From positions 434,001 through 498,000 of the forward strand of contig NZ_LZYB01000003.1 of assembly GCF_001677335.1 (NCBI RefSeq): a stretch of 64,000 nucleotides of DNA, read 5' to 3'. Under the pieces are notes generated by a model, which worked only from the letters and a program-made list of their open reading frames with translations, did not search any database and was not told where the DNA came from. Origin of the DNA: Erythrobacter dokdonensis DSW-74. GTDB taxonomy: Bacteria; Pseudomonadota; Alphaproteobacteria; Sphingomonadales; Sphingomonadaceae. Both the position numbers and the translations under genes were made by a program. Of this stretch, positions 1 to 64,000 are shown piece by piece. The stretch's first letter is position 1. Each line of letters opens with the position of its first letter.

Positions 1-227
1 AGCTCGCGGTCGGTCACCGAGGGGATGCGCTCCTCAGGCCCGTAGAGCGACAGCAGCGCCATGGCGATCGCAAGGCTGCCCGCGCCCAGAAAGCCGTAGC
101 ACGCGGCCTTGCCCCACTTGCGGTGATTGCTTGCGCCCTTGCGCGTGACGATCGGCCCCCAGAAGGCGACCAGACCGACCGTCCCGGTGACGACATGGGC
201 AACGACGATGGCTTCGAACAGCGCCAT
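1..227 (-). CDS. Membrane protein, DUF2306-like (partial, C-terminus beyond window)
   Basis: The ATG on the minus strand at 227 opens a frame that runs off the left edge after about 75 residues. It begins MALFEAIVVAHVVTG and shows two hydrophobic segments (about residues 5-25 and 45-62) separated by a basic loop with the pattern TRKGASNHRKWGK. That loop followed by a helix resembles the start of DUF2306-type small membrane proteins. No function can be given. The M14 peptidase gene ends 40 bp upstream on the same strand, so the two may share a transcript. The family assignment is tentative; that the frame is coding is fairly safe. Confidence 0.6.
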   Translation of the reverse strand, partial: MALFEAIVVAHVVTGTVGLVAFWGPIVTRKGASNHRKWGKAACYGFLGAGSLAIAMALLSLYGPEERIPSVTDRE

Positions 228-266
228 GGCGGGTGGAATGGCACAATCCGCGCGGTAAGCCTAGCC

Positions 267-2894
267 TCAGCGCACCCGCGATGGCGCGACCAGAACGGCA
301 TTGGCGATCACCAGATCGAGCCCGTCGAGATAGGCGCGGGTCGAGGGGTCATGCGCGAAGCCGATCACCAGCCCGCGCCCCTGCCGCTGCGCCATCAGAT
401 AGGGCTTGTAGGCCAGCTGGCGGCGGTTCTCGTCCCACACATATCCGCTGGCGACGAGATTTCCGGGCGCGGCAAAGCGCAGCACGTTGACCCCGTCATC
501 GCGGCCCAGCGGGGTGAAGATCTGCGTGCCGGTGGCCAGCACCACGCCGCCCGCGTCATATCCGGCCGACAGGAAGTGATCGCGTTCGGCCACCACGTTG
601 AGCAGCGCGCCGGGCAGGGTATCGGGCAGGGCCTTCGGGTCCTTGATCGCCTCGCGATATTCGGCGTCGCTCGCAATCTCGACCGCTTCGGCAAGGCTGG
701 CATCGCCGTCCTTGTCGCCCGCGCCCGGCTCGCGCCCCAGCGCCGCCTCGCGCTTGACCGCCAGCATCGGCGCATCGCCGCCGCTGAAGGTTTCAAGACT
801 GTCGCCCACCGCCACCAGCACGCCGCCCTTGCGCACGAAATCGCGGATGTTGCGCATCCCGCCCTCGCCAAGGATGGCGGAAGGATCGCCTTCGGGCACC
901 AGCAGCACGTCATAATCCGACAGGTCCGCGCGGGCGAGGCGCTGGGTGCGGATCGGGGTGACCGGCAGGCCGATGCGCCGTTCGAGCACATAGCGCAGCG
1001 CGCCCGCGCTCAATTGCGAGATGCCGTCGTCCCAGGCGACCGCGACGCGCGGCAGGGTGAGCCGCGCGAAGCTTTCGCTACCGAGGTTGGGGCCGTCATC
1101 GACCCAGCCTGAATCCATCGCCACGGTATGCGCGCCGACCTCGCGGGCGAGCGCGGTGAGGCGGGCCATCTTTTCGGGCGTGTTGCTGCCCGCCGGGAAG
1201 ACCACCGTGCCGCGCGGAAATTCGCGGCCGTTCTTGGTGAAGGCCTTGTCGGTCACGCGCGCCTCGATCCCTTCGCGCAGCGCCAGCGTCACAAAGCGCG
1301 CCTGTCCGCTGTCCGTCCACGGCACCGCGACGGCAAAAGCGCCCGCGCCTTCGCTGACCGGGGCAATCGGGGTGTCGGGCCCGAGCGCCTCACCGGTTGC
1401 GGCGGCGTTGCAAAGCGTGACATCGACCCCGGCCATCAGCCCGACCGACCAAGCGGTGACATCATAAAGCTCGTGCGGCAGGTCCTGCGAGCGGCGGCGT
1501 TCCTGTTCCTCGAGGAAACCGTCCGGCAGCGGGGTGTCGCGGTCGAGCAGGCTCTTGACCAGCCGCGCGGCGGGCTGGGCCTGCGGCACCGCCAGATAGC
1601 CTTTCGGATAGGTCTTGCCGCAGATGCTCGCCGAACCCTCGCGGCGCAGCACGGTGATGCCCTGCGCGGCAAGGCGCCGCCCGAGGCTCTCGGCATTCCA
1701 GCGGCGCTTGGAAAGGTCGATGACATAGGTGCCGCGCCCGGCTGCGCCGCTGGCGTTGGCGGCGCGATATTGCGCGAAGTCGCTGAGGAAACGCTGCGGG
1801 TTCTCGGCTACCGCACCGGCGGTCGCGAGGCTGGCGGTGAAGTGGTTACGCACCCCGTCGGCATAGGTCAGCACCGTTCCGTCGCGCCGCTCGAACACCA
1901 GCCCGCGCGCCGATGCCTGTTCATAGGTCGAGCCGATCGCGCCCTGATGCGCGTTCCAGGTATCGCCATATCCGGGGTAGAACAGGTCATAGACCTCGCG
2001 GGTGAAATAGGGTTCGCCCATCGCGTCGAAGGCGGCGGCATTGGCGCGGCCGATCAGTTCATAGGCGCGGATCTGGGCCTGTGTGAGATTGGGGCTGAAG
2101 GGCTGGGCGGCAGGGCTGAAGAAATAGCTTTCGTCCCCGCCCATTTCGTGCAGATCGACCACCACCACCGGGTTCCAGCTGCGGATCGCGGCGACCTTGC
2201 CGCGGGTTTCGGGCTGGGAGAGGGTGAACCAGTCGCGGTTGAGGTCGAACATGTAGTGGTTGACCCGCCCGCTCGGCCAGGGCTCGTCATGCTCGGCCGC
2301 CTGCCGGTCGGCAGCAGGATCGATCCCGCTGGCAGCAAGAAAATTGTTCACGAAGCGCGCGCGCCCGTCAGGGTTCTGCATCGGGTCGATCACCACGATC
2401 GTCTCGCGCATGATCCGTGCGGCGCGTTCGTCGCCCTGCGCGGCGAGCAGGTGATAGGCTGTCATCAGCGCGGCATCGGTCGAGGAGATCTCGTTGCCAT
2501 GGACGCCATAGGCGAGCCAGGTCACCGGCAGCGCCGCCCCGTTCGAGGCGCGGCCCGCGCCGATATTGGCAAGGTCGGCGCGGATCGCATCGAGCCGGGC
2601 AATGTTCTCAGGCGCGGAGAGGATCACATAATAGAGCGGGCGGTCTTCCCAGCTGCTCGCATATTGCACCATCCGCGTGCGATCGGGTGCCGCGGCGACC
2701 AGCGCCTTGAGATAGGCATAGGTCTGGTCGGGCGAGGTGATGCGCGTGCCGGGCGCATGGCCGACCGTTTCGGCCAGGGTCGGCATGGCGGGATCGAAGG
2801 TGCCTTGCGCAAAGGACTGCGCCTGGGCGGCTCCCGACATTCCCAGGACGGCGACCAGCACGACGAGCCAGCGGCTCCAGATTCCCTCAAGCAT
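267..2894 (-). CDS. Exported M14-family zinc carboxypeptidase
   Basis: Predicted periplasmic metallocarboxypeptidase of 875 residues. The ATG at 2894 is chosen because it gives a clean signal peptide (MLEGIWSRW, hydrophobic core, AQA cleavage). The open frame extends upstream to 3059, but that longer start would run into tRNA-Val. The peptidase domain covers about residues 50-330, with zinc ligands in the HGNE motif (H132, E135) and H249 in DLHEMGG; NPDGR near 174 is the substrate-binding Asn/Arg segment. The C-terminal half (about 520-870) has no peptidase motif and resembles the amidotransferase-like extension seen in large bacterial M14 proteins. The substrate is unknown; peptide or cell-wall stem peptide trimming are possible. 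Confidence 0.88.
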   Translation of the reverse strand: MLEGIWSRWLVVLVAVLGMSGAAQAQSFAQGTFDPAMPTLAETVGHAPGTRITSPDQTYAYLKALVAAAPDRTRMVQYASSWEDRPLYYVILSAPENIARLDAIRADLANIGAGRASNGAALPVTWLAYGVHGNEISSTDAALMTAYHLLAAQGDERAARIMRETIVVIDPMQNPDGRARFVNNFLAASGIDPAADRQAAEHDEPWPSGRVNHYMFDLNRDWFTLSQPETRGKVAAIRSWNPVVVVDLHEMGGDESYFFSPAAQPFSPNLTQAQIRAYELIGRANAAAFDAMGEPYFTREVYDLFYPGYGDTWNAHQGAIGSTYEQASARGLVFERRDGTVLTYADGVRNHFTASLATAGAVAENPQRFLSDFAQYRAANASGAAGRGTYVIDLSKRRWNAESLGRRLAAQGITVLRREGSASICGKTYPKGYLAVPQAQPAARLVKSLLDRDTPLPDGFLEEQERRRSQDLPHELYDVTAWSVGLMAGVDVTLCNAAATGEALGPDTPIAPVSEGAGAFAVAVPWTDSGQARFVTLALREGIEARVTDKAFTKNGREFPRGTVVFPAGSNTPEKMARLTALAREVGAHTVAMDSGWVDDGPNLGSESFARLTLPRVAVAWDDGISQLSAGALRYVLERRIGLPVTPIRTQRLARADLSDYDVLLVPEGDPSAILGEGGMRNIRDFVRKGGVLVAVGDSLETFSGGDAPMLAVKREAALGREPGAGDKDGDASLAEAVEIASDAEYREAIKDPKALPDTLPGALLNVVAERDHFLSAGYDAGGVVLATGTQIFTPLGRDDGVNVLRFAAPGNLVASGYVWDENRRQLAYKPYLMAQRQGRGLVIGFAHDPSTRAYLDGLDLVIANAVLVAPSRVR

Positions 2895-3023
2895 CGATAA
2901 TCCTCGCTCGGTCCGGACGGACGACAGGCGCCTGCCTTGCCGCGAAGTCGGCCGCCGGGTCAAGCAGAGAGGTGTTCGCCGCGACGAACAGCAAGACCAT
3001 TCGCGCGCCGCGTCTGGCGGGAA

Positions 3024-3098
3024 TGGTGGGCGCGACAGGGATTGAACCTGTGACCCCACCCGTGTGAAGGGTGTGCTCTACCGCTGAGCTACGCGCCC
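3024..3098 (-). tRNA. tRNA-Val (CAC)
   Basis: On the minus strand the sequence starts GGGCGCG and ends CGCGCCC followed by ACCA, closing a 7-bp acceptor stem. The D arm (GCTC/GAGC), anticodon arm (CACCC-TTCACAC-GGGTG) and T arm (ACAGG-TTCAATC-CCTGT) all pair. The anticodon CAC reads GUG valine codons. The CCA end is encoded. It sits between the peptidase gene and sppA. Confidence 0.96.
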
Positions 3099-3204
3099 GT
3101 CCGTGGGTCCTTGCGGCCCGGACAGGGGCGCGCCTTTACTGTGCCGGTACGCGCTTGGCAAGCGCTCGCGGTGTCTGTCAGGCCTACTTTTTGGTGCCGC
3201 GTCC

Positions 3205-5097
3205 TCAATCGGCCAGCAGCCGCCGTGCGAGGCTGGAGAGATTGCCTGACGACGCTGCCCCGCGGGAGAACTGCGCGGGCTGTCCCGGACAGGCAAGGCA
3301 GAAGGCCTGGACTCCTGTTCCGCTCGTCAGCCGCTCGATATCCCGGGTCAGGCGTGCGGCGAGTTCGTCCTGCCGGCGCGCCACCAGCGCAAAGCCGTCG
3401 CCAGCCTGCCGCACGCTCTCCGGAGCGGCCATGCCGCTGAGCAGCCGGCGAATCAGCGGATCGTAGTTTTCCGCCTGCTCGCCGAGGAACACCGGATGCC
3501 ATTTTCCGTCCTTGAGCCCGGCCTTGGCCGCCGCCCATGCAAGCGCATCCTCGAGCCCGCCGAACTGGTCGACCAGCCCGTTCTGGCGTGCGGTGCCGCC
3601 GTCCCAGACTCTGCCTCCGCCGATGGCATCGACCTTGTCGACCGGCATCTTGCGGGCCTTGGACACCCGCGCAAGGAAATCACGATAGGTCGATGCGACG
3701 CCGGCCTGCAGGACCGCGTCCATCTCGGGCGAGAAGCCGGCGATGATGTCGGGCTGGCCCGAAAGCGGCGTGGTGCTGTAGCCGTCGGCATTGACGCCGA
3801 GCCGCTCTGCGGCGCGCTCGAAGCTCGGCAGCACTGCGAACACGCCGATCGAGCCGGTGATCGTCTCGGGCTGGGCGAAGATGCGGTCGCTCGATGTGGC
3901 AACCCAGTAACCGCCGCTTGCCGCGACATTGGCGAAGGACACGGCGACCGGGATCTTGCGGTCGCGGTGGCGCTGGATCGCGCGGCGGATTTCTTCGGCT
4001 GCGGTGGCCGAGCCGCCCGGCGAATCGACCCGCACCACCAATGCCGCAAGTTCATCGTCGAGCGCCGCGTCGAGCAGGTCGGCGATGCGCGTGCCGCCGG
4101 CCGTGCCGGGGCCCGCCTCGCCATCGACGATCTCGCCGGCGATGGTCACCACCCCGATCTTCTTGCCGTCGCGCTGCGAGCCGATGTCGGCAAGGAAAGG
4201 GGCCAACTCGCTCGCGGCGAAGGCTCCGGGCTGCTTGTTCCGGCTATCCTTTCCCGCGATCTCTGCCACCCGGGTTCCGAATTGCGTCCGGTCGCCGAGC
4301 TTGTCGACCAGCCCCGCCTTGAGCGCGGCATCGGCCAGATCGCCGTCGCCCGAGGCAATCCATGCAGCCGTGTCGCCCGTCACCAAAGCCAGATCGGCCT
4401 TGGGGCGGGCCTTCTTCACATTGGCCTGCCATTCCTCCCACAGCGTGGCATAGACCGCGCCGATGTTCTCGCGCGCCTCGGGCGACATCGAATTGCGCGC
4501 ATAGGGCTCGGTCGCGGACTTGAACTCGCCAGCGCGATAGACCCGGGCATTGACGCCGAACTTTTCGAACAGATCGGCAAAATAGAGGAAATTGCCGCCC
4601 GGCCCCGTCACCAGCGCAGCCCCCTGCGGATCGAGCCAGACCTCGCTGGCATGGGCAGCCAGCAGCAGGTGGTCATCGGCATAGCCGAGCGCAAAAGTGA
4701 GCACCGGCTTTTTTGCCGCCCGCACGCGGTCCATCGCCTCGCCGATCGCGGTAAGGTGCACCTGGCCGCCACCGGTAAAGGTAGTAAGGTCGAGCACCAC
4801 TGCCTTGATGCGTTCATCGCTTGCCGCCGCATCCAGCGCCCGCACGATATCGCGCGCCCGGTATTCTTCCAGCGGAGCCGCGCCGCTGAGCAGCGCCATG
4901 ATCGGATCGATCGCCGATTTCTCCTCGACGATGCTTCCCGAAAGATCGATCAGCAAGGCGCCCTCGCGCACCTGCCCGGGGCTGGGCCGCGCCGAGAGGG
5001 CTCCGAACAGCGCAAGGAAGAACAGCAGCATGAACAGCAATACCAGCCCGTCCTTGATCCCGACGAGCACCTTCCAGACCTTGCCGACAAAACTCAT
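3205..5097 (-). CDS. sppA: Signal peptide peptidase SppA, 67K type
   Basis: Inner-membrane serine protease that degrades cleaved signal peptides; 630 residues, the length of the long Gram-negative form with tandem S49 domains. One membrane anchor lies at residues 15-34. The N-terminal S49 repeat carries the general-base lysine (K193 in [10 protein letters not shown]). The C-terminal repeat carries the nucleophile S394 in NVAASGGYW, preceded by RVDSPGGSA near 356. The lysine from one repeat and the serine from the other form the dyad of this family. It is convergent with nothing; pyrB starts 109 bp away on the opposite strand, so the gap holds divergent promoters. Confidence 0.95.
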
Positions 5098-5205
5098 TCA
5101 TTGCCCCTTTTGCGTTTGCGGTGCCGGTCTAGGGACTTTGCGCGTCAACTTCCATGGGAAAGCGGGTTGAGCGACGCATGGCGCTCGACTAAGGGCGTGG
5201 TCTCA

Positions 5206-6225
5206 ATGACTGCGAGCGATCATCCTGCGTCCTCGGGCCGCTTTCCGGCGGGGCGCATGGCGTTTCCCCATCGCGACCTGACCGGCATTGGCAGGCTTGC
5301 CCGGCACGAGATCCTCTATCTGCTGCACGAGGCCGAGCAGTGGGTCGAACTCAACCGCCAGAGCACCAAGCACACCGACCTCCTGTCGGGCCTGACCATC
5401 ATCAACGCCTTCTTCGAGAACTCCACCCGCACGCTGCTGTCGTTCGAGATCGCGGGCAAGCGGCTGGGGGCCGATGTGGTCAACATGCACGCCGCCACAT
5501 CGAGCGTGAAGAAGGGCGAGACGCTGATCGACACGGCGATCACGCTCAATGCGATGCGCGCCGATGCGATCGTGATCCGCCATGCCTCGTCGGGCGCCAC
5601 CGGCCTGATCGCGGACAAGGTCGATTGCCCCGTGCTCAACGCCGGGGACGGGCAGCACGAACATCCCACCCAGGCGCTGCTCGATGCGCTGACCCTGCGC
5701 CACGCGCTGGACGAGCGCGGCGAGGGGGCAGAGGACTTCACCGGCCTCAATGTGGTGATCTGCGGCGATATCCTGCACAGCCGGGTGGCGCGCTCCAACA
5801 TCCTTTGCCTGACCGCGCTGGGCGCCAATGTCCGGGTCTGCGCACCCCCGGCGCTGATGCCTGCGGGCGTGGAAGCGATGGGGGTGAGCGCCTTCCACAA
5901 TTTCGACGCGGCGCTCGAAGGGGCGGATGTGGTGATGATGCTGCGGCTCCAGTCGGAACGGATGAGCGGCCAGTTCATTCCCAGCCCGCGTGAATATCGC
6001 CACCTCTACGGGCTGACGGCAGAACGCCTCGCGCTCGCCCGCCCGGATGCGCTGGTGATGCACCCCGGCCCGATGAACCGCGGGGTCGAGATCGACAGCG
6101 AGGTTGCCGATCTGGCGGGCCGTTCGCTGATCACCCGGCAGGTGGAAATGGGCGTTGCGATCCGCATGGCCTGCCTCGACATCCTGACGCGCGAGGCGCG
6201 GGGCGTGGAGGGCTGGGCGGCATGA
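5206..6225 (+). CDS. pyrB: Aspartate carbamoyltransferase catalytic subunit
   Basis: Second step of de novo pyrimidine synthesis: carbamoyl phosphate plus aspartate to carbamoyl aspartate. The 339-residue product has the carbamoyl-phosphate loop [10 protein letters not shown] (S73-T76), DGQHEHPTQ in the middle, and the C-terminal HPGPMNRG segment. The open frame extends 1.7 kb upstream as antisense of sppA; the ATG at 5206 is chosen by homology to known N-termini, leaving about 20 residues before the conserved core. The stop overlaps the next ATG (ATGA), so pyrB and the PyrC' gene are translationally coupled. In organisms with this arrangement the two products assemble together. Confidence 0.95.
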
Positions 6226-7451
6226 AGCAGGCGAGGCCTTTCACCATCACCAATGCCCGGGTGGTGACGCCCGCCGGGATTGTCGCCGGCGCGCTGCGCT
6301 GCGCGGAAGGGATCATCATCGCCGTCGGGCCTGATGTCGCTCCGCAGGACGGCGACGAGGTGATCGATGCGCGGGGAAAGCTGGTCGCGCCCGGGCTCGT
6401 CGATCTGGGCGTTTTTGCAGTCGACAAGCCGGCCTTCCATTTCGGCGGGATCACGCGCGCCGCGCTGATGCCGGACCAGTCGCCGCCGCTCGACCTGCCG
6501 AGCCGCGTCGGCTTCATCGCCAAGAGCGGCAAGCCCGATCTGTGGGTCCACCCGCTCGCCGCAGCGACGCGCGCGCTTGAAGGGAGCGAACTGGCTGAAC
6601 TTGCGCTTATGCAGCAGGCCGGCGCGCGCGGGATTGCGACGGGACGGCGCTGGATCGCGGATTCGGGCGTGATGCTGCGGCTGCTGCAATATGCCGCGAT
6701 GCTCGATCTGGTGGTGGTCGCCCATGCCGAAGATGCAGGGCTGGCGGGCGATGCTGTCGCCACCGCAGGCGAGATCGCGACGCGGGCAGGCCTGCCCGCC
6801 GCACCTGCCGAGGCCGAGGCGCTCGCCATCGCCCGCGACATCGCGCTGGCTGAACTGGCGGGCGCGAAACTGCATTTGCGCCAGGTGACGACCGCGGCAG
6901 GGTTGGATCTCGTGCGCGCGGCCAAGGCACGGGGGCTGCCCGTCACCTGCGGGATCACCCCTGCGCATTTCATGCTGTCCGACCTTGCAACCGTCGATTA
7001 CCGCACCTTCGCCCGCCTCTCGCCCCCCTTGCGCTGCGAGGCCGACCGGCAGGCGGCGCTCGCCGCGATTGCCGACGGGACAGTTGACGTGATCGCCAGC
7101 GGTCACGATCCGCGCGGGCCCGAGGACAAGCGCCTGCCCTTCGCCGATGCGCTGCCCGGCATGGCCGGAGCCGAGACGCTGCTGGCGATGGTTCTCACTC
7201 TGGTGCGCGACGGCGTGCTTGACCTGTCGCGCGCCTTTGATTGCCTCGCCCGCAACCCTGCCCGCCTGCTGGGGGTTCCGGCGGGAGAACTGTCCGAAGG
7301 GCTGGAAGCCGACATCGCGCTGATCGATCCGGATGCGCCGTGGATCATCGACCGCCGCCGGATGGAAGCCACCGCCGACAATACCCCCTTCGACCGGCAG
7401 GGCGCACAGGGGCGGGTGCTGGGGCTGTGGAAGGGCGGGGTCCGGCTTTAG
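6222..7451 (+). CDS. pyrC: Dihydroorotase-like protein PyrC', probably non-catalytic
   Basis: Amidohydrolase-fold protein of 409 residues overlapping pyrB by 4 bp. It has the typical N-terminal beta domain and APGLVDLG at the start of the barrel, but where active dihydroorotases have a zinc-binding HxH after the Asp it reads [15 protein letters not shown]. The later barrel segments keep VVVAHAED and SGHDPR, but the binuclear metal set is incomplete. This matches the inactive PyrC' partners known from pseudomonads, which serve as structural subunits of aspartate carbamoyltransferase. A separate active dihydroorotase should then exist elsewhere in the genome. Loss of the HxH is seen directly; inactivity is inferred. 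Confidence 0.9.
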
Positions 7452-7528
7452 CCTGCCATCCTACACAACCGGCCCTGGACAGGACGGGTCTGGCACCGTG
7501 AAACAGCGGGGCAAACGGGGCGTGAAGC

Positions 7529-7577
7529 GGGTCTAAAGGGGGTCTAGGGCGGGTCTGGCAGGGGTCTGAAAGGGCCT
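7529..7577. repeat. Four GGGTCT repeats at exact 11-bp spacing plus a degenerate fifth
   Basis: In the 7452-7813 gap, GGGTCT begins at 7529, 7540, 7551 and 7562, each 11 bp apart, followed by GGGCCT at 7572. A further GGGTCT lies at 7486. The spacing is about one helical turn, so the copies face one side of the DNA. The array is 78 bp downstream of the PyrC' stop and lies in the 3' region of the SPOR gene. It encodes nothing convincing. The rest of the gap holds the terminator at 7745-7782 and no gene that I can support. Confidence 0.75.
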
Positions 7578-7744
7578 GAAGATGCCTCGCCCTTGTTGGA
7601 AAGCGGAATGTTTTTCCGCCGATTTCTGCCATTTTCTCCCGCGCGGGTCATGTTTCACGCGGCCATTGGGCCAGCAATCCGCCTTTCCGACACCCGCGCA
7701 CCCTATCGCGCGCCCCGCCCTGTAGGAAAGCCCGCAAGGCCGCA

Positions 7745-7782
7745 CAAGAAAGCTCCCGGACAGCGCGGGGCTATCCGGGAGC
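7745..7782 (-). terminator. Rho-independent terminator of the SPOR/TPR lipoprotein gene
   Basis: A perfect 9-bp inverted repeat, GCTCCCGGA at 7752-7760 and TCCGGGAGC at 7774-7782, encloses a 13-base loop. Read on the minus strand the stem is followed by TTTCTTGT. It lies 31 bp beyond the stop of the minus-strand gene at 7814. Confidence 0.8.
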
Positions 7783-7813
7783 AAGGCTTGCTCATTGGTA
7801 AGGGTAGGAAGGC

Positions 7814-9196
7814 TTAACGGCTCCGCGATGCCATCCGCACGCCGCGATCGACCGCGCCTGCGGGCGGGTTGGTGGCGGCATAGGCAAAGCAGCCCCGTCC
7901 CGCCGACTTGACCGTGCCGCACATGCCGCGCGCGCTCATCGCGCCGAAACCGGCAGCAGCGACGCGCCAGAAGGTGCGCCCGTTCACCACTGCTTCGGTG
8001 ATGACGACATCGTGATCCTTGAGCTGCGGGAACTTGCGCTTCAGCACGGTCCAGCCGCGTTCGGCCTCAACCTTGCTGTCATAGGCGCCAAGCTGGACGA
8101 GGTGGGTGTTCGCCGCCTTGTCGTTCACAACCGGAGCGGCCGTGGCGGCCATCCGGCGCTGCGAGCTGGCAGCCGCGCGCGGGGCTGCGGCCGGGCTGCG
8201 GGCGGGCAATTGCTGCACCACCGGCTCGGAAATGTAGCGGATGCCTGCCGCCTCGGCGAGCGCCGCCACCGGAGTCGGCCGGGCTTCGGGCTGCGGGGTC
8301 GCAGCCGGCTCGGAAAAGGCCTGGGCCACGGTCTGCTTGGCCTTGGCAGCGGGCTGCGGCGCGGGCGCCTCGACGACCGGAGCAGACGCCGGAGCGGCTT
8401 CGGCCAGTTGCGGCACTTCGGCCTGGGCGGCGGCCTGCGCCACCAGCACTTCCTGCGCCGGGAAATTGGCGAGGGCGAGCCGCTGCGGCTGGCCGCTGTC
8501 GATCCGCGGGGTCACATCGAGCATCGCCGCGACACGCTGCTGGAAGTGTTCGGGCGCGCTCATCGTCGCCCATTCGGTCATGCGCGCATCGAGCTTGTCG
8601 GCAGGCACGTCCTCGGCCGCCATTACCCGCGCCATGCGCCAGTTGCCCGCCAGCGCATAGGCATAAGCGAGGTTCTGGCGCAGCTTGGGAGTGGCTTCCT
8701 CGCTGCCGCGCACGGCGTTGAGCAGCACATGGACGCCGCGTTCGGGCTGTCCGGCCAGTGCATAGGCAAGACCAAGGTCGGCCGGATCGATGACCCGCGC
8801 ATATTCATCGAGCACCGAAACCGCCGCCTTGCCTTCGCCCAGCGCGGTCTTGGCGAGCGCGAAGCTCAGCACCGTGCGCGAATCCTCGTCGCCCAGATCG
8901 AGCGCATCGCCGAAGCTGGTCGCGGCCGACTGGAAGCGGCCGGCTTCCATGTAGGCTGCGCCCAGCAGCGCGCGGTAGCCGGGGTTGCGCGGCTCGGCCA
9001 GCACGGCTGCTTCGGCATGGGTGATGGCGCGTTCTGCCTGACCCTTCTTGAGCGCGGTCTGCGCATCGGCAAAGGACAGGTCGGCGCGCGGTGCAGCCGA
9101 AGTTGTGCATCCGGCGAGCGCCAGCCCTGCCAAAGCGGTGGTGACGGCCAGCGTGAGGCGCGGCGCGGTGAAGCCGGTCTTGGTGCTGCGGTCCAT
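7814..9196 (-). CDS. TPR and SPOR domain lipoprotein
   Basis: 460-residue envelope lipoprotein. The ATG at 9196 is preferred over 9202 because AAGGGG lies 9 bases before it. A signal peptide ends in the lipobox LALAGC, followed by about four TPR-like helical pairs (residues 40-190), a low-complexity Ala/Pro linker (about 240-350) and a C-terminal SPOR domain (about 370-445; HLVQLGAYDSKVEAERGW). SPOR domains bind denuded glycan strands at division septa. The gene is preceded by the ParA and RHH-like genes on the same strand, with a 48-bp gap, and ends in a strong terminator. A septal or polar role is an inference. Confidence 0.85.
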   Translation of the reverse strand: MDRSTKTGFTAPRLTLAVTTALAGLALAGCTTSAAPRADLSFADAQTALKKGQAERAITHAEAAVLAEPRNPGYRALLGAAYMEAGRFQSAATSFGDALDLGDEDSRTVLSFALAKTALGEGKAAVSVLDEYARVIDPADLGLAYALAGQPERGVHVLLNAVRGSEEATPKLRQNLAYAYALAGNWRMARVMAAEDVPADKLDARMTEWATMSAPEHFQQRVAAMLDVTPRIDSGQPQRLALANFPAQEVLVAQAAAQAEVPQLAEAAPASAPVVEAPAPQPAAKAKQTVAQAFSEPAATPQPEARPTPVAALAEAAGIRYISEPVVQQLPARSPAAAPRAAASSQRRMAATAAPVVNDKAANTHLVQLGAYDSKVEAERGWTVLKRKFPQLKDHDVVITEAVVNGRTFWRVAAAGFGAMSARGMCGTVKSAGRGCFAYAATNPPAGAVDRGVRMASRSR

Positions 9197-9244
9197 GGTC
9201 ATTATCCCCTTGGTGTGTCCTGCAGTTTCGCGTGGTTGCCGATA

Positions 9245-9898
9245 TCAGTGGCGTTTGAGATGGGCGGCGATGATGTCGAGATCGTCGATTTCGGCGAGCA
9301 GGCGGTCGAGCGCCTCGGTCACCAGATTTTGGGCGCTCATGCCTTGCATGGTTGCGGCAAGCCGCAGCTTGAGGTGGCGCTCGGGGTCGAGCCGCAGCGT
9401 GAAGGCGGCGCGGCGTTCGGTCTTGCGCACGGCGACGCGCGCGGGCGCGGCGGGCAGTGCCACGGGTTCGGGCGCGAAATCCTGTCCGGCGGCGAAGGCT
9501 TCGGCGTGATCCTCGTGCGCGAGGTATGCGTCATCCTCGTCGGCGCAGGCTTCTTCGGCCTCGTCTTCGGGGCCGGTCATCACCGCATCGGCAAGAACGC
9601 GTTCCTCCAGCCGGCGCTGCTGGCGGCGCACGATCGGGTTGTGGGCCGCATCGGCCTCGGCCGCGGCGACCGCCTGGTTGATCGGCACCACGTCGGCGCC
9701 GTTATCATTGTGCCCGTCGCTCCCCGCGTCCTGGCCCATGTCATTCCAGCCGAGATCCTCGAGCTGTTCATCGGCGATCGCGGCGATTGCCGCCTCGTCC
9801 GCCACCAGCGGCGCGACCTGGGGGCGCATCGCGGGCTTGGCACCGCCCTTGCGGGCCAGCAAGGTCGGACCGAGCGAGGCAAAACCGGGTTCGGACAT
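9245..9898 (-). CDS. ParA-associated protein with C-terminal ribbon-helix-helix-like domain
   Basis: 217 residues, starting at the ATG at 9898 (MSEPGFASLGPTLL). The open frame extends to 10270 only as a shadow of parA. The N-terminal two thirds are acidic and low in predicted structure. The last 60 residues, from RRAAFTLRLDPERHLKLRLAA to the His/Arg end, look like a short ribbon-helix-helix or a hydrophobic helical pair. It starts 23 bp after the parA stop, so it is probably cotranscribed and may be the partner or loader of that ATPase. There is no ParB N-terminal motif. Assignment by position plus a weak domain match. Confidence 0.7.
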   Translation of the reverse strand: MSEPGFASLGPTLLARKGGAKPAMRPQVAPLVADEAAIAAIADEQLEDLGWNDMGQDAGSDGHNDNGADVVPINQAVAAAEADAAHNPIVRRQQRRLEERVLADAVMTGPEDEAEEACADEDDAYLAHEDHAEAFAAGQDFAPEPVALPAAPARVAVRKTERRAAFTLRLDPERHLKLRLAATMQGMSAQNLVTEALDRLLAEIDDLDIIAAHLKRH

Positions 9899-9921
9899 CG
9901 CTCTTGTTCCCTCGTTCGCGC

Positions 9922-10641
9922 TTACTGCGCCACCCGGCGACCGAAGCCACCGGCCGGACGCGGCAGGCCACCGATCTGCGCGGCGCCACCCGGCGCGGCG
10001 GCAAACACGGTGCGACGGAAATTCTTTTCGAGCCGGTCGGCGATGTAGCGCCACAGCGCGGCGATCTCGGCGGCGCTGCGGCCTTCGGGATCGACTTCCA
10101 TCACCGTGCGCCCGTCGATCATCGACGCGGCGAAATCGGTCCGGTGGTGGAGCGTGATCGGTGCAACCGTGCCGTGCTGCGACAGCGCGACGGCGGCTTC
10201 CGAGGTGATCTTGGCCTTGGGCGTGGCGGCATTGACGACGAACACCAGCGGCTTGCCGGCGCGTTCGCACAGGTCAACCGTCGCACCCACGGCACGCAGG
10301 TCGTGCGGGCTGGGGCGGGTCGGCACCACGATCAGTTCAGCGACCGAGATCACCGACTGGATCGCCATGGTGATGGCCGGAGGGGTGTCGATCACCGCGA
10401 GCTTGAAGCCCTGCTGGCGCAACACCTGAAGATCGCCCGCGAGCCGCGAGACGGTGGTCTGGGCGAAGGCGGGATATTCCGCCTCGCGCTCGTTCCACCA
10501 GTCCGCGAGGCTGCCTTGCGGATCGATGTCGATCAGCACTACCGGGCCTGCGCCCGCGCGCTGGGCCTGGACGGCCAGATGTCCGGACAAGGTGGTCTTG
10601 CCCGATCCGCCTTTCTGCGATGCCAAAGCGAGTACACGCAA
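9922..10641 (-). CDS. Orphan ParA-family ATPase
   Basis: 239-residue deviant Walker A ATPase. KGGSGKTT at residues 10-17 has the signature lysine, DIDPQGS gives the A' motif near 40, and DTPPA near 85 is Walker B. The family positions plasmids, chromosomes, chemoreceptors or other protein cargo through dimer cycling on DNA. Here the next gene is not a ParB, and both flanks carry SPOR proteins, so the cargo may be an envelope or polar complex and not DNA. A parS site is not apparent nearby. The start at 10641 gives the P-loop its usual distance from the N-terminus. Confidence 0.9.
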   Translation of the reverse strand: MRVLALASQKGGSGKTTLSGHLAVQAQRAGAGPVVLIDIDPQGSLADWWNEREAEYPAFAQTTVSRLAGDLQVLRQQGFKLAVIDTPPAITMAIQSVISVAELIVVPTRPSPHDLRAVGATVDLCERAGKPLVFVVNAATPKAKITSEAAVALSQHGTVAPITLHHRTDFAASMIDGRTVMEVDPEGRSAAEIAALWRYIADRLEKNFRRTVFAAAPGGAAQIGGLPRPAGGFGRRVAQ

Positions 10642-10897
10642 CGCCTGGGTCCCCCTGGATTGATGCCGCTGCGAACCGCCCCATTGCGACCCGGTTTTGC
10701 GGCCGGATGTGAAGGGGATCGCAGGATACCCCTAATTTTGGGTTAAGAGCCTGCGCATTAGGCAAAGTCCTGAATTGTCCGGCCCGGACGGCGCGCGCGC
10801 GCCCGCGCGGCATGACAGGAGGCGCGGCAACAGTTTGCTAACCGTGATGCGCTTAAGAAAGCGTTCGGGAACCGGACAGGATCACGCGAGAGACATC

Positions 10898-11890
10898 ATG
10901 GTTTGGACATTCGCAGGAACGAGAGCCGTCGCTGCGGCCGCACTGGTGGCGCTGGCGGCCGGGCCCGTGCTGGCAGACGTGAAGGCCGGGGTCGATGCGT
11001 GGGAAGCGGGCGATTACACGCGGGCCGTGGCCGAATGGCAGGAACCTGCCGCCGCCGGTGATGCCGACGCGCTGTTCAACCTCGCACAGGCCTATCGGAT
11101 CGGACGCGGTGTCGATGCCGACAGCGTGCGCGCGCGCCAGCTCTACGAGGAAGCGGCCCGGCGCGGCCATGTGAAGGCGGCCGACAATTTCGGGCTCATG
11201 CTGTTCCAGGAAGGCGAGCAGGGCAAGGCCATGCCGCTGATTCGCGCTGCTGCCGATCGCGGCGATCCGCGTGCGCAATATGTGCTGGGCCTGTCGCACT
11301 TCAACGCCGATTATGCGCCGCGCGACTGGGTGCGCGCCTATGCGCTGATGACCCTCGCGCAGGGGCAGGGCCTGCCGCAGGCGCAGGACGCGCTGGCGCA
11401 GATGGACCGCTATGTCCCGCTGATCCAGCGCCAGCAGGCGCAGTCGGTTGCGCGCCAGCTCGAAAGCGAAGCCCAGACCCGGCGCAATGCCGAACTCACC
11501 GCAGCCGAACTGGGTGCTGGCGCGAGCGCGGGCGCGGGCGCGCCGGTCGCAGCGACCCCGCGGCAGGCCGTGAGGACGAATCCGGCTCCGGCTGCGGCTC
11601 CGGCTCCCGCGCGGGTTGCGCGAACGGCTCCCGCTCCGGCCCCGACCGCGCCCGCCGGTGGCAACTGGCGCGTGCAACTCGGCGCCTTCGGCGTGGCAGG
11701 CAATGCCGACCGTCTGTGGAGCCAGCTGTCCGGCCACCCGGCGCTGGCCGGCACCACCAAGACGCTTGTCCCCGGCAGCAAGGTCACCCGCCTGCTCGCG
11801 TCCGGCTTTGCCAGCAAGGCCGCGGCCGAACAGGCCTGTGCCAGCCTCAAGCGGCAGGGCCAGGCCTGCCTCGTGGCCGGACGGGGCTAG
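10898..11890 (+). CDS. Sel1-repeat and SPOR domain protein
   Basis: 330-residue exported protein divergent from parA. The ATG at 10898 gives a signal peptide (MVWTFAGTRA to VLADV); an upstream extension to 10775 has no support. Sel1-type repeats cover about residues 30-165 (EAGDYTRAVAEWQ, DALFNLAQAYRIGRGV, KAADNFGLMLFQEG), then an Ala/Pro linker and a SPOR domain from about 250 (NWRVQLGAFGVAGNADRLW). Sel1 proteins scaffold protein contacts and SPOR binds septal peptidoglycan. It is the second SPOR protein around the ParA gene. The 256-bp divergent gap to parA probably carries both promoters. Confidence 0.88.
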   Translation: MVWTFAGTRAVAAAALVALAAGPVLADVKAGVDAWEAGDYTRAVAEWQEPAAAGDADALFNLAQAYRIGRGVDADSVRARQLYEEAARRGHVKAADNFGLMLFQEGEQGKAMPLIRAAADRGDPRAQYVLGLSHFNADYAPRDWVRAYALMTLAQGQGLPQAQDALAQMDRYVPLIQRQQAQSVARQLESEAQTRRNAELTAAELGAGASAGAGAPVAATPRQAVRTNPAPAAAPAPARVARTAPAPAPTAPAGGNWRVQLGAFGVAGNADRLWSQLSGHPALAGTTKTLVPGSKVTRLLASGFASKAAAEQACASLKRQGQACLVAGRG

Positions 11891-12005
11891 GCCGCAGCGG
11901 CCAATCTGCGGAGCGATGGCTCCCATCGACACAGGGCGATGTATCAGGCTTTCCTCAAGCGCCTGATTTGCTAGGGTGTCCCCTGTTCAAGGCAGGGGAT
12001 CAGCC

Positions 12006-13301
12006 ATGGAAAATGCGATAGATGCAGGCGCGGCGCGCGAGATGTTCGCCGATGACGCGGCGGTTGTAGCGCCGGTCAGGCAGGGCGAGCGGATCGAAAC
12101 GCTCGATTTCATTCGCGGGCTGGCGGTGATGGGCATCCTCGCCGCCAATATCGTTGCCTTCGGCCAACCCTTTGATGCCTATATGTACCCGGCCGCTTTC
12201 CTGACCGAACCGGGCGATCCGGGCGGGTGGATGTGGATCGCCCAGTTCATCCTGATCGACGGCAAGATGCGCGGGCTGTTCACCCTGCTGTTCGGGGCGG
12301 GGATCTACCTGTTCATGGAGAAAGCCTGGGCAAGGGGTGCGACCCGGTCGCTGCAGGCCTGGCGTCTGGCGATCCTGATGGTGTTCGGGATGATCCATTT
12401 CTTCTTCATCTGGCCGGGCGACATCCTGTTCTACTATGCCCTGTTCGGCTTCCTCGCGCTCGCCTGCATCGGCTGGAGCGTCAGGAACCAGCTGGTTGTG
12501 GCCTTGCTCGGCTATATGGGCGGGGTGCTGCTTCTGGCCGTGATGATGACGCTGCCCTGGGCGATCACGTCGGGCCTGCTGGGCGATAGCCCCGAGATTG
12601 CCGAGGCGCGCGCCGGGATGGAGGCCGCCATTACCGAGACCCTGGAGCAAAGCGCAGTCCCCAACGCCGCGATGGCTTCGGGCGATTATGGCACGCTGGT
12701 CATGCACCGCGTGACCGAGCAGTGGTACGAACCGCTCGCCAATGCGCTTCTGTTCGGCTTCGAGACGCTGCCGCTGATGCTGCTGGGCATGGCGCTTTAT
12801 CGCATGGGGTTTTTCAGCGGCGGTTTCGAACGGCGCAAGATGCTGCTGTGGGGCTGGGCCGGGCTGATCGGGGGCGGGCTGGTGCATCTCGCGATCGGGC
12901 TGGCGATGCGGGCCGACGGGTTCAGCTATTACGGAACCATCGCCGCCTTTGTCGGCTGGAGCCCGCTGCCGCGACTGTTCATGGTGCTGGGGCTTGCGGC
13001 GCTGCTGGTGGTCTATGCCCCGTCCGCCAACGGCTGGCTGGGCGACCGCATTCGCGCCGCGGGACGGGCGGCCTTCACCAACTATCTGGGCACCTCGATC
13101 GTCATGATGTTCGTGTTCCAGGGCTGGGCGCTGGGACTGTTCGGAGAGCTCAATCGCCCGCAGCTTTATCTGGTGGTGGCGCTGACCTGCGTTCTGATGC
13201 TGGCATGGTCCAAACCCTGGCTCGATCGCTATCGCTACGGCCCGCTTGAATGGCTGTGGCGCTGTTTGACCTATCGGCAGGTCTTCCCGCTAAGAAAATA
13301 G
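12006..13301 (+). CDS. DUF418 family membrane protein (YeiB-like)
   Basis: 431-residue polytopic inner-membrane protein. It opens with an acidic cytoplasmic stretch and the family signature ERIETLDFIRGLAVMGILAAN, followed by about ten hydrophobic segments; GKMRGLFTLLFGAG near 85-100 and the C-terminal YGPLEWLWR are typical of DUF418. The function of the family is unknown; acyltransferase-like chemistry and transport have both been proposed. The ATG at 12006 follows the GGGGATCAGCC region and removes a 10-residue extension. It stands alone, with convergent or unrelated neighbours. Confidence 0.88.
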   Translation: MENAIDAGAAREMFADDAAVVAPVRQGERIETLDFIRGLAVMGILAANIVAFGQPFDAYMYPAAFLTEPGDPGGWMWIAQFILIDGKMRGLFTLLFGAGIYLFMEKAWARGATRSLQAWRLAILMVFGMIHFFFIWPGDILFYYALFGFLALACIGWSVRNQLVVALLGYMGGVLLLAVMMTLPWAITSGLLGDSPEIAEARAGMEAAITETLEQSAVPNAAMASGDYGTLVMHRVTEQWYEPLANALLFGFETLPLMLLGMALYRMGFFSGGFERRKMLLWGWAGLIGGGLVHLAIGLAMRADGFSYYGTIAAFVGWSPLPRLFMVLGLAALLVVYAPSANGWLGDRIRAAGRAAFTNYLGTSIVMMFVFQGWALGLFGELNRPQLYLVVALTCVLMLAWSKPWLDRYRYGPLEWLWRCLTYRQVFPLRK

Positions 13302-13343
13302 CCGTGATTGGCGTGTAGCAATGGACCGGTCTGCCGGAGGACA

Positions 13344-13370
13344 GGCCGCAAGCGCGACCGCGCGCCCGCA
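13344..13370 (-). repeat. Dispersed GC-rich intergenic repeat, copy D
   Basis: Read on the minus strand, this 27-bp stretch starts TGCGGGCGCGCGGTCG and is identical to 32381-32407 on the plus strand. It lies in the 222-bp gap between the DUF418 and bfd genes. Looser relatives occur at 22525-22552 and 43413-43440. Confidence 0.7.
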
Positions 13371-13464
13371 GCGACGCGCCCGCAGGGCGCATGAGCGAGG
13401 ATTTCGCATCGCGGAGGCGATGCGGACACAAAGACTCCTGCGGGTACAAAAACGCACTTGTTAT

Positions 13465-13479
13465 TGCGAATAACTCGCA
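13465..13479. promoter_or_regulatory. Putative Fur (iron) box upstream of bfd
   Basis: TGCGAATAACTCGCA is a 7-1-7 inverted repeat with one mismatch, close to alphaproteobacterial Fur-type operators built on TGCGAAT/ATTCGCA. It lies 45 bp before the bfd ATG, suitable for a promoter-overlapping operator. Confidence 0.6.
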
Positions 13480-13523
13480 TACATTCACTCCTGCAAACGC
13501 TTCGCAGGAGTGATTCGGCGGCT

Positions 13524-13715
13524 ATGTATATCTGCATCTGCAATGCCATTCGTGAGACTGATTTGCGTCAAGCCGCGCTCACCTGCAACGGCGATGCCGA
13601 AGCGACCTATGCCACGCTCGGCAAGCGCCCCAATTGCGGGCAATGCCTTGAAGAGGCGCAGGAAATCATCGAGGAACAGCGTGCCGCCGCATCCTGCGAG
13701 GTATTCGCAGTATAA
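13524..13715 (+). CDS. bfd: Bacterioferritin-associated ferredoxin
   Basis: 63-residue [2Fe-2S] protein. The cluster ligands are C4 and C6 in MYICICNAI and the pair NCGQC near residues 38-42, the usual Bfd arrangement. Bfd reduces the iron core of bacterioferritin so Fe(II) can leave. The ATG at 13524 aligns with the conserved MYICICN start; the 22-residue upstream extension is rejected. bfr follows 150 bp downstream with its own Fur-like box. Confidence 0.93.
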   Translation: MYICICNAIRETDLRQAALTCNGDAEATYATLGKRPNCGQCLEEAQEIIEEQRAAASCEVFAV

Positions 13716-13732
13716 GCACCCGCCGCCGCGAT

Positions 13733-13747
13733 TGCGAACGTCTCGCA
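13733..13747. promoter_or_regulatory. Putative Fur (iron) box upstream of bfr
   Basis: TGCGAACGTCTCGCA is a second 7-1-7 palindrome of the same type as 13465-13479 (outer half-sites TGCGA and TCGCA identical). It is 118 bp before the bfr start. Two like elements before two iron-storage genes make iron control plausible. Confidence 0.5.
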
Positions 13748-13865
13748 AGCGACTGATTCTCAAACAAATTTTATCCCGCTCCCCTTGCGGACAAGGCCCG
13801 GCAGCGTCTATCTAGGACGCAACGCCGGACAGGCGCTTTGATCTATCGCAAGGAGGAGATCCGCC

Positions 13866-14348
13866 ATGAAGGGCGATCCCAAAGTCATCGAGCATCTCAA
13901 CGCAGCGCTCACCAACGAGCTGACCGCGATCAACCAGTACTGGCTGCACTACCGCGTGCTCGACAACTGGGGCCTGAAGAAGCTGGCGGCCTATGAACGC
14001 CACGAATCGATCGAGGAAATGGAGCACGCCGACAAGCTGGCCGAACGCATCCTGTTCCTCGAAGCGCTGCCCAACTTCCAGGCGATCCACAAGCTGAAGG
14101 TGGGCGAGACGGTCGAGGAAGTGCTCAAGGCCGACCTCGCGCTCGAGCACGAGGCGATCCCGCTGCTGCGCGAGGCTGCCGAATATGCCCGCAGCGTCAA
14201 GGATCACACCTCGGCGCAGATCTTCGAGGACATCCTCAAGAACGAAGAAGAGCATGTCGATTTCCTCGAAACCCAGTTCGAGATGATCGAGCGCATGGGC
14301 CTGCAGAACTATTGCCAGCTGCAAAGCCAGGCCGCCGGCGAAAGCTGA
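13866..14348 (+). CDS. bfr: Bacterioferritin
   Basis: 160-residue haem-containing ferritin that forms a 24-mer and stores iron. Ferroxidase ligands are visible: E18 in LTNELTAINQYW, E51 and H54 in ESIEEMEHADKL, E94, and E127/H130 in NEEEHVDFLE. The haem-ligand methionine corresponds to the EEMEHA region (M52). AAGGAGGAGATCC just before the ATG is a very strong ribosome binding site, so expression should be high. It pairs with bfd upstream, and both have Fur-like boxes. Confidence 0.96.
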   Translation: MKGDPKVIEHLNAALTNELTAINQYWLHYRVLDNWGLKKLAAYERHESIEEMEHADKLAERILFLEALPNFQAIHKLKVGETVEEVLKADLALEHEAIPLLREAAEYARSVKDHTSAQIFEDILKNEEEHVDFLETQFEMIERMGLQNYCQLQSQAAGES

Positions 14349-14379
14349 GCGCGCCCGCGCAGGGCCGGAATAACGACAG

Positions 14380-14413
14380 GGGGCGGGGCCGGAACGCGGC
14401 TTTCCGCCCCTTG
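14380..14413 (+). terminator. Possible terminator after bfr
   Basis: GGGGCGG (14380-14386) can pair with CCGCCCC (14404-14410) around a loop that itself contains a short GCC/GGC stem. Only TTGT follows, so the T-tract is weak; it may also serve the convergent DUF2721 gene. Confidence 0.35.
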
Positions 14414-14424
14414 TGCTATCTGTG

Positions 14425-14925
14425 CTATTCCTTGGTCTTCTGCGCGCCCGCCGCCGCCAGCCGCGTCTCGCGCAGGAAATAGGCCAGGCCGGTCACCAGC
14501 AGGACCATCGTCAACACCCACAGCAGCGCGATCACCGTCCCGATCTGCGCGGTGATATAGGCCGAGATGAACAACAGCCCGATCACAAGGCTGATGATCA
14601 CCGCCGATGCGGTCGAGAACAGGATCGCGCCTTGCGCCAGCTTGCGCCGCCGCTGGAGCCAGCCCAGTTCCGCAGCCCGCCAGTCCTCCGGCTGCTCGTC
14701 GCGCGCGCGGGCATCCTCGATCCGCTCGATCCGCTGGGCGATCCAGATCATCCGGCTCATGATGACGTTCATGATCGCCCCGATACCCGACAGCAGAAAG
14801 GCGGGCGCAAGGCTCAGTTGCACCACCTGCTGCACCCGCGGGGTGGAGGCGGTGCGTTCGATGATTTCGAAGGCGAAGGGGGTCTTGACCATGTCGGCCC
14901 CGGCAGCGAGCAGGTCGAGCAGCAT
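14425..14925 (-). CDS. DUF2721 family membrane protein
   Basis: 166 residues. Three hydrophobic segments are visible: residues 35-58 (LAPAFLLSGIGAIMNVIMSR), about 95-120 and about 128-150. A charged segment between the first and second (IERIEDARARDEQPED) fits the DUF2721 pattern of an N-terminal membrane helix, cytoplasmic linker and hairpin. Function unknown. Its ATG overlaps the der stop (ATGA), so it is translated from the same message and may depend on der translation. Confidence 0.82.
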   Translation of the reverse strand: MLLDLLAAGADMVKTPFAFEIIERTASTPRVQQVVQLSLAPAFLLSGIGAIMNVIMSRMIWIAQRIERIEDARARDEQPEDWRAAELGWLQRRRKLAQGAILFSTASAVIISLVIGLLFISAYITAQIGTVIALLWVLTMVLLVTGLAYFLRETRLAAAGAQKTKE

Positions 14926-16340
14926 CAGCCGTCCTTGGCGTAGGGGTTCTTGGGGCTTTTCAGCGTGACACGCACCGGCACCGCGTCAAAGCCCAGCTTG
15001 GCGCGGATGCCGTTGACGAGATAGCGTTCGTAGCTCTTGGGCAGGAGGTCGAGCCGCGATCCGAAAATAACGAAGCGCGGCGGACGCGTTCCTGCCTGGG
15101 TGATATAGCGCAGCTTGATCCGCTTGCCGCCGGGCGCGGGGGGCGGATTGGCCTCCAGCGCATCGTCGAACCAGCGGTTCAGGGCCGAGGTCGGCACGCG
15201 CTTCGACCAGCTCTCGCGCAATTCGAAAGCAGCGGCGAGCATCTGGTCCAGCCCCTTGCCGGTCTTGGCCGAGACCGCGATCAGCGGAAGGCCCTTAACC
15301 TGCGCCAGCCCTTCGTCCAATGCGCCGCGGATGCCGTTGAACAGCTTGCTCGCGTCCTCGGCCACGTCCCACTTGTTGATCGCGATCATCAGCGCGCGGC
15401 CTTCTTCGAGCACCAGCGACGCGATCTTCAGGTCCTGATGCTCGAGGCCTTGGGTCGCATCGAGCAGCAGCACCACGACCTCGGCAAAGTCCACCGCCCG
15501 GCGCGCGTCGGCGACCGACAGCTTTTCGAGCTTCTCGGTCACATTGCGCTTCTTGCGCATGCCTGCGGTGTCGATCAGGCGGATTTCCCGCGTCTCGCCC
15601 GTCTTGGGATCGGTCCATTCCCAGTCGATGGCGATCGAATCGCGGGTGATGCCCGCTTCCGGCCCGGTCAGCAGGCGGTCTTCGCCGAGCAGCCGGTTGA
15701 TGAGGGTCGATTTGCCCGCATTGGGCCGGCCGACAATGGCGAGTTTCAGCGGGCCGGAAGGGCGGTCTTCCTCGTCCATCGCTTCCGCCTCGGCGCGCGC
15801 CGCGTCCTGCGCTTCTTCCCATTCTTCGGACTTCGCGCCGATGATCGGCCACAGCCCGCCGAACAGATCGGCCACGCCCTCGCCATGTTCGGCAGAAACC
15901 GCCAGCGGCTCGCCCAGGCCGAGCGCGTAAGCCTCCAGCACGCCCCCTTCGGCTGCTGCGCCTTCGGCCTTGTTGGCAACCACCACTACCGGCACCGATT
16001 GCTCGCGCAGATAGCGGGCGATTTCCTCGTCCAGCGGGGTCAGGCCCGCGCGCGCATCGACAACGAACAGCGCCGCGTCCGCGCCTTCAAGGCTGGCTTC
16101 GGTCTGCTTTCGCATCCGGCCCGGCAGGCTGAGTTCGTCCTCGTCCTCCCAACCGGCGGTATCGACCACGGTGAAATGCATGCCTGCGATCACCGCATCG
16201 CCCATCCGCCGGTCGCGCGTTACGCCGGGCTGATCGTCGACCAGCGCGAGCTTTTTGCCCACCAGCCGGTTGAACAGCGTGGACTTGCCGACATTGGGCC
16301 GGCCGATGATGACGACTTCGGGTTTCTTGGGGAGGGACAT
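14925..16340 (-). CDS. der: Ribosome-assembly GTPase Der (EngA)
   Basis: 471-residue essential GTPase with two tandem G domains that acts in 50S subunit maturation. G1 motifs are GRPNVGKST near residue 10 and GRPNAGKST in the second domain; G3 motifs are DTAGWED and DTAGMRKK; G4 motifs are NKAEG and NKWDV. The C-terminal KH-like domain holds KLRYITQAGTRPPRF. The ATG at 16340 (MSLPKK) is chosen over a TTG four codons upstream. The DUF2721 gene overlaps its stop. Confidence 0.96.
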   Translation of the reverse strand: MSLPKKPEVVIIGRPNVGKSTLFNRLVGKKLALVDDQPGVTRDRRMGDAVIAGMHFTVVDTAGWEDEDELSLPGRMRKQTEASLEGADAALFVVDARAGLTPLDEEIARYLREQSVPVVVVANKAEGAAAEGGVLEAYALGLGEPLAVSAEHGEGVADLFGGLWPIIGAKSEEWEEAQDAARAEAEAMDEEDRPSGPLKLAIVGRPNAGKSTLINRLLGEDRLLTGPEAGITRDSIAIDWEWTDPKTGETREIRLIDTAGMRKKRNVTEKLEKLSVADARRAVDFAEVVVLLLDATQGLEHQDLKIASLVLEEGRALMIAINKWDVAEDASKLFNGIRGALDEGLAQVKGLPLIAVSAKTGKGLDQMLAAAFELRESWSKRVPTSALNRWFDDALEANPPPAPGGKRIKLRYITQAGTRPPRFVIFGSRLDLLPKSYERYLVNGIRAKLGFDAVPVRVTLKSPKNPYAKDG

Positions 16341-16403
16341 ATCCCGCGCCAAGTGGGCTTAAATGCCGATTTTGGCAAGCGCGGCGCTTATCCGGCCGGG
16401 CGG

Positions 16404-16712
16404 TCAGCCCTTTTTGGCGACCGGCGGGTTCTCGCCCAGATCCTCGTACCACGCCTCGACTGGGCCGGTCAGCTTGATGGTCAGCGGCTGGCCCTTGCGG
16501 TCCACGGTCTTGCCCGCCTGCACCCGCACCCAGCCTTCGGAAATCGAATATTCCTCGACATCGGTGCGCACCCGGTCCTTGAAACGGATGCCGATCCCGC
16601 GCTGGAGCTTTTGCGCGTCGAAAAACGGGCTGCGCGGATTGACCGACAGGTGATCGGGGGGGACGTCCGCGCCGGAGGTGGCGGCGGGATTCTCGGAGGT
16701 TTCTTCGCTCAT
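16404..16712 (-). CDS. DUF3297 family small protein
   Basis: 102-residue soluble protein. After a disordered acidic N-terminus comes the family core: PPDHLSVNPRSPFFD, GIGIRFKDR and YSISEGWVRV, ending in the LTGPVEAWYED segment and a basic tail. Such proteins are short, conserved in alphaproteobacteria and of unknown function (some database entries name them glutathione peroxidase without good reason). The ATG at 16712 is the start; longer frames cross tRNA-Leu on the opposite strand. It is 63 bp upstream of der on the same strand and may share its transcript. Confidence 0.82.
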   Translation of the reverse strand: MSEETSENPAATSGADVPPDHLSVNPRSPFFDAQKLQRGIGIRFKDRVRTDVEEYSISEGWVRVQAGKTVDRKGQPLTIKLTGPVEAWYEDLGENPPVAKKG

Positions 16713-16842
16713 GGCCGCGCCCATAATGGCGCTTTGCCTGCGCGACAAGCGTGTTGCGCTTGCCCTTTTGGTGCGAGGGGGATAAGGGCGCTCGTCGATA
16801 CGCGCGGGGGGCCATGCTTCCCGCGCGGCTTCGTTCGGGCAT

Positions 16843-16927
16843 GCGGGCGTGGCGAAATTGGTAGACGCGCCAGATTTAGGTTCTGGTATCGCAAGATGTG
16901 GGGGTTCGAGTCCCTTCGCCCGCACCA
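16843..16927 (+). tRNA. tRNA-Leu (TAG)
   Basis: 85 bases including encoded CCA. The acceptor stem GCGGGCG pairs with CGCCCGC; the anticodon stem CCAGA/TCTGG holds the loop TTTAGGT with anticodon TAG (reads CUA and neighbours). The long variable arm expected for tRNA-Leu (ATCGCAAGATGT) is present, followed by the T arm GGGGGTTCGAGTCCC. It lies 63 bp before tig. Confidence 0.96.
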
Positions 16928-16990
16928 ATTCGCCCCTCGCAAGGCCCGGCCTTACGGAATTCTCGTTTAGAAGGCTAAAGACCAGTTCCC

Positions 16991-18562
16991 ATGCAGACCA
17001 AGCAGACCGTCAACGAAGGCCTCAAGCGCGCCTATTCGATCACGATTCCGGCCACCGATCTGGCCGCCAGGATCGACACCGAGATCAAGAAGATCGCGCC
17101 GCAGGTGCGGATGCCCGGCTTCCGTCCCGGCAAGGTGCCCGCCAATCTCGTCAAGAAGATGCACGGCGAGGCGCTGCACGCGCAGGTCGTGAACGACACC
17201 ATCCGCGAATCAGTCGACAAGCTGATGCAGGACGAAGGCTTGCGCCCTGCCATGCAGCCGCAGGTTTCGCTGGGCGAGGATTACGCCGAGGGCAAGGATG
17301 CCGAAATCACCGTCAGCCTCGAAGTGCTGCCCGCGATCGACACCCCGAGCATTGACGGGCTGAAGCTTGAAAAGCTGGTCGTGCCGGTGACCGACGCCCA
17401 GATCGAAGAGGCGCTGGCCGGCATCGCGGCCCAGAACAAGAGCTACAAGGACGCGGCCAAGACCAGGAAGGCCGCCGAGGGTGACCAGCTCATCATCGAC
17501 TTCGTCGGCAAGCTTGACGGGGTGGAATTCGACGGCGGCAAGGCCGAGGACGCGCCGCTGGTGCTGGGTTCGGGCACCTTTATTCCGGGCTTCGAGGATC
17601 AGCTCGTCGGCGTGAAGACCGGGCAGGAAAAGACCATCACCGTGACCTTCCCGGCCGAGTATCAGGCCGAACATCTCGCCGGCAAGGAAGCGACCTTCGA
17701 CGTCACCGTGAAGGCGGTGAAGGTCGAAACCGAAACCAAGATCGACGAGGATTTCGCCAAGAACCTCGGCCTCGACAGCCTCGAGAAGCTGCAGGAAATC
17801 ATGAAGGCGCAGCTGGAACAGCAGACCGCCGGCCTGACCCGCACCCAGATGAAGCGCGCGCTGCTTGACCAGCTTGCCGCAGGCCACGACTTCGAAGTGC
17901 CCGGCACCATGGTCGAGGCCGAATTCGCCCAGATCTGGCAGCAGCTCCAGCAGGAAGCGGCGAATGACGAGGATCCCGCCGCGGCCCTCAAGCAGATCGA
18001 GGACGAGAAGGACGAATATCGCGCCATTGCGGAGCGCCGCGTGCGTCTGGGCCTGCTGCTGTCGGAAATCGGCCAGGCCAACGGCGTGGAAGTGAGCAGC
18101 CAGGAAATGTCCATGCTGATCCAGCAGGCGGCCTCGCAGTATCGCCCGGAAGACCGTCAGCGCTTTGTCGAATACATCCAGTCCGAGCCGATGGCCGCCG
18201 CCCAGCTGCGCGCCCCGCTTTATGAGGACAAGGTCGTCGACTTCCTGTTCGACAAGGCCGAGGTGACGGAGCGTGAAGTGACCGTCGAGGAACTGCAGGC
18301 TGCGATCGAGGCGGAGGACACCGCCGAAGCCGCGCCCGCGCCGAAGAAGGCTCCGGCCAAGAAGAAAGCCCCTGCCAAGAAGGCCGAGGCCAAGGCAGAA
18401 GCTCCCGCCGAGGAAAAGCCCGCGGCCAAGAAGGCGCCCGCCAAGAAGGCCACGGCCAAGAAGGCCGCCGAGACTGCCGAAAAGCCGGCAGCCAAGAAGG
18501 CCCCCGCGAAGAAGGCTCCCGCGGCGAAGGCCCCTGCCAAGAAGGCGGCTGCGAAGAAGTGA
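16991..18562 (+). CDS. tig: Trigger factor with histone-like C-terminal tail
   Basis: Ribosome-associated chaperone and prolyl isomerase, 523 residues. The N-terminal ribosome-binding domain carries MPGFRPGKVP (about residues 39-48, the conserved docking loop). The FKBP-type PPIase domain follows (about 150-245; DQLIIDFVGKLDG, FIPGFEDQLVG), then the helical arm domain to about 445. Beyond it are about 78 residues made of repeated AKK, APAKKA and PAAKK blocks, like histone H1 or bacterial HU-type tails. The usual protein is near 430-450 residues, so the tail is an addition. clpP and clpX lie downstream after an antisense amidase gene. Confidence 0.96.
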   Translation: MQTKQTVNEGLKRAYSITIPATDLAARIDTEIKKIAPQVRMPGFRPGKVPANLVKKMHGEALHAQVVNDTIRESVDKLMQDEGLRPAMQPQVSLGEDYAEGKDAEITVSLEVLPAIDTPSIDGLKLEKLVVPVTDAQIEEALAGIAAQNKSYKDAAKTRKAAEGDQLIIDFVGKLDGVEFDGGKAEDAPLVLGSGTFIPGFEDQLVGVKTGQEKTITVTFPAEYQAEHLAGKEATFDVTVKAVKVETETKIDEDFAKNLGLDSLEKLQEIMKAQLEQQTAGLTRTQMKRALLDQLAAGHDFEVPGTMVEAEFAQIWQQLQQEAANDEDPAAALKQIEDEKDEYRAIAERRVRLGLLLSEIGQANGVEVSSQEMSMLIQQAASQYRPEDRQRFVEYIQSEPMAAAQLRAPLYEDKVVDFLFDKAEVTEREVTVEELQAAIEAEDTAEAAPAPKKAPAKKKAPAKKAEAKAEAPAEEKPAAKKAPAKKATAKKAAETAEKPAAKKAPAKKAPAAKAPAKKAAAKK

Positions 18563-18581
18563 TCCGGCGCCGGCGGGTCGC

Positions 18582-20126
<1,545 letters not shown>

Positions 20127-20292
20127 GGCCCGCAGGTTTGCCACGCTCTCCCGTCACTGCAAGGGGCAAAACGCCTCTCTCCCCGCGCTATCGTCCTGAT
20201 GCAATTCACAGGCACAAGGTAAACGCCCTTGAAATTGCCCCCCAGCCTCCGACATAGCCTGTTCGGACATTCACGAAGGATACCCATTCCCC

Positions 20293-20997
20293 ATGATCGA
20301 TGTGCTCGGCAACTCGCACGAAACCTATGGCACGCAAGGCCAGTTCACCCGCGACCCCCTTACCGGTGCGCTGGTGCCGGTGGTGGTCGAGCAGACGAGC
20401 CGGGGTGAACGCAGCTTCGACATCTTCAGCCGCCTGCTGCGCGAGCGCATCGTGTTCGTCACCGGTCAGGTGGAAGACGGCATGGCTTCGCTGATCGTCG
20501 CCCAGCTGCTGTTCCTCGAAAGCGAAAACCCCTCCAAGCCGATCTCGATGTACATCAACTCGCCCGGCGGGGTGGTGACGGCGGGTCTCGCGATCTACGA
20601 CACCATGCAATACATCAAGCCGCGCGTCTCGACCGTGTGCATCGGGCAGGCGGCTTCAATGGGCAGCTTCCTGCTGGCCGCGGGCGAGCCGGGTATGCGA
20701 ATCGCCCTGCCCAATGCGCGCATCATGATCCACCAGCCTTCGGGCGGGGCGCGCGGGATGGCGTCCGATATCGAGATCCAGGCGCGCGAGATCCTGCGCA
20801 TCCGCAGCCGCATGAACGATCTCTATGTCAAGTTCACCGGCCGCACTCTCGACGAGATCGAGAAGGCGATGGACCGCGACACTTTCCTCGAAGCCGAGGA
20901 GGCCAAGGCCTTCGGTCTGGTCGACAAGGTCTTTGAAACCCGCCCCGATACCGAGGAATCCTCGGGCGAGGACGGATCGGGCGGCGCGCCTGAGTAA
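20293..20997 (+). CDS. clpP: ATP-dependent Clp protease proteolytic subunit
   Basis: 234-residue serine protease that forms a double heptamer and degrades proteins fed by ClpX or ClpA. The triad is S122 in [10 protein letters not shown]147 in [10 protein letters not shown], and an Asp in [12 protein letters not shown] near 196. The N-terminus is about 20 residues longer than the E. coli mature form and may be processed. clpX starts 198 bp downstream, so the two may be partly coupled. The C-terminus is acidic with Ser/Gly. Confidence 0.96.
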
Positions 20998-21195
20998 GGC
21001 CTTCGCCCTTCACCTGCCCCGCGGCGGGACAGCGTCCGGAACATCGCGATTTTTCCGGCACTTCATGGCGTCCGGCACCACGCCGGAGGCATTAAATCAT
21101 GCGCCATGTGTTGATTCATCCGGTGCCATGGATACATTTGCCGAATCCGCAGGCCGCACGGCCATGCTATGCGATGCGGATTCGAGGACACAGGA

Positions 21196-22461
21196 ATGAC
21201 CAAATTGAGCGGATCCGACAGCAAGAGCACCCTCTATTGCAGCTTCTGCGGCAAGTCGCAGCACGAGGTGCGCAAGCTCATCGCCGGCCCCACGGTGTTC
21301 ATCTGCGATGAATGCGTCGAGCTGTGCAACGATATCATCCGCGAGGAAACCAAGGCGGGGATTGCCGGCCGCAAGGAAGGCGAGATCCCCACGCCGATGG
21401 ATATCTTCACCACGCTCAATGACTATGTCATCGGGCAGGACCGGGCGAAGCGCGTGCTCTCGGTCGCGGTACACAACCACTACAAGCGGCTGAAGCATTC
21501 GGGCAAGGCGGGCGACGTTGAACTCGCCAAGTCGAACATCCTGCTCGTCGGCCCGACGGGTTCGGGCAAGACCCTGCTCGCCCAGACCCTGGCGCGCACC
21601 TTCGATGTGCCCTTCACCATGGCCGATGCCACCACGCTGACCGAAGCGGGCTACGTGGGCGAAGACGTGGAGAACATCATCCTCAAGCTGCTCCAGGCCT
21701 CCGACTACAACGTCGAGAAGGCGCAGCACGGGATCGTCTATATCGACGAGATCGACAAGATCACCCGCAAGGCCGAAAACCCTTCGATCACGCGCGACGT
21801 TTCGGGTGAGGGCGTGCAGCAGGCGCTGCTGAAGCTGATGGAAGGCACCACCGCCTCCGTGCCGCCGCAGGGCGGGCGCAAGCATCCGCAGCAGGAGTTC
21901 CTGCAGGTCGACACTACCAACATTCTGTTCATCTGCGGCGGCGCCTTTGCGGGCCTCGACAAGATCATTGCCGACCGCTTGCAGAAGCGCTCGATCGGCT
22001 TCGGCGCGCATGTCGCCGATCCCGACAAGCGCCGCGTGGGCGAATTGCTCGAAAAGTCCGAGCCGGAAGACCTCCTCAAGTTCGGCCTGATCCCCGAATT
22101 CGTCGGCCGCCTGCCGGTGATCGCCACGCTGCACGATCTCGATGTCGATGCGCTGGTGACGATCCTCAAGGAGCCCAAGAACGCGCTGGTGAAGCAGTAT
22201 CGCAAGCTGTTCGAACTCGAAGACGTCGAACTGACCTTCACCGACGATGCGCTCAAGGCCATTGCCGAGCGTGCGATCAAGCGCAAGACGGGCGCGCGGG
22301 GCCTGCGTTCCATTGTCGAAGGCCTGCTGCTCGACACGATGTTCGACCTGCCGGACATGGAAGGCGTGACCGAGATCGTGATCGACAAGGAAGTGGTCGA
22401 AGGCAAGAAGGACCCGATCCGCGTTCTGGGCGGCGAGGAGAAGAAGGAAGAGGCGGCGTAG
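21196..22461 (+). CDS. clpX: Clp protease ATPase subunit ClpX
   Basis: 421-residue AAA+ unfoldase. The zinc-binding domain has C15, C18, C37 and C40 (CSFC and CDEC). Walker A is GPTGSGKT, Walker B VYIDEID, the pore loop GYVGEDV, and the IGF-like loop for ClpP docking is at RSIGFGA. It hands substrates to ClpP and, in alphaproteobacteria, helps degrade cell-cycle regulators such as CtrA. The ATG at 21196 is preceded by ACAGGA; a start 9 codons upstream is unlikely. Confidence 0.97.
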
Positions 22462-22524
22462 TTTGTTGCGCCCTCAAACGCCGGGCCGCGGACATCCGTC
22501 CGCCTTGGCTTTCTTCGCATAAGC

Positions 22525-22552
22525 TCGGGCGACCGGTCGGCCTTGCGGTCGC
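22525..22552 (+). repeat. Dispersed GC-rich intergenic repeat, copy C (diverged)
   Basis: In the 269-bp gap between clpX and the convergent fasciclin gene, CTCGGGCGACCGGTCGGC followed by CTTGCGGTCGC resembles the core repeat at 32381 and 43413. The rest of the gap holds the fasciclin terminator at 22616-22659 and nothing else that I can support. Confidence 0.4.
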
Positions 22553-22615
22553 TTCGCGACCGATCATGCTTCCGTGTCTACGGCAGAGCTGAAGTCGCTG
22601 TTTCCCAGTCCGCAC

Positions 22616-22659
22616 CAAAAGACCCCGCCCGGCCCTTGGAGGAGAGGCCGGACGGGGTC
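22616..22659 (-). terminator. Rho-independent terminator of the fasciclin gene
   Basis: GACCCCGCCCGGCC (from 22621) pairs with GGCCGGACGGGGTC (22646-22659), with one mismatch. On the minus strand the stem is followed by TTTTGG. It lies about 70 bp past the fasciclin stop. Confidence 0.75.
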
Positions 22660-22730
22660 GGGAACAGCGCCGCCCCTGTGGGGGAGGGGATGGGGAATTC
22701 GGAGCGGCGCTAACCGGTGAACCGGTTTGA

Positions 22731-23285
22731 TCAGGCGGGGAGGAACACCCCGTCGGTCACGTGGATCACGCCGTTCGACGTCATGACGTCAGCCTTGACC
22801 ACGGTGGTCTTGCCGCCCTTGGCATCGGTAATCACGACATTGCCGCCTTCGATCGCGGCGGTAAGCTGGCCGCCGGCGACAGTGGTGATGGTGGCGGTGC
22901 CGCCATTGTCGTTGATCAGCTTGATGAGGTCACCGGCAGTCACCTTTCCGGCGACAGCGTGGTAGGTCAGGATGCCGGTCAGGGTGGCCTTGTTTTCGGG
23001 CTTCACCAGCGTTTCCACGGTGCCGGCGGGCAGCTTGGCAAAGGCCCCATCGGTCGGCGCGAAGATGGTGAAGGGGCCGGGGCTGGAAAGCACCTCGACA
23101 AGGCCCGCGGCCTGCACTGCGGCAACCAGCGTGTTGTGCATGCCGGTGCTGACCGCGGTCTCGACGATGTTGGCTTCAGCCTTCATTTCCATGTGGTGAT
23201 CGGCGAGTGCGGGCGCGGCAGTGACGCCGGCAGTGGCGGCGAGTGCGGCGGCGATGATGGCGGTGAACTTGGTCTTGGGGGTCAC
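22731..23285 (-). CDS. Secreted fasciclin-domain protein
   Basis: 184 residues: a signal peptide (to PALAD, about residue 29), a short His/Met segment (DHHMEMK) and one fasciclin (FAS1) domain. The H1 motif is [16 protein letters not shown] and the H2 motif near the C-terminus is [13 protein letters not shown], with the conserved YHAV in between. FAS1 domains mediate adhesion or matrix contact. The gene is on the same strand as the sigma/anti-sigma pair and 145 bp downstream of the anti-sigma stop, so it may be their target, as with MPT70/MPT83 and SigK in mycobacteria. It ends in its own terminator. Confidence 0.92.
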
Positions 23286-23430
23286 GTCAGGGATCTCCTG
23301 TTGGGGGAATGTCTCGTCTGCAAGCCCCTCCCGCTTGCAATGAGAACTACGTGACCAACCCTTGCGCGGATGCGCCGGAAAGTGCTGGTTTGGTTGAAGT
23401 GCCGCTCATGTGCGGCGAAGCGAAGTTGCC

Positions 23431-24207
23431 TCAGACGCGGGTGAAGGCGCCCTCGGCCACAACCGGCCCGGCCTCGACGCCTTCGGGCTTGCCGCCCAGC
23501 GGCTCGCGGGTCAGCACCAGACGCGAACCATCGCGCAACTCGGCGGTGATGTCGGCGGGAAGTTCCATGCTGCGCACCTCGCCGGGGGCCACCACGCCAA
23601 GCGATTTCGCCGCGCTGCCATCTTCCGGCAGCAGCCACAGCTCGTGATCATGCACCCCGTCGGGCGCAAGGCCGATTGCGGCGACCAGCATCCGCTCGCT
23701 TTCGGGGATGTAAGTGACATCGAGCCTGAGACCGGTCTCGCCAATCGGAACCGTCGCCACCATGGGCGCTGTAGCGGCGATCTGCGGCGGGGTGTCCTGC
23801 GGAGCGGTGCCCGGCGCAAACACCATCACAGCCAGCGCGACAGCAGCGGCGACCGAAGACAGCCCGGCCACCCATTGCCAGCGGCGCAGCCGCGCCCTGA
23901 GTTCGACAACCTCGCCGCCGCGATCCGGCCCGGCCAGGGCTGCGGCAGAGGGCTGGGGATTCAGCCTTGCGGCGATGCCCTGCCAGACATGCTCGCCCGG
24001 CTCGGCGGCTCCGGCCATGCCGTCGGTCCACGGCGCGAACCAGTTGTCCCACCATTCCTTGCGCCAGGCGAAGGCCGGATCGGTGGCATACTTGCCGCGC
24101 GCGGCGAGCAGCTCCTCGCCTTCGAGCAGGCCCAGCGCCCATTCGGCAGCGAGCGTCGGATCGTCGCGCTTCACGTCTTCGCCGGGGGTGTCTTCGGGCG
24201 TGCTCAT
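23431..24207 (-). CDS. Anti-sigma factor, RskA-like
   Basis: 258-residue single-pass membrane protein. The N-terminal cytoplasmic part contains a zinc-less anti-sigma domain (EWALGLLEGEELLAA). A membrane helix lies near residues 115-135 (VAGLSSVAAAVALAVMVFA). The periplasmic C-terminal part is the RskA fold (ERMLVAAIGLAPDGVHDHELWLLPEDG). It should hold the preceding sigma factor inactive until an envelope signal triggers proteolysis. Its ATG overlaps the sigma stop (ATGA), giving stoichiometric translation. Confidence 0.9.
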   Translation of the reverse strand: MSTPEDTPGEDVKRDDPTLAAEWALGLLEGEELLAARGKYATDPAFAWRKEWWDNWFAPWTDGMAGAAEPGEHVWQGIAARLNPQPSAAALAGPDRGGEVVELRARLRRWQWVAGLSSVAAAVALAVMVFAPGTAPQDTPPQIAATAPMVATVPIGETGLRLDVTYIPESERMLVAAIGLAPDGVHDHELWLLPEDGSAAKSLGVVAPGEVRSMELPADITAELRDGSRLVLTREPLGGKPEGVEAGPVVAEGAFTRV

Positions 24208-24791
24208 GCCTTCTCGCTCGCTTCAAGGCAGGCGCGCAGGCGTTGCAGCCCGCGGCGGATCCAGCTTTTCATGGTCCCCAGCGGCACGTCCGCCTGCTCG
24301 GCGAGCTGGGCATAGGTATAGCCGTCGAAAAAGGCGGCGCGGATATGGGTCTGGGTGCGTTCGTCCAGCGTGGCGATGCACTTGTGGATCTGCGCGGCCT
24401 GTTCGGCATCCACCAGCAGCGCGTCGGCCAGCGGGCTTTCATCCGGAAGCGGCGCGGCTTCCTCGATCCCCACGGCCCCGCCTCGCACCTTGCCGGTGCG
24501 CAAGCGGTCGATCGCGCGGTTGCGGGCAAAGGTCGAGAGCCACGAAATCGGGCTCGCCCGCGCGGGATCATAGCGGTCGGCCCGCTGCCAGAGATTGATG
24601 TAGACGTCCTGCAAGGCGTCCTCGGCTTCCTTTCTGTCGCCCAATATACGCAAGGTAATGCCGAACAGCTTCACCCGCGTCATGCGATAGATTTCCTCGA
24701 GCGCCGACTGGTCGCCTGCGGCCAGACGCTCCATCGCGGCGCGCAGCGCCTCGCGTGCTTCGTCGCTGGCAGGTTTGGGACGCGCGGCCAT
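24204..24791 (-). CDS. ECF-type RNA polymerase sigma factor (SigK-like)
   Basis: 195 residues. Region 2 is LFGITLRILGDRKEAEDALQ with the promoter-melting stretch DRYDPARASPISWLSTFARNRAIDRLR. Region 4 is QTHIRAAFFDGYTYAQLAEQADVPLGTMKSWIRRG. The ATG at 24791 overlaps the stop of the CDF transporter gene (ATGA), and its own stop overlaps the anti-sigma start. It therefore belongs to a five-gene message with mtgA and the transporter. Likely targets are its own operon and the fasciclin gene; no shared promoter motif could be settled by eye. Confidence 0.93.
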   Translation of the reverse strand: MAARPKPASDEAREALRAAMERLAAGDQSALEEIYRMTRVKLFGITLRILGDRKEAEDALQDVYINLWQRADRYDPARASPISWLSTFARNRAIDRLRTGKVRGGAVGIEEAAPLPDESPLADALLVDAEQAAQIHKCIATLDERTQTHIRAAFFDGYTYAQLAEQADVPLGTMKSWIRRGLQRLRACLEASEKA

Positions 24792-25765
24792 CAGCAGCCC
24801 GCCTCGCACGGGGTCCGGCCGTTCTCGATCTGGATGGTGGTATGGTCGACACCAAAGCGCGCCCGCAGACCGGCGGCGACATCGTGCAGGAAGCCGTCCG
24901 CGCCGGGGCGTTCGGGCATTACCAGATGCGCGGTTAGGGCGGTTTCGGTGGTGGAGAGCGGCCAGACGTGGAGATCGTGGACCGCCGCAACGCCTTCCAG
25001 TCCGGCCAGATGCCGGCGCACCTCCTCAAGGTCGATGCGCGAAGGGGCGGCCAGCAGGCTCATCGCCACGCTGTCGCGCGCAAGGCCCCAGGTGCTGGCG
25101 GCAATCACCGCGACGATCGCGAGGCTCACCGCGGCATCGATCCAGATGAGACCGGTGACAAGGATCGCCACCCCCGCCAGCACCACGCCCAGCGACACCA
25201 GCGCATCGGCGGCCATGTGCAGGAATGCCCCGCGGATGTTGAGATCGGCCTGGCCGCGTACGAACAGCATGGCTGTCAACGTATTGATCGCGATCCCGAT
25301 CCCGGCAACCACGATCATCGCCATGCCCTGCGGCTCCTGCGGGGTCAGCAGGCGGTGGATGGTCTCGAACAGGATCGCCCCGATCGCAATCGCCAGCAGC
25401 AGCGCATTGGCGAGCGCGGCGAGGATGGTCGAGCTCTTGTAGCCATAGGTGAAGCGCCCGGACGCAGGGCGGCGCGCGGCGATGGTGGCAATCCACGCCA
25501 GCGCCAGCGCCAGCACGTCGGACAGGTTGTGGCCGGCATCGGCCACCAGCGCCATCGACCCATAGAGCAGCCCGGCCACCGCCTCTACGGCCACGAAGCC
25601 GGTATTGAGCACAATGCCGATGGCAAAGGCGCGGCCGAAATCGGCCGGGGCATGGTGGTGATGCCCATGCCCGTGCCCATGTCCGTGCCCATGTCCGTGC
25701 CCATGTCCGTGCTGGGCGTGCGCATGCCCGGGGGCGTCGTGGGGATGGGCGTGCGCGTGAGCCAT
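24791..25765 (-). CDS. Cation diffusion facilitator (zinc-type) with His-rich N-terminus
   Basis: 324-residue metal/proton antiporter of the CDF family that exports Zn(II), Co(II) or Cd(II) from the cytoplasm. The start at 25765 (MAHAHAHPHD) follows the mtgA stop by 4 bp; longer starts would overlap mtgA. The first 45 residues are nearly all His and Gly. Six membrane helices follow, with HNLSD in helix 2 (the metal site H..D pair with DA before it) and HMAADALVS in helix 5 (H and D). The C-terminal metal-sensing cytoplasmic domain ends with EAGC. It is cotranscribed with mtgA and the sigma factor. Confidence 0.92.
   Translation of the reverse strand: MAHAHAHPHDAPGHAHAQHGHGHGHGHGHGHGHGHHHHAPADFGRAFAIGIVLNTGFVAVEAVAGLLYGSMALVADAGHNLSDVLALALAWIATIAARRPASGRFTYGYKSSTILAALANALLLAIAIGAILFETIHRLLTPQEPQGMAMIVVAGIGIAINTLTAMLFVRGQADLNIRGAFLHMAADALVSLGVVLAGVAILVTGLIWIDAAVSLAIVAVIAASTWGLARDSVAMSLLAAPSRIDLEEVRRHLAGLEGVAAVHDLHVWPLSTTETALTAHLVMPERPGADGFLHDVAAGLRARFGVDHTTIQIENGRTPCEAGC
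25664..25711. repeat. 12-bp tandem repeat, four units, in the CDF gene
   Basis: Units of CCCATGTCCGTG (first unit with one change) at 25664, 25676, 25688 and 25700. On the coding strand each unit reads His-Gly-His-Gly, so copy number changes would lengthen or shorten the His-rich tail without breaking the frame. Confidence 0.8.
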
Positions 25766-25769
25766 GGCG

Positions 25770-26441
25770 TCAGTTGTAGACGCAAGCATCGAGCCCGTCA
25801 CGCCTGACGATGCCGATCCGGCGCTCGATGGAATTGCCGTGGCGTGCGAGCCACCCGCCCGGGTTCTTCACCGCGCGTTTCTTGGGGCTGGGGAGGGCTG
25901 CTGCCATGCGGCTTGCCTCGTCGGGGCTGAGGCGCGCGGCGGAATGGCCGAAATAGCGCTGGGCCCCGGCCTCGGCGCCATAGGTGCCGATCCCGGTTTC
26001 GGCGACGTTGAGATAGACCTCCATGATGCGCCGCTTGCCCCACACGAGTTCGATCCAGAAGGTGAACCAGGCTTCCAGGCCTTTCCTGAAGAACCCGCCT
26101 CCCTGCCACAGGAACACGTTCTTGGCGGTCTGCTGGGAAATGGTCGATCCGCCGCGGATTTTCCCGCCCTCCATGTTCTCTTTCATCGCCTGCTCGATAG
26201 CCTCGGCATCGAACCCGAAATGTTCGCAGAAGCGCGAATCCTCGGCCGCGATCACGGCATCCACCAGATTGCGGTCGATATTATCGAGGCTTTCCCAGTC
26301 TTTGGTAATCCCGTTTGCGTCCATCATCATGGTCGCGGTGACAGGGACGGGGAGCCACTTGAACAGCACCACCGGCAGCAGGGTGAGGGCGATAAAGCCG
26401 AGGATGACCTTGGCAAGGATTCGGGCGAGGTTCAGGCTCAT
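25770..26441 (-). CDS. mtgA: Monofunctional peptidoglycan glycosyltransferase
   Basis: 223-residue GT51 enzyme that polymerises lipid II into glycan strands at the inner membrane. A membrane anchor is at residues 8-30. The catalytic glutamate lies in AAEDSRFCEHFG (E67) and the family motif GGSTISQQTAKNVFLW follows. The C-terminal part has VYLNVAETG with a second catalytic-site glutamate. Its ATG overlaps the stop of the upstream secreted protein, and the CDF gene starts 4 bp after its stop. Confidence 0.94.
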   Translation of the reverse strand: MSLNLARILAKVILGFIALTLLPVVLFKWLPVPVTATMMMDANGITKDWESLDNIDRNLVDAVIAAEDSRFCEHFGFDAEAIEQAMKENMEGGKIRGGSTISQQTAKNVFLWQGGGFFRKGLEAWFTFWIELVWGKRRIMEVYLNVAETGIGTYGAEAGAQRYFGHSAARLSPDEASRMAAALPSPKKRAVKNPGGWLARHGNSIERRIGIVRRDGLDACVYN

Positions 26442-27031
26442 CGCCGCTTGAGCATCGGCGCCCAGTCGATCGCTGCGAACAGGCTTTCGGCGATGCCGAT
26501 TGCCCCTGCTTCCTCGCTGGCAGGGAAGGAGCCGCGATATTTCACGATCCAGTCGCCATCAGCGACACAGCCGACCCACAGGTAGGACACCAGATCGGGG
26601 TGATCGAAACCATAGGCGCCCGCCTGCACCGCATAGCTGGCGGAAAGCTGCGGCAACCCTGCGAAGCCCTCGAAGCGGATCGGGCTGTCGAAATTGCGGC
26701 GGGTCACGTTGCCGCGCTGGAGGATCGCGTCATCGGCATCGCGGAACCAGTCGGAACATTCGCCGCCGGTGCCGGGATAGACATAGAGCGTCATCTCGCC
26801 CGGCTGGCCCAGGGGCGCGTAGCCGACGCCCGCATCGCCGCCTTCCTCGTTGAATTCGACGACCCGCCCGCGACGGAAATCCGCCGGAGCAAGCGGGAAG
26901 GCGACCCCGACCGCGCGGTGGACATAGGGATCTGCCGCGTCGGTTACCTCGCGCTGGGCGAGCGCCGGAGCGGCTGCGGCCAGCACCAGTGCGACCAGCG
27001 CGGCAAGGACAGAACGAAATGTGGTGATCAT
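26438..27031 (-). CDS. Secreted protein of unknown function
   Basis: 197 residues with a clear signal peptide (MITTFRSVLAA, cleaved near ALAQ, residue 25). The mature part is mixed alpha/beta with two Cys (ECSDWF near 93 and VGCVADGDW near 153) that could form a disulfide. No domain is recognised. It is the first gene of a tightly overlapping operon with mtgA, the CDF transporter, the sigma factor and the anti-sigma factor. That context suggests an envelope or stress role, which is only an inference. Confidence 0.75.
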   Translation of the reverse strand: MITTFRSVLAALVALVLAAAAPALAQREVTDAADPYVHRAVGVAFPLAPADFRRGRVVEFNEEGGDAGVGYAPLGQPGEMTLYVYPGTGGECSDWFRDADDAILQRGNVTRRNFDSPIRFEGFAGLPQLSASYAVQAGAYGFDHPDLVSYLWVGCVADGDWIVKYRGSFPASEEAGAIGIAESLFAAIDWAPMLKRR

Positions 27032-27138
27032 GCAACAGGCCCTCCGCGCCCCGTGTTAGAGTGATCGGAGGGTCTGCAAAAGCCTGTTTGTCGAAACCTG
27101 CGCGAAACGCAGCCTTGTGCCGCGCTTCTGGCGACGCG

Positions 27139-28044
27139 TTACGCGACCCCGGGGAGCAGCCGTTCGCCCGCGATGCGCTGCATTGCCTTTTGCAGCTTTT
27201 CGAAGGCGCGCACCTCGATCTGGCGGATACGTTCGCGGCTGACGTCGTAGACCTGCGAAAGTTCCTCAAGCGTCTGCGGCTTGTCGGTCAGGCGGCGTTC
27301 GACGAGGATGTGGCGTTCACGTTCGTTGAGGCTTTCCATCGCTTCGGCGAGCATTTCATGGCGCAGCTGTGCCTCTTCGGCATCGGCCACGGTTTCGTCC
27401 TGCAACGGCCGGTCGTCGGTCAGCCAGTCCTGCCATTCGCCCGAACCTTCCTCGCCCCCGCGCATCGGCGTGTTGAGCGAGCCGTCGCCGCCCATCATCA
27501 TGCGCCGGTTCATGTTGACGACTTCCTGTTCGGGCACGCCGAGGTCGGTCGCGATCTTGGCGACATCGTCAGGGTGAAGATCGGTATCCTCGTAGGCGTC
27601 GAGGTTCTTCTTCATCCGGCGAAGGTTGAAGAACAGCTTCTTCTGTGCGGCGGTGGTGCCCATCTTCACGAGGCTCCACGAGCGCAGGATATATTCCTGG
27701 ATCGAGGCCTTGATCCACCACATCGCGTAGGTCGCGAGGCGGAAGCCGCGATCGGGCTCGAACTTCTTGACGCCCTGCATCAGGCCCACGTTGCCTTCGG
27801 AAATGAGGTCGGCGACGGGCAGGCCATAGCCGCGGTAACCCATCGCGATCTTCGCGACGAGGCGCAGGTGAGAGGTCACCAGCTGCGCGGCGGCATCGGG
27901 GTCTTCATGTTCCTGGTAACGCTTGGCGAGCATGTATTCCTGCTCGGCGGTAAGCACCGGGAACTTCCTGATCTCCGACAGGTAGCGGTTGAGGCTCTGC
28001 TCGCCGCTGAGGGCCGGGACCGAAGGGGTTTTCGTCTTGGTCAC
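27139..28044 (-). CDS. rpoH: Heat-shock sigma factor RpoH
   Basis: 301-residue sigma-32. Region 2 is HLRLVAKIAMGYRGYGLPVADLISEG with the core YAMWWIKASIQEYILRSWSLVK. The RpoH box AAQKKLFFNLRRMK near residue 120 identifies it against RpoD. Region 4.2 is LEELSQVYDVSRERIRQIE. The GTG at 28044 is preferred because AAGGTTAGGAACCAA lies before it and the length is then usual; the in-frame ATG at 28098 would add 18 residues. It directs chaperone and protease genes, including probably clpP and clpX of this window. Confidence 0.94.
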   Translation of the reverse strand: MTKTKTPSVPALSGEQSLNRYLSEIRKFPVLTAEQEYMLAKRYQEHEDPDAAAQLVTSHLRLVAKIAMGYRGYGLPVADLISEGNVGLMQGVKKFEPDRGFRLATYAMWWIKASIQEYILRSWSLVKMGTTAAQKKLFFNLRRMKKNLDAYEDTDLHPDDVAKIATDLGVPEQEVVNMNRRMMMGGDGSLNTPMRGGEEGSGEWQDWLTDDRPLQDETVADAEEAQLRHEMLAEAMESLNERERHILVERRLTDKPQTLEELSQVYDVSRERIRQIEVRAFEKLQKAMQRIAGERLLPGVA

Positions 28045-28157
28045 TTGGTTCCTAACCTTTCTCGTGTCGACCGCTTGCACCGGACCCCTGATGGGCATCC
28101 GGCGAACTGGGCCACTCGGTTACATATACGCCAAAACCGGGCCGCTGTATGCGCAAT

Positions 28158-29123
28158 TCATCGATTAGAACGCCCAAGTTGGTCGATGAGTTCCGCCATG
28201 TCTTGCGGGAGATCGGCCCTGAAACGGAGATACTCGTCGCTTGCCGGGTGAACGAAGCCCAATTCCGCTGCGTGCAGCGCCTGACGGGCAAAGCCGAGCC
28301 GTTCGAGCATTGGCCGGAGCGGTTTGGGGGTACGTCCATAGACAGGGTCTCCCACTAGCGCATGGCCGATTGACGCACAGTGAACGCGCACCTGATGGGT
28401 GCGCCCGGTTTCGAGCCGGCATTCGATCAGCGCCGCGTGGTCGAACCGCTCCAGCACCTTGTAATGGGTCACGGCCGTTTTCCCGCGCGAGGAATTCTTG
28501 GGCAGCACCGTCATTTTCTTGCGATCGGCATCCGATCGCCCGATGCGCGCGTCGATGGTGCCTTCGGATGGCGAGGGATGCCCTGCGCATACCGCAAGAT
28601 AGCGGCGGTGGACGCTATGCGCGGCGAACTGGCGGGCGAGGCCTTCGTGCGCCGCGTCGGTCTTGGCGATGACCAGCAGGCCCGAGGTGTCCTTGTCGAT
28701 GCGGTGGACGATCCCCGGCCGGGCCACCCCGCCGATGCCTGACAATTGCCCGCGGCAATGGTGGAGGAGCGCGTTGACCAGCGTCCCGGCGCGGTTTCCG
28801 GCCGCGGGATGGACGACCATCCCCGCAGGCTTGTCCACCACGATCAGGTGTTCATCCTCGAAGGCGATGGTGAGCGGGATGTCCTCGGGAGCGGCTGCGG
28901 CTTCGGCAGCGGGGGGCACGGCAATGCGGAACGGTGTTCCGGCCGCGACCTTCAGCGACGCCGATGAGGCAGGCTTGCCCGCGATCTCGACCCGCCCTTC
29001 ATCGATCAGCGCCTGCACCCGCGCGCGGCTCATGCCCGCTGCCTCGGCTAGCGCCTTGTCGAGGCGGACGCCCGAACCTGCAGACCCGCCCGTGGTGCCG
29101 GTGATGATTTCGCTTGGCGACAT
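28158..29123 (-). CDS. rluD: 23S rRNA pseudouridine synthase, RluD type
   Basis: 321 residues. An N-terminal S4 RNA-binding domain (GVRLDKALAEAAGMSR, about residues 15-70) precedes the RluA-family catalytic domain. The catalytic Asp is in VHRIDKDTSGLLV. Motif II LIVVDKPAGMVVHP and motif III ETGRTHQVRVH are present. RluD modifies helix 69 of 23S rRNA; RluA/RluC specificities cannot be excluded, but the S4 domain and length favour RluD. The ATG at 29123 removes 49 unsupported residues. Divergent from the M67 gene, whose start is 17 bp away. Confidence 0.9.
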   Translation of the reverse strand: MSPSEIITGTTGGSAGSGVRLDKALAEAAGMSRARVQALIDEGRVEIAGKPASSASLKVAAGTPFRIAVPPAAEAAAAPEDIPLTIAFEDEHLIVVDKPAGMVVHPAAGNRAGTLVNALLHHCRGQLSGIGGVARPGIVHRIDKDTSGLLVIAKTDAAHEGLARQFAAHSVHRRYLAVCAGHPSPSEGTIDARIGRSDADRKKMTVLPKNSSRGKTAVTHYKVLERFDHAALIECRLETGRTHQVRVHCASIGHALVGDPVYGRTPKPLRPMLERLGFARQALHAAELGFVHPASDEYLRFRADLPQDMAELIDQLGRSNR

Positions 29124-29139
29124 GCTATGGCCATGCGCG

Positions 29140-29535
29140 ATGAGGCACGAAGTGACAAGCCAGGCCCTTGCCGCGATGCGTGCCGCTGCTGCTGCCACCC
29201 ACCCGCGCGAGGCTTGCGGTATCCTGCTGGGCGAGGGCGGGCGGATTATCTCGGCACGGCCGACCCGCAACGTCCACCCGACACCCGAAACCCGGTTCGA
29301 AATCGATCCGCAGGCCCTGATCGACGCGCACCGCGCCGCGCGCGCGGGAGGACTAGAGGTGGTGGGCTATTTCCACTCGCACCCGGCAGGAGCGGCGGCA
29401 CCTTCGGCCACCGACCGCGCGATGGCAGCGGGCGACGGACGCATCTGGGCGATCATTGCTGGCGGCAACGTGACGTTCTGGCGGGACGGGGAGCAGGGCT
29501 TTGCCCCACTTTCCTTTGCGCGAATCGATAGCTAG
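29140..29535 (+). CDS. M67 (JAMM/MPN) metallopeptidase-like protein
   Basis: 131-residue stand-alone JAB1/MPN protein. The metal site is complete: E in EACGILLGE (about residue 24), then HSHPAGAAAPSATD with H, H and D, and the supporting Ser. Bacterial members remove ubiquitin-like or Cys-type adducts, or hydrolyse isopeptide bonds; no sulfur-carrier ThiS-like gene is nearby to indicate a partner. ATG at 29140 (MRHEV) is preferred; an ATG 18 bp upstream overlaps rluD's start. It is followed by chpT after 9 bp. Confidence 0.82.
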   Translation: MRHEVTSQALAAMRAAAAATHPREACGILLGEGGRIISARPTRNVHPTPETRFEIDPQALIDAHRAARAGGLEVVGYFHSHPAGAAAPSATDRAMAAGDGRIWAIIAGGNVTFWRDGEQGFAPLSFARIDS

Positions 29536-29544
29536 GAAAGCCAG

Positions 29545-30198
29545 ATGATCTCCCAGACCGATCTTGCCGCGCTGCTGTGTTCGCGCCTGTGCCATGACAT
29601 GCTCTCGCCCGTGGGCGCGATTGCCAACGGGCTGGAACTGCTCGCTGACGAGCAGGACCCGGAAATGCGCGCGCGCTGCATGGAACTGCTTGAACAATCG
29701 GCCCGGATCAGCACCGACAAATTGAAGTTCTTCCGTCTCGCTTTCGGCGCTGCGGGCGGCTTTGGCGAGGCGATCCCGATCGACGAGGCGCAAGCGGTGG
29801 TCAATGCGCTGGTGGCCGATGGCAAGCGGATCGAAATCAACTGGGCCATCGCCGATCCGAGCCTGCCCAAGCCTGCGGTCAAGGTCCTGCTCAATCTCGC
29901 GCAGATCGCACTGGATGCGCTGGTGCGTGGCGGCACGCTCGATATCGGCGCGGAGCGGCGCGAGGGTGCGGTCGAAATCGTCGCCCGCGCGCGGGGTGAC
30001 CGGATTGCCTTCGACGAGACCATCGGCCGCGCGCTTCAGGGCGATCTGGCCGAGGGCGAGATTACCAGCCGCACCGCAGCCGCGCACATGGTCGCCATGC
30101 TTGCCGAGGAAATGGCAGGCGGATTGCAGTACAAGCTTGGCGAGGGAGTGCTGGTGCTGGGCGCAGTGCTGCCAGAGCCAGACGGCCTGATCGGCTAG
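29545..30198 (+). CDS. chpT: Histidine phosphotransferase ChpT
   Basis: 217-residue phosphorelay protein that passes phosphate from the hybrid kinase CckA to CtrA and CpdR. The phospho-acceptor H17 lies in LCSRLCHDMLSPVGA, in the dimerisation helix typical of ChpT. The C-terminal half is a degenerate ATPase-like domain without the N and G boxes, as in the family. It is preceded by AGGAAAGCC. The amidase gene follows after 10 bp. Its presence is a mark of CtrA-type cell-cycle control. Confidence 0.9.
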   Translation: MISQTDLAALLCSRLCHDMLSPVGAIANGLELLADEQDPEMRARCMELLEQSARISTDKLKFFRLAFGAAGGFGEAIPIDEAQAVVNALVADGKRIEINWAIADPSLPKPAVKVLLNLAQIALDALVRGGTLDIGAERREGAVEIVARARGDRIAFDETIGRALQGDLAEGEITSRTAAAHMVAMLAEEMAGGLQYKLGEGVLVLGAVLPEPDGLIG

Positions 30199-30208
30199 GA
30201 GCGGCTTT

Positions 30209-30931
30209 GTGGCGGGGGGCGATGAACTGGTGCACCGCGAGCTGCCCTCGCCCAACCACGGTGAACGCACCGCGCCTGTCAGCATGGTGGTATTGCACTA
30301 TACCGAGATGAAGCCGGTCGAGGCGGCGCTTGAGCGGATGTGCGATCCGCAAGCCTCCGTCAGCGCGCATTACTGCATCACCGAAGAGGGCGAGGTGATC
30401 CGGCTGGTGCCCGAAGGCCGCCGCGCCTGGCATGCGGGCCAGTCCTATTGGCGCGGTATTCCGGACGTGAATTCCGCGAGCATCGGGATCGAGCTTGATC
30501 ATCCGGGCCACGCGCCCGAAAACGGGGGCTATTGTCCCTTTGCCGAGGCGCAGATCGAAGCGCTGATCCCGCTGCTTGCGCGGATCGTTAAGCAATACGA
30601 CATTCCCCGCGCCAATGTGGTCGGCCATTCGTGCGTCGCACCGATGCGCAAGATCGATCCGGGCGAACTGTTCCCGTGGGAGCGGCTGGCGCAATACAAG
30701 CTGTGCCTGCCGCGCCCGACCAGCCTTGCCGCTGGCAACCCGTTCCATAACGAGGGTTCCTTCTTCCTCGCGCTCGAACGGTTCGGCTACGATATCACCG
30801 ATCAGCGCAAGGCCGTCGAGGCGTTCGAGCGGCGCTGGCGGCCCGAACACATCACCGGCATCCCCGATGGCGAGGTGGCGGCCATTCTGTGGCAATTGCT
30901 GCTCGACCGCGACCAGGGACGCACGCGGTAA
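30209..30931 (+). CDS. N-acetylmuramoyl-L-alanine amidase, AmiD type
   Basis: 240-residue zinc amidase of the Amidase_2 family, cleaving the MurNAc-L-Ala bond. The zinc ligands are H30 (VVLHYTEM), H140 (VVGHSCVAP) and D150 (RKIDPG); E94 in IGIELDHPG is the catalytic residue. GHSCVAP has Cys where GHSDIAP is usual. The start codon is GTG at 30209. No signal peptide is seen, so the enzyme may recycle muropeptides in the cytoplasm like AmpD. It is close behind chpT and may share its transcript. Confidence 0.88.
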   Translation: MAGGDELVHRELPSPNHGERTAPVSMVVLHYTEMKPVEAALERMCDPQASVSAHYCITEEGEVIRLVPEGRRAWHAGQSYWRGIPDVNSASIGIELDHPGHAPENGGYCPFAEAQIEALIPLLARIVKQYDIPRANVVGHSCVAPMRKIDPGELFPWERLAQYKLCLPRPTSLAAGNPFHNEGSFFLALERFGYDITDQRKAVEAFERRWRPEHITGIPDGEVAAILWQLLLDRDQGRTR

Positions 30932-30950
30932 CAGCAGGAAGAGGCCTCTC

Positions 30951-31844
30951 ATGAAGCGCATTGCCTTGATTGCTGGAACTCTCTTGGCGCTTGGCGTGGC
31001 CGCAATTGGGGGCTGGATGCTCTACCACGAGCAGATTGCCGACCCCGATTATTCTCCCTCTATCGCCCGCGCGTCTCATAGCGGTCGGACGCCGGTTGTT
31101 GCGATTGATGAAGGGCACGCCAATTTCCATCAGCTTGGCGGGCGATTTGCGCCCTTTGCCAAGCTGGCCCGCCACGGTGGGTACCTGGTCGAGTCCTTCG
31201 AAGACGAGATTTCTCCTGAAACACTGGCGATGGATGTGCTTGTCATTGCCAACGCGACCGAACCGCTCGAAGCAGTGGAAGTCGATCATTTGCTCGGCTG
31301 GGTAGGGCAGGGCGGGGCGTTGCTGCTGATCGCGGATCACGCACCCTTCGCAGGTCCCGTCAAAGACCTGGCCGCGCGGCTGGGAGTGGGCATGGGCAAT
31401 GGTTTTGTCGTGACCGGTCCACCCGATGGGATAACCGGCAAGCTCGATTTTCGTGGAGACCGGCTTGGCGATCACCCCATCATTGCGGGGCGCGGTGAGG
31501 ACCGACGCGTTTCGCATGTGCGCAGTTTCACCGGTCAATCGCTCACCGCTCCGCAAGGTGCGGCGGTTCTGTTGGAGTTGCCGGAAGGCGCAATGGAATT
31601 TGTCGACCGCGATGCCGGCGATGTCTACGCCAAGGGCGGCGCGGCCGGGGCCGATGTCAGCGATCGGGCGCAGGCGGTGGCTTTCACACTTGGGCAAGGG
31701 CGGGTTGTCATATCAGGCGAGGCTGCCCTTTTCACCGCGCAGCGGCTGCGCGGGGATGCTTCGTTCAAGATGGGTGTGGCGCAGGCCGACAACGAAGCTT
31801 TTGTGCTCAACATCTTGGACTGGCTTTCGGGCCGGGATATCTGA
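30951..31844 (+). CDS. Membrane-anchored DUF4350-like protein
   Basis: 297 residues with an uncleaved or cleaved N-terminal hydrophobic segment (IALIAGTLLALGVAAIGGWM). The rest is a Rossmann-like alpha/beta domain: VVAIDEGHANFHQLGGRF, ETLAMDVLVIANAT, GQGGALLLIADHAPF. This resembles the DUF4350/GldG-like amidotransferase fold, which lacks catalytic residues. GEAALFTAQRLRGD near the C-terminus is typical of such proteins. The ATG at 30951 follows GAAGAGG. Function unknown; it is 19 bp after the amidase. Confidence 0.75.
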   Translation: MKRIALIAGTLLALGVAAIGGWMLYHEQIADPDYSPSIARASHSGRTPVVAIDEGHANFHQLGGRFAPFAKLARHGGYLVESFEDEISPETLAMDVLVIANATEPLEAVEVDHLLGWVGQGGALLLIADHAPFAGPVKDLAARLGVGMGNGFVVTGPPDGITGKLDFRGDRLGDHPIIAGRGEDRRVSHVRSFTGQSLTAPQGAAVLLELPEGAMEFVDRDAGDVYAKGGAAGADVSDRAQAVAFTLGQGRVVISGEAALFTAQRLRGDASFKMGVAQADNEAFVLNILDWLSGRDI

Positions 31845-31861
31845 GCGTGGCGCGATTGGCC

Positions 31862-31890
31862 TTTCAACCTCGGACGCATTGTCTTATTAT
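31862..31890 (+). promoter_or_regulatory. Probable sigma-70 promoter of RNase P RNA
   Basis: TTTCAA at 31862-31867 and TATTAT at 31885-31890 are separated by 17 bp. The RNA begins about 7 bp after the -10 box, as expected for a transcription start. Confidence 0.5.
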
Positions 31891-31896
31891 GCGTGA

Positions 31897-32309
31897 CGCA
31901 TCGGGGGCCTGAGGCAGCCGCGTGTCGCAAGATGCGAGGAAAGTCCGGGCTCCACGAAACAAGGGTGGCGGGTAACGCCCGCCGGCGTCCCGCAAGGGGC
32001 GCAAGGGAAAGTGCCACAGAGAGTATACCGCCGATGGCGCCTAAAGCGCACAGGCAAGGGTGAAAGGGTGCGGTAAAAGCGCACCGGGGCGCTGGCAACA
32101 GGGTCCGCATGGCAAACCCCACCCGGAGCAAGGCCGAATAGGGGTCTCGCGCTGAAAGGCAGGCGTGTTTCGCGCCGAGAGACCCGGGTTGGCTGCTAGA
32201 GCCGTCGAGCAATCGCCGGCCCAGATGAATGGCTGCCGCCGCGTGGCCGGTCCCTGCGGGGATACCGCGCGCGGAGACAGAACCCGGCTTATGACGGCCC
32301 CCTGATGCA
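31897..32309 (+). ncRNA. rnpB: RNase P RNA, bacterial type A
   Basis: Catalytic RNA that trims tRNA 5' leaders. The conserved strand GAGGAAAGTCCGGGCTC occurs near 31940 and its partner ACAGAACCCGGCTTA near 32278, forming P4. The ends pair as P1: GCATCGGGGGCC (from 31898) with GGCCCCCTGATGC (to 32308). Further hairpins such as P3 and the P12-P14 arms can be drawn. The stretch has no coding frame of note. The region to ugd after 32310 contains the dispersed repeat copy A. Confidence 0.95.
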
Positions 32310-32380
32310 CCATTGTTTTTCGAACGCGCCTTCGCGCGTTCGTGCTCGGTGCTGCTTCCGTCGCCGCGCGACAGAGCACC

Positions 32381-32407
32381 TGCGGGCGCGCGGTCGCGCT
32401 TGCGGCC
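32381..32407 (+). repeat. Dispersed GC-rich intergenic repeat, copy A
   Basis: TGCGGGCGCGCGGTCGCG and the following CTTGCGGCC are identical over 27 bp to copy D (13344-13370, minus strand). It lies between rnpB and the end of ugd. Confidence 0.7.
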
Positions 32408-32437
32408 CGTGCGCTGGCGGGCCGATCTTTAACCAAG

Positions 32438-33748
32438 TCAGCTTCTTCCCACGCTGCTATATTCAAACCCTGCGGCGCGCATATCGTCGGGATTGTAGAC
32501 ATTGCGCAGGTCGACAATCACCGGCGCCCTGGCGAGGTCCTTGACCCGTTTCAGGTCGAGGGCGCGGAAGGCGTCCCATTCGGTAACGATCACCACCACG
32601 TCCGCGCCTTCGATCGCCTCGTAGGCGTTGTTGCACATGCTTATTTGAGGCAGCAGCGGGCGGGCCTGCTCCATGCCTTCGGGGTCGTAGGCAGCCACCG
32701 CCACGCCCGCGTCGGTCAGCGTCTGCGCGACCGCGATGGCGGGACTGTCGCGCATGTCGTCGGTGTTGGGCTTGAAGGTCAGGCCCAGCAGCGCGGCCTT
32801 CTTGCCGCGCGCGGCATCCGCGCCGCCCAGCGCGTCGATGACCTTGCGGCCCATCGCCCGCTTGCGGCTTTCGTTGACCTTGACCACAGCCTCGACGATC
32901 CGCGTCGGGCTTTCATAATCCTCGGCAGTCTTGAGCAGCGCGAGCGTATCCTTGGGAAAGCAGCTTCCGCCATAGCCCGGCCCTGCATGCAGGAACTTGG
33001 AGCCGATGCGGTTGTCCATCCCGATCCCGCGCGAGACATCCTGCACGTTGGCGCCCACCTTTTCGCACAGGTCGGCCATCTCGTTGATGAAGGTGATCTT
33101 GGTCGCGAGGAAGGCGTTGGCGGCGTATTTGATGAGCTCGCTGGTGCGCCGGCCGGTGAACAGGATCGGCGATTCGTTGAGGAACAGGGGGCGATAGACC
33201 TCGCGCATTACCTCGCGGCCGAAATCGTCCTCCGCTCCGATCACGATCCGGTCGGGGCGCTTGAAATCGCCGATCGCAGCGCCTTCCCGCAGGAATTCGG
33301 GGTTGGAGACGACCGAGAACCGGTGAACCGTGCCGGTCTCGCGGATGATCCGTTCGACCTCGTCGCCGGTGCCGACGGGAACGGTCGACTTGGTGACAAC
33401 CACAGCGTCATTGGCAAGTTTCTCGCCGACTTCGCGCGCAACGGCGTAGACGAAGGTCAGATCGGCATGACCATCGCCCCTGCGGCTGGGCGTGCCGACC
33501 GCGATGAAGATCGCATCGGCCCCGGTAATGCCCTCGCCCAGATCGGTTGTGAAGCTCAGCCGCCCGGCCTTGACGTTGCTGTCGACCAGCGCATCGAGAC
33601 CCGGCTCGTAGATCGGCATGATGCCCGCGTGGAGCCGGTCGATCTTGCCCTGGTCCTTGTCGATGCAGACGACATCATGCCCGAAATCGGCGAAACAGGC
33701 CCCCGATACGAGCCCGACATAGCCCGAACCCACCATCGCAATCTTCAT
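32438..33748 (-). CDS. ugd: UDP-glucose 6-dehydrogenase
   Basis: 436-residue NAD-dependent enzyme that oxidises UDP-glucose to UDP-glucuronate, a precursor of exopolysaccharide and of glucuronate-containing sphingolipids typical of Sphingomonadales. The N-terminal Rossmann motif is VGSGYVGLVSGACFADFGHDV (with the first G at residue 7), the catalytic cysteine lies in GPGYGGSCFPKDT, and GLTFKPNTDDMRDSP is the second nucleotide domain motif. The C-terminus reads VIVDLRNVYNPDDM. Neighbours are the metallophosphatase and rnpB. Confidence 0.95.
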   Translation of the reverse strand: MKIAMVGSGYVGLVSGACFADFGHDVVCIDKDQGKIDRLHAGIMPIYEPGLDALVDSNVKAGRLSFTTDLGEGITGADAIFIAVGTPSRRGDGHADLTFVYAVAREVGEKLANDAVVVTKSTVPVGTGDEVERIIRETGTVHRFSVVSNPEFLREGAAIGDFKRPDRIVIGAEDDFGREVMREVYRPLFLNESPILFTGRRTSELIKYAANAFLATKITFINEMADLCEKVGANVQDVSRGIGMDNRIGSKFLHAGPGYGGSCFPKDTLALLKTAEDYESPTRIVEAVVKVNESRKRAMGRKVIDALGGADAARGKKAALLGLTFKPNTDDMRDSPAIAVAQTLTDAGVAVAAYDPEGMEQARPLLPQISMCNNAYEAIEGADVVVIVTEWDAFRALDLKRVKDLARAPVIVDLRNVYNPDDMRAAGFEYSSVGRS

Positions 33749-33803
33749 GAAAACCTGCCCTTAACGCGTAACGTCAGTTGGTGCCCTGCTGCAGTCTGCA
33801 AGG

Positions 33804-34610
33804 CTAGCGAGCCCGGTCGCCTTGGAAGACTTCTACCGGCCCGCCGTTGCTGGAACAGGCCTGGATGGTCCGCCGTTGGTCGCCCTCTAGCACCAGCGCT
33901 GTAAGCACACCCGAACGGAAAGCGCCAGTATCAATGCCGATGCGATTGCCGCAATCCATCACCCGGTCGAAGATGGTATGTCCATGGACCACCACCTTTT
34001 CGAGCGGGCCTTCATGATTGAGGAAGCGCTCGCGAATCCACAACAGGTCGCTGCGCTGCTGTTCGCCGAGCGGGCGCGACGGATCGATTCCGGCATGGAC
34101 AAAGACATAGTCGCCCGCGCGGATCATGGTTTCGAAGGCGGCAATGTAATCGCGATCGGCCTTGGGCACCAGGCTGGGGAGCCTGGCGAAGAGTTCGTCA
34201 AGATCGAGCGAGGCGAACTGCTTTTTCGACAGGCCGTAGCTGAGCACAGTCTCGCGCCCGCCGTGCTTGAGAAAGTGGCGCAGCGCCTCGGGCTTTTCGA
34301 ACGCGGCGAGGAACATTTCCTCGTGGTTGCCCGCCAGCACGCGCACACTGCGGCTCTGCTGCCACAAGCGGGTGCGCGCCAGTACCCCGGCGCTGTCGGG
34401 CCCCCGGTCGACAAGGTCGCCGAGCAGCACGATCCGGGTGTCTGCGGGGGCGGCGCTCAGGTCGTCTTCCTCGATGGCGCCAATCATCGCCGTGTAGAGA
34501 TCAAGCCGTCCGTGAATGTCGCCGATTACATAATAGCGCGTGCCCCGGGGCACCGAAGGAAGTTTCGGCGCTTGTCTGGGTCGGAAAATGTCGCGCAATC
34601 GGTCGAACAT
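33804..34610 (-). CDS. PP1-like metallophosphoesterase (serine/threonine phosphatase type)
   Basis: 268 residues. The dinuclear metal site has GDIHGRLDL near residue 30, GDLVDRGPDS near 65 and GNHEEM near 98, with a later HAGIDPSRP and VHGHTIF. This is the pattern of bacterial PrpA/ApaH-type phosphatases. Substrates may be phosphoproteins, or diadenosine tetraphosphate as for ApaH; the length favours the protein phosphatase group. It lies 55 bp upstream of ugd on the same strand, so coexpression is possible. Confidence 0.88.
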   Translation of the reverse strand: MFDRLRDIFRPRQAPKLPSVPRGTRYYVIGDIHGRLDLYTAMIGAIEEDDLSAAPADTRIVLLGDLVDRGPDSAGVLARTRLWQQSRSVRVLAGNHEEMFLAAFEKPEALRHFLKHGGRETVLSYGLSKKQFASLDLDELFARLPSLVPKADRDYIAAFETMIRAGDYVFVHAGIDPSRPLGEQQRSDLLWIRERFLNHEGPLEKVVVHGHTIFDRVMDCGNRIGIDTGAFRSGVLTALVLEGDQRRTIQACSSNGGPVEVFQGDRAR

Positions 34611-34910
34611 GGGTTGGTTGCAGTTCCGGTAGAAGCGGAGACAGGCCGGGCAGGCGCGATGCCATGCCGGTCTCCCGCCAGGCCGCGCCGTTTACTCCCC
34701 GCGCGCGCGAACCGCAACCGCGCGCGCCGACATTCCGCCGGACGCTGCCCGCAATGCCTCGCCACCGGAAAAACGGGCGATGCAGAAAAATATTGTATCT
34801 GCGTATCCTCATAGATATAGAGTAAAGTTGTCCGGATAGGGCCGTTCGCGATATGAAACGACCATCGGGCACGCAGGCGGGACAGCAAACCCAACCAACA
34901 GGAAGCTGTC
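34611..34910. other. Intergenic region with the TorF gene promoter
   Basis: Between the divergent metallophosphatase and TorF genes. It is more AT-rich near 34785-34840 than its surroundings and holds the promoter at 34793-34821. I see no other element and no gene. Confidence 0.6.
34793..34821 (+). promoter_or_regulatory. Sigma-70-like promoter upstream of the TorF gene
   Basis: TTGTAT at 34793-34798 and TATAGA at 34816-34821 with exactly 17 bp between. This is among the best matches to the consensus in the window and gives a leader of about 83 bases. Confidence 0.65.
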
Positions 34911-35795
34911 ATGTCCAGGATCGCCCGCGGCCTCTGCGTCGCTACCATGTCTTACTGCCTGATGGCCGCTGCGCCATCGCTCGCCGAAGAATTCGCACTG
35001 TCGCCGCAAGCCCCGCCCGAGCAGCCGACGCTTACGCCACAAACCTTTACCCTCGCCGCCGCGCGCGCGATTGCGCCGATTGCCGATACCGCCAGCGGTG
35101 CCCAGGACGAAATGGAGGCCGAGGCGCCGGCGAGCGACTTCACCTTTTCCGGCAATGTCGCGCTTGCCACGCAATACCGTTTTCGCGGTGTCAACCTGTC
35201 GGGCAGCGAACTGGCTTTGCAGGGCGGTTTCGATGTTGTCCATGCCTCGGGCTTCTATGCGGGGACCTGGGCTTCGACGCTCGATAACGACACAGTCGGC
35301 TACGGTTCGCTCGAACTCGATCTCTACGGCGGCTGGTCAGGTCCGCTCAGCGAAGGGTTGACGGCCGATGTCGGCTTCATCGCCTATACCTATCCGGATG
35401 CGCCTGCGGGCAATTTCGACTATTACGAGGTGTTCGCCAATCTTGCCTTCACTCTCGGTCCGGCGGCGACCACGGTGGGGGTGAACTACGATCCCAAGCA
35501 GGACGGCCTCGATTTCGGCGGACTGACCCGCGACAATCTCTACATCTACACCGATGTCGGCATCGGCATTCCCGATACCCCGGTGACGATCAACGCCCAT
35601 CTTGGCTATACCGACGGGTCGCTGACCTTCACCAACAATTCCAAGAGTTGGGACTGGTCGATCGGTGCCAGCGTGCCACTGGTCGGGCCGCTCACTGCGA
35701 GCGTCGCCTATATCGATGCCGAAGCCGACGTTGCGACCGGCGCGTTCAATCCCACCAGCAGCGCCGTCGTTGGCATCCTCAGCGCAACCTTCTGA
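34911..35795 (+). CDS. TorF family putative outer-membrane porin
   Basis: 294 residues, a signal peptide (MSRIARGLC to SLAEE), a Pro/Ala linker, and then a beta-rich barrel with alternating hydrophobic residues: FSGNVALATQYRFRG, GSLELDLYGGWSG, and repeated VGFIAYTY and AHLGYTDG strands. It ends in phenylalanine (LSATF), the outer-membrane assembly signal. TorF proteins are probable porins of proteobacteria with unknown cargo. The gene has its own promoter, and the next gene is convergent. Confidence 0.85.
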   Translation: MSRIARGLCVATMSYCLMAAAPSLAEEFALSPQAPPEQPTLTPQTFTLAAARAIAPIADTASGAQDEMEAEAPASDFTFSGNVALATQYRFRGVNLSGSELALQGGFDVVHASGFYAGTWASTLDNDTVGYGSLELDLYGGWSGPLSEGLTADVGFIAYTYPDAPAGNFDYYEVFANLAFTLGPAATTVGVNYDPKQDGLDFGGLTRDNLYIYTDVGIGIPDTPVTINAHLGYTDGSLTFTNNSKSWDWSIGASVPLVGPLTASVAYIDAEADVATGAFNPTSSAVVGILSATF

Positions 35796-35839
35796 AGCAG
35801 TGCGGCGGGGGAGGGTGGCACGCTTCCCCGCCGCGCGGT

Positions 35840-36592
35840 TCAATCAAGCGAGAAGTTGACCGTGGTGACCACCCGGACCTTCTTGTAAGGGCTGTCGGCC
35901 ATGCCCCAGCCGCCAGCCTCGCCGTCGCGCGCCTCGATGGTAAAATAGCCCTGGGTCGCATCCCTGATCTTGCCCACGGCCGAGCCTGAATCCTCGGCGA
36001 ACTGCTGCGCCGAAGCACGCGCGTCCCTGGTCGCCTCGGCCACCATTTCGGGCTTGATTTCGTTCAGTTTGGTAAAGGTGTAGCTCATTCCCGAGCCTTC
36101 CTCGAGAAACACGCCGCGTCCCACCAGATCGAACTGGCGCGCCACCGCCTTTTGCGCACGGGCGATATCCTCGCTCCGCAGCGCCAGCCGCTGACGTACG
36201 GTGTAGGTGGTGACGCCTTCGTTGCTGTAGCTCGACACGTTGGCACCGGTCGGCTGAAGCGCGTCGGCGGGAAAGCCGAGTTCCTTGAAGAAGCCCTCGA
36301 TTGCCTGCGTGTCGCGGCGCACCTTGTCCTGCGCCTCGGCAAGGCTGGTCGAGGAGGCCGAATAGGAAATCGTCCAGGTGGCGAGATCGGCGGTCACGTC
36401 GCGCTCGGCCAGCCCGCGCACGGTGACGGCGCGCTCGGCATCCTTGGCGCGCAGCAAGCCGTCACCCAGCAGGTATCCGCCCGCGATGATCGCGATCCCG
36501 GCAATCGCCGCCGTGCCGAACCAGCGCAGGGTGGTCGCGTCGCGCGGAAAGCCGGGTTCGTCGATCACAGGTTGCGCCGTGGGTTCGCTCAT
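35840..36592 (-). CDS. SIMPL domain (DUF541) protein
   Basis: 250-residue protein with one membrane helix (residues 23-44) and a periplasmic SIMPL domain: RAVTVRGLAERDVTADLATWTISYSA, with the repeating pattern of such proteins, and a C-terminal KKVRVVTTVNFSLD. Members form ring-shaped oligomers, with suggested roles in oxidative stress and signalling. The ATG at 36592 is supported by AAGGACAATGCG before it. A later part of the frame that runs to 37003 overlaps the glyoxalase antisense and is rejected. Confidence 0.85.
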   Translation of the reverse strand: MSEPTAQPVIDEPGFPRDATTLRWFGTAAIAGIAIIAGGYLLGDGLLRAKDAERAVTVRGLAERDVTADLATWTISYSASSTSLAEAQDKVRRDTQAIEGFFKELGFPADALQPTGANVSSYSNEGVTTYTVRQRLALRSEDIARAQKAVARQFDLVGRGVFLEEGSGMSYTFTKLNEIKPEMVAEATRDARASAQQFAEDSGSAVGKIRDATQGYFTIEARDGEAGGWGMADSPYKKVRVVTTVNFSLD

Positions 36593-36673
36593 CGCATTGT
36601 CCTTCTCGTGTGAGGTCTGATGCGACGAAATGTGCATCAGCGTCGATGAACCGTTTTTGAATGGAAGTTTGCC

Positions 36674-37111
36674 ATGGTGAAATATCTCCACTCCATGATC
36701 CGCGTGAGCGATCCCGATGCGAGCGTGGCCTTCTTCAAGCTGATCGGGCTGGAGGAAGTGCGCCGGTTTGATGTCGAGGCCGGGCGCTTCACGCTGATCT
36801 TCCTTGCCGCGCCGGGGCAGGAAGGCGTGGCCGAGGTCGAACTGACCTATAATTGGCCGCCGGACGACGGCAGCGCACCCGAGGCCTATGACGGCGGACG
36901 CAATTTCGGGCACCTCGCCTACCGGGTCGAGAACATCTACGAGACCTGCCAGCGCCTGATGGATGCCGGCCACACCATCCACCGCCCTCCGCGTGACGGA
37001 CACATGGCCTTCGTCAAGTCGCCCGACGGGATCTCGGTCGAGCTGCTACAGGAAGGACGGCTCGAACCGGCCGAGCCTTGGGCAAGCATGGACAATATCG
37101 GGAGCTGGTAA
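36674..37111 (+). CDS. gloA: Glyoxalase I (lactoylglutathione lyase) family protein
   Basis: 145-residue vicinal-oxygen-chelate enzyme that converts the methylglyoxal-glutathione hemithioacetal to S-lactoylglutathione. Four metal ligands are present: H6 (LHSMIRV), E in AEVELTYNW, H in GHLAYRV and E in GISVELLQ. The two repeats of the VOC fold can be traced. Strand starts at the ATG at 36674 after GAAGTTTGCC. A single-gene unit divergent from the SIMPL gene. Confidence 0.9.
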   Translation: MVKYLHSMIRVSDPDASVAFFKLIGLEEVRRFDVEAGRFTLIFLAAPGQEGVAEVELTYNWPPDDGSAPEAYDGGRNFGHLAYRVENIYETCQRLMDAGHTIHRPPRDGHMAFVKSPDGISVELLQEGRLEPAEPWASMDNIGSW

Positions 37112-37231
37112 GCCGTCAGCATAACTCCCACGCAAAAGTAAACTGGCCCTAAACCATCAAAATTATTGGTGCTGTTGCAAGTCGTTAAGAGGCGCGATAG
37201 TCTGCTGACTTACACGGGTAGGGGGGTCGCC

Positions 37232-38656
37232 TTGTCCATCGCAGATCTTGGTTTGTGGCAGTGGTTCGCGCTGCTGCAACACGAATTATTGCTGTTCGCC
37301 GGGATCTTTTTCCTGATCGGTGCCGCCGATGATCTTGCGGTCGACGCGCTCTGGCTATGGTTGCGGGCGACCTCGCGTGTGACGACGCCGGTGCGCAGGC
37401 GTGCCGCGTTGATCAACCGTCCGCTGCACGGTCCGGCGGCCGTGGTGATCCCGGCGTGGCAGGAAGCCGCGGTCATCGGCGATACCATCTCCCATCTGCT
37501 GGCGAGCTGGCCGCAAACCACGCTGCGGCTTTATGTCGGCTGCTATCGCAACGATCCGGCGACACTGGCTGCTGCGGCGGCCGCCGCCAAAGGTGATCCG
37601 CGCCTGCGCCTGGTGATCCATGACCGGGACGGGCCAAGCACCAAGGCGGATTGTCTTAACCGGCTCTATACCGCGCTGGCGACTGACGAGGCGCGCTCCG
37701 GACGACGCTTTGCGATGGTCGTGTTCCACGATGCCGAGGATATGGTCGATCCGGCCGCGCTCGGCCTGCTCGACGAGAGTATCGCGATGGGCGCCGACTT
37801 CGTGCAGCTACCGGTCGAACCGCTGGTGCAACGGCACGGCACGTGGCTCGCCAACCATCTCGGCAGCCACTATTGCGAGGAATTCGCCGAGGCCCATGGC
37901 AAGGCGATGGTGGTGCGTGACTGGCTTGGCGCGGGCCTGCCGGGTGCGGGCGTCGGCTGCGCGGCGCGGCGTGGCGCGCTGGAACGGCTGGCCGCGGAGC
38001 ACGGGAATGGCCTGCCCTTCGCGAGCGATTCCCTGACCGAGGATTACGAGCTGGGCCTCGGCATCGCGGCGCAGGGCGGGCGCTGCCGTTTCGTGCGTAC
38101 TCGCGGCGAGGATGGCCGACTGGTTGCCACGCGCGCATTCTTTCCCGACCGCCTCGATCATGTGGTGCGCCAGAAAAGCCGTTGGGTGCTGGGGATCGCC
38201 TTGCAGGGCTGGGACCGGATCGGCTGGGCCGGCGGGCTGCTGGAAGGCTGGATGCGTGCGCGTGATCGGCGCGGCCCGCTTGCCGCGCTGGTGCTGCTGA
38301 CCGGTTATGCGCTGGTGGTGCTGACTGTGCTCGGCGGACTTGCGATCATCTCGGGTGTGGGCGAGCCGGTGCCGCTGACCCCGCTGCTCGAATTCCTGCT
38401 GATCGCCAACCTTGCCGCCTTTGGCTGGCGGGCGGCGATGCGCTTTGCCTTCGCCGCGCATGAATACGGCCTGATCGAAGGACTGCGAGCGGTGCTGCGC
38501 CTGCCGCTTGCCAACGTTGTAGCGATCATCGCCGGTCGCCGGGCGGTGTTCGCCTATGTCGGAACCCTGGGCGGGCGCGCGGCGGGCTGGGACAAGACCG
38601 AGCACGGCGTCCACCCCGTGCGACTGGGAATGCCGAGCGGAGTGCAGAGCCGATGA
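37232..38656 (+). CDS. NfrB-like membrane glycosyltransferase, family 2
   Basis: 474 residues if the TTG at 37232, 8 bases after a GGGGGG, is used; the frame also opens at 37166. Membrane helices flank the GT2 domain: residues about 13-35, then about 355-385 and 395-425. GT motifs are AVVIPAWQEAAVI, VVFHDAEDMVDP (the DxD-type site), SLTEDYELG and VRQKSRWVLG (Q/RxxRW). This is the E. coli NfrB (phage N4 receptor) arrangement, in which NfrB makes and exports a polysaccharide. The C-terminal c-di-GMP-binding MshEN region of NfrB is missing here. The next gene overlaps its stop (ATGA). Confidence 0.8.
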   Translation: MSIADLGLWQWFALLQHELLLFAGIFFLIGAADDLAVDALWLWLRATSRVTTPVRRRAALINRPLHGPAAVVIPAWQEAAVIGDTISHLLASWPQTTLRLYVGCYRNDPATLAAAAAAAKGDPRLRLVIHDRDGPSTKADCLNRLYTALATDEARSGRRFAMVVFHDAEDMVDPAALGLLDESIAMGADFVQLPVEPLVQRHGTWLANHLGSHYCEEFAEAHGKAMVVRDWLGAGLPGAGVGCAARRGALERLAAEHGNGLPFASDSLTEDYELGLGIAAQGGRCRFVRTRGEDGRLVATRAFFPDRLDHVVRQKSRWVLGIALQGWDRIGWAGGLLEGWMRARDRRGPLAALVLLTGYALVVLTVLGGLAIISGVGEPVPLTPLLEFLLIANLAAFGWRAAMRFAFAAHEYGLIEGLRAVLRLPLANVVAIIAGRRAVFAYVGTLGGRAAGWDKTEHGVHPVRLGMPSGVQSR

Positions 38657-39804
38657 GAGCCTCGGCGCGGGGCGCACCGCTGGCGATGATCGGCATGCTG
38701 CTGGCGGCATGGATCGGCGGCCGGGCCCTGGTGTGGCAAAGCCCCTTTGCTGCGCCCGAAACGCTGCTGCCGCAGGCGCTCCCGGTGCTGGCCGATGCCG
38801 CGCGGCTGCCGTCCGTCATCGCGGCGCGGGAGGCTATCTTGGCTTCCGTCCCGTCCACGGCGATCGACAATGCGCGGCAGGGCTTCGCCGGTCCTCGCCG
38901 CCTGCGTTCCGCACCCGGTGAGGGTACCATGATGCGGCTTGGAAGCGGGTTTCCGGCCGGTCTGGCGCCGCGTCTTGCGGCCGGACACGAGATGCTATGG
39001 CGCGCCGCGATGCGCGCAGAGCTGGTGCCGGCACCGGTCGGGGCGTCTGTCTTTTCCTATGGCGCGCAAGAGCGGACCGCGCCATTCCTGCCCTCGCTCC
39101 TGTCGCAGACCGACAGGACAGGCGCGCCCGCCGCGGGCCGCTGGTCGGTCGATGCCTGGGGCTTCTGGCGACAGGGGTCCGATGCCGCACCGATCGCGCA
39201 GGGCCGGGTGCCGATCTACGGCGCGAGCCAGGTGGGCGCTGTCTTGCAATACCGCATCGCGCCGCAGAACCGGCGTGACCCGCGGCTCTATGCCCGCGCC
39301 TATCGGGCCATGGTCCGCCGCGGCGAGAGCGAGATTGCCCTCGGCGCATCGGCGCGCGCTGCGCCGGGGGTGCCGGTCAGGGTGTTTGGCGAGCTTCGCC
39401 TTACCGACGGCGCCTTCCGCACCCAGGCCCGCCCCGCTGCCTTCGCCGTCACCGAAATCGCCCCGATTGCTCTGCCGCTGGACACCAGCCTTGAAACCTA
39501 TGGTCAGGCCGGCTGGGTCGGCGGCACCGGCGACACCTTCTTTGCCGACGGGCAGGCCAGCCTGACCCGCGACATCGCAGCCGTTGCCAGCGCGTCCGAC
39601 AATGCCGTGCGCCTCAGCCTCGGGGCCGGTGCATGGGGCGGCGCTCAGAAGGGGGCGCACCGCGTCGATCTGGGTCCGACCATGCGGCTCGACATGCGCG
39701 TGGGTGAAGTGCCCGCGCGCCTGTCGCTTGACTGGCGCGAACGGGTCGGGGGTGATGCCGGGCCTGAATCGGGCATGGCGGTCACGCTTTCGACCAGTTT
39801 CTGA
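38653..39804 (+). CDS. NfrA C-terminal-like outer-membrane protein
   Basis: 383 residues. A short hydrophobic start (GMLLAAWIGGRALVW) may be an export signal. The C-terminal 200 residues look like a beta barrel and end in TLSTSF, with terminal Phe. Strand patterns such as GRWSVDAWGFWRQGS and LDTSLETYGQAGWVGG resemble the C-terminal domain of the N4 adsorption protein NfrA; the long TPR part of NfrA is absent. It overlaps the NfrB-like gene, so the pair should work together in glycan synthesis and export. The homology is by pattern and context only. Confidence 0.65.
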   Translation: MRASARGAPLAMIGMLLAAWIGGRALVWQSPFAAPETLLPQALPVLADAARLPSVIAAREAILASVPSTAIDNARQGFAGPRRLRSAPGEGTMMRLGSGFPAGLAPRLAAGHEMLWRAAMRAELVPAPVGASVFSYGAQERTAPFLPSLLSQTDRTGAPAAGRWSVDAWGFWRQGSDAAPIAQGRVPIYGASQVGAVLQYRIAPQNRRDPRLYARAYRAMVRRGESEIALGASARAAPGVPVRVFGELRLTDGAFRTQARPAAFAVTEIAPIALPLDTSLETYGQAGWVGGTGDTFFADGQASLTRDIAAVASASDNAVRLSLGAGAWGGAQKGAHRVDLGPTMRLDMRVGEVPARLSLDWRERVGGDAGPESGMAVTLSTSF

Positions 39805-39905
39805 TTTCCCTTTAGCCGTCCGGGGCGAGGCTCTGCGACGAGGCCCCCCAACAATATCCCCGACGCGGCTTTTATCCCCTGCCGCGCTCGGCTAATCGCT
39901 TGGGC

Positions 39906-40823
39906 ATGGACGTCTACCTGCCCATCGCGAATCTTTCGGTCAACGGCCTGGTCATTGTGGTGCTGGGCGGGCTGACCGGCGTCCTCTCCGGCCTGTTCGG
40001 GGTCGGCGGCGGGTTTCTGACAACTCCGCTGCTGATCTTCTACGGCATCCCGCCCACGGTCGCGGCCGCATCTGCCGCCACCCAGGTTACCGGAGCGAGC
40101 GTATCGGGCGTGCTGGCCCATTCGCGCCGCAATGGTGTCGATTACCGGATGGGCACGGTGATGGTCGGCGGAGGGGTGATCGGCGCGCTGATCGGTGCCG
40201 CGCTGTTCCGATTGCTCCAGGCGCTCGGCCAGATCGATGTCGTGATCAATATTCTCTACGTGCTGATGCTCGGCTCGATCGGCACCCTGATGATGCGCGA
40301 GGCGATCGGTGCGCTCAAGCCTTCGCTGCTGGGCAAGGGCGGGCCAGCGGTCAGAAAGCGCCGGCACCACCCGCTGGTTGCGAGCCTGCCCTATCGCTGG
40401 CGGTTCTATGCCTCGGGTCTCTACATCTCGCCGCTCGCTCCGTTGATCCTCGGGATGCTGGTGGGCATCCTGACGATGCTGATGGGCGTAGGTGGCGGCT
40501 TCCTGCTGGTGCCGGCGATGCTGTATATTCTCGGCATGAGCGGCAATGTCGTGGTCGGCACCTCGCTCTACCAGATTCTGTTCGTGACCATGGTCACGAC
40601 CATGACCCATGCGCTGACCACCAAGGCGGTGGATATCGTGCTGGCCGGGTTGCTGCTGCTGGGATCGGTGATGGGCGCACAGTTCGGCACCCAGATCGCC
40701 TTGCGCGCGCGGCCCGAATATCTGCGCCTCGCGCTGGCCGCACTGGTGATCGTGATTGCGCTCAGGATGCTCTACGGTCTGGGCGTGCAGCCTGATGAGA
40801 TCTACACGGTGGCGCCGTTGTGA
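39906..40823 (+). CDS. TauE/SafE (TSUP) family permease
   Basis: 305-residue polytopic membrane protein with the duplicated glycine motif: GVLSGLFGVGGGFLTTP near residue 25 and GILTMLMGVGGGFLLVP near 200. About nine membrane helices. Family members export sulfite or sulfonates. The ATG at 39906 is chosen over a TTG two codons upstream. A 4-bp overlap (GTGA) with the TIGR02186 gene shows cotranslation. Confidence 0.9.
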   Translation: MDVYLPIANLSVNGLVIVVLGGLTGVLSGLFGVGGGFLTTPLLIFYGIPPTVAAASAATQVTGASVSGVLAHSRRNGVDYRMGTVMVGGGVIGALIGAALFRLLQALGQIDVVINILYVLMLGSIGTLMMREAIGALKPSLLGKGGPAVRKRRHHPLVASLPYRWRFYASGLYISPLAPLILGMLVGILTMLMGVGGGFLLVPAMLYILGMSGNVVVGTSLYQILFVTMVTTMTHALTTKAVDIVLAGLLLLGSVMGAQFGTQIALRARPEYLRLALAALVIVIALRMLYGLGVQPDEIYTVAPL

Positions 40824-41578
40824 GACGGATGCTGCCGGCCTTGCTGCTGCTGCTCGCCGCGCCGTTTCTCGCCGCCCAGCGCGAGCCGGTGCTGGTGCCC
40901 GAGGTCAGCCAGTCACGCATCGAGGTGCGGCAGGGCTTCACGGGGGCCAGCCTGCTGCTTTACGGCGCGGTCATTGCGCCGCGCGGCGCAGCGGAAGATT
41001 ACGATATCGTGGTGGTGCTCAAAGGGCCGACCGAGCCTGTGCGCATCCGCGAGAAGGAACGCCTTGCCGGCATCTGGATGAACGCAGGCGCAAGCGATTT
41101 CCGCTCCGCGCCCTCGTTCTTCGCGGTGGCCTCCTCGCGCCCGGTGAGCGAGATCGTCGATGAACGCACCGCCGCGATCTACGAACTGGGCACCGATTTC
41201 ATCCAGCTCTCCCCCTCTGGCGAGATCGATCCCGAGGAACAGGCGCGCTTTGCCAGTGGCCTTGTCGCGCTGCGGCGCAAGCAGGGGCTTTACCAGGAAG
41301 ACCCGAACGGCGTGCGGATTAGCGAGGGCGTGCTGTACCAGGCGCGGATCGAGCTGCCCTCCAACGTCACCACCGGACGCTATACCGCCGAAACCTTTGC
41401 CATCGCCCGCGGGCGCGTGCTGGCCAGCGCTACCGCGCAGATCGAGGTCGAGAAGGTCGGACTGGAAGGGCAGGTGGTGGCGGTGGCGCAGCGCTGGTCG
41501 TTTCTCTACGGGCTTGGTGCGATTGCCCTGTCGCTGGCGATGGGCTGGATGGCCGGACGACTGTTCGCGCGGGGCTGA
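40820..41578 (+). CDS. TIGR02186 family membrane-anchored protein
   Basis: 252 residues from the GTG at 40820: signal-like N-terminus (MLPALLLLLAAPFLAA), a beta-rich periplasmic domain (LVPEVSQSRIEVRQGFTG, IVVVLKGPTEPVRIREKER), and one C-terminal membrane helix (LYGLGAIALSLAMGWMAG). Genes of this family usually sit next to TauE/SafE permeases, as here, and are assumed to assist transport. The exact role is unknown. Confidence 0.85.
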   Translation: MRRMLPALLLLLAAPFLAAQREPVLVPEVSQSRIEVRQGFTGASLLLYGAVIAPRGAAEDYDIVVVLKGPTEPVRIREKERLAGIWMNAGASDFRSAPSFFAVASSRPVSEIVDERTAAIYELGTDFIQLSPSGEIDPEEQARFASGLVALRRKQGLYQEDPNGVRISEGVLYQARIELPSNVTTGRYTAETFAIARGRVLASATAQIEVEKVGLEGQVVAVAQRWSFLYGLGAIALSLAMGWMAGRLFARG

Positions 41579-41661
41579 AGGGCGGAACTGTTGACCCGAT
41601 CTTAACCTCGTCGGCCTTATCCGTGCAGCACGTGTTGACGCTGGCGCAGGGAAAGGCGCGA

Positions 41662-43356
41662 ATGACCGATCAGGGCAGGCAGGATTTCGAACGTTTTACC
41701 GGCCCGGCGCCGGCGGCAGAAGACGATGTACCGGGCATCACCGGCACGTCGCCCGAAAATTCGCGCCTGCCGATCGGCGTGGTGCTGGAGATATCCGGCG
41801 CCGGCTCGCAGATCGCCCTCGACCTGCAACGCATCAACGAATGCATGGACGATAGCGATCCCTCGGTAGCGCTCGCCGGACAGGTTGGCAGCCAGATCAA
41901 GATCCGTGTCGGCGATGCATGGTTGCTCGCTTCGGTGCGCGATCAGCGCAAGGACCGTCGCAGCGAAGGCGGTATCATCGCCCATATCGATTTTCTGGGC
42001 GAAGGGGGCGAGGAGAAGCTGACAGGGCGCATCCACGGGTTCAAGCGCGGCGTCACGCGCTATCCGGTGCCCGGCGCGATGGTCTATCCCGCCACCACCA
42101 AGGATCTCGAACAGATTTATGCCAGCGACGGGCGGGCCAGCATCACCATCGGCAAGGTTTTCCCGACCCGCGATATCCGCGCGGGGCTTTATATCGATGC
42201 GATGCTGGGCAAGCACTTTGCCCTGCTCGGCTCGACCGGTACCGGCAAGTCGACCAGCGCCGCGCTGATCCTGCACAAGATCTGCGAGGCCGCGCCCAAG
42301 GGTCACATCGTGATGATCGACCCCCACGGCGAATATTCCGCCGCGTTCCGCCAGAGCGGCCAGATCCTCGACGTATCCAACCTGCAGATGCCCTATTGGC
42401 TGATGAACTTCGAGGAGCACTGCGAGGTTTTGCTCACCAGCAGCGGTAACGAGCGCCAGGTCGATGCCGACATCCTCGCCAAGTGCCTGCTCGCCGCGCG
42501 GTCCAAGAGCCGGCTCGCGCAGACCATGGGCAAGATCACGGTGGATTCGCCCATTCCCTACCTGCTGTCCGATCTCAGCAACATCCTGCAGGACGAGATG
42601 GGCAAGCTCGACAAGGCCACGTCGTCCGCACCCTACATGAGGATCAAGGGCAAGCTTGACGAGCTCAAGGCCGATCCGCGCTACCAGTTCCTGTTCTCGG
42701 GGATGCTGGTGGGTGACACCATGGTGAATTTCATCAGCAAGATCTTCCGCATGCCCGGGGCCGGCAAGCCGATCTCGATCATCGACGTGTCGGGCGTACC
42801 CTCAGACATCACCTCGACCGTGGTCGCGGTGCTGAGCCGCCTGGTGTTCGACTTCGCCATCTGGGGGCGCGAGGAAAAGACCCGGCCCGTGCTGCTGGTG
42901 TGCGAGGAAGCCCACCGCTACGTCCCGAACGAAAAGAATGCCGATGGTTCCTCGGTCGGCAAGATCCTAAGCCGCATCGCCAAGGAAGGCCGTAAATACG
43001 GCATTTCGCTCGGCCTCATTACCCAGCGTCCGTCCGACCTTGCCGAAGGCGTGCTGTCGCAGTGCGGCACGATCATTGCCATGCGTCTCAACAACGACCG
43101 CGACCAGGCCTTCGTGCGTTCGGCCATGCCCGAAGGTTCGCGCGGGTTCCTCGATTCGATCCCCGCGCTCAGAAACCGCGAATGCATCATCTGCGGCGAG
43201 GGCGTAGCGATCCCGATCCGCGTGACCTTCGACACGCTCGAGGAACACAAGCGTCCGGCGTCCGAAGACCCGAGCTTCGTCGAGCTGTGGAGCCAGGACG
43301 GCGGCGAGGAGGAACTGGTCGAGCGGGTGGTCATGCGCTGGCGTTCTCAAGGTTAG
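41662..43356 (+). CDS. HerA-like ATPase (DUF87)
   Basis: 564-residue P-loop ATPase of the HerA/FtsK superfamily. Walker A is GSTGTGKSTSAA near residue 195, Walker B VLLVCEEAHRY near 425, and an arginine region LNNDRDQAFVR follows. The N-terminal part (residues 30-160) has the beta-barrel typical of HerA. HerA usually works with NurA nuclease, but no NurA gene lies next to it. ATG at 41662 is preceded by GGAAAGGCGCG. A role in DNA end processing or translocation is likely; the exact one is unclear. Confidence 0.85.
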   Translation: MTDQGRQDFERFTGPAPAAEDDVPGITGTSPENSRLPIGVVLEISGAGSQIALDLQRINECMDDSDPSVALAGQVGSQIKIRVGDAWLLASVRDQRKDRRSEGGIIAHIDFLGEGGEEKLTGRIHGFKRGVTRYPVPGAMVYPATTKDLEQIYASDGRASITIGKVFPTRDIRAGLYIDAMLGKHFALLGSTGTGKSTSAALILHKICEAAPKGHIVMIDPHGEYSAAFRQSGQILDVSNLQMPYWLMNFEEHCEVLLTSSGNERQVDADILAKCLLAARSKSRLAQTMGKITVDSPIPYLLSDLSNILQDEMGKLDKATSSAPYMRIKGKLDELKADPRYQFLFSGMLVGDTMVNFISKIFRMPGAGKPISIIDVSGVPSDITSTVVAVLSRLVFDFAIWGREEKTRPVLLVCEEAHRYVPNEKNADGSSVGKILSRIAKEGRKYGISLGLITQRPSDLAEGVLSQCGTIIAMRLNNDRDQAFVRSAMPEGSRGFLDSIPALRNRECIICGEGVAIPIRVTFDTLEEHKRPASEDPSFVELWSQDGGEEELVERVVMRWRSQG

Positions 43357-43412
43357 CGGGCGCATCCGCGCCTGCATCCTCGGCGCTGTTCCTCCGCTAC
43401 GCTACGGGCGCC

Positions 43413-43440
43413 TGCGGGCGGGCGGTCGCCCTTGCGGTCG
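43413..43440 (+). repeat. Dispersed GC-rich intergenic repeat, copy B
   Basis: TGCGGGCGGGCGGTCGCC followed by CTTGCGGTCG, close to copies A and D. It is in the 113-bp gap between the HerA-like gene and queE. Confidence 0.55.
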
Positions 43441-43469
43441 CTGTGCGGCTTAGTTGTTCGGCTTTCTCG

Positions 43470-44204
43470 TCAAGTGCCTCTGGTATCCCCATACAGATGG
43501 ATATGCATCCGGTCGCTCATCCGGAACCCATGCTTAAGGCACAGGTCGCTCAGCCACGCCTGCCGTTCGCGCAGGCGCTCGCTGTCGGTACCTTCGGCCA
43601 TCAGGAACACCCGTTCGGGGCGGAAACGGTAACGGCGGTGGAGGGCGACCACTTCGTCCACGTCCTCGGGAGCCGCGATCACAAACTTCAGGAAGGCGCG
43701 CGGGTCGGTGGCCCAGGCATCGAGCCGTTCGGGGATCAGTGCCAGCTCTGCCGGATTGCCCGAATGGGCAAGCTTGGGGCTGACATTGTACTGATCGACC
43801 CGGATATCGAGCCGCGCCGGGGGCGCGACGGTGCCGTTGGTCTCGATCTCCACTGCCATGTCGGGCAGGTGCGCCAGCATTTCGGCTAACGCGCCCGCCT
43901 GCAACAGAGGTTCTCCACCGGTAATGACGAGCCGGTTCTGGCCGAGCGCAGCGATCCGTGCGGCGGTTTCTTGCGGCGAGAGCGTCACCTGGTTGGCCTT
44001 GCGATCATAGGCGATCCCGTCGCGATGCGGCCGGTTGTCGCCTTCGAAGCGCCAGGTGTAGGCGGTGTCGCACCAGGTGCAGGCCAGATTGCAGCGCGAC
44101 AGGCGGACGAAGGCGACCGGGACCCCCATGCTCGGCCCTTCCCCTTGCAGGCTGGCGAAGATTTCCGACTCCGCGTTGTCATCGGTGGCAAGGACGAGGT
44201 TCAT
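43470..44204 (-). CDS. queE: 7-carboxy-7-deazaguanine synthase
   Basis: 244-residue radical SAM enzyme in the queuosine pathway that converts 6-carboxytetrahydropterin to 7-carboxy-7-deazaguanine. The iron-sulfur motif is CNLACTWC (Cys at the expected CxxxCxxC spacing), preceded by EIFASLQGEG and followed by VITGGEPLLQ. DVDQYNVSPKLAHSGN is the substrate-binding region. The start at 44204 is 15 bp after the thioesterase stop on the same strand. Confidence 0.93.
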   Translation of the reverse strand: MNLVLATDDNAESEIFASLQGEGPSMGVPVAFVRLSRCNLACTWCDTAYTWRFEGDNRPHRDGIAYDRKANQVTLSPQETAARIAALGQNRLVITGGEPLLQAGALAEMLAHLPDMAVEIETNGTVAPPARLDIRVDQYNVSPKLAHSGNPAELALIPERLDAWATDPRAFLKFVIAAPEDVDEVVALHRRYRFRPERVFLMAEGTDSERLRERQAWLSDLCLKHGFRMSDRMHIHLYGDTRGT

Positions 44205-44219
44205 GCCGCGCTCCCTGTG

Positions 44220-44999
44220 CTATCCGAACACCGCAACGCACTGGATGCCGTCGAGCACCTGCCGCCCGTCCGCGTCCCACATTCTCAGGCGCTCCGAGGA
44301 ATAGCCGGCATCCGCGTGCTGGCTGGCGTTTTCGGCAAGATACCATCCTTCCCGCGACCGACTTTCCGGATCGAGCACGTTGAAGGACCAGTTGATCGAG
44401 CTGATCGGGCCGGTGCGCTGCATTGCCCGCATGGCGCCGGGCGGCATGACATCGCCCATCAGCACCAGCTTCGAGACCGGATCGAGATCGTGTTGCTCGG
44501 TAAGGCGCGCCCAGCGGCGCACTGTCGCGCCGTGTTCGGTGCCTTTGGCCTGACCGAACCGCAGTTCGAAGTTGTTCGCGACAAAGCTTGGCGCGAAATC
44601 ATGGGTGACCACGGCATTGTTCTCTGGCGGGCCGGGCCAGCTTTCGGGCGGATCGGCAGGACGCACGGCATTGGGCTCGCGGCCTTGGGCGAACAGCCAG
44701 AATGCGGACAGCGCGACCTTGCCTTCGCAACGGATCTCGCTCCTTACCTGGGTGACGTTGCGCCCCTGGCGGACGATTTCGGCCGAGAGCTCGATCGTCT
44801 CGCCCACGGGTGCAACGAAGGCGACCTGCCCTGCCCTGAGGGGCGGCAGCCCGGGGAAGGCGCGCGCGGCCATGGTATAGGCGACCAGCGCCGAGGCGCC
44901 GCCATAAAGGGTGCGCCCCTGCATCCAGTCTTGTGCGTGGACGAGGTGTGCGGGGCCGGGCTGGCCGGTGACGGGTTCAAGCAGGCTGGCGATTGTCAT
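44220..44999 (-). CDS. Acyl-CoA thioesterase, TesB-like double hot-dog
   Basis: 259-residue thioesterase with two hot-dog repeats. The first repeat holds GRTLYGGASALVAYTMAAR and the second GAMRAMQRTGPISSINWSFN, with the QG-type helix in AENASQHADAGYSSERLRMWD. Family members hydrolyse acyl-CoA; several are housekeeping and of unknown chain length. The ATG at 44999 is the start. tRNA-Cys lies 140 bp away on the other strand. Confidence 0.85.
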   Translation of the reverse strand: MTIASLLEPVTGQPGPAHLVHAQDWMQGRTLYGGASALVAYTMAARAFPGLPPLRAGQVAFVAPVGETIELSAEIVRQGRNVTQVRSEIRCEGKVALSAFWLFAQGREPNAVRPADPPESWPGPPENNAVVTHDFAPSFVANNFELRFGQAKGTEHGATVRRWARLTEQHDLDPVSKLVLMGDVMPPGAMRAMQRTGPISSINWSFNVLDPESRSREGWYLAENASQHADAGYSSERLRMWDADGRQVLDGIQCVAVFG

Positions 45000-45141
45000 G
45001 TTGAAACGCTTTGCCGTGTCGCGCGGGCGCGGTCCAGATTGACGTAGCGTAAAGCGGCGGCGCCAAACACAGATTGCCAAGCAGCCGCCGAATCGCTAGT
45101 GCGCGCGCTCTGTCCGGCAAGCCTCGCGCCCCGGATGGCTC

Positions 45142-45215
45142 GGCCCGATGGCGGAGTGGTGACGCAGCGGACTGCAAATCCGTATACGCCGGTTCGATTC
45201 CGGCTCGGGCCTCCA
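45142..45215 (+). tRNA. tRNA-Cys (GCA)
   Basis: 74 bases with encoded CCA. The acceptor stem GGCCCGA pairs with TCGGGCC; the anticodon loop reads CTGCAAA with anticodon GCA; the T arm is GCCGGTTCGATTCCGGC. It stands 53 bp before tRNA-Thr. Confidence 0.96.
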
Positions 45216-45268
45216 CCTTTTGCGATTGCGCGCCCCGGTCGCAAGACCTAGGTCGTGCAGATCGGGAT

Positions 45269-45344
45269 GCCGCTTTAGCTCAGTTGGTAGAGCACATCAT
45301 TCGTAATGATGGGGTCACGTGTTCGAGTCACGTAAGCGGCACCA
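45269..45344 (+). tRNA. tRNA-Thr (CGT)
   Basis: 76 bases with encoded CCA. The acceptor stem GCCGCTT pairs with AAGCGGC; the anticodon stem ATCAT/ATGAT holds the loop TCGTA with anticodon CGT (reads ACG). Its last 48 bases, from 45299, recur at 50309-50356 with two differences. This is the usual sign of a tRNA used as an integration site. Confidence 0.96.
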
Positions 45345-45873
45345 CCTTTTTTCCGCACTTTCCCTTGGAAAATCACGTACTCTCTGCGGAAGGCTTTTGG
45401 GCTTGAAGGTGCGGTTTTGCCTGCTGAAAGGGCGAAACTCACGGCGGACCCAATGAAGAGCCTAGAAGCCCTTTGCTTTGTTGTTTCGATTCATGCGGTT
45501 GAAAGTGCCCTCCGGCTGGTCGCCAACGAGTGCGTCACGTTTGAATTGTCTTAGCACTGGTGAGCTGCATGCCAGATTGCTTCTGAAGTTCGGGGAGGTC
45601 CTTGTCATGTGGGAGCCCGTAAACTCGGCGGGCCCTTCGATGACCTGGGCCGACGCAACGGCAGGGATCGCGAAAACACACTGGGTCGCAACATCCCGCA
45701 AGCAGCTTGAACTTCGTCATTATGCGCCCCTTCGATCACCGACGGCTTGCCGGAAGGGTGGTAAAATCTGATGAGGTTCAGGGTGTCGCAGGGAGCAATC
45801 AGCCGAGGTCCGCTTTGGGCGTCACGCGGAGGTTTCCTGCCCTTCCGCAACCGACCCCATTGCGGACCTGAGT
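45299..45873 (+). repeat. Left copy of the imperfect direct repeat flanking the antenna island
   Basis: Begins in tRNA-Thr and runs about 575 bp. Three blocks match the right copy at 50309-50806: the tRNA part (48 bp, 46 identical), 45416-45438 (23 bp, identical to 50426-50448), and 45683-45755 (about 73 bp with few differences to 50609-50681). Between the blocks the copies are diverged and of different length. No intact gene lies inside; a decayed frame is listed separately. Confidence 0.85.
45462..45720 (-). pseudogene. Frameshifted small secreted-protein gene
   Basis: The minus-strand ATG at 45720 opens MTKFKLLAG, a signal-peptide start. The rest of a plausible protein, FAIPAVASAQVIEGPAEF, is in another frame, so the gene needs a frameshift to give a signal peptide with an ASAQ cleavage site and an end at 45462. 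In the right repeat the same start recurs (ATG near 50647) and stops soon after (MTKFKLLAGCCDP then stop), with a matching tail AFNSMFRK against TFNRMNRN here. Both copies look like relics of one duplicated gene. Confidence 0.5.
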
Positions 45874-45934
45874 TGCGGCATTTATGCCGTTGGCCGACGC
45901 TAGGTGCAAATTATTCAAGGTCGAAAGCTCGGTA

Positions 45935-47347
45935 GTGAATCGGTTTGACAAAAGGCTGATGTCGTTCTGGATGGGCTGGGGCAAGCGGCTGCTGCCGTTT
46001 GCCGATGCCGCCAGTGACGATCTGCCGCTGTCTCGCCTGCTCAGGCTTTCGCTCATCCAGTTTTCGGTCGGAATATCGCTGACCCTTCTGGTCGGCACGC
46101 TCAACCGCGTGATGATCGTCGAGCTTGAAGTGGCCTCGACGATCGTTGGTGTCATGCTCGCCCTGCCGCTGCTGGTTGCCCCGTTTCGTGCGCTGATCGG
46201 CTTCCGTTCCGACACGCATCGTTCGGCGCTGGGCTGGCGCCGGGTGCCCTTTATCTATCGCGGCACCATGATCCAGTTTGGCGGGCTGGCGCTGATGCCC
46301 TTTGCGCTGCTGGTGCTCGGCGGTGCGCTGCAATCGGCGGGCTGGCCTTCATGGATCGGCCAGATAAGCGCGGCGGCGGCAATCCTGCTGGTCGGCGCGG
46401 GCGTGCATATCACGCAGACGGTCGGCCTTGCGCTGGCCACCGATCTGGCGCGCGAGGACCAGCAAGCCAATGTCGTTGGCCTGATGTATGTCAGCCTGCT
46501 GGTGGGATCGATTGTCTCGGCGCTGGCGTTTGGCGCCTTTCTCACCGATTTCACCCCCGGCCGCCTGATTCAGGTGATCCAGGGTTGCGCCGTGATCACC
46601 GTATTCCTGAACCTTGTCGCCACGTGGAAGCAGGAGGCGCTCAATTCGAGTCCCCCGCCAACCGATCCGGCGGCCATGGCCGGCACTTTTCGCCAGAGCT
46701 GGGATACCTTCATCGTCCAGCGTCAGGCGATGCGCCGTCTGATCGTGATCGGCATCGGGACGCTGGCCTTCACCATGTCCGACGTGCTGCTCGAACCCTA
46801 TGGTGGTCAGGCGCTCGGCCTCGGGGTGGGCACGACAACGCGGCTGACCGCGATTCTGGCCGGAGGTAGCCTAGTGGGCTTCACGATCGCATCGCAGATC
46901 CTCAGCCAAGGCGGCAATCCGGTCAGGCTGGCGGGGTCGGGTGCGTTGATGGGCCTGCCCGGCTTTGCGATGATCATTGCCGCAGCGCCGATACAATCGG
47001 CCTCGCTGTTTTCGGTCGGGGTCCTGCTGATCGGCTGCGGTGCCGGCCTGTTCGGCCACGGCACGCTGACCGCCACGATGCGCGATGCGCCCAAGGGGCA
47101 GGTCGGCATGGCGCTGGGGGCATGGGGCGCGGTGCAGGCAACCGCTGCCGGAGCAGGAGCGGCGATTGGCGGGGTGGTGCGCGATATTGCCCGCGGCCTT
47201 GTGATCGTGGAAGGCTGGCCTCCGGTGATCTCCGGCTATGTTCTGGTCTACGTGCTGGAACTGGCCCTGCTGGCGGCGGCGTTGATCATCATGGTGCCGC
47301 TGCTGCATCGCCCGCAGGAACAGGCCGGGCTGGCGCCGCGGGTCTGA
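45935..47347 (+). CDS. pucC: PucC/LhaA-type MFS transporter for photosystem assembly
   Basis: 470 residues from the GTG at 45935 (an ATG at 45959 or 45884 is possible). Twelve membrane helices; the family N-terminus LLPFADAASDDLPLSRLLRLSL is present, and FRALIGFRSDTHRSALGWRRVPF and the motif MRDAPKGQVGMALGAWGAVQA are typical. Such BCD-family proteins deliver bacteriochlorophyll or help assemble light-harvesting complexes. It is convergent with the antenna genes at 47547-47898, with a terminator between. Confidence 0.88.
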   Translation: MNRFDKRLMSFWMGWGKRLLPFADAASDDLPLSRLLRLSLIQFSVGISLTLLVGTLNRVMIVELEVASTIVGVMLALPLLVAPFRALIGFRSDTHRSALGWRRVPFIYRGTMIQFGGLALMPFALLVLGGALQSAGWPSWIGQISAAAAILLVGAGVHITQTVGLALATDLAREDQQANVVGLMYVSLLVGSIVSALAFGAFLTDFTPGRLIQVIQGCAVITVFLNLVATWKQEALNSSPPPTDPAAMAGTFRQSWDTFIVQRQAMRRLIVIGIGTLAFTMSDVLLEPYGGQALGLGVGTTTRLTAILAGGSLVGFTIASQILSQGGNPVRLAGSGALMGLPGFAMIIAAAPIQSASLFSVGVLLIGCGAGLFGHGTLTATMRDAPKGQVGMALGAWGAVQATAAGAGAAIGGVVRDIARGLVIVEGWPPVISGYVLVYVLELALLAAALIIMVPLLHRPQEQAGLAPRV

Positions 47348-47430
47348 GCAATGCCGCCAATGCGCCTGGGGGCGCGCCGGTTGCGCGTTTCCTGGTCGGC
47401 TTCGGCTTCCGGCTGAACTCGTGTCTGCAG

Positions 47431-47468
47431 CAAATAAAGAAAGACCCGGCGCTTGCGGGCCGGGTCTT
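47431..47468 (-). terminator. Rho-independent terminator of the antenna genes
   Basis: AAGACCCGG (47441-47449) pairs with CCGGGTCTT (47460-47468). On the minus strand the stem is followed by TCTTTATTTG. It lies 78 bp beyond the pucA stop and between convergent genes. Confidence 0.78.
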
Positions 47469-47546
47469 CCGTGTTCGGTGGTTTGCACCGCCCTTGCGGG
47501 CTGGATGGCATGTGCAAGCCTCAGGCCCCTGCGGACCTGCGGTTTC

Positions 47547-47729
47547 TTATTCAGCCGGTGCTGCAGCAGCCTCGGCAGTAGCAGCGGCGCCCTGCCAGAA
47601 ATCGCTGAACCACGTGGTGTTCGAAAGGATCGAGTAATGGACCGCGAGCGACGTCAGCACCAGAACGAGGAACATGATCGGAATGATCACATTCGGGCTG
47701 ACATAGAGGAAAATCCTACCTTCTTTCAT
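47547..47729 (-). CDS. pucA: Light-harvesting complex alpha subunit, LH2 type
   Basis: 60-residue antenna polypeptide with one membrane helix. The bacteriochlorophyll ligand is H31 in LAVHYSILSN, and the C-terminal TTWFSDFWQG follows the pattern of LH2 alpha chains. Residues at positions 44-45 are Phe-Trp, where well-studied B850 chains carry Tyr-Trp. An Ala/Glu-rich tail of about 12 residues is appended. A GGGAGG Shine-Dalgarno precedes the ATG. It follows pucB after 13 bp, the usual order. Confidence 0.9.
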   Translation of the reverse strand: MKEGRIFLYVSPNVIIPIMFLVLVLTSLAVHYSILSNTTWFSDFWQGAAATAEAAAAPAE

Positions 47730-47742
47730 CGTCTGGCCTCCC

Positions 47743-47898
47743 TTACTTGAGCCACGGCGTCAAAATGAACGCCAGCACGTGAGCGCCGAGGGCGATGGCG
47801 AAGTAAATCCGCGTCCCCCACTTCAGCCCGTCGTTGATTTCCAGGGCCTGCGCTTCTGTCAGCCCGGTGGGGTAAACCTTCGTATCATCACCTGCCAT
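47743..47898 (-). CDS. pucB: Light-harvesting complex beta subunit, LH2 type
   Basis: 51 residues, too short for most gene finders: MAGDDTKVYPTGLTEAQ, then a membrane helix with the ligand H40 (ALGAHVLAF) and the C-terminus ILTPWLK. These are the marks of LH beta chains. The polar segment near residue 20 reads ALEIND where many beta chains have a second conserved His. AAGGAGGTTCGCC is a strong ribosome binding site before the ATG at 47898. First gene of the pucBA unit. Confidence 0.9.
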   Translation of the reverse strand: MAGDDTKVYPTGLTEAQALEINDGLKWGTRIYFAIALGAHVLAFILTPWLK

Positions 47899-48295
47899 GT
47901 GGCGAACCTCCTTGATCGGTTACGGCATTCGCGGAAACTCGGTAATGACCCCAGCCTTGTTCCCTTGGGATGCAACTAGCGTGGATTTGCAATTTTCCAT
48001 GACCGAATCAGGAAATAGCGAGTACGGCCATAGGCACCAGGTCGGGTGAGCGGCCTAATGCACATTGAATGTTGCATTTTGCAGGGCAAACGTCAACGTT
48101 GTTGAACATATTGCAACGTCAAGAAAAGTTGCCAAGGATCACACCTTCCCAAGCGGTACTGGCCCATCCGGGTCTCTGGCGACACAGAAGCAAGGTGGAG
48201 GTGCGAGAAAAATTTTTTGGCTTGCACCCAACCTCTGTTAGTGTGGCAGCGGGATCGGCAACTTTAGGCTCCTGACCGGAGCGAGGAAGGTTCAT
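47899..48295. promoter_or_regulatory. Divergent control region between pucBA and the DUF2853 gene
   Basis: 397 bp, AT-richer than its surroundings. It contains the palindrome AACGTCAACGTT (48089-48100) and the motif TTGTTG (48099) with GCAACGTCAA (48113-48122). No TGT-N12-ACA site of the PpsR type is seen. TTGGCT and TAGTGT near 48220 might be a plus-strand promoter. The pucBA promoter is not evident. Confidence 0.45.
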
Positions 48296-48817
48296 ATGTC
48301 CAATGAAGCTCCGGCCATCGACTGGGCCGATGACGTCAAACGGTATGTTCCCGGTGCCGATAGCGGCGCGATCGCCGGGATCGTGCACCATGCGATGGTG
48401 GCGCTCAAAACCCGCGAGCCGGCGCTGGTGTCGTTCGGCAATCCGACCGAAACACGCCGCGTGCGCGAGAATTTCTGCAAGAAGACGCTCGGCCTGTCCG
48501 GTCCCGACGCCGAGCTCGACTCCGCCATTGCCGCCGTTGGCCAGCGGATGAGCGACTCCGCCTCGCACCACCGGGTGACGGCATATTACCTTCTTGCCGA
48601 CCATTTCGACAGGCTGGGACAGTTCCGCGCGGCGGCGACGCCACCAGCCGAAGCGGCCCGGCCGCTGACGCCTTGGGCGGCGACCATGTTTGACGGCCCC
48701 CCGCCGGGCACGGCCATCGGCGGCCCCAGCACCGATCTCAGGTTTGCGTCATTGATTGGTCTGGGCGGAGCGGTGCTGGCGCTGATTGCAGCGATTGCCA
48801 GTACTGCTGGTGGCTGA
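48296..48817 (+). CDS. DUF2853 family protein with C-terminal membrane tail
   Basis: 173 residues. Residues 8-108 match DUF2853: DDVKRYVPGADSGAIAGIV, ALVSFGNPTETRRVRENF and HHRVTAYYLLADHFDRLG. The usual protein stops near there. Here a Pro/Ala linker and a hydrophobic helix follow (LIGLGGAVLALIAAIAS), so the product may be membrane-attached. GAGGAAGG precedes the ATG. Function unknown; it is divergent from pucBA and lies inside the island. Confidence 0.75.
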   Translation: MSNEAPAIDWADDVKRYVPGADSGAIAGIVHHAMVALKTREPALVSFGNPTETRRVRENFCKKTLGLSGPDAELDSAIAAVGQRMSDSASHHRVTAYYLLADHFDRLGQFRAAATPPAEAARPLTPWAATMFDGPPPGTAIGGPSTDLRFASLIGLGGAVLALIAAIASTAGG

Positions 48818-49132
48818 CGCTTTGATCGCAAATCGCCGTCGGCACCGACAACGGCCGCAACGGCAGAACGTTCGCACCGACCGCTCCTGACCTCATGGCT
48901 CTGGAGAGAGTGCCGACGCGCGGGCCGCGTTGTGTTTGCTCGGCCTGTGGCGCCGCTCGCGAACCCGCAGACCCGGCGGTAGGTGTGTAGCCACGCTGCC
49001 TGACCGGCCCGCGCGAGGATGCGGCAGCGCCGTGCGGGTGGCAATCCTGCTCACGCGCGGCCGAGCGCTGAACGCAAGAGACCCGTAGGCGTTGCCGGGT
49101 GGACCGAGCGTTACCCATGCGAGTCCGGATTG
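48818..49132. other. Intergenic region, no gene seen
   Basis: 315 bp after the DUF2853 gene. Frames here are short and of mixed composition. I see no promoter or repeat that I can support. It looks like decayed sequence. Confidence 0.4.
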
Positions 49133-49630
49133 GTGCGGGCGCGGGCCTTGGCCAAGCGCCTCGACAACGCCCCGCTCGCCATCTTCGACAGCCTCGACAA
49201 AGTCCTGCCTTGGAAGGTGCTCGACACTTATGTGAGTCCGCCGGCCTCAGCCGATGGACTCGATCCGGATCCGGTGGCCAATCTCGAGCCTCGGTTGCGA
49301 AATCTCGAATGCGACAAGCCCCACAAGCCCGGCGGGCAAATCGACGCGGTCTATGGCGATCCGCTGAAAAAAGGGCACATCCTACTGTTCCAGCCTGCCT
49401 CAGACACAGCGAATGGGTGGATCTGTGGCGACCTTGGGCTAGTTTATGTCTCGATCGATGCTGCGGACACGGAAGCTGGGAACTTTGACAGGGTCACAGC
49501 TTGGCTGGAGGCGTGGCGGGCGGTTCGCGAAGCAGACATTCCGGTATCCACCCAATTGCAGTCATGGGCCGCGGGTCCGCGTGATCCTGAATCCTGCGTG
49601 TCGCCTTCGGTCGTGATTTCGTCGAGTTAG
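49133..49630 (+). CDS. Hypothetical protein, weakly DUF1963-like, possibly a remnant
   Basis: The frame gives about 165 residues from the GTG at 49133 (upstream extension to 49019 unsupported). The segment CDKPHKPGGQID resembles the H-x-x-GG region of DUF1963 proteins, and the stretch WICGDLGLVYVSIDAADTEAGNFDRV resembles their C-terminal part, while their N-terminal part is absent. It may be a truncated copy. No signal peptide. Codon use appears coding. Low certainty on family. Confidence 0.45.
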   Translation: MRARALAKRLDNAPLAIFDSLDKVLPWKVLDTYVSPPASADGLDPDPVANLEPRLRNLECDKPHKPGGQIDAVYGDPLKKGHILLFQPASDTANGWICGDLGLVYVSIDAADTEAGNFDRVTAWLEAWRAVREADIPVSTQLQSWAAGPRDPESCVSPSVVISSS

Positions 49631-49747
49631 AAACTCTCAAGCGACGCCCATCGCGAGGCTCCGGTTATAGCTTCGCTCTTCTCAAGCTGCCTTGTTCACG
49701 CTCGCGTCGTTGCGCTAGGCTGACCGCATTGGAAGGGAGATCACGCC

Positions 49748-50086
49748 GTGCTCAAACGATCGCTTGTTCTTGTTTGCCCGCTCCTGGTTGGAGCTTGCGT
49801 CACCGATCGCGCCCCGGACAATCTTTCAGAGAGCGCGACGAAGGGCAGGGCCTTTGCACAGGCGAACTGCGCCTCCTGTCACGCTCTCGATGACAGCATC
49901 TCTCCCCTTCCGGATGCGCCCAGTCTTCGCCGCGCCGCCAACCGCTTGCCGGCCTGGGCGGTCGCCGGGTCTTTCGAACGCGGAGTGCAAGTCGGCCATA
50001 CGATGCAGATGCCGGCTTTCGTGTTTGAAAAGGACGATGTCGCCAATCTGCTGGCCTACTTCGAGGCGCTCAAGACAAGGGACTGA
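49748..50086 (+). CDS. Lipoprotein c-type cytochrome
   Basis: 112 residues from the GTG at 49748, preceded by GGAAGGGAGA. Signal peptide with lipobox LLVGAC (Cys 17). The haem motif CASCH is at residues 42-46, and MQMP near 88 offers the axial methionine. A class I cytochrome c held at the periplasmic face by a lipid anchor. It may pass electrons to or from a membrane complex. It is the last intact gene before the right repeat. Confidence 0.8.
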   Translation: MLKRSLVLVCPLLVGACVTDRAPDNLSESATKGRAFAQANCASCHALDDSISPLPDAPSLRRAANRLPAWAVAGSFERGVQVGHTMQMPAFVFEKDDVANLLAYFEALKTRD

Positions 50087-50308
50087 GGGGCGTACCTCCC
50101 ACCTGCCGCCTACCCAATACCAGCCGCTCTCGGAGGTCTGGCGGAGGTCGCATTTCGAAGCCGCATTGAAGTTATGCGTCTTCAGCAGCCAATACTCCGA
50201 AAGCGTCGCGAACGCACTTTGGGTTGTCCGTGGGGCGAAGGAAAAGTGGGAGCCCGAATTGAAGTTAGTCGATTGAGTTATATGGATTAAAAGCACTCCA
50301 TCCACTAA
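50087..50308. other. Intergenic region before the right repeat
   Basis: 222 bp. A frame through 50276 (ending KWEPELKLVD) may be the tail of a lost gene but has no start. Nothing else is supported. Confidence 0.35.
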
Positions 50309-50806
50309 ATTCGTAATGATGGGGTCACGTGTTCAAGGCACGTAAGCGGCACCACCTTCCTTAAGGCACTTTCCCAAGCAAAATCATCGGTAAGCTGCCG
50401 AAGGACAATTGCCGCGTTGAGCAGTGTTTGCCTGCTGAAAGGGCGAAACCCAGCCTCGACCCGGTGAATTAGCCAAAGGGCGTTCGCCTTCTATTTGCGA
50501 AACATGCTGTTGAAGGCGCGTTCGGCTGGTTCCGCTGCATCGATAAGGTTTCGCCTGCACCAGCCGCCGAGGTGGGGGTGCACTTAGGTCGTTCTCGAGA
50601 AACCTCATGGGTCGCAACAGCCTGCAAGCAGCTTGAACTTCGTCATTATGCGCCCCTTCCATCACCGACGGCTTGCCGGAACGACGTTGAAATCCGATGA
50701 GGTTCAGGGTGTTGCGAAGGGCAATCAGCCAAGGTCCGCTTTGAGCTGGTCGCGAAAGTTTCCTGACGTTCAGAAACCGACCCCAAACCGGACCTTGTTA
50801 CAACTC
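50309..50806 (+). repeat. Right copy of the imperfect direct repeat flanking the antenna island
   Basis: Starts with the 48-bp copy of the tRNA-Thr 3' part (50309-50356), then blocks at 50426-50448 and 50609-50681. The tRNA part lacks the D arm and 5' half, so it is not a functional tRNA. Together with 45299-45873 it brackets a 5-kb segment. The decayed small gene MTKFKLLAG is present here too. Confidence 0.85.
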
Positions 50807-50879
50807 AATTCCAAGGGAGGTCGGTGGCCAAATGCCAGCCTTTGGTCGGTTCCCTTGAAACAAACCGCTATAAAACGTG

Positions 50880-52010
50880 TCAGGCCCAAAGTTCCTGCGC
50901 CAGTTCGGGAAGGGCCGAAGCATAGCGGGAGACATCCTCCATTCTGCCCGTGCTCACGCGAGAATAGCCGGACCAAGACCCATAAGCTCCCCTGATCGCG
51001 ATGCCGCGTTCGGCCATTGCATCGCGCAAGCTATTGGCATCGGGCACTTTAACGAAAACAAAATTGGTCTGCGATGGCAGCGCGGTCAATCCGGCCTTGC
51101 CGACGGCATCGAGGATCATCGCGCGCCCTTCCAAGACCGCCGAGCGAGACTGGTCGAGAAACGGAGTGTCATCATAGCTGGCAATCGCTGCCGCCAATCC
51201 GGCGATATTGCCGCCGAAGCTCATCATATGCGACTGGATGCGCCGGGCATTGGCCTCGCTTGTGATGGCATAGCCGACCCGGAGCCCCGCCATGCCGTAG
51301 ATCTTCGAGAATGTGCGGCATACGATCACATCGGCGCCGCTGCGAACAAGATCGATCATCGAGCTGTCTTCGGGCCGGTCGGTCAGTTCGTTATAGGCTT
51401 CGTCGACCAGCAGGGTAGCCTGCGGCGTCACCTTTGCGGCAAAGCTGCGCAGCGCATCTGGCGGAATCAGCATGCCCGTAGGATTGTTGGGGTTGCAAAT
51501 CTGCACCAGAGCCACCCCGTCTCCAATCCTGGCTGCCATGGCGGACAAATCGACGCTCATATCCTCTGCCAGTGGCACGCGGATTGAAGATACGCCCTGT
51601 CGCTCGCCGTATAGCACCGTCGTGTCCCAGAACAGATCCGGGCAAAGGATCGCTCCCTCGCGTCCCCAGGCGAGTGAAATGGCGCATAGTATCTCGGTCG
51701 ATCCTTCGCCTACCACGACCTGCGTGGGCATGACCCCGTGCCGCTCGGCAATCATCGCGGCCAGACGCTGAAGACCGCGGTCCGCATAATAGCAGCCCAT
51801 CTTCGCGGTTTCGGCAATCGCGCGCAGCGCTGAGGGTGCCGGGCCGTAAGGGTTTTCATTGCGGCTGAGCAGAGCCTGCCCGGCCTTCGGCCCGAAATGG
51901 GGCACGGCAGCAGCGCCTGTCACCGTCGAACCCAGTCCGGAAAAGGGGATGGTTCCAAGGCCGCCGGCCAAACCGGCACCGGCAAGAAACGATCGGCGAT
52001 TGGTCGGCAT
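50880..52010 (-). CDS. Tat-exported class I/II aminotransferase, histidinol-phosphate type fold
   Basis: 376 residues. The start at 52010 gives a twin-arginine signal, NRRSFLAGAGLAGG, with a hydrophobic core. The rest is a PLP-dependent fold type I enzyme: NENPYGPAPSALRA, GEGSTEILCA, NPNNPTGMLIP, and the PLP lysine in RTFSKIYGMAGLRVGY. It is closest to HisC/CobD-type aminotransferases. Export of such an enzyme is unusual. It is 34 bp downstream of the TSUP gene on the same strand. Confidence 0.85.
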   Translation of the reverse strand: MPTNRRSFLAGAGLAGGLGTIPFSGLGSTVTGAAAVPHFGPKAGQALLSRNENPYGPAPSALRAIAETAKMGCYYADRGLQRLAAMIAERHGVMPTQVVVGEGSTEILCAISLAWGREGAILCPDLFWDTTVLYGERQGVSSIRVPLAEDMSVDLSAMAARIGDGVALVQICNPNNPTGMLIPPDALRSFAAKVTPQATLLVDEAYNELTDRPEDSSMIDLVRSGADVIVCRTFSKIYGMAGLRVGYAITSEANARRIQSHMMSFGGNIAGLAAAIASYDDTPFLDQSRSAVLEGRAMILDAVGKAGLTALPSQTNFVFVKVPDANSLRDAMAERGIAIRGAYGSWSGYSRVSTGRMEDVSRYASALPELAQELWA

Positions 52011-52044
52011 CGAAAAGACTCCTTCAAAGCAGGTAGGCAAGGTT

Positions 52045-52863
52045 TCAGAACTTGGTGATCATCAACACACCGATGAAGGTCAGGTACAGGCCGAAGACCC
52101 GGCGCAGAACCGCTGGTGAAAGCGCATGCGCAGCTGCGACGCCAAGCGGCGCGAACAGCACTGAAGTCCCGATCAGCACGATCGCTGTGGGCAGGTTGAC
52201 AAAGCCCAGTGCCCCCCAACCAAGCCCGCTTTCGCCAAGCCCGATCAGTATGAAACCGATGGTCGCCGGGATCGCGATCACCGCGCCCATCCCCGCTGCA
52301 GTGCCGATGGCACGGTGGATCGGAGTCCCGCAGACGGTCATCGTCAAAGTGGTCAGGGTGCCGCCCCCTATACCCAGCAGGGTCGAAAATGCCCCCAGCG
52401 CACTGGCGATCCCCGCACGCGGCAAGCCCGAAGGCAGAGCGGCAAAGAGCGGCGCTCCCTGACGTGCAGGCAGCAGGAAATAGACCGCAAAGGCAAGCAC
52501 CCCGGTTCCGAAGATCAAGGCGAGTAGCGCGCCCGACATAAGATCCGCAAAGATGGTCCCGACACCAGTCCCCAACACCACCCAGATTGCCCAGCCCTTG
52601 AGCAAGTCGAAATCGACTGATCCACGACGCGCGTGGCTGCTGGTCGAACGGATCGAAGTGAAAATGATCGAAGCGAGCGACGTGCCGACTGCGACATGTG
52701 CGGTCTGATCCGGAGCCACACCCACCAGGGGCAACAGAAACATGAGCGCCGGCACAACCACAAATCCCCCGCCAATGCCGAACAGGCCACCAGCAAAGCC
52801 GGCAGCTGCACCGGCAAGCAGAAGTGCCGGAAGTGCAAAGGCGAATGAAGCGGTCAGACTCAT
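52045..52863 (-). CDS. TauE/SafE (TSUP) family permease
   Basis: 272 residues with about eight membrane helices and the duplicated glycine motif: GFAGGLFGIGGGFVVVP near residue 20 and ASALGAFSTLLGIGGGTLTT near 150. Such proteins transport sulfite, sulfonates or sulfoacetate. The ATG at 52863 is chosen over a start 12 codons upstream. It probably shares a transcript with the exported aminotransferase. Paralogue of the gene at 39906. Confidence 0.87.
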   Translation of the reverse strand: MSLTASFAFALPALLLAGAAAGFAGGLFGIGGGFVVVPALMFLLPLVGVAPDQTAHVAVGTSLASIIFTSIRSTSSHARRGSVDFDLLKGWAIWVVLGTGVGTIFADLMSGALLALIFGTGVLAFAVYFLLPARQGAPLFAALPSGLPRAGIASALGAFSTLLGIGGGTLTTLTMTVCGTPIHRAIGTAAGMGAVIAIPATIGFILIGLGESGLGWGALGFVNLPTAIVLIGTSVLFAPLGVAAAHALSPAVLRRVFGLYLTFIGVLMITKF

Positions 52864-53438
52864 TGAGCTCGACAATAAGCCCGCTGGTCCCAGCTCCAAG
52901 CGAATTGTCGCATTGCAACATGGGGTAAATGCCCCATGCGGCCATGACCGATTTGCCTGCCTGTAATACCCACGCGCGTGGGTATTAGTTGGTGCAGACC
53001 CAAGAAGCTGAATTTTCGCTTCCCACCCACTAGCGGTCGTTCACCGCGATCAGCCGTGAACGCTGAAAGCCGACGGGCAGCTATTGCGCCATCAGCACCA
53101 GAAGCTGACCTTCTGCAAACGACCCCTGAGTGGACGTTGGCAGTTTGCGGCAATTCAGCGTCATGCGAACCCAAGCCCCACCACCGTTACAAATGTTATT
53201 CAATGGGGCGGGTGGCCAGTATCAGGTCGAGTTCCATCCAACCGACGCCTGGGATGTTCGGATCGAGGTGTCGATCAGTCAGCATGAGATGATTTGGCGG
53301 CTGATGAATGCAGAGCGGGAAGAGGGTGGCGGTCTCATTCTAAGTGGAATGACGAGTTGAAGCCCTGATTTATGGGGCGATCTGTTTTTGGTTCGAGCTT
53401 CGTTTAGGTGATAGACTGTTCCCGCGAGGAGCAATCGT
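52864..53438. other. Intergenic region with a short doubtful frame and a diverged repeat
   Basis: 575 bp. A plus-strand frame from 53130 to 53360 (about 76 residues, ending LILSGMTS) has no recognisable domain and a poor start; I do not call it. 53018-53083 resembles 54719-54789. Otherwise I see nothing. Confidence 0.4.
53018..53083 (+). repeat. Diverged short repeat, first copy (second at 54719-54789)
   Basis: GCTTCCCACCCACTAGCGG and later GAAAGCCGACGGGCAGC are matched at 54719-54789 by GCTTCCCACCCATCATCGG and GAAAGCCGCGGGGCAGC in the same order. The two copies flank the oxidoreductase gene. Confidence 0.5.
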
Positions 53439-54620
53439 ATGGACAAGATCAATCGCCGCCTGATGCTGGGCGGTCTGGGCATGGTTGGAGCAGGTCTGGC
53501 AGTTGCGGTGTGCGCGCAGTCGACCGGGCAGGGCAACGGGGTTTCCGCCAATGCCGCGCCAACGGCCCCCGATCCCAGCGCCAGACACCGGCTGCGGTTC
53601 GCTGTTATCGGGCTCGACCATCCGCATATCTACGCGATGACAGACGCGTTGATCCGCGGCGGCGGCACGCTTGTTGCGGTGCATGCGAGCGACCCGCGGC
53701 AACTGGCGCGCTATCTCGCCCGCTATGGCGAAGTGAAAATTGCACGCAGCGAAGCCGAGATTCTCGAGGACAAGAGCGTGCAGCTCGTGGCCAGCGCTTC
53801 TGTTCCCCATCTTCGCGCGCCGCTTGGCATTCGTGTGATGCGCGCCGGAAAGGACTTTCTTTCGGACAAACCGGGGATCACCAGCCTTGCCCATCTGGCC
53901 GAAGTGCGCCGCACAATTTCTGAGACCAAGCGCAAGTTCGCCATCATGTATTCCGAACGGCTTGAAGTGCGCGCGGCGGTCAAGGCGGGGGAACTCGTTC
54001 GAGCCGGTGCGATCGGGCGGGTGATTCAGACGATCAACATCGCCCCACACCGCATGAGCGCGCCGAACCGGCCCGAATGGTTCTGGGATGTGAAGAACTA
54101 TGGCGGCATTCTGACCGACATCGGCAGCCATCAGGCCGATCAGTTCCTGTTTTACACCGGCTCCACCGAAGCGCAGGTCGTGGCGTCGCAGGTCGGCAAT
54201 CTGGACACAACCGACCATCCTAACTTCCAAGATTTCGGGGATATGACACTAAGCGGCAATGGTGGGACCGGCTATGTCAGGGTCGACTGGTTCACGCCTG
54301 ACGGTCTGCCGACGTGGGGCGACGGGCGCTTGTTCATCCTAGGCACCGAAGGCTACATTGAACTGCGCAAGTACGTCGACATTCAGGGCCGCCCGGGTGG
54401 AGATCACCTCCTTCTGGCTGACCGCAATGGCACGAGTTACATCAATTGCAGCAATGTGCCACTACCGTTCGGCCCGCAGTTCGTTTCGGACGTAATGGAG
54501 CGGACAGAAGTCGCTCAAAATCAGGCCCAAGCCCTGCTTGCCGCCGAACTGGTGCTCACCGCTCAGGCCAAGGCAAGCAAACTTGTCAATGGGCCGCGTC
54601 CAGCACTTCAGGGTGGATAA
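53439..54620 (+). CDS. Exported Gfo/Idh/MocA family oxidoreductase
   Basis: 393 residues. The N-terminus MDKINRRLMLGGLGMVGAG is a Tat-type signal. The Rossmann part has VIGLDHPHIYAM, a variant of the glycine-rich loop, and DKPGI matches the EKP-type site. The second domain contains WFWDVKNYGGILTDIGSHQADQ, where GGxLxDxGxH is conserved. These NAD(P)-dependent enzymes act on sugars, inositols or related compounds; exported ones use tightly bound cofactor. An ACS-type transporter lies downstream on the opposite strand. Confidence 0.85.
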   Translation: MDKINRRLMLGGLGMVGAGLAVAVCAQSTGQGNGVSANAAPTAPDPSARHRLRFAVIGLDHPHIYAMTDALIRGGGTLVAVHASDPRQLARYLARYGEVKIARSEAEILEDKSVQLVASASVPHLRAPLGIRVMRAGKDFLSDKPGITSLAHLAEVRRTISETKRKFAIMYSERLEVRAAVKAGELVRAGAIGRVIQTINIAPHRMSAPNRPEWFWDVKNYGGILTDIGSHQADQFLFYTGSTEAQVVASQVGNLDTTDHPNFQDFGDMTLSGNGGTGYVRVDWFTPDGLPTWGDGRLFILGTEGYIELRKYVDIQGRPGGDHLLLADRNGTSYINCSNVPLPFGPQFVSDVMERTEVAQNQAQALLAAELVLTAQAKASKLVNGPRPALQGG

Positions 54621-54969
54621 AGTGCGGTCAGGGATCAGATGAAACTTCTGAAACGGCAATAGAGTAGGAAGGTGGTATTTTGAGGTGAGAAATCGCACAT
54701 GCTTAATCTCCCTTCCACGTCCGCTTCCCACCCATCATCGGCCATGAGCAGGGCCGGTGCGCGTTGCCGAAAGCCGCGGGGCAGCTTCAGAGGGTTTGTC
54801 GCCTGCAGCCGACATTCTGAAACCGGCCCAGATGCTGCCCTTCAGGCCTAGACTCATCAGGCTCTCGCAATGTTGTTGCGGTCGATATTCATACTTCAGT
54901 TCAGCGCTTCGCAAGCTTGGTGCGTGGCAGAAAAAATTTGCCACGGCCATGCAAGGCACGCTTTGTGGG

Positions 54970-56310
54970 CTATTGCGGGGCTTTGTCGCTACCGAGGCTC
55001 TCGGCTGCAACCATCAGAATGCGTGCCGCTCTGGCAATCCTAACCCTTTGTCTGAGGTAGACCATTAGCGCCACCTGACAAAGGCCGGCAAGCGCAGCAG
55101 CATAGAGCCCGGCGGAATAATCTCCGGTCGCGTCTCGCGCGATGCCGGTCAGATAAGGCGAGGCGAAGGAGCCCATCTGCCAGAACGTATTGATCGCCGC
55201 GACCCCCACCGCCAGCTGCCTGACCGACAGAAGATCCGGCGCAGACGAAACGCACAACAGGCCGACCGGAAAGGTGCACACCGCAAAAAAGAGATAGCCC
55301 CCCATGGCCAGCCATGGGGACGGTGACCAAGCAAGCGCCAGAAGTCCGGTAACGCAGACCACCGCCAGAATGATGGCATCCAGAAGGCGGTCACCATGGC
55401 GATCGGAATTCCATCCGGCCGCGAGAATCAACAAGGTGCCAAGTATGCCGCTGCCACTGACCAGATACCCGATTGAAATGGTGTCCATTGCTGCAGCATC
55501 TGTAAGCACCGCTGGTGCCGAGAGGATCAGGCCAACAGCAGATAAATTCCCGAACAGGCCGATAAATCCAAGCAGCAACACGACCGGGTTGGTCAGCGCG
55601 CCAAGGAGATCATGTCGCGAGTGCTCCACCACCAAGGAGGCATCGCTCGACAATGCAACGCCGAGTTGTTCTTTCTCAGCTACCGAAAGCCAGCCTACCT
55701 CAGCTGGAGATTCCGGCAGGAATCTCCAGATCACAATAGCCAAAACAACACCGGGTAAGCCCTGCACGAGGAACAGCCATTGCCACCCGTGCAAGTTGCC
55801 AAGTCCGTCGAGCTCCAGCAGCCATCCAGAGACCGCTCCCATGAGAATCGATGCCACCGGCGGCGCGATGTAGACCCAGCTGATAGCCCGGCCACGATAG
55901 GCAGCTGGAAACCACCCGGAGAGGTAAAACATGATCGTTGGGAAAAAGCCTGCCTCAGCCACGCCAAGCATGAAGCGCATAATGTAGAATTGAATAGGGG
56001 TTTCGACAAACATCATGGCGGTGGCAATGGCACCCCATGTCAACATGATCCGGACTAACCACCGCTTCGGCCCCACGCGCTCCATGAGCATGCTCGAGGG
56101 CACTTCGAAAAGCCCATATGACAGAAAAAACAGGCCAGCTCCCAATCCGTAAACGGTGGCGCTGAAGCCCAAATCCACGTTCATCTGGATCGCGGCGAAG
56201 CTGATATTGACCCGATCGACATACGCAATGACATAGCCAAGCATGATGAACGGCAGGATCCGCACCATCATCTTGCGAATTGCGGGTGCCAGAACCAGCC
56301 GGTCTTCCAC
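54970..56310 (-). CDS. MFS transporter, ACS (organic anion symporter) family
   Basis: 446 residues with twelve membrane helices. YVIAYVDRVNISFAAIQM in helix 1, GLFEVPSSMLMERVG (motif A region) and GVAEAGFFPTIMFYLSGWFP are hallmarks of the anion:cation symporters that take up glucarate, tartrate, phthalate or hexuronates. Substrate unknown; the oxidoreductase next door suggests a sugar acid. The upstream gap carries a motif like one in front of pucBA. Confidence 0.87.
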   Translation of the reverse strand: MEDRLVLAPAIRKMMVRILPFIMLGYVIAYVDRVNISFAAIQMNVDLGFSATVYGLGAGLFFLSYGLFEVPSSMLMERVGPKRWLVRIMLTWGAIATAMMFVETPIQFYIMRFMLGVAEAGFFPTIMFYLSGWFPAAYRGRAISWVYIAPPVASILMGAVSGWLLELDGLGNLHGWQWLFLVQGLPGVVLAIVIWRFLPESPAEVGWLSVAEKEQLGVALSSDASLVVEHSRHDLLGALTNPVVLLLGFIGLFGNLSAVGLILSAPAVLTDAAAMDTISIGYLVSGSGILGTLLILAAGWNSDRHGDRLLDAIILAVVCVTGLLALAWSPSPWLAMGGYLFFAVCTFPVGLLCVSSAPDLLSVRQLAVGVAAINTFWQMGSFASPYLTGIARDATGDYSAGLYAAALAGLCQVALMVYLRQRVRIARAARILMVAAESLGSDKAPQ

Positions 56311-56587
56311 TACGCCATCTCCAGATACGCACTTGTTGGATGGCGGCTCGAGGGAGGTCTGTAAATCACACGCCCGGACTTTGACACGCAGGCGGCTCCA
56401 TTAACTTCCTTAACCCGAACAGTCTGCGAATGCAGCGCTGGCAATCGCCAGAGACGCCCTCGATATGCCGCTCAGCAGAATGCGCTGAAACATTGTTGCA
56501 GGCAATCGATAGCAACGTCAAAAAGCCGTCAATTCGCAATTGCGTTGCGCCGCGCGATCTGAATGGCAGAAATCCACCCATCCGCAT
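56311..56587. other. Intergenic region upstream of the MFS gene
   Basis: 277 bp with TTGTTG at 56493 and GCAACGTCAA at 56512-56521, the same two words as in the pucBA control region but at 13 instead of 8 bp. No gene is seen. Confidence 0.4.
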
Positions 56588-57219
56588 TCATGCGTCGCGG
56601 CTCCGCGAGATTCGGAAACCTGCACCCGGATAGGCGAGGCCCATTATCCCCGCGCCGACCAGCGACAGACTGATCAGAAGGGCGAACACCGTCCACGGCA
56701 GTTTTGCGCGCATATTGGCCTCACGCTGCACGCCGAGATCGAGGACCGCGTTGACGCCAGCGATGGTCGATGCGCCAAGCGGCGTGTTCGCAACCGGCTG
56801 GAGGCGCGAGCCGGCCGCAACTGCTGCGCCTGTGCCTCGAGCGCATCGCGTCCGGTTTCGATTGCGCTGCCATAAGTTGTGCGATGGCGGGTGTAGTCCT
56901 CTATCGCCCTTTGCAGGTCTGATGTCGTCTCACCCAGAAAAGACGCGCGGTAATGGGCTGTGCCAAGAGCATTGGCTTCTGCGACCACATCGCTTCGGCG
57001 GGTCTCGTAGCGATCTAGCGCCATACTGAAGCTGAAGCCGACAAGCAGGGCAAGCAGGCCGAAGATGCTGGTCAGTATGTGGCCGATCCGGTCGTGGCTC
57101 AGGCTGCCGAGGGCATCCTCAGTGGGCATTCTTGTGGCAATACTGCGTCCGAGTGTCTCCGCGCCGAGGAGGGCCAGCACGAAAAGCACGGTCATGGTCG
57201 CCAGCGTGAAATCGATCAT
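56588..57219 (-). pseudogene. Frameshifted DUF4239-like (bestrophin-like) membrane protein
   Basis: The N-terminal part (MIDFTLATMTVLFVLALL, then GHILTSIFGLLALLVGFSFSMALDRYETRR and ANALGTAHYRASFL) matches DUF4239 proteins. After EAQAQQL near 56830 the frame drifts, but a second frame continues with TPLGASTIAGVNAVLDL, a membrane segment (WTVFALLISLSLVGAGIMG) and a stop at 56588. One base gained or lost near 56800-56830 explains this. A sequencing error is possible. Confidence 0.7.
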
Positions 57220-57609
57220 CAGCCTTAACCCCTGAAGCGAGAACGGGGGATTTGGCTATGCCAAAAGTCAAATGCCGTCGAAGCCGGTACCGCCCGAATT
57301 GAGCGTCAAGAATGCGGTTTTGGTCAGTGACCCTCGCCACAACATGAAGTGCACGTCTGACGCTTTCGCCTCACCCGCGCAGCTTGTCGGTTCACTAGAG
57401 CAATGAAGAGGGATAAATCGCGACGGACCAGCAATCTGCGTTCACATCCTTGTCTTCCATGGGGCACAATTATCAGGGTTCGAGCGATCTTGCGGTTCCT
57501 TCGGATGTCCGTGGGGATAGTTGCGAAGTCGCTTGCCTGTTTGCGCCTCCGCGAGCGCGGCACAATGTTGTCGCCGCGGGCACAGGTGTCATCCTTCGCC
57601 GTTACCTGA
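57220..57609. other. Intergenic region, no gene seen
   Basis: 390 bp between the frameshifted gene and the secreted protein. A minus-strand frame at 57324-57563 has composition unlike its neighbours and no domain. I see no clear promoter or repeat. Confidence 0.4.
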
Positions 57610-58137
57610 TCAGGGCCGGTTCCGGTAACTTAGCGCCATCAGTGATAATGGCGGCGTTTGCGCGATCACCGGATATTCACCCGGTTGCAGATCAGCCAAC
57701 CGGGCCTCTGGCGGCGACCACGTGCTGGTGATGATGTGGACCGGCTCCTCTCCGATGTTCTGCGCGTCGAAACTCTCGGTGAGCGTCATTTCGCCATTCT
57801 TATCCCGCCACACGAGCGTGATGATCGTGAGCCGGTACCGCACATAATGGTCAAAATCGATGATGCCCGCGCACTCGCCGATCCTACACGACACGACCTG
57901 GGGATCACCCTCGCCCGAATAGCGGACGGTGAGTGTTTCGTTGCTCATACACACCGTTATGCCGAGACCGAAATCGTCCTGCACCTCGCCCGCAAACACT
58001 GTGGTTTCGCCGCTTCGACATTGTCCAGAGGGAAGTTCTGCGGGCTCTGCTGACGGCGCTGGGTCATGCCCGGCATTGGCCGCAAGGGGAAAGGCCAGTA
58101 TCGCACCTGCCACCAGTGCAAAACGGATAGTCTTCAT
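57610..58137 (-). CDS. Secreted protein of unknown function
   Basis: 175 residues with a signal peptide (MKTIRFALVAGAILAFPLAANAG). The mature part has four Cys (GQCRSG, ITVCMSN, VSCRIGECAG), enough for two disulfides, and a beta-rich pattern. No known domain is recognised. It follows the histidine kinase gene on the same strand after a 71-bp gap, so it may belong to that regulator's unit. Confidence 0.7.
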   Translation of the reverse strand: MKTIRFALVAGAILAFPLAANAGHDPAPSAEPAELPSGQCRSGETTVFAGEVQDDFGLGITVCMSNETLTVRYSGEGDPQVVSCRIGECAGIIDFDHYVRYRLTIITLVWRDKNGEMTLTESFDAQNIGEEPVHIITSTWSPPEARLADLQPGEYPVIAQTPPLSLMALSYRNRP

Positions 58138-58208
58138 GATCGGCTCCGTTGTTTAGCGGGGGAAGGGCCTCCGCAGAGGTCTACAGGCGGCCCGACCCCC
58201 ATTGCGCG

Positions 58209-60221
58209 CTACCTGCCGCGCGGCAGGCGCAGGATCATGCAGGTCCCGCGTCCGGGCGCGGAACGCATTTCAAACCCGTGACCGGGCCGCTCGGCGAACT
58301 GGCGGACAAGATGCAGCCCCAGGCCATGGCCCGTGCTGTCCTCTCCTTTGGCATAGGCAGCGCTCAACCGGTCGAGCTGCGCCTGGTCGAGACCGATGCC
58401 ATTGTCGATCACCTTCAGCAGCAGGTGATCCTCGCGACGCTGGACCGCGATCAGCACCCGGGTCGCGCGGGCGTGCTTGAGCGCGTTCGAAACGAGATTG
58501 CTTGCTGCGCGCATCAATTCGACCGGCTCAGTCGTGACATTGACGTCCGACCCGCGTGTGCGCACCTCGATGCCTGCCGCCCGCGCTTCATTGCCGAACA
58601 TCGCGGCGCAATTGGCGAGCACGAGGCGCGCGGGGAAGGTTTCGATCCCTTGGTCCGGCCTCTCCTCGTCATCGTCGTCTTTAGGCATGCTGCCGGCAAG
58701 GCCGCTTTCGGTGACCTTCTGCAGATAGGCCAGCGCGGCCTCAAGGTTGCCCGCTGCCTCCGGGTCTCTCGCCGCGACATCCTTCAACCCCCGGTGCAAT
58801 GAAAGCAGCGGCTGCTGCAGATCGTGCGATGTGGCGGCGATACGGGCTCTCAGACTCTCGGCATGGGTTCTGGCAAGATCATAGCGATTGCGGCTTTCCT
58901 GAAGGGCCTCGGCCAGTTGCAGCTTCTCGCGCGTGGCGTTGACTTCGGCTTCAAGCGAGCGGTTGAGATCACGCTGGATCGCGAGCATCCGCACCAGGAT
59001 TGCGACTAGGAATGCGAAGCTTTCGAACAGGAGCGTCGCGTGGAAGTAATCCAGCGCGACGGTCATCGGAAATCTGCCCGGCGACAACAGGACCGCCGCC
59101 ATCGTCGCGACGGTAAAGAGGATCGCAGCAGAGCCCGCCAGGAACGGGGTTGCCCCCAGCACCCTGCTGCGCCAGGCGAGGATGGCGGTTGAAAAATAGG
59201 CGAGCGCGACGAAAGGAACGTGCAGGAAGACCGCCCAGCGCATCGTGTCCGATTGCCAGAAAAAGGCGCTACTCACGCCCACCGCGATGAGCAGGGCCTG
59301 CAAGACCTGCACGGCGCGGTTCGTGCGAGGATAGTGCTTCGCCAGCCCTGCAAACAGCCGCGCGAATTGCAGGACCGCGATCATCATGCCGACAAGCAGG
59401 ATCAGGTTGGCCGGCTCATAGGCGCCCATCGCATCCGGCCAGATGAAGCGATGCAGATACCCTTCATTATTGGCAACGAACAGCGCGCTCAGACCGACAT
59501 AGGCGGCAAACGCCGTCACCAGTGGCCAGCCGACCAGCCGGCCCATCGCGATGGCGATGATGACCAGCGCAACCATCGCGCCGTTAATGACCCAGTTAAA
59601 GCGCGCCTCCTGCATATGGGCGGTGCGCATGCGTTCCGGCGTTGCGAAGGTGAGCGGCATCCAGCTGCCGGTCGAGGACCGCAGGCCGACAAGGATTTCC
59701 GCACGCTCCCCGGCTTCCATCCACAGCGGCGCGACGAGATACTGGCTTACCACCGGCCGATCTTCGAACGGTGTGTTGCGGTCGGCCCAAAGCAATGTCT
59801 CGGGCGGCTCGCCTGATGTGCGTTTCTGCACGAGCAACTCGTCGACAAAGGGACGCTGGATATCGATCATCCACTTGCCCGGGCGCGCGCTTGTGTTTTG
59901 CACCGCAACCAGCAGCCAGACAGCCCCCTTCTGCTTACCGAAATCGACCCACGGGTTCTGCAGAGGCTTGAACTGGTCCCGGCGCGCAATGACGGCTTCA
60001 GGGGCGAGCCGCTCCGCATCGACGATCAGGTATCTGAGGCTGGCAAATGGTTGCAGATGGTTGTTGCCCTGCGGCAGTTCCACCGTGTCGCCCAGAGTGC
60101 TCTCCTGCGCGCTCTCCTGCGCGCTCACCTGTACGGCGAGGCTGGCTGCCAGCAGGGTCAGTGCAGCGACCGCCTTGCGTAAAATCCGTGGCAGCAGGCC
60201 CAGGGGTTTCTGATTGATCAT
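58209..60221 (-). CDS. 7TM-DISM type sensor histidine kinase
   Basis: 670 residues. Signal peptide (residues 8-34), a periplasmic 7TMR-DISM-extracellular domain (about 50-200; HLQPFASLRYLI, PWVDFGKQKGAVWLLV), seven membrane helices (about 212-410), a coiled-coil (415-460) and the kinase. The phospho-acceptor is H466 in ATSHDLQQPLL, the HDxxQP subclass. N box NLVSNALKHA, G1 DNGIGLD and G2 GHGLGLHLV are present. The ligand may be a sugar or lipid-like compound. The response regulator gene lies 84 bp upstream on the same strand. Confidence 0.9.
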   Translation of the reverse strand: MINQKPLGLLPRILRKAVAALTLLAASLAVQVSAQESAQESTLGDTVELPQGNNHLQPFASLRYLIVDAERLAPEAVIARRDQFKPLQNPWVDFGKQKGAVWLLVAVQNTSARPGKWMIDIQRPFVDELLVQKRTSGEPPETLLWADRNTPFEDRPVVSQYLVAPLWMEAGERAEILVGLRSSTGSWMPLTFATPERMRTAHMQEARFNWVINGAMVALVIIAIAMGRLVGWPLVTAFAAYVGLSALFVANNEGYLHRFIWPDAMGAYEPANLILLVGMMIAVLQFARLFAGLAKHYPRTNRAVQVLQALLIAVGVSSAFFWQSDTMRWAVFLHVPFVALAYFSTAILAWRSRVLGATPFLAGSAAILFTVATMAAVLLSPGRFPMTVALDYFHATLLFESFAFLVAILVRMLAIQRDLNRSLEAEVNATREKLQLAEALQESRNRYDLARTHAESLRARIAATSHDLQQPLLSLHRGLKDVAARDPEAAGNLEAALAYLQKVTESGLAGSMPKDDDDEERPDQGIETFPARLVLANCAAMFGNEARAAGIEVRTRGSDVNVTTEPVELMRAASNLVSNALKHARATRVLIAVQRREDHLLLKVIDNGIGLDQAQLDRLSAAYAKGEDSTGHGLGLHLVRQFAERPGHGFEMRSAPGRGTCMILRLPRGR

Positions 60222-60305
60222 GTGCTGCAAGCTAGTGCCGCCCGCGTAACGCGGCGATGGGGCCGATCCCCCATTCATCGATTGGCAAGCTTTCCGCCGG
60301 TCGCC

Positions 60306-60938
60306 TCACAATTGCCGATGCTCGTCGAGCAGCCCTTCGCGCAGCGCCAGTGTCAGCAGGCCCGAAACCGAGTTGACCCCCAGCTTGGCCATCAGGCTGG
60401 CGCGGTGCTTTTCCACCGTCTTGGGGCTGATGAAGAGCTGCTCTCCGATGGCAACGTTCTGATGCCCGGCTGCAATCAGCGATAGCACTTCGCGTTCGCG
60501 ATCAGTCAGTTCCTCACGTTCGGGCGCGGCGGCCAGTTTTTGCGCGACGTCCTCGGCTACGTATTTTCCGCCAGCGAGGACTTGCGCAAAACCGTTGCGC
60601 ATCTCTTCAGGCTTGGCGCTCTTGAGGAACAGGCCGTCTACCCCGGCTGCCAGCCAGTCAGCCAGCATTGCCGTGGATGTGAAGCCGGTCACCACGATTA
60701 CCCGCGTGTCGGGCGACCACCGGCGCACCTCGCCATACACCTGCACCCCGCGCGCAAGCGGCATGGCGGCATCCAGCAGCAGCAGATCGGGCGAATGTTG
60801 CCTGACCAGCGCGATGGTCTCGAGCCCGTTTTCTGCCTCGGCCACGACTTCGACGCTGCCGATCTCCGCAAGAATTCCGGCCAGCGAATTCCGGACGATC
60901 GCGTGGTCATCCGCAATAATCGCCCGATAGCTTGTCAT
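60306..60938 (-). CDS. LuxR/NarL-type response regulator
   Basis: 210 residues. The receiver domain has D10/D11 in IIADDHAIVRNS, the phospho-acceptor Asp in DLLLLDAAMP near 55, and the Lys in LKSAKPEEM. The DNA-binding HTH is LTDREREVLSLIAAGHQNVAIGEQL to TVEKHRASLMAKLG. It is probably phosphorylated by the kinase downstream. The ATG at 60938 is preferred to a frame opening at 61004. Targets might be the secreted-protein genes around it. Confidence 0.92.
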   Translation of the reverse strand: MTSYRAIIADDHAIVRNSLAGILAEIGSVEVVAEAENGLETIALVRQHSPDLLLLDAAMPLARGVQVYGEVRRWSPDTRVIVVTGFTSTAMLADWLAAGVDGLFLKSAKPEEMRNGFAQVLAGGKYVAEDVAQKLAAAPEREELTDREREVLSLIAAGHQNVAIGEQLFISPKTVEKHRASLMAKLGVNSVSGLLTLALREGLLDEHRQL

Positions 60939-61100
60939 GGTTGCGCTCTTCCCCCCGTTTGCGCTTCGGCTTTCTGCATAGAGGCGATGGAGGTCCTGGC
61001 GCAATCACGATTGGGGGATTGGCCCTATTCCGCAAGACAAAGGCCGCGTGCACAATCCTCGGCACGACCGTACGACACAGGACAAGGAGGCTAGATCGCC

Positions 61101-61928
61101 ATGCAAACCAACGCTGTAAAATCCATTCTGGCTGTCTTTGGAACCTGTCTGTCGGTTCAAGCGGGGGCTGCCCAGACTGCTGTCAGGCAAATCTGCCCGG
61201 AGTTTGATCGTGGGGCGCAGGAACTGTCGGTTCGCGTCAGCACAGGCTGCGTGACGGGCATGGCGCGCTTCAAGGAGCATGATCTTGCGCTCAACGTCGA
61301 TCAGGACCGCGCGCATATCGCACTTTCCGGCGATATCAGATTTCACCCGATCACCAGTCCCGCGGTGACGGCCGACTGCGGAGGCGCGCAAAGCTTCACC
61401 CTTTCGGCCAGTGATATCCAGCCGCGCCGCTACACGCTGTCTTACGCGGGCGAGCCACTTGGCACGGTCGACCTTCTCGAAGGCGCAGAGCCGCCGGCCT
61501 GTGTCGGGACCAAGGGCAGCAGGCGTCGCCTGGAGCCCCAGCCTGTAAATCCGGACAGCTTTTCGGACTGGGCCTTTGACCCTGAGGGCAGCTGGCGGGA
61601 CTGGCGCGGCGCCAGCATCACCGCGCTGCTCGAGCCGCTGCTGGGAAGTGTTCCTGAAAGTCTTGAGGGGCGGCCCGAAATCGAGATCAGGATGGAAAAG
61701 CGGTTCTGGCAACGCGACCTGCGCAAACGGGGCGGCGGCCCGCGCCGGCCGTTCATGGCTGTCTCGATAACCCGGGACGGTCTGGGCGACGATTCCATCT
61801 CGGGCGACCGCTATTTCGTCACAGTCGTGAAAAGCGAGGACGGCTGGCGAGTGGAGAGGCTGTGGCGCCAGCAGATGTGCGCGCGCGGGCAGAATGCCGG
61901 ACAATGGACGGGTGCCATTTGCCTCTAG
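61101..61928 (+). CDS. Secreted protein of unknown function
   Basis: 275 residues with a signal peptide (MQTNAVKSILAVFGTCLSVQAGAA). The mature part has a Cys-containing N-terminal region (RQICPEF, STGCVTG, TADCGG) and an Arg/Trp-rich C-terminal one (SWRDWRGASI, WRVERLWRQQMCARG). No known domain. GGAGGC precedes the ATG by 9 bases. Divergent from the response regulator, so it may be controlled by it. Confidence 0.72.
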   Translation: MQTNAVKSILAVFGTCLSVQAGAAQTAVRQICPEFDRGAQELSVRVSTGCVTGMARFKEHDLALNVDQDRAHIALSGDIRFHPITSPAVTADCGGAQSFTLSASDIQPRRYTLSYAGEPLGTVDLLEGAEPPACVGTKGSRRRLEPQPVNPDSFSDWAFDPEGSWRDWRGASITALLEPLLGSVPESLEGRPEIEIRMEKRFWQRDLRKRGGGPRRPFMAVSITRDGLGDDSISGDRYFVTVVKSEDGWRVERLWRQQMCARGQNAGQWTGAICL

Positions 61929-62152
61929 GGCAGGCCCTGTCCGCGATACGGGATTTGCGAGAAATCTGCTAAAAATCAGTGTGATGGAGATGGGGGATCT
62001 ACCCCATAGAGCAAGGCCCGGGCGATGCGTATCACCAACCCATCAAGGCAAGAATGCTCAATAAAATGGAGCATGAACAGAAATCTTTCTTTGCAATCAG
62101 TTCCCTACAGGTCTTTGTTGGATAGGGGCTGATGCCGAATAGGGGAAATGCT

Positions 62153-63076
62153 ATGCGAGTGAATCTGAAGAATGCCATCTTTGCTGGACTTTTGGCGTCC
62201 AGCGTCATGTTTGGCGCAACATCAGCGCAGGCCCAGCTCCCCGATGTCGCGACGGTGGCACCAGGCGAAGCAACTGATGCCGACGGCACCTATGTTGTCT
62301 CGACCATCAACAAGCGCATCACGATCGAAAACGGGCGCGCCTATGTCATCGACCCGTGGACCCAGGCACTGATCTTCCGGATCCAGCCCGGCATGGTCAC
62401 CTTGCAGAACTTCCGCAAGACCGGTCCGGACACCTATGAAGCCGACGATCTGCCGATGATGGGCAAGGTGGTGTTCAATCGCCAACCCAACGGCACCCTG
62501 CAAGGGGTGGTGAAAGGGCTTTTCGGTGAAGCGAAATACGCGCTTGTCCCGACCGCCTATGCCTCGATTGGCGGCGGCGCCGGGGCTGACGCACCTCCCG
62601 CCGGGGTCGCACCCGCTCCGGCGATCGTGCGTGACCGGATCTACCAGCTGCATGTCAGCAAGGCGCGGTGCCTTGGTTCGGATCTGCTGCGCAAGGGCTA
62701 TGGCGGCGTCTTCAATGTCAGACTGCAGGACCCCAATGGCAACCGCGTGACATCGAAGAACCGCAATTTCGACGTCAAGTGCACCCGCAAGGGTCCGCGT
62801 GATCAGAATTACAAGTTCTACAATGCCGGTCCCGGCGCGCTGACAATCACGGTTCCGGAAAACGGGGAGGAAGTCAAAGGGATGCGAATCGGCGGCAAGA
62901 ACACGGCCGGTCTCAACATCAACTTTGACAATGCTCACAGCGCTCTTCTGATGCGCGCCATCAATCAGGAGAACTTGCTCGATGTCGGCAAGACGCTCGA
63001 AGATGAAGTCATCGTCGCGGGCAAGAGCGGTAAGGCCCAGCTCTATGTCACGCTGACCCTGAAGAGGGTTCAGTAA
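62153..63076 (+). CDS. Secreted protein, first of a tandem paralogue pair
   Basis: 307 residues. ATG at 62153 after AGGGGAAATG; signal peptide to AQAQ (about 32). The first domain, about residues 40-150 (YVVSTINKRITIENGRAYV, DDLPMMGKVVFN), recurs in the next gene. The second half has Lys/Arg-rich beta segments with paired Cys (ARCLGS, DVKCTRKG) and is not shared. The stop overlaps the next ATG by one base (TAATG). Function unknown. Confidence 0.75.
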   Translation: MRVNLKNAIFAGLLASSVMFGATSAQAQLPDVATVAPGEATDADGTYVVSTINKRITIENGRAYVIDPWTQALIFRIQPGMVTLQNFRKTGPDTYEADDLPMMGKVVFNRQPNGTLQGVVKGLFGEAKYALVPTAYASIGGGAGADAPPAGVAPAPAIVRDRIYQLHVSKARCLGSDLLRKGYGGVFNVRLQDPNGNRVTSKNRNFDVKCTRKGPRDQNYKFYNAGPGALTITVPENGEEVKGMRIGGKNTAGLNINFDNAHSALLMRAINQENLLDVGKTLEDEVIVAGKSGKAQLYVTLTLKRVQ

Positions 63077-64000
63077 TGCGCAAGGGCACGCTCGTCGCCT
63101 GCCTTGGGGCAGCGTTGATGGCAGGGACCGCGCTGGTTCCGGCACAACCGGCCAGCGCGCAGATCCCCGCCCTGCTGCCCGACAAGGATGCGGTCGAACA
63201 GACCGAGGCGATGGACATCGACGGCGACTGGCGCGTCAACACCATCAACAAGGTGATCCGGATCGAACGCGGCCGGGCCTATGCGGTGGAAGGCTGGACC
63301 CATGCCTTCGTGCTGCGGGTCCGGCCCGACATGGTCACCATCCGCAACATCCGGCAGATCGACGCGGAAACCTATGTTGGCGATGATCTGCCGATGATGG
63401 GACAGGTGACGATGAAGGTCGTCTCGCCCGACCGGATCGAGGCATCGGTTCCCGGCCTGTTCGGCCCGGCGCGTTATGTCCTCTCGCGCGTTGCCGGCAG
63501 CAGCAGCGGTGCGGCTGATGGCCCGGTGATGTTCGCCACGCCGGGTGATGCGGGCGCGCCGCCTTCGGATGCGCCATCCCGGCCCGGCAATCGGCTCCGG
63601 TTCGCCTCGCTGGCCGACGCCTTTGGCGAGCCGCGTGCGGTTGCGGAGGCTTTCCGGGGCTGCGTCATCCCCGATGGCGCGCGGCAGGAAATGTCGGCGA
63701 GACCGCCCCAGCCATCACCGCGCGACCGGATCACCGGGATTGAATTCGCTCCCGTGGCCAGCGCCGATCCCAATGCCGATGTGCCTGATGCGGGCGATAT
63801 GTGCTGGACCCGGCTTGACGGGGTGTGGAGGGAAGACCGCACCCCCACCTTCGACACCTCGGCCAATGACGGCAGCGAATGGGACGTGCAGGGCCTGCCG
63901 CTCGCCGGGCTGTTGCACGGCAATTACACCACGCCCGCCGCGCTGTTCATCGCGCCGGGGGATGATCCGGAAAACGAACTCTATGTCATGGCGGGGATCG
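63076..64000 (+). CDS. Secreted protein, second of the tandem paralogue pair (partial)
   Basis: About 308 residues are visible before the window ends. Signal peptide MRKGTLVACLGAALMAGTAL to SAQI. The first domain mirrors the upstream protein: WRVNTINKVIRIERGRAYAV and GDDLPMMGQVTM. The rest, with GCVIPDG and DAGDMCWTRL, is Pro/Asp-rich and unlike the first protein's second half. Coupled translation with the upstream gene is expected. The C-terminus is beyond the window. Confidence 0.72.
   Translation, partial: MRKGTLVACLGAALMAGTALVPAQPASAQIPALLPDKDAVEQTEAMDIDGDWRVNTINKVIRIERGRAYAVEGWTHAFVLRVRPDMVTIRNIRQIDAETYVGDDLPMMGQVTMKVVSPDRIEASVPGLFGPARYVLSRVAGSSSGAADGPVMFATPGDAGAPPSDAPSRPGNRLRFASLADAFGEPRAVAEAFRGCVIPDGARQEMSARPPQPSPRDRITGIEFAPVASADPNADVPDAGDMCWTRLDGVWREDRTPTFDTSANDGSEWDVQGLPLAGLLHGNYTTPAALFIAPGDDPENELYVMAGI

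Follow-up and report, generated by a model that had tools for sequence, protein, structure and literature searches.

Tycheposons are tRNA-bounded elements of marine bacteria that carry metabolic cargo. Genomic islands at tRNA genes are defined, in the passage of PMC4383910 that deals with them, by an intact tRNA gene, a displaced tRNA fragment and an integrase. For the islands at the ssrA gene of Dehalococcoides, the relevant section of PMC3146451 describes an integration module in 16 and none in 15, and suggests that the latter are cis-mobilizable. The same section uses the term cis-mobilizable element (CIME), and the part of PMC11389934 that treats CALIN and integron cassettes describes cargo units without an integrase, dependent on one supplied elsewhere.

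The locus described here, which lies in a 64,000-nucleotide stretch of the Erythrobacter dokdonensis DSW-74 genome (the window), resembles each of these systems in part. It is probably an integrase-less, non-autonomous module of a family specific to tRNA-Thr(CGT), and carries a transferred LH2-type antenna cassette. As with the Dehalococcoides islands in the account cited, the modules are arrayed in tandem at a single RNA gene, a copy of whose 3' end closes each of them, and have metabolic cargo; however, that account gives those islands a serine-recombinase pair and tmRNA, whereas in the present family the integrase is of the tyrosine type, with arm sites, the target gene is tRNA-Thr, and the modules carry antenna and other cargo. 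Like CIMEs as the term is used there, the window module keeps its putative attachment sites, has no integrase and may have tandem neighbours, but its autonomous relatives carry an integrase and a VapE-like protein. It shares with the CALIN and integron cassettes of that description cargo that depends on an integrase supplied elsewhere, and differs from them in that its site is a tRNA-Thr 3' half with arm sites and its modules hold whole operons. To tycheposons, which the same source names (PMC11389934), it can be likened by description only, as a tRNA-bounded unit with metabolic cargo. The features of the locus are as follows.

45142..45215, + strand: tRNA-Cys(GCA), from ARAGORN; upstream neighbour of the target tRNA
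45269..45344, + strand: tRNA-Thr(CGT), from ARAGORN; intact target gene; the putative left attachment-site core is the 3' half that starts in the anticodon loop at 45299
45345..45840, + strand: the module's left arm, with a degenerate arm-type pair where one is expected (near 45566-45591)
45841..49570 (about), + strand: antenna cassette; the block is also conserved elsewhere on chromosomes, at several sites
45884..47347, + strand: pucC-type transporter (PF03209), alternative start 45971
47547..47729, - strand: alpha subunit of the LH2-type antenna (PF00556), closest among solved structures to 9lt4 chain A (B-800/814 alpha)
47743..47898, - strand: beta subunit of the LH2-type antenna (PF00556), closest among solved structures to 9lt4 chain i
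48296..48817, + strand: DUF2853 protein (PF11015); accompanies the cassette in 8 mapped loci, the window included
49133..49630, + strand: DUF1963-like protein; accompanies the cassette in G017 and partly in G021 and G070
49748..50086, + strand: small cytochrome c; inspection by eye suggests a possible lipobox
50214..50239, + strand: paired arm-type motif TTTGGGT...GTGGGGC at the right end; the window's best match, at the family's fixed core distance
50309..50358, + strand: displaced tRNA-Thr 3' fragment, the putative right attachment-site core, with 2 mismatches
50359..50806, + strand: second left arm, interpreted as belonging to an older adjacent module; its arm-type pair, at +213, is weak

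The 50-nt repeat formed by 45299-45348 and 50309-50358 is identical at 48 of 50 positions (96%), with a spacing of 5010, and sequence alignment bore out the 46 of 48 identical bases that the first-pass annotation had counted in the tRNA-Thr 3' repeat. A whole-genome pattern search with the 43-nt tRNA-Thr core, allowing up to 3 mismatches, gave two occurrences in the window genome, and no third copy of the tRNA-Thr 3' half was found there. Because the true core occurs twice in this genome and the reversed 43-nt pattern, used as a control, gave 0 matches across 114 genomes of the genus, a chance origin of the repeat was excluded. Homology between the two copies runs beyond the tRNA to about 45869 and 50795, an extension overlooked by the first-pass annotation, and includes a 188-nt stretch at 85% identity; a second comparison of the arms aligned 222 bp at 74% and, separately, 202 bp at 84%. 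No other copy of this post-tRNA homology was found in a search of the window genome.

An arm matrix was trained on 16 right ends, chosen by eye, from 8 genomes other than that of the window (G000). With this matrix, the right-arm motif, which lies approximately 95 bp before the tRNA-Thr fragment, scored 26.2 bits, as compared to 13.3 bits for the next-best place in the window, and ranked top among about 128,000 window positions, at offset 0. In other Erythrobacter and in other genera, too, tRNA-Thr fragments are preceded by this motif at an equal distance; 8 other fragments scored in this way gave no match. On the left side, the first ~180 bp of the arm are conserved after tRNA-Thr or tRNA-Thr fragments in several other genomes, and the arm-type pair of the window module scores 1.1 bits. 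Since this left arm site is degenerate, the module is assigned to the tRNA-Thr family by its core, its right arm and the ~180-bp similarity of its left arm. The core repeat and the right-arm motif show the fragment at 50309-50358 to be a predicted attachment site, which agrees with the earlier proposal that the bracket is a pair of integrase attachment sites. The left arm looks decayed, and the window module is therefore probably fixed now and immobile.

The cargo proposed at first, namely the PUCC protein, two light-harvesting subunits on the minus strand, a DUF2853 protein and a cytochrome c, was recovered in full. The DUF1963-like gene at 49133-49630 had been overlooked. No DNA match to the small cytochrome c gene (49748..50086) was found in the other cassette loci compared. 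Against solved structures, the alpha subunit matched 9lt4 with an E value of 5.9e-24, as compared to 0.033 for the best chain named LH1, and the beta subunit with 2.3e-29, as compared to 2.6e-4; both subunits are nearer to solved LH2 chains than to LH1. In alignment with 9lt4 (B-800/814 alpha; B-800-850 beta), 47 of 51 residues of the beta subunit are identical, and the alpha subunit is strongly similar. The sole NCBIfam match of the beta subunit was an LH1 beta model, under that model's cut-off. The pair also stands apart from the window genome's own LH1-type pair on contig C6. By these sequence comparisons the antenna is of the LH2 type, and it probably functions as an accessory peripheral antenna, with a predicted blue-shifted spectral type. 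The premise that the antenna genes of aerobic phototrophs normally lie in one photosynthesis cluster is not supported: a 2025 review, in its statement on gene location, places LH2 genes, where present, outside that cluster, an arrangement shared with most other proteobacterial phototrophs (PMC12654162).

We found the cassette (pucC, pucBA, DUF2853 and DUF1963) in 10 of 114 genomes of the genus, at several unrelated sites. It directly follows tRNA-Thr in the window genome and in G086, and follows a tRNA-Thr fragment in G085; six of the ten carriers (G017, G021, G022, G030, G070 and G075) hold it elsewhere, and the 3.6-kb contig of G053, a metagenome-assembled genome with 5% contamination, is too short to place it. 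The G022 cassette adjoins tRNA-Met, and no second copy of the tRNA-Met 3' end was found in 15 kb near it. tRNA-Thr fragments were found at 9 of 40 loci (L038-L077). The first-pass annotation equated the mobile antenna unit with the bracket, but the block at 45841-49570 recurs at sites that do not have the tRNA-Thr core. It had also envisaged relatives with the same genes in the same place and no second tRNA copy; this arrangement holds in G086, where the cassette lies at the same tRNA-Thr behind a different left arm of ~370 bp and no fragment was found, but not in the relatives that carry the genes elsewhere. Mobility is layered here in two nested units: the cassette, which has its own ends, lies within the tRNA-Thr module. 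Base composition, proposed earlier as a check on the cassette, does not single it out as a whole; AT-richer stretches occur at the module arms and around 47.5-48.5 kb only.

Divergence at 4-fold sites was compared in five genomes and was 0.06-0.17 for pucC, 0.20-0.30 for rpoB and 0.32-0.48 for lhaA, such that rpoB exceeds the cassette by factors of 1.7-3.7 and lhaA exceeds it by factors of 2.7-7.3. G075 and G073 yielded no rpoB and are absent from the rpoB comparison, and the broken pucC of G021 (C5) was included in the pucC tree and left out of the identity tables. Because the divergence of the cassette is below that of both rpoB and lhaA, we conclude from these comparisons that the antenna cassette has moved horizontally among Erythrobacter species. 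A search for a plasmid-borne antenna returned 11 plasmid records, all below 60% identity and each covering less than 80% of the query; nothing close was found among plasmid records.

Other explanations were weighed against these data. Segmental duplication of the tRNA 3' end together with downstream DNA, which would leave no attachment site, fits the homology that runs about 500 bp beyond the tRNA at both copies; however, the two arms are 16-26% diverged, the same sites enclose different cargo in other genomes, and we reject this explanation, as highly improbable, because the right-arm motif before the fragment is common to distant genomes at a fixed distance. Presence of the antenna at tRNA-Thr in a common ancestor, with vertical descent and losses elsewhere, would account for the tRNA-Thr site common to G000, G085 and G086, for the position of G000 as an early branch in its pucC group and likewise, except for G053, among carriers in the rpoB tree, and for the clustering of carriers in that tree (5 changes, as compared to a mean of 7.8 with shuffled labels, with 11 of 500 shuffles as low). 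In the same genome pairs, however, similarity is higher in pucC than in rpoB and much higher than in lhaA, 4-fold sites included, while rpoB groups G030 with G085 and G086, yet the G030 pucC is only 79% alike. On the strength of the 4-fold-site divergence we rejected vertical inheritance of the cassette, which we consider improbable, and the initial suggestion that the antenna genes were acquired stands.

A more serious contender, though short of probable, is that the cassette is self-moving, by short dispersed repeats and homologous recombination, and landed in an old, dead tRNA-Thr module, so that the bracket is irrelevant to its spread. It has a common left end in five unrelated surroundings and a common right end in four, most of its carriers hold it elsewhere, and its left end lies within a dispersed intergenic repeat (21 matches in 1.37 Mb, as compared to 0 for the reversed control) that we regard as a lead only. 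On the other hand, three carriers have it at tRNA-Thr or a fragment and one at tRNA-Met (raw counts), and because older-type copies have part of the left-end motif and the match ends earlier on the right, at 48892-49011, in four carriers (G022, G053, G085 and G086), the ends may be limits of conservation and not of a mobile unit. Since the cassette is also present at sites without tRNA-Thr, the tRNA module need not be its carrier between cells.

An intact tRNA gene and a displaced 3' fragment bracket the island, and no integrase gene was found inside the bracket. There was no Pfam tyrosine-integrase match in the interval, and comparison with the recombinases found in relatives gave none, although it has limited sensitivity, as it also missed the G081 interval that has a Pfam match (C53:42450-42971), in line with the absence of an integrase noted earlier. 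Eleven other Erythrobacter tRNA-Thr intervals likewise had no integrase found, and the window's own genome has no close relative of the integrase clade. In the genus, the seven close integrase relatives, which range from 42 to 100% identity, all have a tRNA-Thr copy 3-58 kb upstream of them. Of 30 integrase places tested, 26 share a contig with a tRNA-Thr core no more than 45 kb away (a limit of our own choosing), and 16 are inside a closed interval; 3 of 27 integrase rows (G229, G263 and G363) were left out of this nearby-tRNA test. In the clearest array, that of G402, 4 of 5 intervals hold exactly one clade integrase. The exceptions among the 30 places are G397 (39%), where the nearest core is 1.7 Mb away, together with G196 (36%) and two G313 places, on contigs with no core found; in G144 the integrase is found upstream of an intact tRNA-Thr instead of downstream, and that of G283 is on the upstream side of the core. 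The clade member that was scanned, from G048, has PF13356 (the arm-binding domain) and PF00589, and is preceded by a VapE-like gene. All matches of the clade to phage and plasmid records were below 60% identity (27% at best among the best 8 of 813 phage records, 40% among the best 8 of 2838 plasmid records), and there was one viral contig match, at 25%.

We propose that the stretch from tRNA-Thr to the 50309 fragment is an integrated module of an element family specific to tRNA-Thr(CGT), whose attachment sites would have a core flanked on either side by paired TTGGGTC-type arm sites and whose autonomous members elsewhere would encode a tyrosine integrase with an arm-binding domain and a VapE-like protein. 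The window module has candidate attL and attR sites, with the left arm pair degenerate, and shares its core and right-arm motif with integrase-bearing intervals in G048 and other genera; it would be a derivative similar to cis-mobilizable elements, consisting of attachment sites and cargo. Because it has no integrase, it would be non-autonomous and could have been moved only by an integrase acting in trans or by being excised jointly with a neighbouring module. The LH2-type cassette would be its principal cargo, itself a discrete block spread between Erythrobacter species, and the antenna would feed the resident LH1-reaction centre. As a tentative generalization, tRNA-Thr(CGT) may be a loading dock at which the integrase clade with TTGGGTC arm sites also moves integrase-less modules that keep two arms and a core, exchanging whole operons in an integron-like manner with a phage-type integrase. 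The operons named as swappable cargo are the LH2 antenna and, by eye, those for phosphonate use, ethanolamine use, catalase-peroxidase and dioxygenase.

The attachment sites and a candidate integrase clade are named, and the idea is therefore directly testable. Arm-type sites can expose integrase-less modules that integrase searches miss, and the module described here would provide a concrete route, separate from the photosynthesis cluster, by which light-harvesting capacity may pass from one aerobic phototroph to another.

Our results showed that 50 nt of tRNA-Thr(CGT), starting at the anticodon loop, are repeated with 2 differences on the far side of pucC, the antenna alpha and beta genes, a DUF2853 gene, a DUF1963-like gene and a small cytochrome c gene. 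The bracketing features are as follows.

45142-45215, tRNA-Cys, in tandem with tRNA-Thr(CGT)
45269-45344, tRNA-Thr(CGT), in tandem with tRNA-Cys
50214-50239, right arm of the displaced copy
50309-50358, displaced tRNA-Thr copy (fragment)

The 3′ half of tRNA-Thr, hereafter the core, occurs twice in the window's genome when up to 3 mismatches are allowed, and the same pattern read backwards, used as a control, had no match in 114 genomes of the genus Erythrobacter. Similarity continues piecewise for ~500 bp 3′ of both copies. The attachment-site bracket that the first-pass annotation had proposed is real and is part of an element family for which an integrase can be defined. On the 3′ side of the fragment lie an aminotransferase and a TauE-like permease (50880-52863, named by eye); in E. 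ramosus (L104) the same pair is upstream of the tRNA on the opposite strand, a placement suggestive of an inversion that has a breakpoint at the window's tRNA-Thr locus.

Alignment of the sequence before fragments revealed, in many genomes, a TTGGGT-like repeat pair ~95-75 nt ahead of the core, which we treat as putative integrase arm-type sites. Matrices were built from 16 right ends of 8 genomes, chosen by eye, with each genome left out in turn. Scored without its own site, the window right arm reached 26.2 bits at the exact family offset, and the next-best position on either strand of the window reached 13.3 bits. Eight other scored fragments (G024, G081, G085, G048 first, G020, G050, G002 first and G022 third) gave no match. 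In other genera, the matrix from all 16 ends found the arm at the family offset, or 1 nt from it, before tRNA-Thr fragments, with at least 9 bits in G402 (4 of 5 fragments), G237, G396 (2), G398, G231, G309, G332 and G333, and more weakly in G346 (5.6 bits) and G294 (2.7 bits); one further G402 row labelled as a fragment, which had no right arm and is probably an intact tRNA-Thr, was left out. Left arms bear the repeat pair too; one group has it at +221, another at +66. In the window, the antenna module's left arm has lost it (1.1 bits), and a weak pair is kept in the arm 3′ of the fragment (8.0 bits). A fragment with both arm motifs also lies ~0.58-0.59 Mb from the G011 array (L149, near 2002285) and may be a moved element.

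The absence of an integrase from the antenna module, noted in the first-pass annotation, was borne out and recurs elsewhere. Comparison of recombinases found no integrase or recombinase in 12 intervals of 8 genomes, i.e., G000 (the window's own), G016, G022 (2), G073, G011 (4, of which the locus end truncates the last), G109, the first of G002, and G076, read as a 16.7-kb part; a Pfam integrase search of seven of these genomes (all but G073) likewise found none in those intervals. A matching right arm ends 10 of the 12, the exceptions being the G002 interval and the second of G022. Cargo, with putative names from translations read by eye, includes phosphonate-type genes in G022, ethanolamine-type genes and a catalase-peroxidase in G073, and a Rieske dioxygenase in G011, in which one interval has no called gene. 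Among other element types, an integrase is present in G085 and in the first G048 interval, with a weak one in G050 and a recombinase-like gene in G024, and none was shown in G020; G081 has a Pfam integrase match, though the recombinase comparison shows none.

A candidate cognate integrase came from G048, in which two successive intervals of 37 and 21.5 kb both end in family-type right arms. Their gene content is alike: small genes in a similar block, a VapE-like protein, an arm-binding-domain tyrosine integrase and a 90-aa gene. The single VapE-like protein scanned has PF05272, and the single integrase scanned has PF13356 and PF00589. Seven close relatives of this integrase (at least 42% identity; next-best match 30%) were found in 6 of the 114 genus genomes, all of them 3-58 kb downstream of a tRNA-Thr copy, and none was found in the window's own genome. 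Family-wide, 22 of 298 genomes had matches at 1e-60; of 30 tested places, 26 have a core on their own contig no more than 45 kb away, and 16 fall inside a closed interval. G402 carries six cores and five intervals, four of which hold one integrase each. As an exception, the G397 integrase (39% identity) is separated from a core by 1.7 Mb, and no core was found on the contigs of the G196 integrase (36%) and of two G313 places. In two regions, G144 C36:8124-15631 and G283 C1:2614561-2634876, the order differs from that in most other genomes tested: the clade integrase is upstream of an intact tRNA-Thr(CGT) in G144 and upstream of the core in G283.

The tRNA-Cys-Thr query was matched, at least partly, by 112 of the 114 genus genomes, and the DNA 3′ of intact tRNA-Thr varies almost genome by genome across 49 mapped loci, window included. 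Genes of one tyrosine-integrase cluster lie directly 3′ of tRNA-Thr at 8 of the 49, and a large serine recombinase is nearby at 5 (L053, L060, L061, L075 and L077; PF00239 and PF07508 in L061, the one scanned, since one member per recombinase cluster was submitted to Pfam), adjoining the tRNA in 4; unrelated recombinases therefore seem to use one site. At three loci (L057, L099 and L111) a recombinase-like gene of 445 aa (called as 415 aa in L057) lies between tRNA-Cys and tRNA-Thr, and the fragments of L057 and L111 carry another repeated arm pair (CTATACAACA). Displaced fragments were seen at 9 of the 40 loci examined for them. We read G008 as an empty site: an ArsR-metF-type flank (names by eye) directly follows tRNA-Thr there. 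The same flank reappears past the island in G078, G083 and G086, and in G048 it immediately follows the final fragment.

Among 14 compared Erythrobacter genomes, ICEs were described at tRNA-Leu, -Met and -Val, with a prophage at tRNA-Tyr; the same study repeated earlier work in which LH2 genes were not found in the Erythrobacter clade (PMC4919336). None of the open-licence papers listed by the literature searches, judged by title and start of abstract, is on an antenna at tRNA-Thr; the nearest precedent seen is the ssrA islands of Dehalococcoides (PMC3146451).

Both antenna subunits had solved LH2 chains as best matches, foremost 9lt4, with much weaker matches to chains named LH1; a resident LH1-type pair is on another contig of the same genome. 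The beta chain (47743-47898) reads EIND versus EIHK in the resident LH1 beta, so the first histidine is missing there, and the 9lt4 beta is like the window's. E. ramosus (as Erythromicrobium ramosum), a carrier of the cassette, is described in PMC12654162 as having peripheral bands at 832 and 798 nm, which we infer its cassette makes.

The antenna cassette (pucC, pucBA, DUF2853 and the DUF1963-like gene), followed by pucC at 80% identity or more, is present in 10 of the 114 genus genomes, E. ramosus and E. sanguineus among them, in the surroundings listed here.

Surroundings of the antenna cassette
At tRNA-Thr: G000, G085, G086
After tRNA-Met, at a contig start: G022
Beside recG-mfd-like genes (by eye): G021, G075
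Near the photosynthesis cluster: G030
Elsewhere: G017, G070, and a broken second copy in G021
Known from a 3.6-kb contig: G053

The broken copy, in E. sanguineus DSM 11032 (G021, L097 9867-13232), has gaps in pucC and adjoins a transposase-like fragment (by eye). G085 and the closely related G086 form a filled and empty pair for a tRNA-Thr element ahead of the antenna genes: in G085 (L048 3175-16837) an element of 13.7 kb that carries its own arm-domain integrase sits between tRNA-Thr and the antenna genes, leaving a tRNA-Thr fragment in front of pucC, and the G086 site is without it. The cassette's left end falls near 45841 in five unrelated surroundings, although the motif at that point is partly shared by older-type copies. 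This left end lies within a dispersed intergenic repeat of the genus (like CTGCCATTCAGCAAACGACCCCATTGCGGAC; 21 matches versus 0 reversed in 1.37 Mb searched), with window copies at 45837 (the cassette end), 50763 and 53105. On the right, G000 matches to G017, G070 and the broken G021 copy end near 49554-49565, and those to G022, G053, G085 and G086 stop earlier, at 48892-49011. A 52-bp repeat of 79% identity (49546-49597 and 56572-56623) has its first copy at this right end.

In pairs drawn from G000, G086, G022, G017 and G070, identity was 92-97% for pucC, 89-93% for rpoB and 77-85% for lhaA, a pucC paralogue in the photosynthesis cluster. At 4-fold sites of the same five genomes the difference was 6-17% for pucC, 20-30% for rpoB and 32-48% for lhaA; pair by pair, pucC was 1.7-3.7-fold below rpoB, the smaller factors being in pairs with G000, and 2.7-7.3-fold below lhaA. 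Against the older-type cassette of G030, 4-fold divergence was about alike for pucC (0.35-0.40) and lhaA (0.38-0.47), so pucC is able to diverge as far as lhaA. Carriers are scattered in the rpoB tree, with at least 4 changes forced by well-supported branches, and nonetheless cluster more than shuffled labels do (as low in 11 of 500 shuffles). The cassette may have been moved by the tRNA-Thr system or, alternatively, through recombination at its own ends. The earlier proposal of acquisition at the tRNA stands in part, and the antenna of the window is horizontally mobile in its own right.
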